Assembly: GCA_964017155.1 (NCBI GenBank)
Contig: OZ024865.1
Location: forward strand, 20,871,402-20,935,401
Length of the DNA: 64,000 nt
Direction of reading: 5' to 3'
From: Oasisia sp. SBJ-2009
Lineage: Eukaryota > Annelida > Polychaeta > Sabellida > Siboglinidae
Program-made: the position numbers and the translations under genes
Shown: positions 1 to 64,000 of the stretch, in pieces
Numbering within the stretch: the stretch's first letter is position 1
How the letters are laid out: each line of letters starts with the position of its first letter
The notes under the pieces: model-generated
Told to the model about the DNA's origin: nothing
Seen by the model: the letters and a program-made list of their open reading frames with translations, nothing else
The model's database searches: none

Positions 1-772
1 CTGGTTGGCTGTAGTGGTTGACCACTCTACGAGTCTAGCCACCACCACTGCTATTTGGAAGCCATGTTCCCTTCAGAGGCAAGCACCTTACACCCCCTTA
101 CACCATATCATGCCTGACTGCAGGTGGGAAGCCAAGTTCCCTGTCTGTAGTCTGGACCATCCTAATTTACAAATGGTTTAACTGACTGACATCTCAACAG
201 GTTACCTCCTGATATGGCAGACTGGACTCAGATTATTTTCAGTAGTTTTACCAAAATGTCTTGTTACCGAATGTCTTGTTACCGAAATGTCCTGTTACCG
301 AAAAGTCCTGTTACCGAAATGTCCTGTTACCGAAAAGTCCTGTTACCGAAATGTCCATTACCAAAATGTCCCTTACCGAAATGTCCTTTACCGAAATGTC
401 ATGGATCCGGTAATCACTGCTAGGATCTTGTGAGGAAGTGTGATAGGTCAATTTCAAAGTCAGCCAGGAAACCAGAATAGCCTGGTGCTAGCTTGGAGCC
501 TGACTAAAGAATAGAGGGGATATTGACCTATAGTCACTGTCAGGTGCTAACCCATCCTCTGGCTATGAGCAAACAAAGGTTGTGGTCACTGCCAAGGCCA
601 TAGGGGACACCTGCTGTCAAGTGTCACATAACTTTCTAAATGTGTAGCACTACACATTGGAATAGATAACAGATGAGACTGAGAGACTCCCCACATTACT
701 CCACTGGGAAAATGCTCATTATAAGCCAGTGGCTTCCTTATTGTGATGTGATGGTGGTATGGCCTGTTGCAG
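1..772. other. Upstream flank and intron 1 of BUD23
   Basis: No BUD23 first exon is recognisable here. The exon at 773 opens with an acceptor (ttgcag) and the protein lacks roughly 30 N-terminal residues compared with the family, so the first exon probably lies left of the window. Apart from a 16-bp tandem repeat at 256-402, I see no coding or RNA feature in this stretch. Confidence 0.5.
256..402. repeat. 16-bp tandem repeat
   Basis: About nine imperfect copies of a 16-bp unit, gtcctgttaccgaaat, that drift towards the 3' end (ccattaccaaaat, cctttaccgaaat). It lies in presumed intron 1 of BUD23. The short open frame across it is a by-product of the repeat. Confidence 0.8.
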
Positions 773-1315
773 TTCTCGTATGATCAGCATCCAGCAACAG
801 TTGTCAGAAAGAGCAATAGAACTGCTTGCCCTTCCAGAAGACACACCTTGCTTCATCCTAGATGTTGGGTATGTATATGACAACAACTTGCCGAAAGTAC
901 ACATTTTATGTGCTAACTTTCAGGCCAAAACTTACAAGACCAAACAATTGAAATCCTTCTTTCTCTAATAGGTGAACTCATTGCTCACAAAGTATTTTAT
1001 GGCCAGTGACATGCTCTAGCTCATAACAAAACATTGCCTCTCATAGTTGCTATCAAGAAAAACAGTTGCAAGCAGCACATTGATATTTACATGCACCATA
1101 ATAACGCTAATGATGTCACTACCGCGTCTTACTGTCGGTTTTATCAAGAGATTAAGCAAGAAGTCAAATACTGCTGGTATGGATGGATCTAAGTGTACCA
1201 ATAACATAAGTGTACAAATGGAATCTTTGTCAATTCTATCAACACACTTGAAGTCTTATTGCACAAACTATTTGTGGGTTTAGATAACGCACGCACGCAC
1301 GCACGCACGCACGCA

Positions 1316-1354
<39 letters not shown>

Positions 1355-4300
1355 CAGTAACATTTTTACGTAACGTCATCAGTTGTGAACATGATCTTCA
1401 GCAGATGGGTCAAAATGTGGCACATGTCTAAACATTTGCTCCAGAATAAGTTTATTTTTACTGTTCAATTGAATTCATGAAAAGTATGTTTCATAATTAT
1501 ACTTGTACTGACTTGCCTGTGTGACCATGTAAATGTCATGTGACAGGTGCGGGTCAGGACTAAGTGGAGAGGCTCTCACTGACCAGGGACATGTGTGGAT
1601 TGGAGTAGACATCAGTAGCAGCATGCTTGGTATGATACCAAAACTAGCACATTCGTTTTTAAATCTAAGTTCAATATAGGCTAACATCTAGAATGAACTC
1701 TGCAACATGGTAAAATTATATGAAAAAATTCAAAACTTATTTGTTTGCAATTGCATTCCTAACTTATACGTTTGCTCTTAAGTTTTTTACATTTTTTACA
1801 AGTTTGTATATAAAGTTGTAAGCATAAATTATTATGTAATTTACACAGTATTGGTTAATCAATTGTACTTTGATTATTTTATAAATGTATTGATATGCCT
1901 TTTTATATAAGTATTAGCTTTTTTCAAAAAGCATCATTCTGAAAGTACAAATGGACAGATGAATACAACCATTACAAAATAATTAATAAATATGAGGGAG
2001 GCAGAGAGAGGGACGTGATCCTGTGTCTGTCCTGTAGATGTGGTCTTGGAGAGGGAGGTAGAGTGAAGGACATGATCCTGTGTCTGTCCTGTAGATGTGG
2101 TCCTAGAGAGGGAGGTAGAGTGAAGGACATGATCCTGTGTCTGTCCTGTAGATGTGGCCCTGGAGAGGGAGGTAGAAAGAGGGACATGATCCTGTGTCTG
2201 TCCTGTAGATGTGGCCCTGGAGAGGGAGGTAGAGAGAGGGACATGATCCTGTGTCTGTCCTGTAGATGTGGCCCTAGAGAGGGAGGTAGAGAGAGGGACA
2301 TGATCCTGTGTCTGTCCTGTAGATGTGGCCCTAGAGAGGGAGGTAGAGAGAGGGACATGATCGTGTGTCTGTCCTGTAGATGTGGCCCTAGAGAGGGAGG
2401 TAGAGAGAGGGACATGATCCTGTGTCTGTCCTGTAGATGTGGCCCTAGAGAGGGAGGTAGAGAGAGGGACATGATCCTGTGTCTGTCCTGTAGATGTGGC
2501 CCTAGAGAGGGAGGTAGAGAGAGGGACATGATCCTGTGTCTGTCCTGTAGATGTGGTCCTAGAGAGGGAGGTAGAGAGAGGGACATGATCCTGTGTCTGT
2601 CCTGTAAATGTGGCCCTAGAGAGGGAGGTAGAGAGAGGGAGTTGATCGTGTGTCTGTCCTGTAGATGTGGCCCTGGAGAGGGAGATAGAGAGAGGGAGTT
2701 GATCCTGTGTCTGTCCTGTAGATGTGGCCCTGGAGAGGGAGATAGAGAGAGGGAGTTGATCCTGTGTCTGTCCTGTAGATGTGGCCCTGGAGAGGGAGGT
2801 AGAGAGAGGGACTTGATCGTGTGTCTGTCCTGTAGATGTGGCCCTGGAGAGGGAGATAGAGAGAGGGAGTTGATCCTGTGTCTGTCCTGTAGATGTGGCC
2901 CTGGAGAGGGAGATAGAGAGAGGGACATGATCCTGTGTCTGTCCTGTAGATGTGGCCCTGGAGAGGGAGGTAGAGAGAGGGACTTGATCGTGTGTCTGTC
3001 CTGTAGATGTGGCCCTAGAGAGGGAGGTAGAGAGAGGGACTTGATCCTGTGTCTGTCCTGTAGATGTGGCCTCAGAGAGGGAGGTAGAGAGAGGGACTTG
3101 ATCGTGTGTCTGTCCTGTAGATGTGGCCCTAGAGAGGGAGGTAGAGAGAGGGACTTGATCCTGTGTCTGTCCTGTAGATGTGGCCCTAGAGAGGGAGGTA
3201 GAGAGAGGGACATGATCCTGTGTCTGTCCTGTAGATGTGGCCCTAGAGAGGGAGGTAGAGAGAGGGACTTGATCGTGTGTCTGTCCTGTAGATGTGGCCC
3301 TAGAGAGGGAAGTGGAGGGAGACGTGATCCTTGGAGACATGGGAGAAGGAATGGCGTTCCGACCAGGAACCTTTGATGGAGTTATCAGGTGAGAATTTGT
3401 CGTCTCTTATTAAAAAGTAGCCATTGTTTTAGTTCAGACAGTTTTTTCCTAAGCAATATGTTGGGGGAAGACTAATGAATATTTTCTGGGCAAAGGGATT
3501 CTTTGGGACATGAAAGAGATTCTTTTGCATCCAGAATTATAACGAAAGGGGATTCTTAAAAAATATAAAATTGTAATGTAATTTTGAGAGAAGGGGGCAG
3601 AGCGTAATGTCATCCCAGCAACCCTGACATTCTAGAGTCATGTGGAACATCAGTGGAGGTCTGCAAGACAAACCTATATGCTACTTATAAAGTTTACCTT
3701 GTTGAATGTTGGCCATTGAAACAAGTTCATGTTGTTGCCTCACTTGCCTGTTGTCTTGCAGTATTTCTGCCCTCCAGTGGCTGTGCAATGCAGACAAGTC
3801 CTACCACAACCCTCCCAAGCGACTCTACAAGTTCTTCTCCACTCTCTACTCGTCCATGGTAAGATTGCTCTCAAATATCTCTATATCCTCACTCATTATA
3901 TATCTTATTTTAATGAAATGCCATGTGTTATGAAGTATTTAACACTTTACATAAACACCATGACACTCTCGCAGACACGTGTAGATGTTTAAAATCTTGA
4001 TGATTGGAGACCGTGTGAAGGTGGTCATGTCCATCAATAGGCTCTAGTCTTAACATTGTAGAGTTGCTAAATAATATTTGTATTGCAATGTTTTTGGCTT
4101 GAGTGACATGAGCATGTTGTGTCACCAGTTACTTCCTGTTGCCAAGTCCAAGACACATGGGCTGTTTCCCCTTAAATGTTTTCTGCTTGTGAATGGTTGC
4201 TGTGAGTGCTAAGTTACATTTTATGCAGGAGAGGGACATGTATGTATATTTAGGAAAAACTAAATATTTTATGTCAAATTTTTGGGGTTATAGATTAATA

Positions 4301-5006
4301 TGGTATTACCAGAAAAATTGATGCCTGAGATGCAATCAATTTAGGAAGGAGGTGTTAACATACAGATGTTAAGTGGAATACTAACATGGTCACAGATATT
4401 TAAGCCTGATTATAGTTACTTTTAAACATTCTTCATATGTTTATCTATAATAAAAAATTCCTGGTAATCTGCTGAATAGTTAACCTATTGAATATTATAT
4501 TGCTGATGTATTTAGAAATTAAACAGTTATATTATTTTTAATGAAGATTTATTGTATAACAATAAGTTCTTCTCTCATAGGTATTATATAAGCTCTTCTG
4601 GTTATCTTATGGAAGACTTCAGTTGAGTTGTTCTACATTCATGGATGACATTTGTGTCTTTGTAAGTTTGATGAACTTATTTAGATTGAGGTATGATAAT
4701 GAACAGTACTTGCATTTTACAAGCATTTTGTAAAAACCAAATTGATTCAGTTTCTGATTCAATATTACAGTAAGACAGATCATAGGGTTTGTTCTAATAA
4801 CTCCACACAGCAGCACAAAGCCGCCTGGAATGGTGAGTATAGTTCATTTGTGATAAGACTTGTTGGTAACCATGGTGATGTACACAGTTCATCCATTGAA
4901 TTCTCTTTCAGCGGAGGGGTGCCAGGGCAGTTATGCAATTATACCCAGAAAACAGCGACCAGGTTAGCAAACCTTTTGTGTTATCAGTGTCTTTGTTCAC
5001 AATACT

Positions 5007-5038
<32 letters not shown>

Positions 5039-8000
5039 ACTTCACTAACCATTTCATTGCCTGCAACAGGAGCTCTGGACACAAACCAGAATTGTTAAGC
5101 ATGACATCATGAACTCAGATGCACAACAGTCAATATCAGAGAATGTGACATGTCTTTTTGGACTGAGGGACATGAATCAGTATGAAACAGTAACGGAAAA
5201 CAAGTCTCTGATCCTCCAAAGAAGAGTCTAATATCTTACTTATCAATTATACTTTAGTTTCTATATGCAGTCAGTGTGCAGCTGTTTGGTATGTCTGTGT
5301 TTCTGATTCTAGCTAGAGCTGATCACACGCCAGTCAATGAAGGCAGGATTCACCGGCGGTCTTGTTGTTGACTTCCCAAACAGTACCAAGGCCAAGAAGT
5401 AAGATTTGTTGCAGTCTGAATTTATCACGCTGTACATTCACACACATGCAGTGTTTAGCAAGGCTGCCATCCAGGACAAAAGCCCAGCTGACACATGGAG
5501 TAGGAAGCTTTTAAATGATGAAAGGTCCAACTGGTGGTGTTTGTCTGATGTGTAAACAGCACTTTTAAAATATTTTTCGATTCTGGTATTAAAAGTAGTT
5601 ATTCCAAGTATTGGAGCATAATGTTTCATTCAGCAGCAATGTTTTGCAAGAAGAAATATACTTGAAACGTATCAGGGCAAAACACAATGTATTTATTTTC
5701 TTAGTTCTGATATCAAGTCACTTTTGTGTTTCACCAGCAGAGTTTCAATAACAACTTGTTAGTGAAGTTGGTGTATCAGAGAGAGCAGTAACAGCCGCTA
5801 CATTTATTTTTTATATAAAATGTGGAAGTGAAAATATATTATTTTGTAAAAAATCCGGTATAGTCATATTCCTGTAGTTGCACATGCAGCAAGCCAATGC
5901 CGATTGGCAGAACATGAATATATTATGTTTCGAAAACTAAGGTTATTTATTGCATATTTGCATAAATAAGATAGGATCCTAGCTTAACATATTTAAGCAA
6001 ATTATTTGCCCTGATTTCGATGAAATTTCAGAGATATGACTTATCGTAGTTTCCCCTGAAATCCATCCCTTTCTCTATCTAATCTACTAGGTCATTTCCC
6101 TGGTACTGGCAGTGGTTTGTTTACAATAGCAATATATTACAATAGCAGTGATAATGAAGATAACATGTGTTGATCTGAGCTTGTGTTTTTGATGTGTTAC
6201 TTTTGTCCTCAGGATGTGTCATTTCAAAAATACGTGTTCATTTAATTTGCTGGGTGTGTTTTTGTAGTTCACATGATGGTCTTTGTTCGTAGAGTGTATT
6301 TCTATTCATTGAATGTTTTTCTTTATTTGTTAGTTAACTTAACATAACATTGGTTGGTTGTCGTTGCAGAATGTTCCTGTGTTTGTTTACGGGCGGTGCC
6401 CCCCAACAGTTGCCCTGTGGACTAGGCACTCCTGGGGCAAACCCTCAACAGACTCAGGCGGCCTTCACATCAAAACGGTTGGTTCACTTGTAAATACGCC
6501 AGTAACTGATGGTGTCTTCAAGACGTACCAATTAGGTTCACAGATCCACTTAGTTTACTGTCGCCCTGTTCTTCTGGAGTCAAATCAAAAACAGATTTTA
6601 CACAGATAGCAAATATGGGGTGGATAATATAGAAAAATCCAACCAAACCTGATGCCCCCAATTTTGTCTAAACCTGTTGACTGAAATATTGTGCATTCTA
6701 TAAAAGATTCACTTTTTGCATGCAATTAGCATATGTTTATCATAAAAATCTAGTGTCGTAACATTCACTGTACAAACATACTCTTCCACTATCCTGTTTT
6801 ACCATGAAAGATCTTTTTGTCAGAGCAAACTTGTGCTTTAATTTTGTATATTAAGACATGTTATAAATGTGTTGTCAATGTAACCTGCACCGGAGAAGAA
6901 ACAGTGAAACAAGTCTTGTCTCAGTCTCAATCAACAGCTTATAGAATAGTCTCATCACTCATGTTTGCAGAGAGCGAATGCAGAAGATTCGGGGGAAGCC
7001 ACCAAAGAAAAGTAGGGAATGGATTTTAGAAAAGAAGGAACGGAGACGGAGACAAGGAAAGTAAGTAGAAAATCCACCAAGTGGTGCTGTGTTGCATCTA
7101 CCACACCAGGTGGTGCCACCTAGATAGCCAGATACGATTTCTGACGTGTTATAGCGAAATTATGCATATAAAAAATTAATTTGTCACACCATTGGAAAGA
7201 AGATTTATTAAACTTTCCAACGGTATACAAATCATGGACCTAGCTTATAGACAGACAAAGTTACGTATGCAGATGTTTTAGTACATTGTCATTCTAAATT
7301 GCTTTTATATCTCCATTTGATGCATTCAAACCACACCTTAAGGACAGGGTCAAACTGTTTATTATAATATAAACTGAATATTTAGCAATGTTTTATAGCG
7401 GTGACCAGATTTATTGTCTCCCATTTTCAGTTAGCGAGTGTGCATTGTGCCTGCGCTCGCAGAGTTGAGCCACTGAGTGGACCATCACCCACGTCTGACA
7501 GCAGGACATCTTTGCTTACAGATACCTCTTATTCCATGGGGAAGTGTGGGCTGACACCTTCGACTCTTGGTTTATAGGGAAGTGCGGGCTGACACCTTTG
7601 TCTCTTGTTTTACAGGGAAGTGCGGGCTGACACCTTTGTCTCTTGTTTTACAGGGAAGTGCGGGCTGACACCTTTGTCTCTTGTTTTACAGGGAAGTGCG
7701 GGCTGACACCTTTGTCTCTTGTTTTACAGGGAAGTGCGGGCTGACACCTTTGTCTCTTGTTTTACAGGGAAGTGCGGGCTGACACCTTTGTCTCTTGTTT
7801 TACAGGGAAGTGCGGGCTGACACCTTTGTCTCTTGTTTTACAGGGAAGTGCGGGCTGACACCTTTGTCTCTTGTTTTACAGGGAAGTGCGGGCTGACACC
7901 TTTGTCTCTTGTTTTACAGGGAAGTGCGGGCTGACACCTTTGTCTCTTGTTTTACAGGGAAGTGCGGGCTGACACCTTTGTCTCTTGGTTTATAGGGAAG

Positions 8001-11000
8001 TGCGGCAGGGGTCGAAATAGCGGGTGTCCGGCAGTCCGAGGACTGCCAGAAATTCGGTCCGACTGCCGAAGATGGCGTTAGTGGCAGTCCGATGGACACC
8101 CGCCAAATTCGGGAATATTTTTACATTTTTTTATTCACAATGTCGATCTTCGACAACGGCAACGACCCCTATTGGCATACATGTTATGTCTCCCGCATTC
8201 GGCGGGAGACTCCCGCAAATACAGATAATTTCCCCAATCATCCACGCGGGAGAAACAATCTCTTTCATCGTAACGTAAGTGAACAAATTTGCGGGAGCGT
8301 CCGGCTTATTCCAGTTTTCAGTCCACCCAAAACAAACAAATTGTACGTAATTTAGCTTACTGAGTGCGGATAATTGGTTTATTTCTGGCAGGGGCATTGT
8401 CTCAAATGTTTTTCAGAGTCACCTCACAATGAATAGCAATGCCAGTTAACTAATTGCAATCGAGTCTGAGACTGAGCTAATGTCACAGTCACAGACACCG
8501 CCGGGCACTCGCCGGCGCTGACAACGATTTGAACAATGACCTGAATTGGAATTATTTAAATCACGCCTTACTGTGATGACTGAACATTAAAAACAGTCTA
8601 ATAAATATCTAAGTACAAGGCCTACATCTTGCATGGGCAAGGCTGACATTGTTTATCAGCTTTATAGAATCGCCGCAAGCCGCTTCGATACCGTATTATC
8701 GCCCACTGTGTACGTCCCGTCTTGTAGACCAAAGTGAAATCCGTTTACATCTTAATAATAATAATAATAATAATAGTAACTTCTTTTGCGCCAATATCCT
8801 CGAAAATCAAGCTCAGTGGCGCGACAAAACCAGGGGATTAATCAATCTCATAATCGAAAGCAATGCGTGAGTCGTCAACGGATGGATGGAAAAGCTAGGA
8901 GGCTAAGGAGGATAGGCAGCATTAAAGAGATAGGTTTTTAGATGTCGGCGGAATGAAACTATATTACCTTGTGATTTAACACTGGCAGGAAGCGAATTCC
9001 ACACCGTTGGTGCGGCAACCGAGAAAGCTCGGGTCCCGGCTTTCGTTTTCACCCGAGGGATGTGAAGAGGGTTACTACTGGTTGAGCGTAGCTGTCTGGA
9101 ATTTCTTGTTGGAGTTAGCATTGAATTTAGATATGCTGGTTGTGTAGATGAGAGTGCTTGATAGGCTATTGTACACATTTTGAAAATGATGCGATAGTGC
9201 ACAGGTAGCCAATGCAGTGATTTTAGAAGCGGCACTGAGCGAGAAAAACGTGGAGAACGCGTGACTACCCTTGCTAAACAATTTTGGACACGCTGAAGTT
9301 TGGCTATGTCCTTGTTTGCGGTATTGTAAAGGAGGGAATTGCAGTAGTCGAGTCTGCTGCTTACTAGAGCTGTGGCGATGGTTTTAGCAACGGAAAGTGA
9401 TAAAAACCGGCGGATACGGCGAAGATCACGGATATGGTAAAAACAGCAACGGCATGTTTTCGAGATATGTTTTTTGAAATTGAAGTTTTCATCAAACGTT
9501 ACTCCGAGATTTAAAACTGAGGTGGCTGGTGTGATACTCTGACTCAGAATATGTGTCGGGAAAAAGCCGTTGAGTTTTGCCCGCTGCGTTGAGGTACCAA
9601 TGATGAGAAATTCAGTCTTATCTACATTTAGTTTTAATTTACTATTTTTCATCCAGAGGGAGACATCTTGGAGACAATCCCTGAGCTGGTTTAAGGAGCG
9701 ACAAGTATCTGGTGTGGTCAGAGAAACATAGATTTGTGTGTCATCTGCATAAAGGTGATGATCCAGGTTATGACTCTGGATAACTGAGCTTAATGGTGTT
9801 GTGTACAGAGTGAAAAGCAACGGACCCAAAACAGAACCCTGGGGGACACCACAAGAGGTGGGCAGCATGTCTGAGAAGCAGTTACCTATTTTAATGGCTT
9901 GCCGTCTGTCAGTAAGGTATGAAGTAAACCAGCTCAAGGCTGTGCCAGATATCCCGTACCACGTTGATAAGCGTGTAATGAGAATGTCGTGGTCAATGGT
10001 GTCGAAAGCGGCGGATAGGTCAAGCAGGGTCAGTGCAGTAACTTTGCCATTATCAATGTTAAGGTTTATGTCATTGTGTACTTTTAAAAGAGCAGATAAA
10101 TAATGTCCATCCATACATCTACACCACATGTGCATGTTTGTAAAAGTATGTACTTTTGCTAAGCGCTTTATTATTTGAGTATATTTGACATGTAAATGGA
10201 AAAAACATCGTTAACAGAAGAAAGCATGGTTATTTAAATGGACTCCATATTTAAATGTCTCCATTCGTGTCTACGTTACCATGGCTCAGTCCAGCTCATA
10301 AAAAAAATGATAAAATAATGAATTCCATATTCAAGTTTTACATGTAAAGATTATGTTAGTTGTGTAATAAAATAGTATGTAAATGCTGATGCTTTTCATG
10401 CAAGGGATTCTTTGCAACCTATGAAACATATCAGAAGCTGAACAAATATGCCTATGTTAGGCCTATACCTAGAACACAAGAAGTAAATTACTGAACATTA
10501 TAATATTTATTGTTCTATAACAAGCCTTATTTTTAATTCACGAGGGCCAAACAGCAACACATAACTTTTTATGAGATTAGCAGGGAATTTATTATATTTG
10601 TGGTATTATGACTAGTGATAATAAAACCTTTATGTTAATATTGAATATCAGCCTGGATGTAGGCAGTGATAGCGAGAGTGACAGTGGTGACAGTTATCTG
10701 GCGACAGCTCTTGCCAGATTGGGAGAGTGAGATGAACGAGCTTGTTGATGTATATGTTTTTGGTGTTTATGTATATATAATTATGTTTCCTGTGTAGGTG
10801 TATATAATCATGTTTCTGGTGTTGGTGTATATATGTTGTTGGTGCGGGGGGGGGGGTATGAATGTGTTTGATGTTCGCCTTTTGTATTAAATTTGTTCGA
10901 TTTTAAAATATTGTGTTTGTCGTGTTATTTTGCTTAAATTTTGGGGGCCATTTTCAGGACAGCCAGATATCTCTCAGGACTGCCAGATTTCTCAACTAGG

Positions 11001-12655
11001 CAGTCCTGCTGACTGCCAGATATTTTGGAGTTATTTCTACCCCTGAGTGCGGGCTGACACCTTTGTCTCTTGTTTTACAGGGAAGTGCGGGCTGACACCT
11101 TTGTCTCTTGTTTTACAGGGAAGTGCGGGCTGACACCTTTGTCTCTTGTTTTACAGGGAAGTGCGGGCTGACACCTTTGTCTCTTGGTTTATAGGGAAGT
11201 GCGGGCTGACACCTTTGTCTCTTGTTTTACAGGGAAGTGCGGGCTGACACCTTTGTCTCTTGTTTTACAGGGAAGTGCGGGCTGACACCTTTGTCTCTTG
11301 TTTTACAGGGAAGTGCGGGCTGACACCTTTGTCTCTTGGTTTATAGGGAAGTGCGGGCTGACACCTTTGTCTCTTGTTTTACAGGGAAGTGCGGGCTGAC
11401 ACCTTTGTCTCTTGGTTTATAGGGAAGTGCGGGCTGACACCTTTGTCTCTTGTTTTACAGGGAAGTGCGGGCTGACACCTTTGTCTCTTGTTTTACAGGG
11501 AAGTGCGGGCTGACACCTTTGTCTCTTGTTTTACAGGGAAGTGCGGGCTGACACCTTTGTCTCTTGTTTTACAGGGAAGTGCGGGCTGACACCTTTGTCT
11601 CTTGTTTTACAGGGAAGTGCGGGCTGACACCTTTGTCTCTTGTTTTACAGGGAAGTGCGGGCTGACACCTTTGTCTCTTGTTTTACAGGGAAGTGCGGGC
11701 TGACACCTTTGTCTCTTGTTTTACAGGGAAGTGCGGGCTGACACCTTTGTCTCTTGTTTTACAGGGAAGTGCGGGCTGACACCTTTGTCTCTTGTTTTAC
11801 AGGGAAGTGCGGGCTGACACCTTTGTCTCTTGTTTTACAGGGAAGTGCGGGCTGACACCTTTGTCTCTTGTTTTACAGGGAAGTGCGGGCTGACACCTTT
11901 GTCTCTTGTTTTACAGGGAAGTGCGGGCTGACACCTTTGTCTCTTGGTTTATAGGGAAGTGCGGGCTGACACCTTTGTCTCTTGTTTTACAGGGAAGTGC
12001 GGGCTGACACCTTTGTCTCTTGTTTTACAGGGAAGTGCGGGCTGACACCTTTGTCTCTTGGTTTATAGGGAAGTGCGGGCTGACACCTTTGTCTCTTGTT
12101 TTACAGGGAAGTGCGGGCTGACACCTTTGTCTCTTGTTTTACAGGGAAGTGCGGGCTGACACCTTTGTCTCTTGTTTTACAGGGAAGTGCGGGCTGACAC
12201 CTTTGTCTCTTGTTTTACAGGGAAGTGCGGGCTGACACCTTTGTCTCTTGTTTTACAGGGAAGTGCGGGCTGACACCTTTGTCTCTTGGTTTATAGGGAA
12301 GTGCGGGCTGACACCTTTGTCTCTTGTTTTACAGGGAAGTGCGGGCTGACACCTTTGTCTCTTGTTTTATAGGGAAGTGCGGGCTGACACCTTTGTCTCT
12401 TGTTTTACAGGGAAGTGCGGGCTGACACCTTTGTCTCTTGTTTTACAGGGAAGTGCGGGCTGACACCTTTGTCTCTTGGTTTATAGGGAAGTGCGGGCTG
12501 ACACCTTTGTCTCTTGTTTTACAGGGAAGTGCGGGCTGACACCTTTGTCTCTTGTTTTACAGGGAAGTGCGGGCTGACACCTTTGTCTCTTGTTTTACAG
12601 GGAAGTGCGTGCTAACACAAAGTACACCGGCCGTCGGAGACCAACAAGTTTCTGA
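773..12655 (+). CDS. BUD23: BUD23, 18S rRNA (guanine-N7)-methyltransferase, 5'-partial, 9 exons
   Basis: SAM-dependent methyltransferase that, with TRMT112, makes m7G in 18S rRNA during small-subunit maturation in the nucleus (family knowledge; human WBSCR22/BUD23). I read exons 773-868, 1547-1629, 3292-3388, 3762-3858, 4912-4962, 5313-5398, 6370-6477, 6971-7060 and 12601-12655. They join in one open frame of 253 residues ending in TGA. Visible landmarks in order are [23 protein letters not shown] motif I DVGCGSGLSG split across exons, [49 protein letters not shown] and the basic tail [17 protein letters not shown] then [14 protein letters not shown]. Human BUD23 has about 281 residues, so about 30 N-terminal ones are missing, most likely encoded left of the window. 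All introns are GT-AG; the donors at 4963 (gttagc) and 6478 (gttggt) are weak. The odd feature is that the acceptors at 3291 and 12600 are the last copies of tandem arrays of splice acceptors. The gene converges on the zinc-finger gene at 14978. Confidence 0.93.
1287..1353. repeat. (ACGC)n / (AC)n compound microsatellite
   Basis: Seven or so ACGC units followed by an uninterrupted (AC)n run in a BUD23 intron. Simple-sequence DNA with no coding content. Confidence 0.95.
1994..3313 (+). repeat. 57-bp minisatellite made of a 3' splice site plus exon start (BUD23 array 1)
   Basis: Each 57-bp unit contains ctgtgtctgtcctgtag, then atgtggccctagagaggg, then a stretch related to the following exon sequence. 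It is therefore a polypyrimidine tract, an AG and the first ~40 bases of the BUD23 exon that truly begins at 3292. The AG recurs at 2037 and then every 57 bp to 3291, giving 23 acceptors in 22 exact periods. The first partial unit (about 1994-2020) keeps the exon-like gacgtgatc; inner units read gacatgatc or gacttgatc. In the exon's reading phase these create a TGA within about 13 codons in each upstream unit, so only the last acceptor is productive. The period is 19 codons, which is why long open frames run through the array on both strands; they are artefacts. Confidence 0.95.
3389..6969. other. BUD23 introns between exons 3292 and 6971
   Basis: Apart from the listed exons, this stretch is ordinary AT-rich intron sequence. 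The only repeat I see is the short (CAA)n at 5006-5039. There are no additional genes, and no open frame here resembles a protein I recognise. Confidence 0.6.
5006..5039. repeat. (CAA)n microsatellite
   Basis: About eleven CAA units in the BUD23 intron between exons 4912-4962 and 5313-5398. Confidence 0.9.
7540..8005 (+). repeat. 38-bp splice-acceptor minisatellite, left part (BUD23 array 2)
   Basis: The 38-bp unit reads ggaagtgcgggctgacac followed by ctttgtctcttgttttacag. That is the start of the last BUD23 exon (ggaagtgcgtgctaacac at 12601) joined to a pyrimidine tract and AG. This part holds 12 AG sites (7577, then every 38 bp to 7995). The outer units vary most: the first has aagtgtggg and cttcgactc, and some have ttggtttatag in place of ttgttttacag. 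It is cut at 8005 by the hAT insertion. Confidence 0.95.
8753..10113 (-). mobile_element. 5'-truncated non-LTR retrotransposon (CR1/L2-like) inside the hAT element
   Basis: Minus-strand LINE fragment flanked by tacatct at 8746-8752 and 10114-10120, a plausible 7-bp target-site duplication. Its 3' end, at the low coordinate, is an (ATT)n tail at about 8753-8776. The 5' end is cut inside the reverse-transcriptase domain, as usual for incomplete reverse transcription. It nests in the hAT element, which nests in the BUD23 intron array. Confidence 0.85.
8903..10113 (-). pseudogene. LINE reverse transcriptase, C-terminal ~400 residues
   Basis: Uninterrupted reverse-transcriptase reading frame beginning inside the domain. 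Recognisable blocks are [16 protein letters not shown] (catalytic Asp), [30 protein letters not shown] (YADD active site), [22 protein letters not shown] and the C-terminal [23 protein letters not shown] and NSLPASVKS. These are typical of the CR1/L2 side of the Jockey group; I cannot fix the clade. The first few codons above 10113 come from hAT flank, so it has no start of its own. The absence of stops suggests a recent insertion. Confidence 0.88.
10656..10730 (+). pseudogene. hAT transposase C-terminal tail remnant
   Basis: 25 codons ending in TGA encode an acidic stretch ([16 protein letters not shown]) followed by TALARLGE. The minus-strand element at 52896-52980 encodes a closely similar tail (DSDSEEGDSYLAAVLARLAE), which confirms that the two elements are relatives and that this one keeps only the end of its transposase gene. 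Confidence 0.65.
11046..12600 (+). repeat. 38-bp splice-acceptor minisatellite, right part (BUD23 array 2)
   Basis: After a partial unit at 11046-11080, forty exact 38-bp periods run from 11081 to 12600, giving 41 AG sites here and about 53 in the whole array. Variants alternate between ttgttttacag and ttggtttatag. The last AG at 12600 is the true acceptor of the final BUD23 exon. If an upstream acceptor is used, the frame reads [12 protein letters not shown] and stays open for about 29 codons until TGA (ggc tga), because 38 is not a multiple of 3. Confidence 0.95.
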
Positions 12656-13000
12656 GATGTCATCGGGTGTCATGCAACTCTTCCTCCGTGCAGTGTGATG
12701 GTGGTCAATGTCTCTACATTGTCTGCCTCATCACCAGTCACCACAGTGAACATGTCATCCAATACGTTACCATGGAGAACATTCTTGTCATTTGGGACAG
12801 ATATACGAATGATGACCGTGGAACCATCACAGCGCCAGTAAATGTACAAAGCTATATCACTGAGGCCCGCGGCCATGTGTTTGTGTGATGGTGAGTGCCC
12901 TCTCCTGGAGGGAATCTGTCTATATTGTTTTAGTTAACCTTGTTTTACGAATATTGCAAGTGATTTGGATATGGTACAACTTTCAGATTTTTGCACCCTA

Positions 13001-13006
13001 AATAAA
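13001..13006 (+). terminator. Candidate poly(A) signal of BUD23
   Basis: AATAAA 346 bases after the BUD23 stop codon. Further AATAAA hexamers occur at 13771 and 13844. I cannot tell which is used. Confidence 0.5.
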
Positions 13007-14768
13007 ACCAACTAATGAAGAGGGAAATAGTTCCGCCATGGAAATACTAATGTTTGTAATGTTAGCTGATACTAATAGTGTGTGGGTCAAGGATGGAAAG
13101 ATCCGTGTTCTGTAGTGGTGCTTCACAGTTTATGTACTTGTTTGGAAAACAGCGACTACAGAATCACCATTATATGATGTGTCAGTGCTGTCGTCAGTTC
13201 TTGTGGTTTTTTGTTAAGATTATTCTGTAGTTTCTGTAGGCAAATGATGCTCAATTGATTAAGCGGAAGCTTTGTGTTCCATTCATATGTGGCTGCTGGT
13301 TGTTAATTCGCAATATTAAATCCCAGCATGGATAAGGTCTGTTCCAACAGCTCTCTCATCATCACTGTGATGTTTCACTCATAGTGACCATTCAAGATTC
13401 TGTCAATTTTGTCATTTATCCTGGATTTCTAAACAATGTTTTTCTCAATAATTTGTCAGTCAGATGGTCATAATACTAATACTATCTTCAGACACTTGGT
13501 TGTGCCATTTCAGGACAGGAGGTTTTCTCAAAAAGGAGTAACACACTCATGCTGTATTCTTTGTAAATCAACTCTTTAATATCTTTACAAAATTAACTTC
13601 AATCAGCACACGCAGACACAAACCGTACAAAGATGAACACACGTCACACAAAACAGCACCAGTTAAGTAATCATAAATATCTTTATACACTGTACAAATC
13701 CAGACACATTCTATGTACAAATTGATACCTTGGGTAAACAATGCATGTAAATTTTGCATAAAAAACGGTTAATAAATACATTCACCTGAGGTCAAGTATT
13801 TTGTAATCATGTATATATTTCATTTTTGCTTAATTGTGTACCCAATAAATAATTTACCGAAAGACGTGCTTCTGTGCACGTCTACAATCTGTGATACAGG
13901 ACGCTGTATCCAGTAAGAAATTGCAAAGAAGATGGTATGCTGGGTACATGTATATGTGATTTGGTCAGGAGAGAATTAAAAAACTCATCCTCACTTCTAT
14001 TTGTTTGTTCATTCCAGACAGCAGACAGTAACAATTCAAATGTGGTCTCAGTCTACAAAGACACATAAAACTCTTCTCAATTTTGCCTGATCAATGTTAT
14101 TTTGATGTACACACTACTACATTCAGTGACAGAGACTGACAGTGATTGTGTATGTTATCTCATACATCAGAGATTTAAACATCAGTGATGACACGAGACT
14201 GTGGTAACTAAATCTACAAGGACAAAGGTATATACAGGTACTGGGCTGTGCCCATAGATGTCTCCTGCCCAACCATAATATTGACAAACTTGTGGTACAC
14301 ACTCAAACACGACCAAGACTCTAGGATAACTCATGTTTTGCACATGCTATGAACATATCTCGATGCATAGTTAAATATAATAAACCAGTTAACTTATTAG
14401 GTTATCACAGTATATGAAATGCATTCAGATTCTGGTGCACAATTCATAGTAATGTTAGACATTTAATTCTTGTGGCCAAGTTGCATAGTACATTAAAAAG
14501 TAAATCCAAGCACCTGCCATTGCATAAAATGCTATAAATATTTTGTATACTTACTGTACAAAGTAACCATTGCCGACTCATGAATGTCAACAAAGTGGAC
14601 AACAAGCTATGCATAGACATTGACTTGTCACGCCCAAGGACAAAGTGTCTGTTCCCCTGGACATAATCACACACAAGTGGTTGCATGCATAAGGCAAGCA
14701 TGGTTGAAGCATTCAACCACCTCAGTTCCATGTATTCTTCATATCTTATTCGCTTATGTAAACAAACC
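13007..14768. other. Convergent intergenic / 3' UTR region
   Basis: AT-rich sequence between the converging 3' ends of BUD23 and the zinc-finger gene. I see no further open frame of interest, RNA gene or repeat. Confidence 0.5.
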
Positions 14769-14774
14769 TTTATT
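14769..14774 (-). terminator. Candidate poly(A) signal of the zinc-finger gene
   Basis: TTTATT on the plus strand (AATAAA on the minus strand), about 200 bases downstream of the zinc-finger stop codon. Confidence 0.5.
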
Positions 14775-14977
14775 GGGCTGGGTGGCTGAAGTACCCTGGT
14801 ACATATAAATTGAACATGAATTTTAATTAATAATCACAACAAAACCAGATATCTTGTTTAAGAAGCAGGCAGCTGCAAAGTGGCAATGTTATCATACTTT
14901 TGGCAAGGAGTATGAAATAAACAACCACCCTATCTGCCATACACCACAGGAAAACTCACTACTGTTGGGCAGGTGTT

Positions 14978-17900
14978 TCAGTCACTGAGTATAACTGCCG
15001 GCCCATACGCCGTGCGTCCATCAGCTGTCACCTGCTTGTACAGCTGATGCTTTGACTTCATGTGCCAGTTCATAGAGTTGCGTTGTCGACACGAGTACTC
15101 ACACAGGTGACACTTCAGGGGACGTTCGTCCGTGTGCTGCATACGATGCACACGTAGGTGCTTCGACTCGCGGAACGACTTATCGCATCCGGGGAAGTCG
15201 CACGCAAGGGGCCGGTCCTCGGAGTGCACCACCTGGTGGGCCCGCAGTGCCGACGTTGTGTCAAAGCGCCGACTGCAGCCGTCGTGTGGACACTGCCAGC
15301 GTGGCTGGATCTTGAGGTGCAGACGGCGCACATGATTCTTGAGCGCCCCCTTGCTGTGGAGTCTGGCAACACACCCTGGGTGTGGACAGATGAATTTGGG
15401 AGGTCCGTCTTCGCTGTGCATCAGGAGGTGGTTGTTGAGCCCGGTGCGGGACGAATATCCCTTACCACAGACGAAACACAAGTAGTCCTTGAACTCACCG
15501 ACCTCCTTGCCATGGGTCGCCATCATGTGACTTTGAAGGTCAAACTTGCTGTGTGTCTCAAGGCCACAGTGGTCGCAGTAGAACTGGTTGTCTTCATGCA
15601 CGCTGATGCGATGCTCCCACATCTGTTCTGCCGTCTCAAACAACTGTCGACACAGCTTACACGTGTAGTACTTGCTCTCGTAGGCCGACTGACTCGCCCC
15701 GCCATCGTTGCTACCATTACTGTGAATGCCGTCATCGGGGGTGACATGCTGACTCTTTGGGTTTGTGTGTCGGAACTTCATGACAGACATGTAGAACTCA
15801 GGGCCAGCAGACTCGTGCATTGTCTCCAGCAAACGATCAGGTGTATTGTCTTGTGTGTCGATATGGCCAATTGCATTGACCACCTGGTGTTCACTCATCA
15901 CATTATCACTACACTCAACATCAGCACCCTCTGGTGGTATAAGTAGTGTCGCAAGAATGTCGCTTGGCTCATTTGAACAGAGTGTTTTCATTGACAAATC
16001 AATGGGACCTTCATCTTCAGTGATGGGCTGTGAACACATCTCCTTGCCAAAGTCTTTGCCGTCAGTTTTTGCCATGCATTGTTCAGTGTTTGGTGCCACA
16101 GCTTTTGTAGCAACGTGGTCAACTGTACTGCCATCGACGATGTTGCCGTCACCATCGACATACACAGTGCGGTTGCCGTTTGTCTTGGTCTTCGCAAGGC
16201 CGTGCTTGCTCTTCATGTGCCAGTTCATGGAGCTGCGATGGCGACAAGAGTACGTGCACAGACCGCACGCGAGTGGCTTCTCCCCCGTATGGATGGTGCG
16301 GTGGCGCTTCAAGTGTCGCCAGTCACGGAACGTCTTCATGCACCCAGGGTAATCACAGTTGACAATCTGAACGTCGCTGAATGTGCGCTCATTCAGACCA
16401 CTCTCCTGCGTGGTGCTGGGAGACTGAAGCAGCTGGTGACAGCGGACATGTTGCATGAGGTCAGTATGTGACGAGTATCGCGCCACACAACCTCGATACA
16501 CACACGCAAACTTTCCAGAGTCCACCCGATTGTCACACGTTGCGATGTCTTGGACCCCCGGCATGTCTTTACTAGACTCGCGCTCGCTGGCGGCCACGGC
16601 AATGGCCTTGAGACGCTGCAGCATGGTGTACCTGTAGTTGGAGAGGCTTGACTTGCCACGTTTGCGACACTCGTTATGTGTCATCACGTGTTCCCACATC
16701 TTCTCGGCGCTGTCAAACAACTGGCGACAGAACTTGCACGTGTGGAACTTGATGGTGCAGTAGTCCTGCTTCTGTCTGCGCTTCTTCTTTGGTGTCACCT
16801 CTGACACAGCTGCTGCCTCTGACACAGCTGCTGCCTCTGGCACAGCTGCTGGGACAGTGTCTGAGACAGTGGCACACACAATAGGTTCTGCGGTGATCTC
16901 GTGTTGATGTTCACATTCGCTGCTCGCTGTAGATTCTGTGTCTTTGAGCCCATCTACCGGTGTGTCGTTCACTGGTGCTGTATTGTCTGTCTCTGTGTTG
17001 GGATTCTTCATTTTTGTTTTCCACAAGCGTTCGACCATCTGGTTGAGGTCGGTGCGAGGGGCGCGGCGGTGGCGACACAGGTGGTGTGCCAACTCACGGG
17101 CACACTGGCCCTGGAAGCTGCATAGTTCACACTTGAACACATCCATTCGCAGGCGGTGCTTCTGCAGGTTGGTGTTCAACTCCATGTGGTCGTGGTCCAC
17201 GGGAGAATCGGGTGGATATGGAGGTGTTGAACCACAACCATTTATTGCTGGTGAATGGTTGCATAGATCTGACCTGAAAGTGCCATTGCTGTTGATGTCA
17301 TCTGCAAGAGTTGGCAGCACTGAAATGTCAACAACATGACCATTGGATACCGTGGTCTTCCACTGGAGGTCTTGACTGGTGACAGAAGACATGGATGACA
17401 TCAGGTCTCCTGTAGGCTCCTGCTTCACACCAGCCACCATCTGTGACTGTCCATTGCTGTGATCAGTGTCCGTAAACCTGATATCTGGATGCTGTGGGTC
17501 ACAAACAGGCAGCTTCATTGGCATGTTGAAAGGAGACACAGCCTGGGACATATCGTCGTTACCCGTGATGAATCTCGGAAACAAGTCGTTGTGACCTCCA
17601 CGGCGAATCTCACCTGGTTCAAGGTCATCGTCCCCGGTGTACCGATATCCGGAGAGGTTGGCTGCCATTGCTGGCAGTGGCAGTGTTTCTTCTGGCTCAC
17701 TTTTTACAGTTGCCATCGGTGACGGTGCATGTGCATCAGCACCGCGTGGTGCCACATCAGTTATGGCACCACCACGCGTCACGGCATCAGTAAGCAAGTC
17801 TGGACAACGATCGTGTTCCCAGTCGTTTGGTGATATCAGCACGGGCATGTTGATGCAGACGAACTGTGACGGCATGCTGGTGGACACCGGCGGTGCACTG

Positions 17901-18313
17901 GTGGGTATCGGCGGTGTCTTGCCGTGGGGTGGCGCAACATCAGCCACATCGCCATCATTTTTTGGCCACAGGGGAGCAAGTTTGTTGCTCTTTGGCCACA
18001 GCGACGGGAATTTACCGCATGTGTACACAACCTGGCAGTGACCTCTGACCCCGTCATGACTGTGTGCGATGTGCTCCTTGAGCGTCGACTGCTTGGGAAA
18101 CGTGGCCTGACACACGCTGCAGCGGTAGGCGTTGTGAATGAGCTTGTGGGCGAGGAGCAGCGGGCGGTTGTCAAACAGGTGGCCACACACCTTGCACTTG
18201 AAGAGGGTGTTGTAGGAGTAGCTGCGGCGCTCCGCCTTCTTGCGCTTCGACGGCGTCAGACCCTTCTTGACGTCGATGCGGAAGTCAAAGCGACATGACT
18301 CAAAGTCTCCCAT
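14978..18313 (-). CDS. C2H2 zinc-finger protein, 14 fingers, with CtBP-type motif
   Basis: A 1111-residue protein in one exon, starting at the first ATG (MGDFESCRFDF) and ending TGA. Fourteen C2H2 fingers are visible: two near the N-terminus (about residues 39-90), one near 391, a block of four (about 523-705) and a block of seven (about 880-1090). The four-finger block and the last block share modules: CRQLF-x-AE-x-MWEH starts each and SMNWHMKSKH ends each, pointing to an internal duplication. Only one linker is TGEKP; others are degenerate (SEDRP, TDERP). The central region is acidic and Ser/Thr/Pro-rich. It contains PIDLSMK (about residue 768), which fits the CtBP co-repressor motif PxDLS, and two SUMO-type sites, VKSE and VKQE. 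A 21-bp tandem repeat encodes VSEAAA copies. A nuclear DNA-binding repressor is the likely role (inference). I do not recognise a specific orthologue. Confidence 0.9.
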   Translation of the reverse strand: MGDFESCRFDFRIDVKKGLTPSKRKKAERRSYSYNTLFKCKVCGHLFDNRPLLLAHKLIHNAYRCSVCQATFPKQSTLKEHIAHSHDGVRGHCQVVYTCGKFPSLWPKSNKLAPLWPKNDGDVADVAPPHGKTPPIPTSAPPVSTSMPSQFVCINMPVLISPNDWEHDRCPDLLTDAVTRGGAITDVAPRGADAHAPSPMATVKSEPEETLPLPAMAANLSGYRYTGDDDLEPGEIRRGGHNDLFPRFITGNDDMSQAVSPFNMPMKLPVCDPQHPDIRFTDTDHSNGQSQMVAGVKQEPTGDLMSSMSSVTSQDLQWKTTVSNGHVVDISVLPTLADDINSNGTFRSDLCNHSPAINGCGSTPPYPPDSPVDHDHMELNTNLQKHRLRMDVFKCELCSFQGQCARELAHHLCRHRRAPRTDLNQMVERLWKTKMKNPNTETDNTAPVNDTPVDGLKDTESTASSECEHQHEITAEPIVCATVSDTVPAAVPEAAAVSEAAAVSEVTPKKKRRQKQDYCTIKFHTCKFCRQLFDSAEKMWEHVMTHNECRKRGKSSLSNYRYTMLQRLKAIAVAASERESSKDMPGVQDIATCDNRVDSGKFACVYRGCVARYSSHTDLMQHVRCHQLLQSPSTTQESGLNERTFSDVQIVNCDYPGCMKTFRDWRHLKRHRTIHTGEKPLACGLCTYSCRHRSSMNWHMKSKHGLAKTKTNGNRTVYVDGDGNIVDGSTVDHVATKAVAPNTEQCMAKTDGKDFGKEMCSQPITEDEGPIDLSMKTLCSNEPSDILATLLIPPEGADVECSDNVMSEHQVVNAIGHIDTQDNTPDRLLETMHESAGPEFYMSVMKFRHTNPKSQHVTPDDGIHSNGSNDGGASQSAYESKYYTCKLCRQLFETAEQMWEHRISVHEDNQFYCDHCGLETHSKFDLQSHMMATHGKEVGEFKDYLCFVCGKGYSSRTGLNNHLLMHSEDGPPKFICPHPGCVARLHSKGALKNHVRRLHLKIQPRWQCPHDGCSRRFDTTSALRAHQVVHSEDRPLACDFPGCDKSFRESKHLRVHRMQHTDERPLKCHLCEYSCRQRNSMNWHMKSKHQLYKQVTADGRTAYGPAVILSD

Positions 18314-18359
18314 CACTGTCACGTGTCACCGACGTTTACAGTGTCAACATCCACAGCAC
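18314..18359 (-). other. 5' UTR of the zinc-finger gene and upstream acceptor
   Basis: On the minus strand, ctacttacag is followed by 46 bases and then the ATG. This is a good 3' splice site, so a non-coding first exon and the promoter should lie further right (above 18361). I could not locate them. Confidence 0.55.
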
Positions 18360-18361
18360 CT

Positions 18362-20627
18362 GTAAGTAGACAATGACACACTCAGTTGTCATAATTACAT
18401 TGTGTCTGGCAGTGGAATCAACCAAATAAAACTGACCACTGAATATGTTGAGCCTATGAATAGTGTTGAGCAAAAATAAATTAAATGCAATTATTATTAT
18501 AAATATTATAAATTACTGTCATAAAAATCTAAACCTATTGTCCACAATAATTGCAACAAAATATTTGGATATCATTATTAATTTTTCCTTCCCATTGTGG
18601 ATAATATTGACTGTTTTAATGCTGTTAATGTATTTGTACTAAGAATCTTCTGAAAAACATGTAGGTCAATAGTTTCACTGACCCACCCAGAAAAGTAATA
18701 AAATCCCATCATTTCTTTCTCCACAAAATTAATTTAAACCTCAAATATCTAAAATAACTACCAGTATGTCAGAAATATTGAACAATCTAAAACTTATTGA
18801 CTGTATGTACCCAGGTATACAGTGAGTCAAGTGACCCTCGGGACAAAAGTAAAGTAGCTACATGGAACGTAACTCAACATAACACCATACAAGCCATCTT
18901 TGAGCACACCAGGTGATGTCATATAGTGATTACACAGCAGCATAACTGGTAGAAAAATAGCAATGACTGATTCACTAATAAGTAATCACCATGCTTATCC
19001 GTCTAAATGAAACTCAGTTGCAGCATGCTGCTTGCAGTTGCATATTGTACACATGTCAGTATCAATCAATCAGTTTTATTTTAACATCACAGGTCTCTAA
19101 GTAGAATCGCGTGCTTACATGTCTACCTTCAGGGCTGCTTACCAGTATAGCTGGCGAAAGGGGTTGCCATTACCTGCCAAGTTAGTTATCTTTTCCAATA
19201 CACTGAACACCTGCATCCATGACAGGATTATTTTACAGACAAACGTGTGAGAACTTAATTGTCCACAATTGGTGGAAGACAAACAAAAGATAGTCACAAG
19301 ATAGCAATGCCACAGAATCGAGGACAATGAAGTAATACTGAGTTCTTATACTCTGATATTATCCAATGCTCTACTCTCTGGCTGACCTGTTCAATTAATC
19401 ATCATCTCAACTTCTAGTTCTCGGAAGCATTTAGCCACACTGCAAATAACACACAAAGACTATTTATACACGACTATATCCATCAGTGTCTATAGCGACT
19501 CATTCTGTATACATGTTTATAACATAACTAAAACATGTAGCAGCTGTGACATCTCTGACACTCTCAAGTTGTAACACTGATTACAACAGGGAGTGAGGAC
19601 TAGTAGACCTACTGTGACATAAGGGTCTGGTTCTATTTCACCGACACTTTGTGAGTTCCTTATTGTAGATTAACTGGTCTCTAGTACCAATGGCACCTGT
19701 AGGAAATTTATTTAAGTGATACAACTGGTGAAACATTAAAAACATACCTTGTTTAATTGTACTATAGTAAATTCCAGTAACAAAGACACGCAAATATGAT
19801 ATTAGCATTCTGATCATATCGGAGTCAGTATACAGGTCACCCATGTGAAAGGCCCTAAAACACCTTGTGTTATCAGCATGACCCACATTCCCAGAAACTA
19901 TTTATTCCCCTGACTGGAACTGGGAAGGAAGCTGTGTGCCTGGTGCCTCCTACTTCAGACTGACCTACCTCGCCAGATGTTCCCTGTCAACTGGAGTGTC
20001 CGGCAGTTAGTCTTAGCAAACAGACAGCTGCATGAGGCTATAAGTAAACTGCTGTAACAGCAAGTCTAGTGTCTTCTCCCAACATTATTCTGTTATGCTA
20101 TAGAAGCATATTAACTGGACCATAAAACATTTTTTTGGAAGTCTTCAAGAACTGGTCAAGCTACACTGAAGCTACCAATGACAAAGACATCATTGAGCCA
20201 CTTGTGTAATTAATACTGGTCCATTTGATATGTCACTGCCAGTTGTGCCAATCACCAATGGAAGTCATTGATATGGGCTCACACACTCGGAAGTTTCAAC
20301 TTTTAGTTAATCTAGTGCATGAGCAGCCAGTACCTCTACATTCACCCTTTTATCAGTTTAATTACCAGTCTTGGCTGGTGGGTGAACTCGCACTGCCTGG
20401 AAGTAGAGAAATTGGCTAAAAATACAGCATCAGTCTTACTGACAACATAACATGTCACTTGTGTTCATCCCTTTGTTGGTCTGGGTGAAGGTGACATGAC
20501 TCTACTTCTTGGGGTCTGTGTTCCCTCTGTCACTGCAATCATCTTCACCCTGTTCCACCCCAACCCCTTCACCCCCTATTCAATTCACATGCCCCGCCCA
20601 ATGTAACCAACTTTTTCCTGGAGCACA
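18362..20627. other. Non-coding stretch upstream of the zinc-finger gene
   Basis: AT-rich sequence without open frames I can support, RNA genes or clear repeats. It probably includes the 5' UTR intron of the zinc-finger gene. Confidence 0.45.
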
Positions 20628-21787
20628 CTACTAAGTCTGTGTGACAGAGTGATGGTAGAGAGTAGAGAACAGTATCAACACTACTAAGTCTATGTGACAG
20701 AGAGTTGGTAGAGAGTAGAGAACAGTATCAACACTACTAAGTCTGTGTGACAGAGTGATGGTAGAGAGTAGAGAACAGTATCAACACTACTAAGTCTATG
20801 TGACAGAGAGTTGGTAGAGAGTAGAGAACAGTATCAACACTACTAAGTCTATGTGACAGAGAGTTGGTAGAGAGTAGAGAGCAGTATCAACACTACTAAG
20901 TCTATGTGACAGAGAGTTGGTAGAGAGTAGAGAACAGTATCAACACTACTAAGTCTGTGTGACAGAGAGTTGGTAGAGAGTAGAGAACAGTATCAACACT
21001 ACTAAGTCTATGTGACAGAGAGTTGGTAGAGAGTAGAGAGCAGTATCAACACTACTAAGTCTATGTGACAGAGAGTTGGTAGAGAGTAGAGAACAGTATC
21101 AACACTACTAAGTCTGTGTGACAGAGAGTTGGTAGAGAGTAGAGAACAGTATCAACACTACTAAGTCTATGTGACAGAGAGTTGGTAGAGAGTAGAGAAC
21201 AGTATCAACACTACTAAGTCTGTGTGACAGAGAGTTGGTAGAGAGTAGAGAACAGTATCAACACTACTAAGTCTATGTGACAGAGAGTTGGTAGAGAGTA
21301 GAGAGCAGTATCAACACTACTAAGTCTATGTGACAGAGAGTTGGTAGAGAGTAGAGAACAGTATCAACACTACTAAGTCTATGTGACAGAGAGTTGGTAG
21401 AGAGTAGAGAGCAGTATCAACACTACTAAGTCTATGTGACAGAGAGTTGGTAGAGAGTAGAGAACAGTATCAACACTACTAAGTCTATGTGACAGAGAGT
21501 TGGTAGAGAGTAGAGAGCAGTATCAACACTACTAAGTCTATGTGACAGAGAGTTGGTAGAGAGTAGAGAACAGTATCAACACTACTAAGTCTGTGTGACA
21601 GAGAGTTGGTAGAGAGTAGAGAACAGTATCAACACTACTAAGTCTATGTGACAGAGAGTTGGTAGAGAGTAGAGAACAGTATCAACACTACTAAGTCTAT
21701 GTGACAGAGAGTTGGTAGAGAGTAGAGAACAGTATCAACACTACTAAGTCTATGTGACAGAGAGTTGGTAGAGAGTAGAGAGCAGTA
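20628..21787. repeat. 53-bp minisatellite, about 22 copies
   Basis: Head-to-tail copies of a 53-bp unit beginning actactaagtctatgtgac and continuing agagagttggtagagagtag. Variant positions (tctatg/tctgtg; gagaac/gagagc) form interspersed patterns that suggest unequal exchange or conversion of multi-unit blocks. Short open frames across it are artefacts. Confidence 0.95.
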
Positions 21788-22488
21788 TGAGTGTACAGAG
21801 GATGTGTTGCCATCCACTCGTCTACCAGGCGACCTCCCTGTGGCCAGGCCTAATATGGTAGTCACACAAGACTTACATCAGACAGGGTCGCAGGCACTGC
21901 TGTTGGTCAATGCATCACTGTCATACCTGTACTTGCATACTTTGGCTTGTCTGCTCATGGGGAACATCAAGGCTATCAACAAAAGTTCCCCACATCCTGT
22001 TTGGGGCAATCTTCCCAGGTGTTTACTTACTGCCTTCCCACCTACTGGGAGTTTGGACAGTTCTTCCCCACTGGTCAATTCCTCACCACCACAATGCCAC
22101 AGGGTTGACTGGGTTGTTAGCTCCAGAAGGTGTTCCTGACAGTCTTTTAAGAGACTGTGGTTGATGCATTTATTAACACATTTGTTACATGCCAGAGTTG
22201 TTAGCCTGTGTAAACCCCCCACCCTTGAGGACCACTTCTCCAGCCTGGTGGTGACATGGCTCCTACCCACAGGATCAGGGATTGTAAGGAACTCAAACAA
22301 CTGCATAATGACAAGTCCTTTGTGAAAATTATAACTTTCTTATCTATAATCTACTTGGCATCTTTACTAATGTAACATCATGTCCTCAAGTAGTTCTATC
22401 TTTCTTCACTGAGAACACTTCTATCAGTACTTTCATAACCATTCAATATTTTAAACATGTTTAGCTTCTATTAACATGCTAATACTAC
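21788..22488. other. Unassigned unique sequence
   Basis: Open frames of 84-142 codons overlap here on both strands (for example 21878-22306 minus), but none resembles a known family and they conflict with each other. I do not support a gene. Confidence 0.4.
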
Positions 22489-23033
22489 CGTTCGTTAGGT
22501 GCATTTGATTTTACAATTGGAAGGACACCGGTTTGAATCCAACACAAAACCATTAATATGTTTTATACACTTTTGTTTATGTTTTCATTACACAGTAAAT
22601 AATAATTATTATAAACCTAGTCATTTAAAATCATTGAAAGATGTACTGCTTGTGTTTTTATTGTTGTAGTAATTATTTATTTGCGATGAAAATATGATAA
22701 TTGTATATAATGATGATGTATATTTCTAAGTTTAAAGTATTGTTACCACACATGAAAACAAACTGTGATTTGTCTTGATAAATGAAATAGGCCTATACAT
22801 CATTGTTATATACAATTAACATATTTTACTTTTCGTGGCGTATAAATAATTACTACAAAAATCAAACAAAAATGCAAGCAGTAGTCTACATCATTGCTTT
22901 ATTATTCAATTTATAATTATTATTTTGTGAAATGTTAAACAAACAAGTGACAAAAAGATATCAACGGTTTTCGTGTTGGGTTTGAACTGGTGTCCTTCCG
23001 ATTGTAAAGGTGAATGCATGCATCTAACAAACG
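22489..23033. mobile_element. 545-bp inverted-repeat element with tRNA-like ends
   Basis: Left end cgttcgttaggtgcatttg and right end (reverse complement) cgtttgttagatgcatgc match, and the match continues inward: acaattggaaggacaccgg with ggtttgaatcc on the left, acaatcggaaggacaccag with gttcaaaccc on the right. Further internal pairs (gtagtaattattta; attgtatataatgatgatgta) show that both arms are roughly 250 bp. The terminal motifs resemble the anticodon arm and T-arm/B box of a tRNA. No target-site duplication is clear. Confidence 0.65.
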
Positions 23034-23667
23034 CATCCACAGTAACAATCGGGATTCTACTCCCAGATTAAATGTGTTATGCTAAATATACAACTCCTTC
23101 ACACATCAGCATACTAATGATTAGTTATGGCTTACACAAGATGTATATCTGTTTGTAATGTGGATTATGTCGCAGGGTCTGCAATTGATACAACTACTTT
23201 GAAAATGAACTGAAGACAATTGGCTTCAAATTGTCAACATTAATTATGTGGAATCTTAAGATAAATGTATGTTCTCTGTGATGACCTGTGTTTGTAGTAC
23301 ATTGGAATATTGCACAATAATTCCTTTTGGTGCTAATTTTGACCCAAAAGTTATCCTTAAAGTATGTGTCCTGTCTGATGGTGTCACAACTGGGCATCCA
23401 GAAAACACCACAAAAATATGCATATTATTCAAAAAAAGTTCAGTGGCATAGCACAAAATGTGGAATTTTTAATTCATTGATGTTTTTGGCTTTGTGGACA
23501 TGGCGCTATATTGAGTCATGCAATAGGTATTTATATTTCCTTTAACTTACTTTGGAGCATATCTTTTGAAACATACAACATTTCGACCCATCAGCTATTT
23601 AGCTATAGGTGTTGGTCCAACACACGTGACAAAATGACACATGTTTCAAAAGATTTAGTTTATCATG

Positions 23668-23668
<1 letters not shown>
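23034..23668. other. Unassigned sequence
   Basis: AT-rich sequence with only small overlapping open frames that I do not support as genes. Confidence 0.4.

Positions 23669-23716
<48 letters not shown>
23669..23716. repeat. (TA)n microsatellite
   Basis: Twenty-four uninterrupted TA units. Confidence 0.95.
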
Positions 23717-23717
<1 letters not shown>

Positions 23718-23995
23718 TTAACTGAACGGCACACACTGTACACAGTAAGAACATTTCTGGTGACCTGCTTTTTAACTTTTAGTAAATGTAGTAAAATACT
23801 AGCTATTTAAAAGTCAAATTATGAGATGTCCATCAATTTAAAAATGTAACTTTCATTAACACCTGAGGTAAACTATTTTAATATAGTACCCAATTTTAAG
23901 ACAAAACAGTGCGGAGAAGCTAAACATTTATTATTCTGCTAGCTACATCTGGTGACTGGTAATAATTAAGTATGTCCAACTTTAACAAAGTTTAT

Positions 23996-26928
23996 GGGTC
24001 ATTCCGAGTGAACGCAACCAAAATTCCAGAAATTGGTTGCTGTCATCTCTTAGATTTTTGAATAGATCAGTATGGTGAGAGCCTTTGGTGAGATTATTAA
24101 GAATCCAAAATTTGAGCGTTCTAGCTTAACTTGTTTTCAAGTTACGGCAGGTTGAAATTTGGGACTTACACGTTTTTCGACAGCTTGTTAAAAATAAATA
24201 ATTTTACTCACATTTCACTAGTCAATATCTTTTACACTCTTTAGCCTGTGTCAGTGAAATTGTGTGGAGTTGTTCTCTATAATATAAAGATTACATAACT
24301 ACAATTAGAACATAAATATAGTGTATGGTTAATGTGCAGCAAGTTGATAAACATCATGATTTATTCAAAATATCACACACAGGAGGGTTTTCAGACCCTG
24401 ATTGTGAGTAAAATACACACACCTTAGATCCAAATTGTACATATTTGGTACCAAAACATAAATACAGTGTATGTGCAAATCTGAGAAATATGGCAGGTTT
24501 AGCTGCCTTAATTATGAATATATACATGTGCAAAGATGGTTCGTTATTATATTTCTTTAAAAATGACCAACTTCCGACCAAAAAAAGTCGAGGCGTAGCT
24601 TGTATTATCACAAAACCTTTTCTAGGTGTTAGTTCATTTCTATTACTCAAATAACTATTAAGTCTCAATATCCTTCCGAGCTTCCTTCACAACAAAAATG
24701 GCATACGTCTGGGTGCCCCAACTTTTAAAATAAATTGCTTGTATATATGAAAGGGGTTTCAGACATTGATTGCAAGCTAAATATAGATGGTTAAATGAAC
24801 TGTTGCGTCTATTTTACATATATGCATAACACTGCATATTATCAGAGCAAATATGGCATGCCTGATTGTCTTAATTATGAATCTACACATACCCAAATAT
24901 CATATATTTTATATTTCATTAAAATTAGCAAACGTCCTACCCTAAAAGGTCAATGTGGATTAGAAGGTATTGTTATCACATTTTTGCTAGGCATAAACAA
25001 GTTCAAAGATAAATTAACCAGTAACTCTCAATATCCTTCCATGCTTCCTTCTCAAGAAGAATGGGAACCCATTGATACAACTTTTTAAATAAATTACTTG
25101 TGATATACGAGAGGGTTTTCAGACATTGATTGCAAGCTAAATATGAATGGTTAAATGAAATGTTGTGTGTATTTGATATATATGCATATCATTGTGTATT
25201 ATCAGAGTAATATGACTTGTTTGACTATCTTAATTATGAATCTACACATACCCAAATGTCCTACATTTTATATTTCTTAAAAATGAGCAAACTTCCAACC
25301 TTTAAAGGTCGATGTGGATTAGAAGGTATTGTTATCAAACTTTTACCAGGCATAAACCAGTCCGAAGACTAAATAATTCTCAATATCCTTCCATGCTTCT
25401 TTGTCAAGAAGAATGGGGACCCATAGATACAGAAAAAGAATCAATAAATCACTTGCGAGCAGGTTTTCAAGCACTGATCTTGAGTGAAACATAATAATTA
25501 TGTTACTGGTAACATTTGTAAATATTGCATATTTATGCATATCAGTACTTATACATTCTTACAGAGTTTTGCTTGAAGCATGGGGCTGGTTTTTGCCTGG
25601 TAAAAGTTTGATAACAATACCTTCTAATCCACATCGACCTTTTAGGGTTGGAAGTTTGCTAATCTTAAAGAAATATAAAATGTAGGACATTTGGGTATGT
25701 GTAGATTCATAAATAAGATAGTCAAACAAGTCATATTACTCTGATAATACACAATGATATGCATATATATCAAATACACACAACATTTCATTTAACCATT
25801 CATATTTAGCTTGCAATCAATGTCTGAAAACCCTCTCGTATATCACAAGCAATTTATTTAAAAAGTTGGGTTCCCATTCTTCTTGAGAAGGAAGCATGGA
25901 AGGATATTGAGAGTTACTGGTTAATTTATCTTTGAACTTGTTTATGCCTAGTAAAAAATTGATAACAATAACTTCTAATCCACATTGACCTTTTAGGGTC
26001 GGACGTTTGCTAATTTTAATGAAATATAAAATATATTATATTTGGGTATGTGTAGATTGATAATTAAGACAGTCAGGCATGCCATATTTGCTCTGATAAT
26101 ATGCAGTGTTATGCATATATGTAAAATAGACGCAACAGTTCATTTAACCATCTATATTTAGCTTGCAATCAATGTCTGAAACCCCTTTCATATATACAAG
26201 CAATTTATTTTAAAAGTTGGGGCACCCAGACGTATGCCATTTTTGTTGTGAAGGAAGCTCGGAAGGATATTGAGACTTAATAGTTATTTGAGTAATAGAA
26301 ATGAACTAACACCTAGAAAAGGTTTTGTGATAATACAAGCTACGCCTCATCGACTTTTTTGGGTCGGAAGTTGGTCATTTTTAAAGAAATATAATAACGA
26401 ACCATCTTTGCACATGTATATATTCATAATTAAGGCAGCTAAACCTGCCGTATTTCTCAGATTTGCACATATTTATGTTTTGGTACCAAATATGAACAAT
26501 TTGGATCTAAGGTGTGTGTATTTTACTCACAATCAGGGTCTGAAAACCCTCCCGCGTGTGATATTTTGAATAAATCATGATGTTTATCAACTTGCTGCAC
26601 ATTAACCATACACTGTATTTATGTTCTAATTGTAGTTATGTAATCTGTATATTATAGAGAACAACTCCACACAATTTCACTGACACAGGCTAAAGAGTGT
26701 AAAAGATATTGACTAGTGAAATGTGAATAAATTTTTTTATTTTTAACAAGCTGTCAAATAACGTCTAAGTCCCAAATTTCAACCTGCCGTTATTTTAAAA
26801 CTAGTTAAGCTAGAACGCTCAAATTTTTGATTCTTACTAATCTTACCAAAGGCTCTCACCATTCTAATCTAATAAAAAATCTAAGAGATGACAGCAACCT
26901 CATTGGTTGCGTTCACACGGAATGACCC
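23996..26928. mobile_element. 2.9-kb foldback (long inverted repeat) element
   Basis: Terminal gggtcattccgagtgaacgc at 23996 pairs with gcgttcacacggaatgaccc ending at 26928, and ttat flanks both ends as a probable 4-bp target duplication. The two arms (23996-25360 and 25586-26928) are near-identical in reverse complement around a 225-bp centre. Each arm contains about three degenerate tandem units of 350-370 bp, each with an agacattgattgcaagc-type motif (24751, 25111 and relatives at 24383 and 25461). Mirrored open frames at 24354-24668 and 26270-26569 merely reflect the palindrome. No transposase is present, so it is non-autonomous; the superfamily is not identified. Confidence 0.8.
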
Positions 26929-29900
26929 TTATACAATTAGTAATATTTAACTTTTTGCAGCTTTAGAAATTATATTATTATTATTAATAATAACATTGTG
27001 ACCAGTCCAATACCCCAAATACCTATAGTTCTGACATCTGATTCACAACTCAAAAGGACAAATTTATAAATAAAACTGAAACATTAAGTACTTGAGTTAT
27101 TACAACACACATTCAATCGACACCAGGCAAGTAGTCAGCCAATAGTGTTCTTGTAGAAACTAGTGCAGCTGTACTGACTGGATACAACCAGTAGCATCAT
27201 GACGCAGTAGGTCAGTCTAGGTAGAACAAAATACTGCAGAACTTTCTGTCATATAATCTAGAGCAAGGCAAATGTATGAAATGTTCAGCTTACAAATAAT
27301 ACTGAGAAAATCCAAGATTTACCAGTGCAAGTATTTGTTTCAAACACAACCAATGCAGTTCTACGTTATATGGAATATGTGAATAATTTTTTATTTTAAA
27401 ACAGAACACTGAACATATTAAGATAATTTTCTATGAATTCACCAGCCTCGACAAGTGAAAACTACAGACGTCCATAACTTGGATAATAACTGAACAAACA
27501 GACGGCTCCAACAATGTATATTATTAAGTATATTTACCCTAGTGTTTGATTTGAAGATTATAACCTTAAATATAGTCACCCATAAGTCTGCCATGTGATG
27601 TGATGTGGCATAAATATATACTGCTTAAAAAAGTTTATCCCACAAATAAAACAGAGGCTCAATTACATCACATACCTACATATATGCCTGGCATACTGAG
27701 GGTGTACAATGTACTTACAAGTGACCAGCCAGGAGGTATGTTGTTTCACTACGAATATAACCTCTGTATGTTCATCAATATAACCATCCAAATATAAACA
27801 ACCATTTTGTGAACGCACATTCATGAAGTTGGCCCAAGCATTACAACTCACTATGCACACTCCTCGTATCTAAAACATAAAATCCAATCCACTGTCATCC
27901 TACGGAGTAAAAAGAACCACTCCAGGAAGTCCACTTACTGGTCACTTCCAGCGTCCAGTAGCTCAGCTGGCCCACTCGTGTGTTGAACACGGGCAGTGAG
28001 GTAAAACTTTTGCGCAGTTAGACCAACAATAAACTTGCAGTTGGCCTGTTGCCTGCCCTCTTAGACTGGTGGGCCACAACATATCCATGAGAGAATCACC
28101 AGCCTACAAGCCACAATCAGCAGATATCTGTTTAGGGAAATATGAAGCTGCGGCTGAGAGCCACATGTGGCTGTGATCAGTCCATATAAGGAATGAGAGC
28201 TCTGACTAGGTCTGGTTATGTATGGCTACCAAGCCGGCTGGCACTATCAAATTTCTACATGAGTACCATTAGCTTTAAAACAGCCCACTGCCACCACCAC
28301 CCCACCCTACCCCACAGCCACCACTACTACTACAGCCATCTCCACTTCGCCAGTGATAAAACAGCACCTGCCAGTGCTGCTATAGTCCTTTTCAGAAGTC
28401 ATAAAACTCCCTACTTCCTAGAATAGCACCCGGCAGCATATGGAACTTGTGTGGCAGTGCACGCCACCTACCCCCCGGTAGCTGACTATTTGTGTCAAGG
28501 TATAGCTGCAGTAGAAGTTTATTTATATAGCTTAATTGAAAAAAGATTTTCTTCAAGTTTCATGCTCTCACTCAGAATGCCCCACCTTTCAATCCAGAAA
28601 CCTAAATCCAGGCAAACTCATAATAATAATAAACTAACATTATATATTACTTTTGTAAGCCCTTAAAGTTAAAGACCAATCATTATAATGTTTTTATGTA
28701 TTGTGAGATGTTTATATCCTCAGTTTCACAACAGTTAACGACGTGATTTTCATATAAATAAACATAAAATTTGCATTGTCGCTGTAACTTGTAACAAAAA
28801 CTTTAGTTTGCATGGTATACAGTATGGTATTATAATATTATTGTTTGTGCTTGCAAAATTGTAAGTCGGCTTCTTACTCAATGAATATGAAAAACCAATA
28901 TATGAGCCTGCCTATTCATGAATATACATGTGAACCAACCCTTGCAACCTGGCTTTTCTAAAGCAATGTCACAGTTTGGCATTTATTTGTGAAATAATTT
29001 GCCATGAATAAAATGTTAACCGCCAGGATGTCAGACATAGAATCTTCCACTTTTACACTGTATTTTGAATTATCTGCTAATGAAAACGTTTTATTGCAAC
29101 TGCAAACAGTGAGTTAGTATTAACACATTTAGGTGCATAACATATTCAGTGTATTTAAATGTACGCAAAAAGTTGCTTTTCGCTATTCTTTAACTGCCCA
29201 CCACATGGTCACATAAAAAGCTACAAGTTGTGTGTACATTTTTGCCTTGTCTTTGACCAATTTAATGGCACAAGCAGGGCTACGTAATTAGACAAATACA
29301 GTAAAAGCGAGGTAACATAATTAGAAAAGTAATTTATTAATCTTAAAAATAAATACCTCAATTTCAAGTTCAGGGCTTAAAAATGATTTTCTTTGGCATT
29401 TAATGCCACAGGATGAAGCTTCGTGACTTGATCTCCCTTTCGGGTCCATCACCCTAGATGATTGTTTAATACCAACATTATTATGTCTTGAAAGTATTGT
29501 GACACATCTGATAAAAGATGACAGCAGAAATTGGTAATTTAATACACACTTAACAAAAGCTTAATTTTATAATTTAAGAATTCACTTGATTATTAATATT
29601 ATGTGCAAGTTTGCCACAATGTATGTGTCGATTTGCAGAGTAGTGCCATGACAGTTACGGCATTGGACTCTCAACATATATTTTCTGGGTTTGCTCTTTT
29701 TACCATTCCAAGCATCAATCCATTAATTCACTTAATCAATTTGACACTCACATCAACTTGGGGAATACTTGCATACGAATTGTCTTTCCACAGTAAATAA
29801 AGGATAGTTCAAAAGCATTCTTGCTTGCATATAAAGTGTAATTAAAGCAGTCCTCTAGCTTTCTGACTTGTCCTAAGGCTAAGCAAGGGAGTGAATATCG

Positions 29901-31250
29901 CACTATGGTAATATACGCCTATTCTATTGTTACCAAATTAATTGCTGCAATGCAGTGTACAAGATTTGAAATTAAAGTCGGTTTTATGTTGTGACAACTG
30001 TGTCACTGTCTGTGATCACTCATTGACATGTTCATATGATGCTGTCGCCATGAAGGCAAGCACGTACGTTCACCGAGCCATGGACTGACAGTTACACTCA
30101 CATTGTGACTGTGTGTGTCTCTTGTCATACCTCACGCAGTCACGTTCTGTGTGTCAGTGACAATCACGAAGTCAATGGCTAATGAATGCACTACTCTTGA
30201 GACTTGACGTTTCGTTGTGGATGTATCAATCAAAGCATCCCGATAAAGACCTCACTACGGGTGTTGTCGACCTAAGTAAGTTTATTTTCGGGACTCACCT
30301 GGCTGAACTGCTACCGTTTTCTTTGGATGCCAGCCGCATCCATATTTGGATGGTAACCGAGAGAATTCGCAACTACGCACACAAACTCTGACAAAGTTCA
30401 TTAACGCGTTTTGTCGACATAACATGTGATATCCTCTATCACAAACCATTCTGTGTGAAATTGATACAGATATGTGCAAGTTGTTTCCTAGAATGTGTGC
30501 TTGTGTCTGTTAAAAAGCAATGCTGGACAGCACACAAGATCAAACACGCGAATCAAGTTACAAAACAACAACGATCCCAGATCGCCGCCATAGCTAATTT
30601 GTAAATACGCGGGACCTTTTATTATTTCGATGTAGCTACTTTTACTGCATCTTACTCAGGGAGCATAAGCAACGGGATAGACATATTACGTATCTTAGAA
30701 ACAAAGAGAATTCTGTGGCGAAAGTTAGCCCTTCCAGATATATTGCCAAAGGAACCAGACCATTCTCGCAAGCTAGGTGTCGTTGCGCTGCGCTGCTCCC
30801 TCTGTCTGGTAAATTATCGCTCTCCCGATGTTGCCACCAGGGCGGCCTTAAACGCCAATTAGATCTCAGGCCAACTAAGAAATAAACACTAAAATATGGA
30901 TACACTTTCATAAGCTAATACTATAAAATATTATTAAAAGTATTGAACATTAAAACAAATATGCAGAATCATACATTTGCAGTTGTTTATGAAGCAAGCA
31001 TTATGATTATGACAGGATTAGTGTCAATTACCCACGCACCGTGAGATGGCAGCACATTTAAGCCCCTCACACGGATAACATTCAATAACCGGGTAAGTCG
31101 TCTTAAGTGGCTAGACTGTCTTATCGGCGAATTTACGCAGCCGTCCGACAGTCTAACGTACGCGAGCAGTGTGTCTGAAATCACACAATAATTTATATCA
31201 CACGACCGGCGGCCGTCCATACTCTTCGCGGGCGATTACATGCAGCATTT
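26929..31250. other. 4.3 kb without supported genes
   Basis: AT-rich, single-copy-looking sequence. Short open frames (for example 28193-28426 and 30182-30391, plus strand) show no family resemblance and no splice context that I can defend. It could hold the first exon and promoter of the zinc-finger gene. Confidence 0.4.
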
Positions 31251-31373
31251 AGAAACAGGGAGGAGCATTTGTCCCCCTGAAAAATCAAAAATTTGAAAAA
31301 ATTACATGAAAAATACAAAATGAATAAAATAACATAAACATTTCTCAATAGTTCATTCAGTTAGAACAGGTTA

Positions 31374-31747
31374 TTATACTTGGAACAGGAATTGGAGCCG
31401 TCGGGGATCTCTTCCGAAATTGTCAATGACCCTGTTCATTAGCTCGGTCTTCTGGCTGTTCACTATGTCGCAGTGCCAGTGGACACTTAGCATGCAGAGG
31501 CCGGACAGACTCTTATCGTTGATCTTAACCAGGTCTACACCCTGCGCAGTGTGCTGAAGGACCTTTCCACTGTACATGATGTTGCAGGCAGAGTCAGTGC
31601 GATGAGGATAGCGTTGCGCACAGCAGGGAACAGAGTGGTCTGCTTCACCAGCTCGATCATACCCAGAGAGTTGTCATCCAGTGGCTTATGCTTCTGTACG
31701 GCATACCACGCAAGAGCTTCTTCTACAAGGTTGTCAATGCCATACAT
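31374..31747 (-). pseudogene. hAT transposase C-terminal (dimerisation) fragment, broken
   Basis: The minus-strand frame ends in LPATSCTVERSFSTLRRV and then meets an in-frame TAG (31535-31537) where this family normally has Lys before TWL. A second frame, 31374-31577, continues the homology with SLSGLCMLSVH, so there is also a frameshift. The pattern is that of ZMYM1/THAP12-like hAT transposases. The fragment is dead. Near 31251 a cagggaggagcatttgtcc stretch could be the associated terminal repeat (weak). Confidence 0.75.
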
Positions 31748-31829
31748 TTCCTTAACAGATGAAACGATGTGCTTGAATTCATCTCTTTCTGTTTGTTACT
31801 GCTGCATCCCAATGATGTTGGTTTCCTAA

Positions 31830-34547
31830 AAAAAACATGTTATAGGCCTACCTTTGGTTGCTTAGTAAAAAAAATCAGCGATTGATGATGTCTTACGTTT
31901 ACCACTCATTTTGATTAGATTTGAGATCTGAATGTCGTTGAGTGGCGCCAAAAACGGCCGCGTGCTTATTCGCAAATGCCCGTGCATCGCGGGAAAATGC
32001 CGTTGCATCAGCAGTGACATTTCAATAGCCTGTTACACGGCTTAGGTTAGAGATTGGAAACGAAACTATACTCTCCAGACCAGAGCCTCCATTTCCTCTT
32101 GCGACCAAGTACTTGGTGCTTACTGACGACGTGTTTCGGATACGAAAGTTTCATTTATGTTTCGAATGAATACCGATTAAAATTAAGGAAGTTGTTAGAC
32201 TGTGTGCACTGGTTCATTATTGAACTCTAGGCCGTGCATGGTTAAACTGGCCGTGTTTTTAGAAAACTGGCCGTGCAAAACACGGCTTCACGGCTCGCTG
32301 GCTAAGCCTCTGTTTCAGGAGAACATTGCCCCCCGCCCCGCATTTTTTTCTGCGGACGCCCGTGACTATAGGAGCAAGGCTAGAGGCGCTACCTTGATTT
32401 GACCGTATTGCCTCTCTTCGTCCGTGTGTTATTTCTGACACTTAGCATATATCCGGATCGTTTTGTAGACGCTGACACAGAAATGCATCTGCATCTTTTT
32501 ATGTGTAGCTTAATTCGTAGATTATAATTTCCTGGTGGGCTTAATTTAGAAACTTGGACGGTTGTAAATATACTAATGTTTTAACGGTACACAAGCGAAG
32601 AGTGGCTCAGTTAGCGAGGGCGGGGGACACTAAATTCGTATTTTGCCCTTTTGCCTTTGGGTCTGCCTTTGCTTATTAGCCTTTGGCTAATTGTACTTGG
32701 CTTGGTTTCGAGGTTATGCCAAAGCCGCCATTTTCGCATTCTGAGATTCTCATGAAATCTTGAAATCAAAAATTACGTCATGTAACTCTTCGCCTTTCGC
32801 CTCCAATCCGAAATTACTTGGTATACCGGTAGCTGGTTAATTCATAAAAAAGGTCTTTCATAATTCCAAATTGCAGTTTAATGTTTTATTATGTGTGCAA
32901 TAAAAGATACTTTCATACGCAGCATTTTCGCGCAATTCAGAATTATTCACGTGTTGGATGCTTGACGCATACTCGCACAGGCCTGGCCGGTCATGCCCCA
33001 CCCGCTGTCAAGACGTATTTCGTGTATCGGTGCCTTTTGATATTATGTAGTCTACTTAGATACATTATTTAGATACTTCAGTTGCATACCACAAATAGTA
33101 TAGGCAACTTTGATGTGGGATAGTATATGATGATTATTATATCATTATTTAATATTATCACACTTTTAATTTATATCATTCATCGCTTCATCAATGTGCA
33201 GTAGGCTATATCGCGTTGGCCTCACATTTTCCATGTTGTATATCATTAGCTCCGTTAAAGGACAAACAAAGTTAACTTTTACGTGGCATACACCTAATAC
33301 AGTTAATATAAAGTAACAATTTCCACATATACTCAATTTTTTAACGCCAGCCGTTTACCAAAAAAATATTTTTTAACACCCAGCCATCCAAATTCTATGC
33401 GCTACCCCATCTTAGACGAAGAATGACGTCACGACGGTTATCGAGGCGCTCTCCACGTAGATTCCCCGCATAGGGTTTGGCTGTTGTCATGAAATGGCTG
33501 CAACTCGGCAACGCGCGTAACATGCTGATGACGGTAAATATAAAGTTGTCTATTATTGTTATCGCTGAAATCATCCCATCCACTGATGATACATGTCTAC
33601 ATCAAAGCATTTCTCCTCAAAATGGACCGAGCAAAGTGCCAAACAGTACGCCCGCAAATCACCAACGTGAATCCATTGCTTCAGTACTACCGGTTGTTTC
33701 AACTATTATTGCAACCGTATGCCGAACACGAAGGCATAATTACTAATGTTTACCATAGATTTAACCACATTTAGCAGCTGCTAGATGTCACGCCAACTGA
33801 ACGAACTGTCAAAGACTCGAAGTTGTTGACCCTTAACAGCGTCGCCGGAAGTTGACCGAGATATAGAATGCCGCGCGCTGAATGGCCAAGCCAAATTAAC
33901 CCTTCACCTATGGCGACGTCTAGACCATCGTAGATTTCGTTAGAATTTTAGACTTTAAAGTCACATTCTGAGTAAACCGCTGACGTTAAAAAATTGAGTA
34001 TATGTGTAAATTGTTACTTTGTATAATCTCTATTAGGTGTATGACACGAAGCCGTAGCCTTTTTTTGTCCTTTAAATAAATAAAGCTTAATTGATCATTG
34101 CTCACAGACAAAAATAACCAAGTCCAAGATGACAAATATAGAACTTTGCCCGTATACGTTAGTCCACACAGAGCCATTCTCGCACGGCCGACAAACTGAG
34201 TTTTTAGTTTGACTTTGCGCTTTACGTAACCATGCTGTTTTAGCTAGAAGGCATCAGACAAACTGGTTTGCAAACTTTGACTTTCCCCGTTACAAAACTA
34301 TGCTGTTGTTTGCTTTGACTCTCAAGGAGGAATAAACGTGGACTATGATTCAAGGCCACTGTATTTTCTAAACTTTACTTATATATGAAAACTTGAAACC
34401 GTTGATTTGTGTTCGCTGGTGTTTCTTTTGTAAGTAATTTTTTAAAGTAATGCACGTGTCTGTAGCCTACACATAACAATACATATTATTATTATTATTG
34501 CAGTTAATAGTCAGCTCTGTAAGATCAGCTTTTGCTTCGCCATTCCT
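31830..34547. other. 2.7 kb without supported genes
   Basis: Mixed-composition sequence with some CpG-containing patches (31940-32000, 33400-33520). No open frame, RNA gene or defined transposon can be supported. Confidence 0.4.
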
Positions 34548-34583
34548 GGGGCATAACCGGCACACAGTGTGCGGCTATGCCCC
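34548..34583. repeat. 36-nt imperfect hairpin
   Basis: ggggcataaccggcacac is followed by agtgtgcggctatgcccc, a near-perfect inverted repeat. It may be a transposon end or a small structured element; no function is assigned. Confidence 0.5.
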
Positions 34584-34645
34584 GTACCTTCGGGCATGTC
34601 CGCACAAAGGTCATTTTTAAAATATCTGTTGGGATATGCTATATC

Positions 34646-35252
34646 TTAACTAACTAACTGACTAACTGACTAACTGACTAACTGACTAACTGACTAACTG
34701 ACTAACCAAGTAACCAAGTAACCAAGTAACCGACCAAGTAACCGACCAAGTAACCGACCAAGTAACCGACCAAGTAACCGACCAAGTAACCGACCGACCA
34801 AGTAACCGACCGACCAAGTAACCGACCGACCAAGTAACCGACCGACCAAGTAACCGACCGACCAAGTAACCGACCGACCAAGTAACCGACCGACCGACCG
34901 ACCGACCGACCGACCGACCGACCGACCGACCGACCGACCGACCGACCGACCGACCGACCGACCGACCGACCGACCGACCGACCGACCGACCGACCGACCG
35001 ACCGACCGACCGACCGACCGACCGACCGACCGACCGACCGACCGACCGACCGACCGACCGACCGACCGACCGACCGACCGACCGACCGACCGACCGACCG
35101 ACCGACCGACCGACCGACCGACCGACCGACCGACCGACCGACCGACCGACCGACCGACCGACCGACCGACCGACCGACCGACCGACCGACCGACCGACCG
35201 ACCGACCGACCGACCGACCGACCGACCGACCGACCGACCGACCGACCAACTA
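34646..35252. repeat. (CCGA)n satellite with graded higher-order flank
   Basis: From left to right the period changes: 8-bp taactgac units (34646-34702), 8-bp taaccaag units, 12-bp taaccgaccaag units (to about 34790), 16-bp taaccgaccgaccaag units (to about 34888), and then about 90 uninterrupted CCGA tetramers to 35249. The long SVGR frames on the minus strand are artefacts. Confidence 0.95.
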
Positions 35253-38082
35253 ACACCAAAGACTAATATGATTGTTCATTCTGAATACTAAATATCACCC
35301 TCTTAGCATACACAGTGCATTATCTATAGCGTGTTTCACCTACTTCCCCTACGACTACGTCTATTTCATCTAGGCGTATAATTAGCGGGGCTACCTACTT
35401 GGACATATAGCAATTTAGGACTGTATTAATGATACTTAGAATGGATTCCTTGACTTTGGAACACAGTGTTTAGAAATAGATCGCGTGCTCATGCGTACGA
35501 CGTTGCAGCACATAACGAAAAGCTGACGTGTCGCAGGCAGAGCCGATGCCCGAGAGGGCCTGTAAGTGGGTCACGATACATGGCGAGACTCCGCGCGACT
35601 GGAGCTGATCGTGGACTGGACACAAGAATAATATTCTAACGATGGATGACAGTTATAGCTTCCGACTGATGAATACTGGGAAAATCAGGTCTTAGATATC
35701 TTGTGTTATACCTTTCTTATCTTAAATATCCGATTTAATATTGAGTTTACCACACTATCATAGACCGATTTACGTAGTGCAGATAATAAACACGATTTTA
35801 GGCCGTATGATGTGTCTTTTACGGGATTTGCATTTTACATTGCTGTATGTTGTGGTTTCGATAAGCACTTATATCTGACAAGTTGTCTAAATGCACATAA
35901 TCATAACACATGTATACGTTTGCCCCAAACAGGTTGTACTGCGCGAAAAAATGCACTTTTCATTATTAGTCAAGATCGCCAAACGCATGTATTTGCCGCT
36001 AATGCATGGTCCATGGCAACCACCACAATAATCGATTAAAATTCATAATTTCCGTGATCATTGTCACCGGCAGTGTTTCATTGCTTCTGCTTGTAATAAT
36101 CCTTCGAACATATAACTGAAACACGCTATTTGGGAACAGTTAGATTATTACTGTCATGGACATGGACAGGCCATGATAACGATTTATTGGTGACGCCACC
36201 TGGGGATTAACAGTTAGTATTAATTAAGCAGTCACAATAGGTGGCACTGCAGTAGGTTCAGCGGGATTTGGGAGTTGCGTGGGAGGAAGGCGCGGGACTC
36301 GAGACTTGCAAACAACGAAGTCGAGTAACCAACCGCATGTACGTTACGAGATGTGACGAATTATCTTGAAAGATTGTTGACGGTTACCGCCCGCTCCGCG
36401 TCCATCCTTGACATTACAAACAAAAACAAAACAAAGTCCTATATGTTAACATGGAGAATATGGATTTCCTGCCTCCAATTGCCCCCAGCCTCGTTTTAGC
36501 GCGCGAGACTTACACGCCTTATATGGCAGCGCCCAGTTTTGAAACATGGGACTGATTTAATATATACCGTGGCTCCATGTTCATCAAATCATGGTCACAT
36601 AGCCTCTAAATGGGATGTTTTTATATTTGGGCAATGGGTGTTCAAGCATTTCAACGAAACACTGGATGCTTTATTATGTAGGAACAGTTCGAAAAGTTCG
36701 TTCATCTAGACTATGACTATGTGTCATGTGAGACAGACGCCATCAACTCGGGTCTCAAGTCAGCAGTGCCAGTTGTAGCTTGCTGAAGCAATTCCCATTT
36801 TCTTCCTGTAACTCCCCCATCACATTTCCTCAGTTCACATTTCAGACGTGCTAAATATATTTCTTCATATTGCGACATAATGATGATAATTTGTACTAAA
36901 AAAATGAAAAGGTAATCTTATTTACGTCGTGCCGATGGAGTTCTCGTTTACCGCGAACCGTCTAGGGCGGACTAGGCCTCTAGGCCCGGTGACGCCTGGC
37001 GCCACCTGGCGAACATTGGGAACGTAGGCCCCTACCTCACAATAAATTAATTAAACATTACACGACACAATCATTTAAATATGGATTAAAGTCACCACAT
37101 TATATGAATTATAATTTAAAACCAAGAAGATGAACATCACAATTTACACACTGAACAACTGATTACTTTATTTAATTTATTTACGTAAGGGGTTTCACCT
37201 ACCGACCGCATGTCGGCCGCCTGATTTTACGCCGACTAGTCGGTAGGTGTGTGCTGAAAATAGGTAGGTGTGTGCCAAGAATATAGAAACAACATTATGC
37301 AGGTTGTTTGAATTTCTGTGAAGACTTATGTAGAGTTGAATGAAAATTTCGTATTTGTGCAGTGTGGTATCAGAGGTGTCAAATTATCATTATGACACGT
37401 CAGTTACTGAGCTAGTCCATTCCCCGCCACGTGGATTTAACAACTGATCACTAGATGGCAGCATTGGCATCATAGAAATGGCGGGAGGCAACATTTCGGT
37501 TACTCTGTTGGAATATTGTCTGATTACAGTTACATTGTATTGAAAATTTAATTTATAATATGACATAATATGTTCTTATACCACAGGTGACAGTGCTAAC
37601 TGGGTTGATGCACATGACATGTGTATGATGTAAGGATTTTGAACTGTTCATACAATTGGATTGGACGATAATAAGGTAAGTTGTGTTAGATGTGACATTT
37701 TAATTTATAATCATCATGGATATTTGAATGTTGTCCAGATACCCTTAATGATGACAAGAACTTAATGGCAATGGATTAATTATCTTGAAAGTTAATAGAT
37801 TAATAATTTTAATAAGTTTGATATCACTAGCAGTGTAGGGAGGACAACAACAATTTCAAACCCCTTGGATCTGTTTGAATGTTATATTACTGAAAAGAAC
37901 TCTGAATAAGCTTTAAAATGAGCCTTAGATGAGCTTTCTAGCCCCAACATTATGGAAGTTATGGGCACCCGTAATTAACGGCAACTAATCAATGGTTTCC
38001 TTAAGACAAAAAGACCGAAAAGTTTTCATGGTTTTGGAGCATTTCAAGTGTCCCTTGTAAACATCCCATAGCTTTCTTGATA
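35253..38082. other. 2.8 kb without supported genes
   Basis: Contains moderately GC-rich patches (36240-36560, 36940-37030) and a small inverted repeat at 37192-37247 (tttcacctaccgac / gtcggtaggtgt). I see no coding exon. Confidence 0.4.
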
Positions 38083-38086
38083 TTAA

Positions 38087-38474
38087 AGTGGCACTGTATG
38101 GGATTGAACCTTCCACTTGTAACGGCAAAATGTGGCCGACCCGCGAGGAGGCAGCACCGTCAGTACCTAAACATATCTTGTTGACATTTGAATCAAACAC
38201 GGACACGGACACGGCCTCTCTTTTTCAATCTAATACAGATGTTTCCACAACTGCACTGTCCAGGATCACTTTTAAAAGCCATGAGTTAAAAATAGCAACA
38301 ATAGTTATCACGCGGCACGCTTGTCTTGTCAGTTGTCGCAGTTTTGTCCACCGCTCGGCTGCGCAACATCATCAACGTTAACGAGATATTTTTAGGTACT
38401 GACGGTGATGCCTCTCGCGGGTCGGCCAAATTTTGCTGTTACGAGTGGAAGGTTCAATCCCATACAGTGCCCCT
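38087..38474. mobile_element. 388-bp MITE with TTAA target duplication
   Basis: TTAA at 38083-38086 and at 38475-38478 flanks the terminal repeats agtggcactgtatgggattg (left) and its counterpart aggggcactgtatgggattg (right, reverse complement). The arms pair for about 90 bp through aaccttccacttgtaacg and ggccgacccgcga. No coding capacity. A TTAA target fits piggyBac- or Kolobok-mobilised MITEs. Confidence 0.85.
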
Positions 38475-39410
38475 TTAAAGATATTCACATGAAATTTTCA
38501 GCTGTTAGAGATGATGTGATAAGCCCCCCAGGGTTTCTGTAACAAAAGGGTTAATTAAAATCCACTCATGGGCAGTGTTCTCCGCACTATTGTTTTGAGA
38601 TGGACGGCTGCAGGACATGAAGATAAGACATCGTCATCCCCTGGCCTTGGTACTAACCAGTGCCGTAACAAGTACTCTAGAAAAGTAACTAAGTAAAAGT
38701 AAAAGTAACCCACCAAAAAACTACTTAAGTACAAGTAAAAGTACTCCTAAAAAAAGTTACTGAAGTAAAAGTAACTTTTCAAAAACCTACTTAAGTAAAA
38801 GTAGAAAGTAGTTGGCCGGATGCTCAAATTATGAAGTCAATTCCACATAATTTGAATCGTATAAGTGAACGTTCGTTTAAGGTCTTCCAGTTCCTCTGTT
38901 GCTGGTCTATACAAAGGTCCTGATAAGTGGAATACACGTTAATGAGAAGTATTGCCTTTGATCCTCTGCAGTGTCACTTGCCAGTGTGCAATGTAACAAG
39001 ATTCACAGCCAAAATCATACATCTACAAAAGTAACATCACTGTTTTATTGTCGAACGAACCCAACATTATAATTTTATATACATACATATATCACAAATA
39101 GAAACCCGACACCAATTCACAGTTCATAAATGCATTGCACATTCACATGTAAAAACAGAAAATCTAAGAAATATATATACAAAAGCAATCATAATTATTA
39201 TAGTGGTGGAGGCAATCACATAAAGTGGTACCAAAATATATTGAAAAAAATTACTTTGGAAAAACATTTCCTGAAAATAGCTAAAGTACTACATATAGCC
39301 AGAACATTTCATTGGAAAACATATTGCACACAAAAATCAAACAAAAGTATTTAAATAAAGCCAGTAATGAATAATAATAACATTTACCTTGGTAAAGTTA
39401 ATCAAACGGC

Positions 39411-40160
39411 ATGTTGCAATATACTACATGCAGTCAAAAATTATTGCACAAGACACTTCTTGAAGAAACAATCAAACAGAAGTATATAAATAAAACCTGT
39501 CAATAAAAGTCAAAGCTCTAAACAAATGCAATCCAAAAACATGTTGCAATTCACTACATGCAGTCAAAAATTATTGCACAAGACACTTCTTGAAGAAACA
39601 ATCAAACAGAAGTATATAAATAAAACCTGTCAATAAAAGTCAAAGCTCTAAACAAATGCAATCCAAAAACATGTTGCAATTCACTACATGCAGTCAACAA
39701 TTATTGCACAAGACACTTCTTGAAGAAACAATCAAACAGAAGTATATAAATAAAACCTGTCAATAAAAGTCAAAGCTCTAAACAAATGCAATCCAAAAAC
39801 ATGTTGCAATATACTACATGCATTCAAAAATTATTGCACAAGACACTTCTTGAAGAAACAATCAAACAGAAGTATATAAATAAAACCTGTCAATAAAAGT
39901 CAAAGCTCTAAACAAATGCAATCCAAAAACATGTTGCAATTCACTACATGCAGTCAAAATTTATTGCACAAGACACTTCTTGAAGAAACAATCAAACAGA
40001 AGTATATAAATAAAACCTGTCAATAAAAGTCAAAGCTCTAAACAAATGCAATCCAAAAACATGTTGCAATTCACTACATGCATTCAAAAATTATCGCACA
40101 AGACACTTCCTGAAGAAACAATCAAACAGAAGTATTTAAATAAAGCCTGTCAATAAAAAT
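39411..40160. repeat. 130-bp tandem repeat at the 3' end of hAT-1
   Basis: Six copies, with atgttgcaat at 39411, 39541, 39671, 39801, 39931 and 40061. They are nearly identical apart from the first and last. The array starts right after the transposase stop codon (on the minus strand), between the gene and the subterminal repeats. Confidence 0.95.
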
Positions 40161-40197
40161 CACATCTACCATGGTAAAGTCACATCTACCAAGAAGT

Positions 40198-43100
40198 TTA
40201 GTCGAGGAATGCTTTATTCAGCTTCAGCAGAAGTTGGTCCTCGAATGTGCTGTCACCTATGCAGGCACGTCTTGGCGTAAATATCAGGCCTGCCGCACTG
40301 AACAGACGCTCGCAGGCTGCGCTAGCAAACAGTGCCTTCAGCTGCGGCCAGGCATCCAGTGCTGACAGGTGCCTTTGGGGTGCGAGCCTACCTGCAGACA
40401 GGTACTGGTCCAGCTGTTCCGTTGTTGTTTGTGTCCTCCGGTGGCAAGGGGCGAAGAACTGGTCCTCGTCGTCCTCTTCACTGACGGAGAGGTCTCTATC
40501 CGGCTGCGCTTCCTCACACAACTTCTGCTGGATGTACTGCAGCCCTACAACCAGAATACCAGAAATAAATGGACAAACTCAAATCAAACGAAACTATGAA
40601 AAAAGTGTAGCCACAATTCTCCATTCTTTCTCCTAAACAAACAAACAAACAAACAAACAAACAAATAACCATGCCCTACAAAAGAAAACATGTTATTCTG
40701 TTTGCATTCACAAACCATCAACACAAATACGTACGTGTTTATTTTCTTAACCATAGACCAATGTTTAGAATGTTCACATACCTGACTCTAGCACGGCTGC
40801 GTCCGACGTCCAAGTCGACACAAATGTGGGGTGCAGTATGGCTGCAGCAATGGCCTGTTTGTCTCCAAATGTGCTGCAGAATCTCTTGCGAATGCCGGCC
40901 AGCAGGGCGTCAATCAGTGGGATGCAGGCCGTGGCCTTCTCCCGTCTCTTTTGCAGTTTCTCCAGCAGTGCTGACAGGGTTGGCAGGAGGTAGCCCAGGT
41001 AGGCCTTCTTCTCCGACTGAAGGATATTCAGGGCCTGCGCGACATGCTTCATGGTTATGGAGTACCCTTCTAAGAACCCAAGCTCGGCTGATTTCAACCT
41101 GAAAACAACATCATGATATTACACACATGGTCACAAACCTACAACCAGGATTTTACCTGTCTGCAACACACATCAGTAGATGCTCTGTAAATCTGGAAGA
41201 AAGGTTAAGCATAAATATATGATATAATAATAATAATCTCTATTTTTACACTGGTATCCAGAGTATAATTGTGTGTACACACTACAAAGTCATCAATAAA
41301 ACAATATAAATCATGTATACACAAATAAAAATTATTGTAAAGAAAATGACTTAAATAAAATGTATAATTTAAACAAATTAATATTCATAATAACACGATA
41401 TTAAATAAATAATTCTTAAATTCATATAGCAGCCAACAGTCAAATAACATTAAAATAAGATTTGACACTTTTTGAAATGTTAAGGCACGATTTAAATATG
41501 TTCTGGCACATGTTAGTGTGCACATAAAAGAGTAATAGATCAAGCTAAATAATTAAAGTTTGTAAATTAATACACTGCATAGTAGTTGTGGTCTTTGAGA
41601 ATGTACTCACTTCGCAATGTCAAATTCATTGCACACCGTGTGCAATGCCTCCTCCCCTTTCTCCTTTACAATGCGGACAAGACGCTCCACCGCCATGAAT
41701 ACCGAATTCCACCTTGTTGGCACAGGGCGAATGACCATCAGGCCGCAGGTGTCCTGAATGGTTTCAACTGCCAGGGCTGATCTTCCGGCCTTGTTCCAGA
41801 TCGCCTGGCACTTTCCAAATGTCGACCTGGACAACTTCTTGTATGCGGTGTTGTCTTCCGCATGCTGTGCGTCAGTGGTGCATACCAGGTTCAGCGTGTG
41901 GCAGGCACATCTCTGATGACCCGGCAGCCGGTATTCGATGAAGTCATCGGCATCCAGCACACTGGCCATGTCCTCGAATTGAACGCCATCACCTAGACAA
42001 TTCCGAATACTTTGTTTTACCAAAAAGTTAAAAGGAATTACAGTAAATAACTTTCTGCATTAAATAGCATAGTAAATTGTCGTTGAGTACACTGTCAACG
42101 TCCTCAAAGTAGGCGCCACCGTGATGAGTTCAGAGTACTTACCCAAATTGAATTCAAAGGTACTTTAAAATACTTGTGTCATCACATGGCTATGTCATAA
42201 ATGGTATGTAAAAAATCAAAACTGATTTCACAATAATAATCTTCAACATATTTAGCCAGTATTTATTCATTAGGGTCAAATCAAAAGTTCTACAGCATGC
42301 ATGTAATTACCCACCTAAACACAGCTCTAACTCGCTCTGGTTATCTTCAGTCGTCGGGCTGACACCAAACACCGAAAACGCCTTGACGAAATTTGAGCCA
42401 TTGTCGGTTGTTGTCCTGGTCACCTTCTGGCGTATGCCGTACGCGGAGTGAATATCTTCAAGTGCTCCAGCTAACACATCAAAGGTGTGTGAGCCTCGCA
42501 GACGACGACATGCTAGTGCGGCAGACCTTGAATAAAATATGGTATTCATATAACTTTTTTTAGTTGCTAGCAACATAATTATGTAAAAATATAATTAATT
42601 GTTTCATACAAAATAAGTTGATGTACTAGTAAATTGAAAACAATTGTAGTACTACATCCATAATATGGCAGGATACATTAGACATAGAGCGACAGAATCA
42701 CATAATAGTCTATGGTGCTTAACCAATAACCAATGTGTCTATTCATTTAGACCATTAAACCATTAGTAAATGTTAATTGAGACAACAACTAATACTTGTA
42801 CATAGAATTCAACAGCTGAAATACTATTTAAATAATGGCGTTACACTTAAGATATAACTTTACAGGCTGCATATAACAATGTTATAGACCAAAAGTACAT
42901 TCCTAATATGATAATAATGCAAGTGTAATATAATATAGGCGGAATAAACATAATAAAGTAATTTAAACTAACAGTAACATTTTAACATACCTTCTCTCTA
43001 GCGTGTCAGTGTCAATCCAGTGTGCTGTCACACCGATGTATGCTCGACCTCGAGCACTCCAGCAGTCGGTGGTCGTCGCAACAAATTGCAGCGGGCGCAT

Positions 43101-44919
43101 TGCACTTAAAACGTTCGCCTTCATTGTTTGCCCACGCTCATGCAGTCGACGCTTCAGAGTCATGCGGCACATGACCGTACGGTGTGGCTGCATACCGACG
43201 ACCAGTTGCTTGAAAGCTGGCAGTTCGACAAAGCTGAATGGCAGCAGGCCTTCCGTTACAACATTCAGTACAAGTTCGTCCACATTTGCCTGTGACACGT
43301 TGGTCGACTTTGCCCACTCCAGTTTCGGCTGTTTCGTCGGCTTCTTGTCAGATGCAGCAGGCAATTTCCGCTTACCTGATACCAGCTCAGTGTAGCGACA
43401 CAGCTGGGCAGGATGCTTTCTCTGGAATGAAAGGTGTAAATTGAGCTCCAGGAATGACTAGTGAGTAATGCTGGCATGATGCGTTACTGGCTACCTACAG
43501 AATGTCACTGGAAATAGACAATATCTGTAAACACTGAATAATGTAAGCTTTAAATGTCATGACGAGACTTCAGACTGTTAACAATAACATCAGTCACACC
43601 AAAACATGTGTGACTGGCAATAATTTGGTCCTGCATAAAGCCCTGTCTCAGCCTTATCTGTTTATTTTGCATAATCCATGGCTCTGTTGTGGGCTATAAT
43701 TGCCTACTGGACCTGGCAGCCTTTGTTCATCAATAGTTCAATACCCCCTCCCACACCCTCCAGCTGGGGAGATGTTTCAACTGGGGAGCACTCCTACTCC
43801 CCATTACTTTAAATCTGCTGATAGTGCATAACAGTTGCCCATAGAGCCCTTTTTATGGTGCCAGGCTTCCTGTTCATTCAAACTGATCTCCCTTGAACAT
43901 TAACTTTTTATGGGTGTGGGGTTATATACTTAGACCTACAGATGCATGAGGCAAACAAAACATTCTACCCAGCCAAGCAGATTCATATAAATCAGCAATA
44001 AAAAACAGATTAAAAAAATCTAAATCAATGATATTTTTTTTGGAGTGATTTAAATCAATGATTTAAAACAATGATTTAAATCAAATGATTTAAATCAAAC
44101 AACCCTGTGTACACCACAGGCAATTATGTAAGAAAACTATTTTCAGCTAAAAGCAGTGTAGTTTTGTTATACAGTTTTGCTATTAATAACAATGCAGTTA
44201 CTGGTCTATATAATTCGTCACAATTCAGTAAATCAATACGATGATAATACCGTTATCAAATCGAAAGGTACTACGTTTTAATACACACAGTTCGAGATAC
44301 GCAAATTTGTAGGGCTACACATTTCTGACTATACCGCCCACACTTGTAAGGCATAAACCCGCATAGTACACATTTGTAGTGAGTTAAGTTTAAAACTTTT
44401 AATCACCAGAGAATACATATCTCAAAACTCAATTTAGCGATAACAGGTTTTATTTCAATAGTAATACAGTCAAGGATGGCTTTAGATAGATAAACGTTCT
44501 CAACGTCAACAAGATTAACAATTCCAACATGGCCGCCTATTACCGAGGCGCTGAGGCCTGTTAGAATACGGTCAGGATCTACGTGACTTATTATTCGATA
44601 TTTTGTGTCAAGAACGGACCTCTTTATTATCTATACATTCTCTTAGGCACAATATACCACAACAGATATACCAGTCATCCTAAATTAACTATACGCCTTG
44701 TTCAACGAAACTTCTTAAGTAAACAAATTTGTACTACTAGTTTACGATAGCGATATGGTCGGAGTCCTCGGCGAGTTGTCCGCTGGCGTTGAAATACAAG
44801 TTATACAACTTTGCCAACATGTAATACATTAGTAGTTTAGAACATTAATACTACATTGTTTCGCCCATATATAAAATATGACTTACCTCGACATGTTTTC
44901 TCAGATTCGACGACGAATT
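40198..44919 (-). CDS. hAT transposase of hAT-1, six exons
   Basis: DNA transposase acting on the element's ends. Minus-strand exons read as 44919-44887 (end of a BED-type finger, SSSNLRKHVE), 43421-42991, 42526-42315, 41992-41612, 41098-40782 and 40544-40198, all with GT-AG boundaries and one open frame. The first junction joins NLRKHVE to RKHPAQL, as expected inside a BED finger; the Cys-containing start of the finger is not clear, so the 5' end is unresolved and may be degenerate. Core landmarks are VATTTDCWSARG and TTDNGSNFVKAFSVFG (catalytic Asp regions), RCACHTLNLV (CxxH), TRWNSVFMAVERLV and the C-terminal dimerisation block [20 protein letters not shown]. The protein ends KLNKAFLD. No stop or frameshift is seen in the five downstream exons. 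Confidence 0.85.
40635..40669. repeat. (AAAC)n microsatellite
   Basis: About eight AAAC units in the last intron of the hAT-1 transposase gene. Confidence 0.9.
44041..44107. repeat. TGATTTAAATCA palindrome cluster ending CAACCCTG
   Basis: Four tightly spaced copies of tgatttaaatca (one imperfect) followed by aacaaccctg. It resembles a hAT-type terminus (cagggttgtt in reverse complement) with subterminal palindromes and lies in the first intron of hAT-1. I did not find the partner end. Confidence 0.45.
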
Positions 44920-45509
44920 TGGTTGTGAGATAGAAACGAACCAAACCAACCGACTTTGATTCAAAACAAAGCCGTGCAACGGGATGGCCAATCAAAGATG
45001 TTTGAGGTCGGGTCGCGTTAATCCCAGGCGGGTGATAGGCCCAATTAACGGCAGTGGGAAAACAATGCCGCTGTCGGTCCGCGGCCGACGACGAACGATG
45101 TATGTTTATCAAAGTAACGCAAAAGTAAAAAAAGTAAAAAAGTAAAAAATAAAGTACTTCATTACAAGTAAAAGTAATCCCCAAAAAATGTACTTCGTTA
45201 CAAGTAGATTTAAAAAAAAAACTACTTAAGTAATGTAACGAAGTAAATGTAATTCGTTACATCCCAGCACTGGTACTAACACTGTATGATAAAGATAATG
45301 GATTGCATCTTTTCTAATCAATTCAAATGTACATTATCAACTCATGCTGATGCCAACATTACACAGAAAGAAATATGTAGTGTAAACACTTGGCATGCTG
45401 GAAAGATGCGTGCAGTTTGTTTCATACTTACCAAAAACAAACTATGTACAAGTCAAAATGCCGCTGAAAGAAGTTATGTACAAGTCTATCTCTATACAGT
45501 CTTAAAAGT

Positions 45510-46985
45510 TTAATCCAGCATAAACTCAACATCTCCACAGATGAAGTCCACCACCAGTTCATGCAGAAGCACCTTGTATCCTCCATCGTCCTCACAGGTC
45601 TCATCCAGACCACAGTAACAAATCGTATAGTTCTTCCCCTTAAGTTTTGTCAATTTTCCCATTGTACGCATTGTCCCCAAAATATCCTTCCTCAGTCCAT
45701 AAGTGCAAGATCTTTCGTTTTACAACAGCCCCTTCACTATATCCTGTAGAGTATCAAGTGCAACACTGTCCAGAGAAGGACAGGCTGTGGCATACAGTAG
45801 TCCCATTGGGCTGGTCCAGCAACTGCTCCACCTCAGCGTCCAGTTTCCTTCTCTCAGTTCTTTTCTTCTTCTGCAATTCGGCGGGACAGTTCTTTTTGCA
45901 ATTCAGCAGCAGATGTCTGGGGTTGTCGGCGAAGCTTAGCGGCAGCTGGTACACTTTGCATCACTACCCTCTCTGCCTCAGGATGAGATAGGAGATATGG
46001 GAGAGTCTTGTTTTTCTTGGCGCGAATCTTTGATGACAAGAACAAGAGAGTGGCACGTGGGGCACGAAACTGTCCACTGTCCAGCACTGAACATCCCCAT
46101 TACCTCTTCTGAGTCCATGTTGTGTGTACGAGCAGACTCTAACTTAGATGTCACATCTTCAGATACCTCCATTGTGTAATATCTTTGGTACTGTCTTTGG
46201 ATGACGCACATCGTGGCAGTGAGGACAGCTTTAAACCTCTCAGAAAATTGGATAATATCTGCAGCTGGCAACCACACTTTTTCGTCAATGGTGCAATCTA
46301 TGGCGTTTCCAAAGAAGTCCGTGGTAATCTCTTCCAGGACAATTTCCTTCTTGGGACTCCATTCTGCTGTTGCACGACTAGATAGCATCGAAGGCATCCA
46401 TGTGGTGGAGCTGTTTCTCCTGGCTGCGGTAAAACAACTTCATCCACGGTCCAGTCCGCATCTTGCCGAGGAGAGCCAACACTTGCAACTGTAACTTGGT
46501 CTCTGGGTCAGCAAAGTCTTTGATCAGTGATGTCTTCAGCTCGGAGTTGTGGAGGCATCTTGTCTGTAAGTACGTCATGACATCCTCATAGTGAGAGATG
46601 TAGGTGGCAGCCAGCTTAAATAGGACATAGAGGCGATTTCCTCTGTATCGTATTACTAACGACTGTGGCAGATTATAGTCTCGATGGAACACCCTGAACC
46701 CATGTGGATCACCCTTGTCGTCCTTGAAGCGCATCTTGTTCAAACTTCAAAGCGAGAATCACCTTCTCTGCTCTGCACCCTTGACCAAACAACTTGCTTT
46801 TCTCGATGCCATGCTCCAATGACTTCAGTGTTGACCTGCATTTCATTGCAATCGTGTCAAGAGGATGCAAATGACTGTTCACCTCGAGCAGTGTTGTCTT
46901 GAAAGCCTCGTTTACTATCCGGATGGCAGCATGATTCGCAGCGGCGCAATCTGTCATGGAGCAGGTGATGTGAGATTGCAATGTT
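45510..46985 (-). pseudogene. Unnamed transposase-like ORF, copy 1 (frameshifted)
   Basis: Three or more overlapping minus-strand frames (46981-46709, 46743-46378, 46397-45978, then fragments to a stop at 45510) encode one interrupted protein. In order: SMTDCAAANHAAIRIVNEAF, VNSHLHPLDTIAMKCRSTL, MNKMRFKDDKGDPHGF, YRGNRLYVLFKLAATYISHY, LQVLALLGKMRTGPWMKLFY, EEVMGMFSA, LSSKIRAKKNKTL and a charged, coiled-coil-like end. The second copy at 51364-52570 matches block by block, so it is a mobile-element family. TDCAAAN and HLHPLD look like a transposase core, but I cannot name the superfamily. Confidence 0.6.
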
Positions 46986-47094
46986 TTGTGGACAAAATAA
47001 ATTCACAAAATACATGTATAATAATATAATAGCGTCATGGCAGTCCATGACATCCAGTGAGTCACTAAGACAAGAAGAAGTGGTCGTACTAGGG

Positions 47095-47915
47095 TTGTGT
47101 AAGCAATTGTTTTGATGTTTATGAGGCTTGAGTGGAGATTGCGTCTGATGAATGCTAGGGTGCAGTTTGCAGAAGCTGTAATCTAATGTATATGTTTGTT
47201 ACAGTTTAGGTCTTTGGTTATGCATACTCTTAGGTAGGAATGACTCTGTTTCCTGTAGTGTTATGTTTCCTAGAGTATAATTGAATTGTTTTACATTTCT
47301 TGCATGAGTAGTCTCATCATAAAGCGTTTGTTGGTGTTAAAGTGCATTTGCCAGCCATGTTCCCATTTAGTTAATTCGTCTAGGTCTTTCACTAATTCTT
47401 GTGAGTCTAATTGATTGTTGATTTCTGTGTACTGGACACAGTCATCTGCAAATAGATGAACTGTGGAGTGGATTTGTTTGGTAAATCGTTGGTACCAGGA
47501 AGAGAAGAGGGCCTAGTACCGTCCTTGTGGTGCACCAGATTTAATGGGTCCATGGGGAATGTTCTCCCCTGACCACCACTCTCTGTTCAGAGCATGTGAG
47601 GAATTTTGAAATTCAGACGTGTGTTTTAGTTTGTTTAGGAGCCGGTTACGGGGGACAGTATCGAAAGCTTTTGAGAAGTCCATTATGATCATGTCTACTT
47701 GTGATTTATTATTTAGAGATTTGGATAGGACATGTTTTGTGAGTATTAACTGAGTTTCAGAATGTTTACTGCGGAAGCCATGTTGTTTGTCAAATAAAAC
47801 TGAGTATTGGTCAAGATGGTGCATTATGTTAGAGTAAATGTTCAAGGAGTTTGCAGCATATTGAAGTTAGGGAGATGGGACGGTAATTTGGTGGAAGAGT
47901 TCGGTCTCCCTTCCC
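47095..47915 (-). pseudogene. LINE reverse transcriptase, 3' half
   Basis: Reads NYRPISLTSICCKLLEH, then LFDKQHGFRSKHSETQLIL, IIMDFSKAFDTVPRNRLL (catalytic Asp) and KSGAPQG, and after frameshifts VHLFADDCVQYTEIN (FADD active site) and LDELTKWEHGWQMHFNTNK. Several stops and frameshifts make it non-functional. Confidence 0.8.
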
Positions 47916-48235
47916 ATATAATGTCTATTTAACTTCAAACTTGTTATGATGCTGGACACCTAAAAGAAATAATGGGCCCAATTTTTAAAGTTATTATAAT
48001 TAGTATTTTTTTTAATTCTCCCACTTTCCAGCAAATATTTTTCGGAAAATATACATTTTATAATAAAAAAGCTCCCATTATGTTGAGGACATGGTGACAA
48101 ATAAAGCACACTGCAAGTTTCAATGCAATATCTTTATTTATAATGAAGTTTTTAAATTTGTGTGTGATAAAAGTGACAAACTGAGAAAACGATTTGTAAA
48201 GATGATTAAACATTTATAACGAGCCTGGTTATGTA

Positions 48236-48398
<163 letters not shown>

Positions 48399-48559
48399 GT
48401 AGACAAATAAATGAAGTATATAAGCAGACAGATTTATATACTCATTTCAGAAAAACAATAATAGTAAGCATATACAACATTAAGGAATGTCAATGTTCAT
48501 TCAAGTGATCCCACACTGTAGGCTCTCCCCTCCTTCTGCTTGCTTCTTAGAAGACTCGG

Positions 48560-50372
48560 TTGTCTCTCAAGTCTCTCAAGCTTGGTGGCCTTGCGCTGTC
48601 ACTTCACCAGCTCGGAGCTGGTTCTGAAGGAGCTGTGCAGCCGCTTTGTGTCCTTGTCGCTGCCTAGCACAGTGTGAACACCAGTGGGAATGTTCATCGC
48701 AGCCATCATCACTTCCCCTGATGACACACCCTCGTTCCAATGCAGCACGGCCGACGTTGCTGCTGTGTGCCTTGCAGCTCTTGACGAGTTTCCTGCGCCC
48801 CGGTGCCCATCCGCTTGCAGACGTGGTTGACACGGTCGACCTTCTCGACCACAAGGTCACCTACAGGTTCAGCTCGTTCACAGCACAAAACCCCTTGCTG
48901 TCACCGTCGCTGACGTAGTAGCAGTTGTGTAGCTGTAGGGATCGACTCCACATCAGTACAGCAGCCCACATCTCCATCGCGGGACTCGACTCTGCATGGT
49001 TCTGGTGACAGTCACTGCGAGCGACGTGCTCCGCCTTCCACTGGGTGAACGCGTCCTGTCGCAGCCAGGACCAGTTCGCACACTCATCACAGTACTTGCT
49101 CATGACTGCGACGTCAATACTCTCACCGGTGTCCACTGACATCGCAGGCATTGCACCAAAGTTTGACGTGAAGCCATGCTTGGTCCATGTACCGTCTACA
49201 GTGACGGCAACGTCGATCGTTGACGTCTCTCCGAGTGACGGATCACCCGCACGGTGGAACTCGCGAAGACGCTGCCGAGTCTGCAACAAGTGCTCACGCA
49301 GCACGTCTTGCCTGTCTCTGGGATGCTGGGGTTATGCAGTGACCAACTTTTGCCACTAGCCGGGGGAGCCATGTCAAAGATGTCGCAGAATTTCGCCATG
49401 CCTTCCCTTCCAAGTGCTAGTTCCTTCATTGCATATGCTGCCCGTCAGTTGACGTTGTACGATACGTCACGCTTGGCAGACGAATAAAACGATGTCTGTT
49501 GGCTACAGCGCGTGCACTGGAAGGCGAGATTGGAGCACAGACCACTTCTGGCACTGTACAGCTCAACAATCTTCAGAGTCCCTTCAACAGCAATTACAAT
49601 GAGATTTCATGAGCATTCAGTGATTCACGGTTACCAATGGCATGACATTAGTGTAGTATCAATGATAAGTGAATTTGCATTTACTAAATTAGTTATAAGA
49701 GCTACGTATGACTAGACTTCCTTCACTAGGTCTATTATTATGTTTGTTTGTTTATACATACATACATACAATGTTTATGACCCTCTGTCTCTTGGCCCTG
49801 GCTGTCGACTATTTCTGTCTGACCATGAATCAGTATCATACAGTATCTCCTTGAATATACATACTGTAACGTTTGCAACGTCAAACATAACTATGTAAGA
49901 ATGACTTTATTCCAGGCAAAAATACAACACGTAGATTTGTAGTCCAGCATGGTTCATAGACACAAGCCCCAAAGCACGGAGACCGGAAACCCGTTTTACA
50001 AGTGTCACACTCTGAGATGTTGGGATGTTTGTCCCTGTAAATTAACGATATCGTGACACATACCATTTGCACATCGATGTACTACATTCCTGGTAACTTC
50101 TTCCAACACAGAGACGTCCATCAATCTGTAGCCTGTCGCAGGGATCACTGACTCAGTGCTAGTGTCCAGTCACATCGGGTTCGACTAGTGCTTTGGCAGT
50201 ACGCATCAGTCTGAGTTTACTCAGAGAAACAGTTTCTGGTAAACGGTCGGTCGGTACTACCATTCGTATCACTTCCACTGTCACTCGTGGCTGCAGAGAC
50301 TGTTGCAGAAGCTGGCAACTTCCCCACTTTGGGTGTTCCTCTGAACTTCTTAGATTTACTAACTCGAGGCAT
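48560..50372 (-). pseudogene. Mutator-like (DDE) transposase, degenerate
   Basis: N-terminal segment from about 50372 (MPRVSKSKKFRGTPKVGK) and YRLMDVSVLEEVTRN near 50130; then after a gap a core: AMKELALGREGMAKFCDIFD, VAVTVDGTWTKHGFTSNFGA (first Asp), SKYCDECANWSW, HAESSPAMEMWAAVLMWSRS, CYYVSDGDSKGF (second Asp) and, after a frameshift, VEKVDRVNHVCKRMGT. This order is that of the metazoan Mutator-like transposase domain. Multiple stops and frameshifts mean it is dead. Confidence 0.7.
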
Positions 50373-51363
50373 GACTGATAAACGAAGCAAATTGAAAACA
50401 ACATGGATTCCAGATCACGTGGTCAAGAGCGGTCAGTAGCAGTGCATAGGCAGTTATAGTACTGCCCTCTGCTGGGTTAATATGCAACACATTCCTTGCT
50501 CTTTACAGAATTAAGAAAGATGCATTATTAGTGAATAAAAAGGTAATTTTAGAAGGAGTTGTGCCACTTCCGGTTGCAAACAATCAGCTAGTAGCCTTTT
50601 TAAAATGGCATAGCCTTTTGTAAAAATTGATATATAAAGAAGAGTATGAGATATTCACCAATGCTATATTCACATATTTCCATTGATATATCAAAGTATC
50701 ATATGGTAAAAACAAAACAAAAAACCTCACATCAAGGAGTATCCTCACCTTAGAGATTGGGGTGATGTTGGCTTGCAACCATGAGAGGGGAAGTTCACCT
50801 GTGGTGATTGATCTTTGGAAGATTACTCTGAGAGCTGGGGCTAATTCATTGGCAGCAAGTTGCAATATTTTTGCTGGTACATCATTGGGTCCTGTATATT
50901 TGTTTGTTTTTAACTCATGTAGTAATTGGGCGACTCCCTTTGTTGTGATGGTAATGTCAGGCATAGCTGGTAAGTTCTTTTGGAAAGTTGGTGTTTTCTT
51001 TTATGAAAACTGATTTGAATTGGTCATTGAGGATCTCGGCTTTAAGTTTGTTGTCTGATTCTGTCTGGTGGTCTTTACTAAGGGGTGGTATTTGAATAGT
51101 GTCTACTTTTAGGCTTTTGATGTAGAACCAGAATCGCCTGTACCTTCTGTGGGCCTTTCTTGTTTCTTTATGTGCATTTTGCGTGCCTTACAAACATTTT
51201 CATGACTGGCTTGGTTTCTGAGTATTTTATGGGTGTTGAAGGCTCCTTGTTTACGCTTGTGCAGTCATTTTATACGTTTATTTATCCATGGTGTTTGGTG
51301 ACATTTTCTTATTGTCTTAGTCAGTATGTGAGAGTTCATTGCTGAATTAAGGGCAGTTTGGAA

Positions 51364-52570
51364 TTATTTGTTGTCAACAGTTCCTTCAAGTTTTTCATCT
51401 GGGAGTTCTGGGAAATTCTCAGAAACTTCCTTCACTTTCTGGTTCTTAAGATTCCTTTCAGTCGTTTCCCTGACCTGCTGCTTTGCTGCTTGCCTCTTTG
51501 ATAACACGACCCTTAGATCCTTCTGTTTGTTATTCGCCTCTGTCCAGGCCCAGCTTCGTAGCTTTCTTGCCGATAGCATCTCTCTTTTCGTTTGGCATGG
51601 CATCGAGGTACTCCACTGTTCTATTTTTTGGGCCCTAATCTTACAAGACAAAAAGCAGATAGTTGCATTTGAGGCCCTTTATTTCACTGCTGAGAACATC
51701 CCCATCACCTCCTCAGCATCAATATTGTGAGTATTGGCAGATTTTGTCTCTTCCTTCAGTTTCTCAGTGATATCGACATCAAAATATTTCCTGTACTGGT
51801 GCTCCAGCACATCCACATTGGTCTGGATACAAGCCCCCATCATCACCTTGAACTGGTTCCTTCAGAGCCTGTCTAGGTGCCTGCAGGGTGGTGCTTGAGG
51901 CACCCATTTCTTCACCGAAGATGTCAGTTGTCCATCCCAGAAGATCTAATGGATCCGTCTCCACATTCAGCAGCTCTACAACTTTCTTCACCACTGAAAT
52001 TCCTTCCACATGACGTATTTGATCTTCAGCATTTCTGTAAAACCATTTCATCAACAGGCCAGATAAAAGTTTCCCTAACAGACCGAGAACTTGCATTTCA
52101 ACATGTCCAATGTCAGAGCTAAAGTCATTCCAAGAGGATAAGCCATAATCCAAGAGGATAGTGCATAAGCCACCACAAGCAGTTCCCTTCTGGAGGAATT
52201 TCTGGAACTTCTCATAGTGCTGAATCAGAATAGAGAACATGGAGCCTGTTGCCCCAATATCTCGGCAGTATTCCATGAGGAAGGTTTTCATTTTGCAGAA
52301 AAGTCACAAATCCACGTGGGTCCTCCTTGGCATCTTTATACCTCATCTTATTCATAGACAACACAGTATTTGCTGCTACACAGTCCTTGCCCAAAGTCCT
52401 TTGTCTACACCTGGGATGACCCCTTCACACTTTCTCAGTGCCGATCGAGTCTTGGTAGCGATGGAGTCCAGTGGGTGGAGGTGGCAATTGAGCTCGTTCA
52501 GACTTTTGTCCCAGGCTTGTTCAACAAGTTGAATAGCCGCATGGTTTGCTCACAACGATCTGTCAATGTG
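51364..52570 (-). pseudogene. Unnamed transposase-like ORF, copy 2 (frameshifted)
   Basis: Homologous to the ORF at 45510-46985: NHAAIQLVEQAWDKSLNELN, CHLHPLDSIATKTRSALRKC, MNKMRYKDAKEDPRGF, YWGNRLHVLYSDSA, MQVLGLLGKLLSGLLMKWFY, EEVMGMFSA and FLSCKIRAQK, then a Lys/Glu-rich, coiled-coil-like C-terminus. It is interrupted at 52583 by the end of a hAT element, which removed its 5' part. Several frameshifts. Confidence 0.6.
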
Positions 52571-52582
52571 TTTGAAATATTC

Positions 52583-53290
52583 CAAGGGTAGAAATACCTC
52601 CAAAATGTGTGGCAGTCAGCAGGATTGCCTAACTGGGAAATCTGGCAGTCCTCAACGAGATACCTGGCAGTCCTCAGAGATATCTGGCTGTCGTCAAAGA
52701 TATCTGGCTGTCGTCAAAGATATCTGGGAGTCCTTGGAGATATCTGACTGTCCAGAAATGGCCCAAACTTAAGCAAAATAACATGATAAACACATTTTAA
52801 AATGGGATAAATTAAATGGAAAAACACCAAACGCATACCCCCAAAAACATATATACACCAACACCAAAAACATAGACACCAACAACTCATCCATGTCACT
52901 CAGCAGACTCTGCCAACCTAGCAAGAACTGCTGCTAGGTAACTATCACCTTCCTCACTGTCACTGTCAGTATCGTCCTTCTCCCCACACGTCTGGTTGTC
53001 TGGTTCGGGTGCCGCATGGACTTGGAGTTCCAGTGATGGACGGCTTCCTCTGGGTCAAAGTTGGCCTCAGCTGCAGTTTGAAGAATGACCGTCAGGCTGT
53101 CGTTGGTAGCAGTGTCGTGGAGCTTGCATGGCAGTCCGTCTTTACTAACTTCCATTGTGAGAAGCCCTTCTCGCAGTCCGCAGAGTGAGGGTCAGGTTGA
53201 CCAGGGCCAGGATGTCAGGGCACTGGTCACTGTACAGGTCGTTGATGGTCGACCAGGTCTGCTTCCTGAAGGATGCTGATCTGGAACACA
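52583..53290 (-). mobile_element. hAT element end, same family as 8006-11045 (hAT-3)
   Basis: Begins caagggtagaaatacctcc and continues ggcagtcagcaggattgcc. This matches, in reverse complement, the right end of the element in BUD23 over about 380 bp, including the run of ggcagtcct/ggctgtcgt repeats. Inserted into the transposase-like copy 2. The other end is not located. Confidence 0.7.
52896..53290 (-). pseudogene. hAT transposase C-terminal exon, frameshifted
   Basis: Reads DILALVNLTLTL, then in shifted frames SADCEKGFSQ (the CERxFS dimerisation signature), FDPEEAVHHWNSKSMRH and the acidic tail DSDSEEGDSYLAAVLARLAE before TGA at 52896-52898. At least one frameshift. The tail is shared with 10656-10730. 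Confidence 0.65.
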
Positions 53291-53504
53291 CACGCTGTAA
53301 AATTATAGTGCTTCCTTCATATTCTTTAAAAGCTGCGTTTCTTCATCAAGGCAACCTGGAATATAGATTGATAGACATCAAAGTCACGTTGTTTGATACA
53401 GCAACTATTCATCCAGCTGCAATCAGAAATATACATATTTGCATAAATATATTACAGCCAGTTTATCAGACAAGATACATGAAAATAAAATAAAAGTAAA
53501 CACT

Positions 53505-53899
53505 CACTTCCTGTACAGCCTGTCTGTGAGCACTTCCTGTACAGCCTGTCTGTGAGCACTTCCTGTACAGCCTGTCTGTGAGCACTTCCTGTACAGCCTG
53601 TCTGTGAGCACTTCCTGTACAGCCTGTCTGTGAGCACTTCCTGTACAGCCTGTCTGTGAGCACTTCCTGCACAGCCTGTCTGTGAGCACTTCCTGTACAG
53701 CCTGTCTGTGAGCACTTCCTGTACAGCCTGTCTGTGAGCACTTCCTGTACAGCCTGTCTGTGAGCACTTCCTGTACAGCCTGTCTGTGAGCACTTCCTGT
53801 ACAGCCTGTCTGTGGGCACTTCCTGTACAGCCTGTCTGTGGGCACTTCCTGTACAGCCTGTCTGTGGGCACTTCCTGTACAGCCTGTCTGTGAGCACTG
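53505..53899. repeat. 26-bp minisatellite, about 15 copies
   Basis: Unit cttcctgtacagcctgtctg followed by tgagca, with tgggca variants confined to the right side. Since 26 is not a multiple of 3, the open frames across it cycle through three readings of the same unit and are artefacts. Confidence 0.95.
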
Positions 53900-54136
53900 A
53901 GCAGGGTCCACTGGGGCTCTGCTCGCGGTAGCACCGGTTTGAAACATTTCACGAGAACACAATCAGCATTCAGTAACATTCAGTGGGTTGATTGAATTTG
54001 GCTATGAACTGCAATATTCATGACTTGGCCTTAGAACAGTCTGGTTACTTACTCACCACCGGTATATCATCAGTGTCGGGCCAATTTGTCTGGCAGCCGC
54101 CAGGGTCTGGGGAAACATGTAGGCATTGGCGAATAG

Positions 54137-54382
54137 TCAGAGGCTTGAAGCCAGTCGGGCGTTAAATGACCTGACTCTGTGGTTATAAGTGCTCAAGGGA
54201 ACCCCCCACGACATCCCATGGATATCCTCTGAATAACAGACATAAAAACAACTACCTTGGGGAAGACCTTGAATGACTCCCAAGACTGACAGAAACGCTA
54301 GGGCATCATTCACTACGGTAATCACTGACATGTCTATCGGGACGAGATCATTGGACCCTACATCTACAATTAACAGATGCAT
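54137..54382 (-). pseudogene. SGNH-esterase-like fragment of a retroelement (tentative)
   Basis: LLIVDVGSNDL near the start, a hydrophobic stretch, and YNHRVRSFNARL resemble the SGNH/GDSL-like ORF carried by some invertebrate retroelements. Only this fragment is seen, with no neighbouring domain of the same element. Confidence 0.35.
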
Positions 54383-54654
54383 CTGCCTGTCAAAATGTGC
54401 TCTATGTACATACCAGGATTTTGCATGATCCTACGAAATGATAAGCCCGACTGACCATAACTGGACACCCTAAATACTTGGCCCAGACCCAGCTCCTGGC
54501 CTAGCAACTCTCCTCAACGCTCCGCATACCCAGCCAGTCGTTGGACAAACGAATGGCCAAACAAGCACACTTGTGGCAGGACATCCATCCTGTCTACCAT
54601 CCAGCCCAGTTCACACTGGCAACTGGAAACAATTATAAACAATGCTATAAGGCA

Positions 54655-54812
54655 GTGGCAAACACCATGTCCCGCTCAAGCAGGCAACTACCATTGCATT
54701 TTAACACTATAAGATAGTGGCAAACACCATGTTCCGCTCAAGCAGGCAACTACCATTGCATTTTAACACTATAAGATAGTGGCAAACACCATGTCCCACT
54801 CCTGCAGGCAAC
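54655..54812. repeat. 62-bp tandem repeat, about 2.5 copies
   Basis: gtggcaaacaccatgt recurs at 54655, 54717 and 54779, separated by ccattgcattttaacactat. It abuts the RNase H fragment. Confidence 0.85.
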
Positions 54813-55141
54813 TATCTTCTGACAAAAGTACGCGTCACCACACTGGTTGGTCCTACCTGACCTGTACCCCACTTCAATGTCAAACGAAGCAAGTTGAGCA
54901 ACCCACATGAGCTCAGTCGCCTCAGATTGGCAGTTTTCAAGTGTGCCAGTGGATTATGATCGGTATACACAATGCTGTGTGATCCCAGAGTGTAAGCTTT
55001 GAACTTTTCTGACACAGCCCATTTGAGTGCTAACAATTCGAGCTTGAAGCTGGAAAACTCCAGGTAATTGTGTTCTGGACCCCTCAGAACGTACTGTTCA
55101 CGAGTCCCTGGGGCATTCTTGTGGACTCGTACAAGCCCCAT
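54812..55141 (-). pseudogene. Ty3/Gypsy RNase H fragment
   Basis: SSFKLELLALKWAVSEKF and SIVYTDHNPLAHLKTANL are the RNase H signatures that follow the Gypsy reverse transcriptase. After LRRLSS the reading frame departs from the family (the usual EQRW is lost), so a frameshift is present. No reverse transcriptase lies upstream. Confidence 0.8.
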
Positions 55142-55462
55142 GGTACACAGAACGCAGTTTTAGACACCGAATCTGGGTGCATTGTCACCTGGAAATAACC
55201 ATGGGGGAGATCGAGTGAGGAAAAGAAGCATGCTAAATACATGCAAGGTGCATCTCATAAATACACAAGTCCAAAAGCAACTTATTGACAACAATTACCT
55301 GCCCACAGCCAGATGTCAGGTAACATGAATCAGTGATAGCAGAAGTGTTGGTTGTCACTATAATGTGAATACAATACATTGTTTTAAATGACAGTTACTT
55401 TGAATAGTACATGAAATATCTCATTTCACAATGTAAACATAGTGGGCAATAATACATAGGTG

Positions 55463-55478
55463 CTGCCCTCTGGTGACC
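55463..55478. promoter_or_regulatory. CTCF-like motif
   Basis: ctgccctctggtgacc, in reverse complement close to the CTCF core CCASYAGRKGGCAG. A similar site, ctgccccctggcggc, lies at 56103-56117, flanking the small acidic exon. Motif match by eye only. Confidence 0.3.
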
Positions 55479-55571
55479 ACACGGACACCAACATCCGGCT
55501 ATACACTATGTTTACGATCGTCAACACAGACACCCGCAACACATATTCACTAATAAGCTACTTAGATAATT

Positions 55572-55832
55572 TTATTTAACCATACCAATTGGTGTTTCCC
55601 AGTCGTTCGGGAGGACAGCCTCCACACGCAGACTGTCCTTGTCGGCTTCAGAGTCGGAGTCAGTGAGTGTTGGTTCAAATTGATATGCCTCAACAACAGC
55701 GTCGGCCTGTGCACTCACGCTTGGTAAGATATCTCCATCAGAATCATATACATCGCTGTGACCATCTGTATAGATTTCATCATTTAAAAAACTCCCAGAA
55801 TCAACGCTACTTTCATCACACTCATCAGCCAT
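55572..55832 (-). CDS. Acidic N-terminal exon with YQFEP motif, unrecognised gene
   Basis: 87 codons from ATG at 55832 to a TAA. The protein is very acidic, Ser/Asp-rich and contains VVEAYQFEP, then a DSDSEAD run, then NDWETPIG. YQFEP followed by acidic residues and an N-x-W motif is reminiscent of invertebrate proteins that continue into a Cys-rich P2X-C-terminus-like domain (weak inference). A gtatgg sequence just after CCAATTG could be a splice donor, in which case the stop is intronic and further exons lie at lower coordinates; I found none. Confidence 0.4.
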   Translation of the reverse strand: MADECDESSVDSGSFLNDEIYTDGHSDVYDSDGDILPSVSAQADAVVEAYQFEPTLTDSDSEADKDSLRVEAVLPNDWETPIGMVK

Positions 55833-57756
55833 CCCTATGTGTTTATATCACCACGCAGTGACGGACCGGCTGTTGTGTTCCCACCTCTACGTCACAGGTC
55901 AAAGTACAGCCGAAGGCAGAACGAGCGTTCCCGAAGCGCGCAGCTGGTTTGGCTTTACGTTTAAGTTGATTAATGTGTCAATTAGTCAGCTTAAGTGAGT
56001 AGGGCTATGATTTATAGTTGTAGAATACTATTACTAATATTTTAGCAAAAATCGTCTCTGAGGTTGGGCATACACTTTAATGGACGATAATAAACATCAG
56101 TTCTGCCCCCTGGCGGCTAAAATCTCCGCCAACATCCGTGACCTCCTTGTAAAACATTCTGTAATATATATATATATTTGAATACCAATGTATAAGCAGT
56201 CTAATAATAAATCCAGGCACTCCCTGTCAATTAACTTTTGAAATAAGATAGAATGTTTCAGTCTATCAAAAGCTTAGAAGCTTCTCAAACATGTACCAGG
56301 TAAACATAGACCCATTTAGACTCTTGATTTCATTTAAGACATAAATACACAATGCAGCCCACGATAAGTGCCAGTGAATAACTAATTCGTATGTACAACA
56401 TCTACACATGAGTGACGTCATCACAGGTGTGTGCCTTATTGCCAACTACGACTAGGCTAAGGATAATCAACATTCATGAATAAGTTGTTTTGTTTGCAGT
56501 GAGAGAATCGCAGCCTGAAATGTCGAAAGGCCGTAGCGATTTATCTCGCATAATATGTTATATTGGTATTCAAACAACAACTATGCAGAGCTATGCAGCC
56601 CTACAGCAACTATACGTTCATGTGTTTACGTGTCAAGGATGGACGCGGAGCGGGCGGATGCCAGTATCACAAATCTTTATTGTACACAGACAACAAGACA
56701 AGACCCTGTAACAATAACACAGGTGTTACCACATATATAAATATACACACATACACAATACAACACAGGGATACCTTTACCATCAATCAAAGTAAACATA
56801 TCAAAACTGATGTCAATATACATTAAAATTAAGTACATGAACCGTAAGTTAAAACACTGTCCAACAGCGCAACACAACCAATTAACAGATTCCACTTAAG
56901 ACATCCGTTCTCTGTTGAAAACTTTATGACAACAATAGCACTAAGACAAAAACATACCAACACTCAAAATATAATATAAGAATACAAGAATTAATCACTA
57001 TATGTACCTGCCCACAGCCAGCAATGTCAGGCACACACTTCTTGGCGCATCAGTTAGAGCAACACACACTGTAGAATAAAAGTATTTAACAATTAACACA
57101 GTGGCCTTTCATCAGGTCCATCAACGGTTAACCTCCAGCGACCATCTGGGTAACTACATCTGAACTCACTCGCCGGCTCAATGCCGCCCTTTAGCGAGTA
57201 TCATAGTACATACACAAATTTGGGTTATTACATACGGGACAATTCAGCAAACTTCTTACTTTGTGAAATATCTTCACTGTAAATAGCCGACACAACAGTG
57301 CTACTGTGACGCTATTAGCTTATAACACAGGATACATACAAACGACGACCGCATATTATTCCTATGAATAACCGAGAATACAAGCGGATAAAACATGCAA
57401 TTTTCCCACCACGAGGGATAACGATTTGCAACTGGGCAAGTTTATAGTTATTGGCAAGTTCCTTAATATAAACTCTCACTGATCGCTAGCTGCACAACAT
57501 CATCCTGACTACGCGAGTGTCAACACGTGAAAATAAAACGGTTACTTACAAGTAAAATCATGCTGGCACTCTTAATCATCTATCAGACTTGAACACACGT
57601 GTGGCTGCTTTCACAGCGGCAATTCGAATGACTTTATAATTCCTGCGCGAAAAGCTAACCGAACAACAGCGCCCTCCACCGTCGATTACCACCAATCAAC
57701 CACCTCGTTAGCCAACATGTGGCGCCACCACAAATAAGTCAAAATATACAAACAAT
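55833..57756. other. Unassigned sequence
   Basis: About 1.9 kb with no supported coding exon. Contains a CTCF-like motif at 56103-56117 and short TA and CA-rich runs. The sequence just right of 55832 could be the promoter of the acidic exon. Confidence 0.4.
56103..56117. promoter_or_regulatory. CTCF-like motif
   Basis: ctgccccctggcggc; the reverse complement gccgccagggggcag is a near-consensus CTCF core. Similar motifs occur at 37449-37463, 50462-50476 and 55463-55478. Match by eye only. Confidence 0.35.
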
Positions 57757-57774
57757 GTCATGGCTGTCCATGAC
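57757..57774 (-). repeat. LINE 3'-terminal hairpin, copy 2
   Basis: gtcatggctgtccatgac, a perfect 7-bp stem with a 4-nt loop. The same hairpin with one loop change ends the LINE at 47034-47051, so it is probably the 3' terminal structure of this LINE family. Confidence 0.6.
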
Positions 57775-57775
57775 A

Positions 57776-58790
57776 TACGTAATTGCCATAGATGCTGCTT
57801 ACAGTCCATGTGTCTGAGTCATAGCATTGTAACATTATTGAGTGTCTGCAGGAGTGCTCCTAGTCCTGCTGGCAGCCAATGGTTTGGCATCACTGTCACT
57901 GATCTCTTGCTTGTGGTCGCGGGTATGGTTCCTCCACCATCGGACGTACGCACCCTCTGGCCACAGTATTGGCGACAAGAATACCTTTGGAAGAGGGCAG
58001 TTGCATGTAATGTGGAATGAACTGTATGTGGTGGTAGACTTCACCTGTTCAGCCACAACATCCAGGTTCAGCAAGGAGTCCAGGTACGACTTTAGGTCGA
58101 CCACTGTCAAGTCAGGATCAAGGCGAGAGGCAAAAACATTTGCTCAGCTAAGATCTGACAACTTTGCAGCTCTAATCACCACATTCTTTGCACTTCCGAT
58201 GATTGCAGAGTCTTTCTGCATGGTCTTAGTCGGCATGGTCTTCGCTTTCTTGTGAACTGTCGTCCACTGTTGTACAGCTTCTGCATAGGTAGTGGTTTTG
58301 CCCTCACAGCCACGATCATCATCCACTGTCACTGAATCTTGACTAGAGTAGCTCAGTTGATGGTTTAATTGTCACGTTGTCACATTAATTCTCTTGTTTC
58401 TGCTTATCCGACACTGAGACTTTCATGTTAACTTTGGCAGTAGCAGCGAGCAATGACAGATCATGTGCTGTCACTGCTCACTGTACACTCTCGAGACGCT
58501 CCAGTCATGTCATTTTTAGAACGCCCTGTGAAGGCTGGTGTAGTTTTAGTAGCATGATGAATATCAGCCATCACACTGACTGTCTCCAGCAAGTTATCAT
58601 GAGCCTTAACCTGGGTTGACATCATCGATTGCAGATTGTCACACACGATTGACTGAACCTCCACGGTCAATTTCAGCATGGTTAACCGTTATTTCATCAG
58701 TAGCTGGTTCCATTCAAAGTTCATAAAGATGAGCCTTTGCTTTGCCAACGGCGTCATCACTAGAAGCTCGAGCACAATTGGATGATAGTG
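57776..58790 (-). pseudogene. LINE ORF1 (RRM-like) remnant
   Basis: Minus-strand fragments: ASSDDAVGKAKAHLYE (near 58770), MLKLTVEVQSIVCDNLQSMM, TYAEAVQQWTTVHKKAK, then LDPDLTVVDLKSYLDSLLN, TTTYSSFHITCNCPLPKVFL and SPILWPEGAYVRWWRN. This ends like the ORF1 nucleic-acid-binding protein of CR1/L2-type LINEs. Several stops and frameshifts. ORF2 is absent: the ORF1 end is followed within 60 bp by the 3' hairpin. Confidence 0.65.
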
Positions 58791-58984
58791 TCAGGTGCCA
58801 TCAGGGGTGACTGAACTACTTTTATTTTCTACTTGAGTAGAAGTAAAACTAAGCCTCTTCAAAACTACTTGAGTAGAAGTAAAAGTAACTTGGAAAAAAT
58901 CTACTTGAGTAGAAAGTAGAACTACTTTCTAAAAGTACTTGAAGTAAAAGTAGAAGTAGAACACAACATTTATTATAATACAAA

Positions 58985-59610
58985 ATACGGCCAAAATATA
59001 AATACAATGCCTGTCAATTCAGTCCAGTCCGCCAGTCTGCCAGTGAAGTCCAGTCCAGTGCAGTCCAGTCGGCAAACATGTATGCATTATAATACACAAT
59101 ATATATACAATGCCTGTCAATTCAGTGCAGTCCGCCAGTGAAGTGCAGTGCAGTGCAGTCCAGTCCAGTCCAGCAGGCAAACAAGTATGCATTATAATAC
59201 ACAATATATATATACAATGCCTGTCAATTCAGTCCAGTCCGCCAGTCTGCCAGTGAAGTCCAGTGCAGTCCAGTCGGCAAACATGTATGCATTATAATAC
59301 ACAATATATATACAATGCCTGTCAATTCAGTGCAGTGCAGTCCGCCAGTCCGCCAGTGAAGTCCAGTCCAGTGCAGTCCAGTCCAGCAGGCAAACGAGTA
59401 TGCATTATAATACACAATATATATACAATGCCTGTCAATTCAGTCCAGTGCAGTGCAGTCCGCCAGTCCGCCAGTGAAGTCCAGTCCAGTGCAGTGCAGT
59501 GCAGTCCAGTCCAGCAGGCAAACAAGTATGCATTATAATACACAATATATATATATACAATGCCTGTCAATTCAGTGCAGTGCCAGTCCAGTGACAAGTG
59601 CTGCCACACC
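58985..59610. repeat. 98-132-bp tandem repeat at the 3' end of hAT-2
   Basis: Six copies marked by caatgcctgtcaattcag at 59005, 59108, 59215, 59313, 59426 and 59558. Length variation comes from a ccagtccagtgcagt-type inner repeat and from (TA)n. As in hAT-1, the array sits right after the transposase stop codon. Confidence 0.9.
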
Positions 59611-60287
59611 TTACAGTACAAAGCACTTGTTCAACTTCAGAAGCAGCTGATTTTCAAAGTTGGCGTCGCCAAGGCGCGCCCTCAGTGGTGTGAATATGTG
59701 GCCCGCAGCACTGAACAGCCGCTCTCACGCAGCACTAGCTGGCAGGGCAGTGTTTGTCTCAAAGAAGAGGCGCTTCATCAGTGGCCACGCCGCAACTGAC
59801 ACGGTCTCCGTTGAACGACTCAACAGATACTCATCCAGCTGTGTGAGTTCTGTTAAGTCGTTCCTTCTTCTCGCGAAGAAGTCGTCGTCGTCTTCCGGCT
59901 CTGCGGCGGCTTGGTCTGGTGTAAATGTCTCCTCCTGCATGGCAGTCAGGCGTTGCCTGATGAACCTCATGCCTGCAAACAGACAGCTTATTAGTATCCC
60001 AATTTTTACCAATACAAATTTTTTCATTACTCATCTTAACCAATTGACTGCAGCTGAAACATTGTATAACACAGTGAGCCTTCAAAAATACGTTAACAAA
60101 GTTGAGTCTTGAATATCAGCGAGCATCAGCTGAAACATGTATATCAAATGTTAGCATTAAATTAGCATTCTTACAAACCCATTTCAATATCACAGGATAT
60201 ATTTCTTTACCTTAAATTAATTAAAGATATAAAAGTTGGTAACTTGTAATGATAATTTGCAGCAACTGCAATACTGTTCTCTTCAAT

Positions 60288-60289
<2 letters not shown>

Positions 60290-60353
<64 letters not shown>

Positions 60354-60361
60354 TATTCACA
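60290..60361. repeat. (CA)n(TA)n(CA)n microsatellite
   Basis: Compound dinucleotide run in the last intron of hAT-2. Confidence 0.95.
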
Positions 60362-60754
60362 CACAGCTAACTTACCTTTATCCAGGACTAAGACGTCATC
60401 AGTCCAGTCCTTTCTGAATTTTGGGTGTACGATTGCCGCAGCGATGCTCTCTGCACTGTTCATTGTCGCGTCAAAGCGCCTAGCAATGCCTGCGAGCAAG
60501 GCATCGATTAGCGGCCCGCATGTCTGCACGACTTCGCGTCTTGCTCGTAGCTTGCCCTGCAGGATGGTGAGTGTGGGCACCAAGTATCCCATAAACGCCT
60601 TCGTTTCAGCCTGCAATATGTCCAGGGCTTGTGCCATGGGCTTCATGACATCTCGGTACTCCACCAAGAATTGAGTCTCGGTGCGCCTCAGTCTGAAACA
60701 TAAATTAGTGTCATTAAAATTGTATCACAACATCCAGGTTTTATTATCGCAAAT

Positions 60755-60980
60755 ACTAAATAATATAATGAAGACATTTATCAGCCAGCTGACAGTGGTT
60801 TGAGCTGAAACAGACGACATTGTATCACACAGCCAGTCTTCAATACTAAGTCTCGGTTGCAGAGTCTATACTAAATAATATAATGAAGACATTTATCAGC
60901 CAGCTGGCAGTGGTTTGAGCTGAAACAGACGACATTGTATCACACAGCCAGTCTTCAATACTAAGTCTCGGTTGCAGGGT
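60755..60980. repeat. 115-bp tandem duplication
   Basis: The segment actaaataatataatgaag to tctcggttgcag occurs at 60755 and again at 60870 with only a few differences, in an intron of hAT-2. Confidence 0.9.
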
Positions 60981-61914
60981 CTGCAATACAAAATATAGTT
61001 CCAAGTCAGTAACAATACTACTTTTGAATAAGAATGTATTACCTCGTGAGTCTGAGGTCATTGAAGAGGGCGTGCAGTGCGTCTTCTCCCTTCTCGCTGC
61101 TGATGCGCACCAGCCGATCGACTGCCATGTATACGCTGTTCCATCGTGTCTGGTTCGGCCTAACCAGAGCCATGCCACAGTGGTTCACAACTGCCTCCGC
61201 AGCCAACACAGACTTCGCAGATTTATTCCAGAGCACCTGGTACTTGGAGAAGGCTGCTCTGGACACCTTCTTGTACGCCCCGTTCGTCTCAGCTCCGTCC
61301 GCGTCTCCAGTGGCGATCAGCTGTAGTGTGTGACACGCACACCTCCGGTGGCTGGGTAGTTCAAAGTCGTGGCCAGCATCGTCCAGGTCGCCGACAGCGT
61401 GGATCGTGACATCCTCGTTGCTGTCTTCGTCTTCATCGTCAGTGTCGGTGTCAGTGTCTCTGGGTTGGCCGAAGACAGAGAACGCCTTCACAAAATTCGA
61501 GCCATTGTCTGTGGTCGTTGCACATACCTTATGTCTGATGCCATAGCTCGAGTTGATGTCACACAACACATTCGCCAGGACGTCGAACGTATGCGACCCA
61601 ACGACCCGTCGACACGCAAGGGCAGCCGAGACCCTCCCGAGGTTGTCCGGGTCGATTCAGTGGCCAGTGGCGCCGATGAACGACTTGCCGCGTGGAGACC
61701 AGCAGTCTGTCGTCGTCGCAACACATGCGACAGACTGCATGGCGGCACAGAGTTCTCTCTTCATGCCGACAATGCTGGCCTTCATTCGGGTCTTGGCCGT
61801 GTCCCGGCACATCACTGTCCTGTCAGGGCGAAGACCTGTAAGTAAGCAAAAGCTTTATTTCCTGATGGTGAATATGTCACCTGATACATCGTGATATTCA
61901 ATGTGTTCATTGAT

Positions 61915-62620
61915 TCACAGTTTCACTCTTCCTACACTTTTGTAGCCTTCCTCCAAAATTACTATTACATTCATGGGTCGCTGGTCACCTTGGTTCATTT
62001 CTCCAAGGAAAGCGACATCAAACTCAGCATTTTTTACAACAGCGTCAACCATTTTCACTGATCGACACATTGTACTAAAATGTCCCAACTTTTTGCACTT
62101 GAAACAGGCTGTGTCACATGCTGGACACATCACTTTCTGGTGAGCTGGCAATTTACCACAATGGTCACACTTCCTCATTACGACTGACTTACTACTTTGA
62201 ACCTTCGTCCATGTTTTTGGCTTCCTTTGGCTGTGCTTGTTAGGCTTTCTTGAGCCTTGCACTACATCAACATTGCTACTGCCCTGTGTAGCAAAGTTGC
62301 TTATCAAACGTGACTGTTCTTTGTCACTGTCTTATCTTGATGAGCTATGTCAATAGCTTTTCTTACTCTCAAAGTGCCATCCATTTGCACTTCAGTGATA
62401 ACAATGTATCAAAGATCCCAACGACAGTGCGATTTTAAATAATTTGTTCCTTCAGGGCACTATATTCGCAAAGTTCAACCAATCAGTACAGCAAGGTGAT
62501 CAACTTTCTACACTTTCACCTTCCTCCTGTGAATGTCTATTGAATTTAGCACGTTCAAAAATAGCATTGTGCCTAACTACAAAGTGTCCATCAAACTTGT
62601 TTTAACCACATAATAATCCA
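61915..62620 (-). pseudogene. Ty3/Gypsy gag with zinc knuckles (Gypsy-A), broken
   Basis: Upstream part reads FVVRHNAIFERAKFNRHSQE then breaks with stops. The downstream frame 62307-61915 encodes KCDHCGKLPAHQKVMCPACD and CFKCKKLGHFSTMC, two CCHC-type knuckles, followed by FLGEMNQGDQRPMN at the start of the protease region before a stop. Nucleocapsid-like function in the family; defective here. Confidence 0.8.
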
Positions 62621-62639
62621 GTTTCTGGTTGTCTGCCAA

Positions 62640-63106
62640 CCTGAAACCTGTCATCTGCCTTGTCCCTCCATTGCATAAATTAATGCATTTATTAATTTTA
62701 TTTTGTCTCATAATACGACAACGTATATGTGTATGACGAACGTTTAATAGGATAGAGAAAACACTAGCGGCTACATTGCTACTGGCTGTGCCGGAAGAAA
62801 CTAACATGTGCTCTCTCGGGAGCAGTTATTAATTCAAGCATAGATAATGTCAGGGGATACATGCGACATGTCTCTCCTGATAATGTTCTGCCGAATAGTA
62901 ATATCCTTGGTGACGTTTCAGTGTCCGTGCAATTATCGCTAAGTCACTTATTCTTGATTAATGTTTCTTAGATAGAACAAACCTGATTAGCTGCGATAGA
63001 CTACACTAAATAGACTACTCGAAACGAATACAGGGGTGGACTACTCTGTTATCGTAGTAGTGACTCGAGGATTATTCTGCCTCAGTGAGTGAGTTCACTA
63101 CTGTTG
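62640..63106 (-). other. Possible LTR or internal Gypsy sequence
   Basis: Lies directly downstream (minus strand) of the Gypsy pol end and contains an AATAAA on that strand near 62695. An LTR would be expected here, but I could not find matching TG...CA ends or a second copy. Confidence 0.25.
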
Positions 63107-63610
63107 CTATTTCTCGCTAAATCGAGCTGGTCTCACGACAGTTCTTCCGCTCCTTGTTACGTAAGGGTCTGCTGCCGCTCCAGCTGGTGGTATTAGTTGT
63201 CTGACAGGTGTGTCCGTCGGAATCGTGGCTGTGACTGGCTCGAAATCGTCGTTGATGGGTGTTGGTATGTCACATACCGGAAGTTGCTTGGACACCGCGT
63301 TTGGGACGAGTTGTAGATGTCGTCTGTTCCTTCGGATCGTGCCTTGTGACGTCTGCACGAGGTAAGATCGTGGTTCCATGCATTGTTTCACCAGGACTCC
63401 ATGTCTCATCCATTGTTTGTTATCATCGCGTTTGATGAGGACCTGGTCTCCCGGTTATAGTTCAGGTAGACGTGCTCCATGACGCCGATCGTAGTAGACA
63501 TGATAATGTGCTTTTGCACGATTGTTATTTTGCTGTACTTCCTTTTTGGTGGGCCACTGGGCAAGAAGATTTTTCTCCAGTGTTGGGATCCGCATTTAGA
63601 TCTGGCATCC
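63107..63610 (-). pseudogene. Ty3/Gypsy pol C-terminus (Gypsy-B)
   Basis: Reads LAQWPTKKEVQQNNNRAKAH, YYDRRHGARLPEL, then TAA where the family has a sense codon before PGDQVLIK, then HGVLVKQCMEPRSYLVQTSQ and TIRRNRRHLQL, and ends VVRPARFSEK. This is the integrase C-terminal region. The in-frame stop makes it defective. Confidence 0.8.
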
Positions 63611-64000
63611 CATCATCAATTGACAAGGGCTTGTCTGTGTTGGGTGTTTCCGCCTTCCTCTGTAAAGCGTTTGTCTATGCGCTGTAGACTGCTTGACTTC
63701 CTGAAGCTGTTTTATGTCTCTGTGCAACTGATCACTAACCTGGCTTTTAAAGAACTCAGATTGCCTGGCCATCTATATGGCTATGTCGAGGCTTAATTCT
63801 AGCTTCATTTGAAGTCTCTGTCTTAGCTCTTTGTCGGATAAGCCTATCACGATTCTGTCTCGAATCTGTTTGTCTTTGACATTACTGTCAAAGTTGTAGT
63901 GTTCAGCTAATTCGTACAGATTTTGTATGAATGCTTCTACCTCTTCGCCTGGGGTTTGGACCCGCTGATAGAATTTGGCGCGTTCGTGTATGACATTGCG
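63611..64000 (-). pseudogene. Ty3/Gypsy gag (Gypsy-B), joined to the pol end
   Basis: From the window edge: NVIHERAKFYQRVQTPGEEV, EAFIQNLYELAEHYNF, QIRDRIVIGLSDKELRQRLQ and, after a TAG near 63779, MARQSEFFKSQV. It is a Gag capsid region. It is followed within about 180 bp by the integrase C-terminus, so the zinc knuckle, protease, reverse transcriptase and most of the integrase are deleted. It continues past the right edge. Confidence 0.8.

Follow-up and report, generated by a model that had tools for sequence, protein, structure and literature searches.

The window analysed here, a stretch of 64,000 nucleotides from the siboglinid annelid Oasisia sp. SBJ-2009 (assembly GCA_964017155.1, contig OZ024865.1, positions 20,871,402 to 20,935,401 of the forward strand), contains exons of the gene for BUD23, the 18S rRNA guanine-N7 methyltransferase that serves ribosome making. 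The reading frame stays open across the junctions of the nine exons in the window, and the protein that it encodes is identified as BUD23 by full-length sequence matches both to the human protein (PDB 6g4w chain q; query residues 1-251 of 253, E 9.9e-101) and to a protein of Ridgeia piscesae (99% identity over 92% of the query); a protein of Lamellibrachia satsuma has 85% identity (94% in the alignment). These matches place the window in a deep-sea vestimentiferan tubeworm close to Ridgeia. Two further exons, the first two of the gene, are present in pieces, MASGHRPEHLAPPEV and FYNETEARKYTA, at positions 5926-5970 and 6063-6098 of a neighbouring stretch (L009), about 4 kb ahead of the window's first base. 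A search of the whole assembly with BUD23 yielded 7 matches, all at this locus, and no second BUD23 copy was found in this whole-genome search.

The final intron of the gene lies, on the plus strand, between the penultimate coding exon (6971-7060), which has a protein match and ends at the donor AAA/GTAAGT (the slash marks the splice junction here and below), and the last coding exon (12601-12655), which is conserved in relatives. Conservation of the protein points to the AG at 12599-12600, the last of the 53 acceptors described below, as the one that is used, and the tail reached through it comprises 18 residues that resemble the human REVRPDTQYTGRKR and the corresponding end of the Lamellibrachia protein. 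The first AATAAA past the stop codon, a putative poly(A) signal, is located at 13001-13006, 401 nt from this acceptor. The deposited BUD23 of Ridgeia piscesae (NP493_239g06022; for the genome paper see PMC9921365) ends in QGK and is without the last exon. In our window QGK stands before the donor GTAAGT, and a TAA is in frame there; the Ridgeia gene model has therefore probably been read past this donor, at the cost of the last exon, as judged from the DNA of the window rather than from that of Ridgeia itself.

The last exon is preceded by a tandem array whose 38-bp unit, made up of 18 nt of exon start and 20 nt of intron end, spans the final 3' splice site of BUD23. The array consists of a left block at 7539-8005 (TRF period 38, 12.3 copies, score 885) and a right block at 11046-12618 (TRF period 38, 41.4 copies, score 3027), both on the plus strand, and the right block extends 18 nt into the true last exon. 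Acceptors of the form AG/GGAAGTG number 53, with 12 to the left and 41 to the right of an insert at 8006-11045. Their spacing is an unbroken 38 bp inside each block and every inner unit has its AG; the sole unit that lacks one is an incomplete copy on the left margin of the array (from 7539), in which ATG stands where AG is expected. The first AG is found at 7576-7577, the first of the right block ends at 11080, and the last is that at 12599-12600. The initial annotation had given this count, its division by a transposon and these three positions (7577, 11080 and 12600), and had described the repeat as the second acceptor-spanning minisatellite in BUD23; our analyses, in which both arrays were found and the protein matched BUD23, agree with it on all of these points. 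The insert, about 3 kb in size, is a transposon; it is flanked by a 7-bp repeat (AGTGCGG), has a terminal inverted repeat starting CAGGGGT, and contains a reverse-transcriptase fragment in antisense orientation at 8906-10210 (PF00078, 1.4e-24).

The intronic 20-mer CTTTGTCTCTTGTTTTACAG is present in 43 of the 53 units, and the remaining 10 deviate from it by 2 bases (8 units), 4 bases (1 unit) or 1 base (1 unit). When whole units are compared, 42 of the 53 are identical copies of one type (type A), and the variants are interspersed irregularly. The two boundary units, viz. that at the real exon (type F) and that at the left edge (type C), occur in 1 copy each, unlike the homogenised inner units. 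A 25-base piece of the unit has 51 matches in the assembly of 764,102,534 bases, all of them inside this array, and the same piece read backwards as a control has 0 matches in the 764-Mb assembly. The exonic 18 nt of the unit equal the start of the real exon at 16 bases and differ at 2, the units encoding EVRADT and the real last exon EVRANT. In the alignment of relatives this position is occupied by D in 14 of 15 sequences and by N in one (Tubulanus), so that an earlier form of the last exon may have been retained in the units.

A first array in the same gene, located at 1994-3321 on the plus strand, is composed of 57-bp units (23.3 copies by TRF) with 22 TGTAG acceptors and one TGTAA. Its unit combines 15 nt of intron end with a part of about 42 nt that stems from the exon start and has 2 bases more than the exon itself. 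The exon that follows (3292-3388, plus strand) has an open frame from its own acceptor only, which is the last of the 22, and the other 21 allow 9 or 12 codons to be read before a stop, within an internal exon. In both BUD23 arrays the conserved protein is restored solely by the last, exon-contiguous acceptor.

The window also contains arrays and frames outside BUD23. A 26-bp array of 15 copies (53505-53898) is open in all three minus-strand frames and ends, on that strand, at the donor-like sequence GAA/GTGAGT, so that it is possibly a donor-side counterpart. A 53-bp array of 22 copies (20625-21788), the unit of which contains TACTAAG and GTGACAG, has an open frame next to it; the frames beside it have no Pfam match, and the one that was compared with PDB had no match there. 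Three minus-strand frames are transposon-derived, viz. a hAT dimerisation region (40201-40578; 20.4 bits, below the cut-off of 21.4), an RNase H-like domain of a retroelement (54815-55159; 6.2e-8), and a zinc knuckle (61915-62331; 21.1 bits, cut-off 20.8).

Arrays of this kind, known as mirage minisatellites, have units that span an exon-intron boundary and retain its splice signals, and for those of amphioxus Canestro et al. in 2002 are reportedly also to be named. The passages on these repeats in PMC3087553 place them in the amphioxus globin genes BflGb6 (two haplotypes, one with 6 units and the other with 3, each unit measuring 150-160 bp) and BflGb9 (a 157-bp duplicate) and in Adh3 (units of 10-72 bp); the authors report that lengths vary and that their RT-PCR shows undisturbed splicing (PMC3087553). 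The definition in these passages applies equally in BUD23, and on its structure alone the array at the last exon is a mirage minisatellite: its unit joins 18 exonic to 20 intronic nt, its 53 AG acceptors are retained at 38-bp spacing, and its boundary unit differs from the inner units, a trait that is reported for mirages and is not strictly defining. It differs from the amphioxus mirages as described there (PMC3087553), which are those of a chordate, in that an annelid is concerned, with 53 and 22 acceptors in units of 38 and 57 bp, two arrays in one gene, a transposon inside one of them, and arrays at 7 of 187 kinase edges. Hence, the kind is already known, and what is new is an annelid mirage that is unusual in scale and recurrence. 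The main text of the amphioxus PGBD5 paper has no passage on minisatellites, and in the openly licensed literature we found no paper on siboglinid minisatellites and none with the phrase "mirage minisatellite", which is a weak form of absence. Introns are said to have arisen from tandem arrays and internal duplications, for which Zhuo et al. in 2007 and Gao and Lynch in 2009 are reportedly the sources; such introns likewise involve tandem exon-boundary copies with splice signals, but the BUD23 copies sit within an existing intron and no new intron is seen. NAGNAG tandem acceptors, which are a few bases apart and use a common branch point, similarly present several equivalent AGs that compete for one exon, whereas the BUD23 units are 38 bp apart and every one of them brings a branch-point-like motif and a tract of its own. 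The internal tandem repeats of human segmental duplications also lie in genes and alter exon-intron structure (PMC2812944).

Each 38-bp unit resembles a complete 3' splice site, since CTGAC, a pyrimidine tract and AG follow one another in this order. In the last repeat unit, the CTGAC of the real acceptor (12574-12578, plus strand) belongs to the part that stems from the exon, with its A 23 nt upstream of the final base of the intron and no other AG between. By the general consensus this motif resembles a branch point, and it may act as one; CTRAY in the range of 18-35 nt is found in 4.4% of base-shuffled units, and YTNAY is absent 15-45 nt before the real acceptor in 3 of the 5 kinase acceptor mirages described below. 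The decoys are near-identical to the real site: 41 of the 52 upstream acceptors equal it from -38 to +9, so the site's own letters cannot separate them from it, and 32 of the 52 do so from -60 to +9, while from -38 to +10 none of the 52 is identical. With decoys of this identity, any preference must stem from where the copy lies, how long the exon becomes, the poly(A) side or more distant sequence.

The same architecture is present at other exons of the assembly. Our sample was drawn from 139 exon matches to PF00069 (protein kinases), for which 116 stretches were examined; some of these overlap (L040/L104, L082/L088, and L095/L097) or share one gene (L016/L059 and L087/L090), L057 covers two matches and the intron between them, with an "exon middle" that is not a single exon, and matches with internal stops, which probably cross introns, were kept. 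An exon edge was counted when its 22-mer had at least 2 extra copies. Arrays were thus found at 7 of 232 edges, viz. 5 acceptor edges (L016, L041, L060, L090, and L113) and 2 donor edges (L073 and L077), and the same 22-mer test gave 0 of 116 exon middles, a contrast that is weak by itself (Fisher P 0.10). Inside the kinase domain 7 of 187 edges have arrays, as against 22 of 187 intron points at a distance of 200 nt from the edge (nominal Fisher P 0.006, with some arrays counted at both places); arrays are therefore less common at edges than at intron points, which fits tolerance of arrays and not attraction. An attraction of minisatellites to splice sites was rejected both on this depletion and on TRF coverage (period at least 15, at least 3 copies, and at least 75% matches; stretches L010-L125), which over the 116 stretches declines towards the exon edge, being 0.10-0.14 at a distance of 200-600 nt and about 0.05 within the final 20 nt, and which is uneven, with a per-stretch mean of 0.026 in the 30 best matches and 0.109 in the other 86. 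Splice-site arrays recur at least in kinase genes, and exon edges are not hot spots for them. An alternative test with 16-mer words gave 4 acceptor and 3 donor edges of 116, missing L016 and counting L123.

Among these kinase cases, L016 (PAK-like by reading of its translation) has a 51-bp unit in 10.6 copies, the junction of L041 is present in 18 exact copies, and that of L077, ATCAAACTAGCAG/GTGGGTGGGC, in 16 copies with at most 2 mismatches. The kinase exon of L060 (G000:C5:32011623-32012975, minus strand; CDK-like by reading) has an acceptor mirage in which the 45-bp unit can be read as 15 open codons, SYTYQILQAILLLFQ; there are 12 junction copies at no more than 2 mismatches, the real one included, and the three upstream acceptors that were read would insert in-frame repeats into the kinase domain. 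The alternatives read (the last 2-3 upstream copies in the five acceptor cases and the next two donors in both donor cases) lead to a stop or a frameshift everywhere save in L060; in L073 the first alternative donor gives a frameshift, and the flagged stop lies elsewhere in the match. In all 7 kinase cases and in both BUD23 arrays the exon is joined without a break to the last of the acceptors or the first of the donors, the copy that makes the shortest exon. This regularity follows from the geometry, because the arrays lie on the intron side; it describes the outcome that splicing has to reach and is not evidence of how the choice is made.

Several other stretches are uncertain and stand outside the count of 7, viz. 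L047, L097, L109, L111, L120, and L123, in which a junction is touched or contained by an array that has few close copies or is that of a neighbouring exon, and L089 and L098, where the arrays end at the acceptor and include at most a few exonic bases. Two candidates were rejected: the array of L017 ends 77 nt before the match, and that of L134 was read as intronic, the match having overrun. A sample of DEAD-box exons (20 of 52 matches) yielded 0 confirmed cases, an outcome with a probability of 0.29 at a rate of 3%; the one donor edge flagged there was rejected on reading. For a gene that has 20 splice sites (a number that assumes 11 exons), the probability of two arrays is 0.12 at the rate of 7 in 232, and their joint presence in BUD23 is thus no surprise.

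Taken together, we consider it likely that the mirage is a by-product which this genome, rich in minisatellites, tolerates; the exon-adjacent copy would be chosen by exon definition. The first part of this reading, that the array is a by-product rather than a device, is held with high confidence, and the second, that exon definition selects the acceptor copy, is given only a slight preference. The array was probably born by a tandem duplication across the 3' splice site that joined 20 nt of intron end to 18 nt of exon start, and probably then grew by unequal exchange or slippage; the transposon split it. Since most decoys have the site's own letters, a preference must have another basis, and pairing of splice sites across the exon is the established mechanism that fits. 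On this account the last exon would pair with the nearby poly(A) signal, the copy making the shortest exon would win, and leakage to the decoys would be low or harmless. Cells thus probably ignore long rows of near-perfect decoys.

It could be supposed instead that the array was selected as a splicing booster, its tandem units raising the recruitment of U2AF and U2 for a distant last exon behind a 5.5-kb intron. Each common unit does have a full-looking 3' splice site and 42 of the 53 units are identical, but such identity is expected from recent expansion alone, arrays are rarer at edges than at points 200 nt into introns (7 versus 22 of 187), and donor edges carry them too; we regard this explanation as unlikely.

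The initial annotation had proposed that, since the frame changes with each unit, acceptor choice would generate differing C-terminal isoforms of BUD23, which would make the array a regulated switch of last-exon acceptors. Most upstream acceptors match the real one by sequence, and junction-dependent decay spares stops in the last exon, from which it would follow that transcripts with such stops escape it. However, translation of the 52 upstream joins to the penultimate exon ruled out a drift of frame along the array: the acceptors yield only 9 distinct tails, which are nearly alike for 49 of the 52 acceptors, because every join to the penultimate exon has the same phase and is followed by the same unit, read from its first base. 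These 49 near-identical tails have 25-30 residues, in keeping with the earlier estimate of a stop after about 29 codons, and their pattern includes (C/W)F(T/I) and a bracketed end (VLQGSAG); the three odd ones have 41 and 8 residues (from the acceptors flanking the transposon) and 45 residues (from the acceptor before the last). The conserved end of BUD23 is lost with all 52, and in the 57-bp array the early stops of 21 of the 22 acceptors fall in an internal exon. A switch is rated as more doubtful than a booster.

An assembly artefact, whether a copy number that is too high or too low or an array wrongly put next to the exon, is slightly less credible again. The array is known from one assembly and its copy number may be off, but the irregular interspersion of unit variants, the transposon that splits the array, the right edge that runs into real coding sequence and the equivalent architecture in other genes all argue that it is genuine. 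A dying BUD23 gene, with the array as junk, might be suspected because a single gene bears both arrays as well as a transposon, but is highly improbable given the open frame across nine window exons, the near-identity to the Ridgeia protein and the lack of another BUD23 locus in the assembly.

Returning to the tolerated by-product, its extension to vestimentiferan genomes at large, in which a few percent of the exon edges would bear splice-site arrays, with many near-identical complete sites next to the real one, and the spliceosome would nevertheless pick the copy making the shortest exon (last acceptor or first donor), is tentative and falls somewhat short of an even chance. The kinase rate of 7 in 187 suggests many loci, perhaps thousands genome-wide by extrapolation, and RNA reads from one animal could pit exon definition against scanning at many of them together. 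The choice of a splice site is usually studied by altering the letters of the site. If our interpretation is correct, these genomes would provide a natural, genome-wide demonstration of exon pairing prevailing over first-come-first-served choice. The relevance for annotation is illustrated by the Ridgeia BUD23 that is without its last exon, and the arrays would represent a standing source of material for changes in introns and exons.
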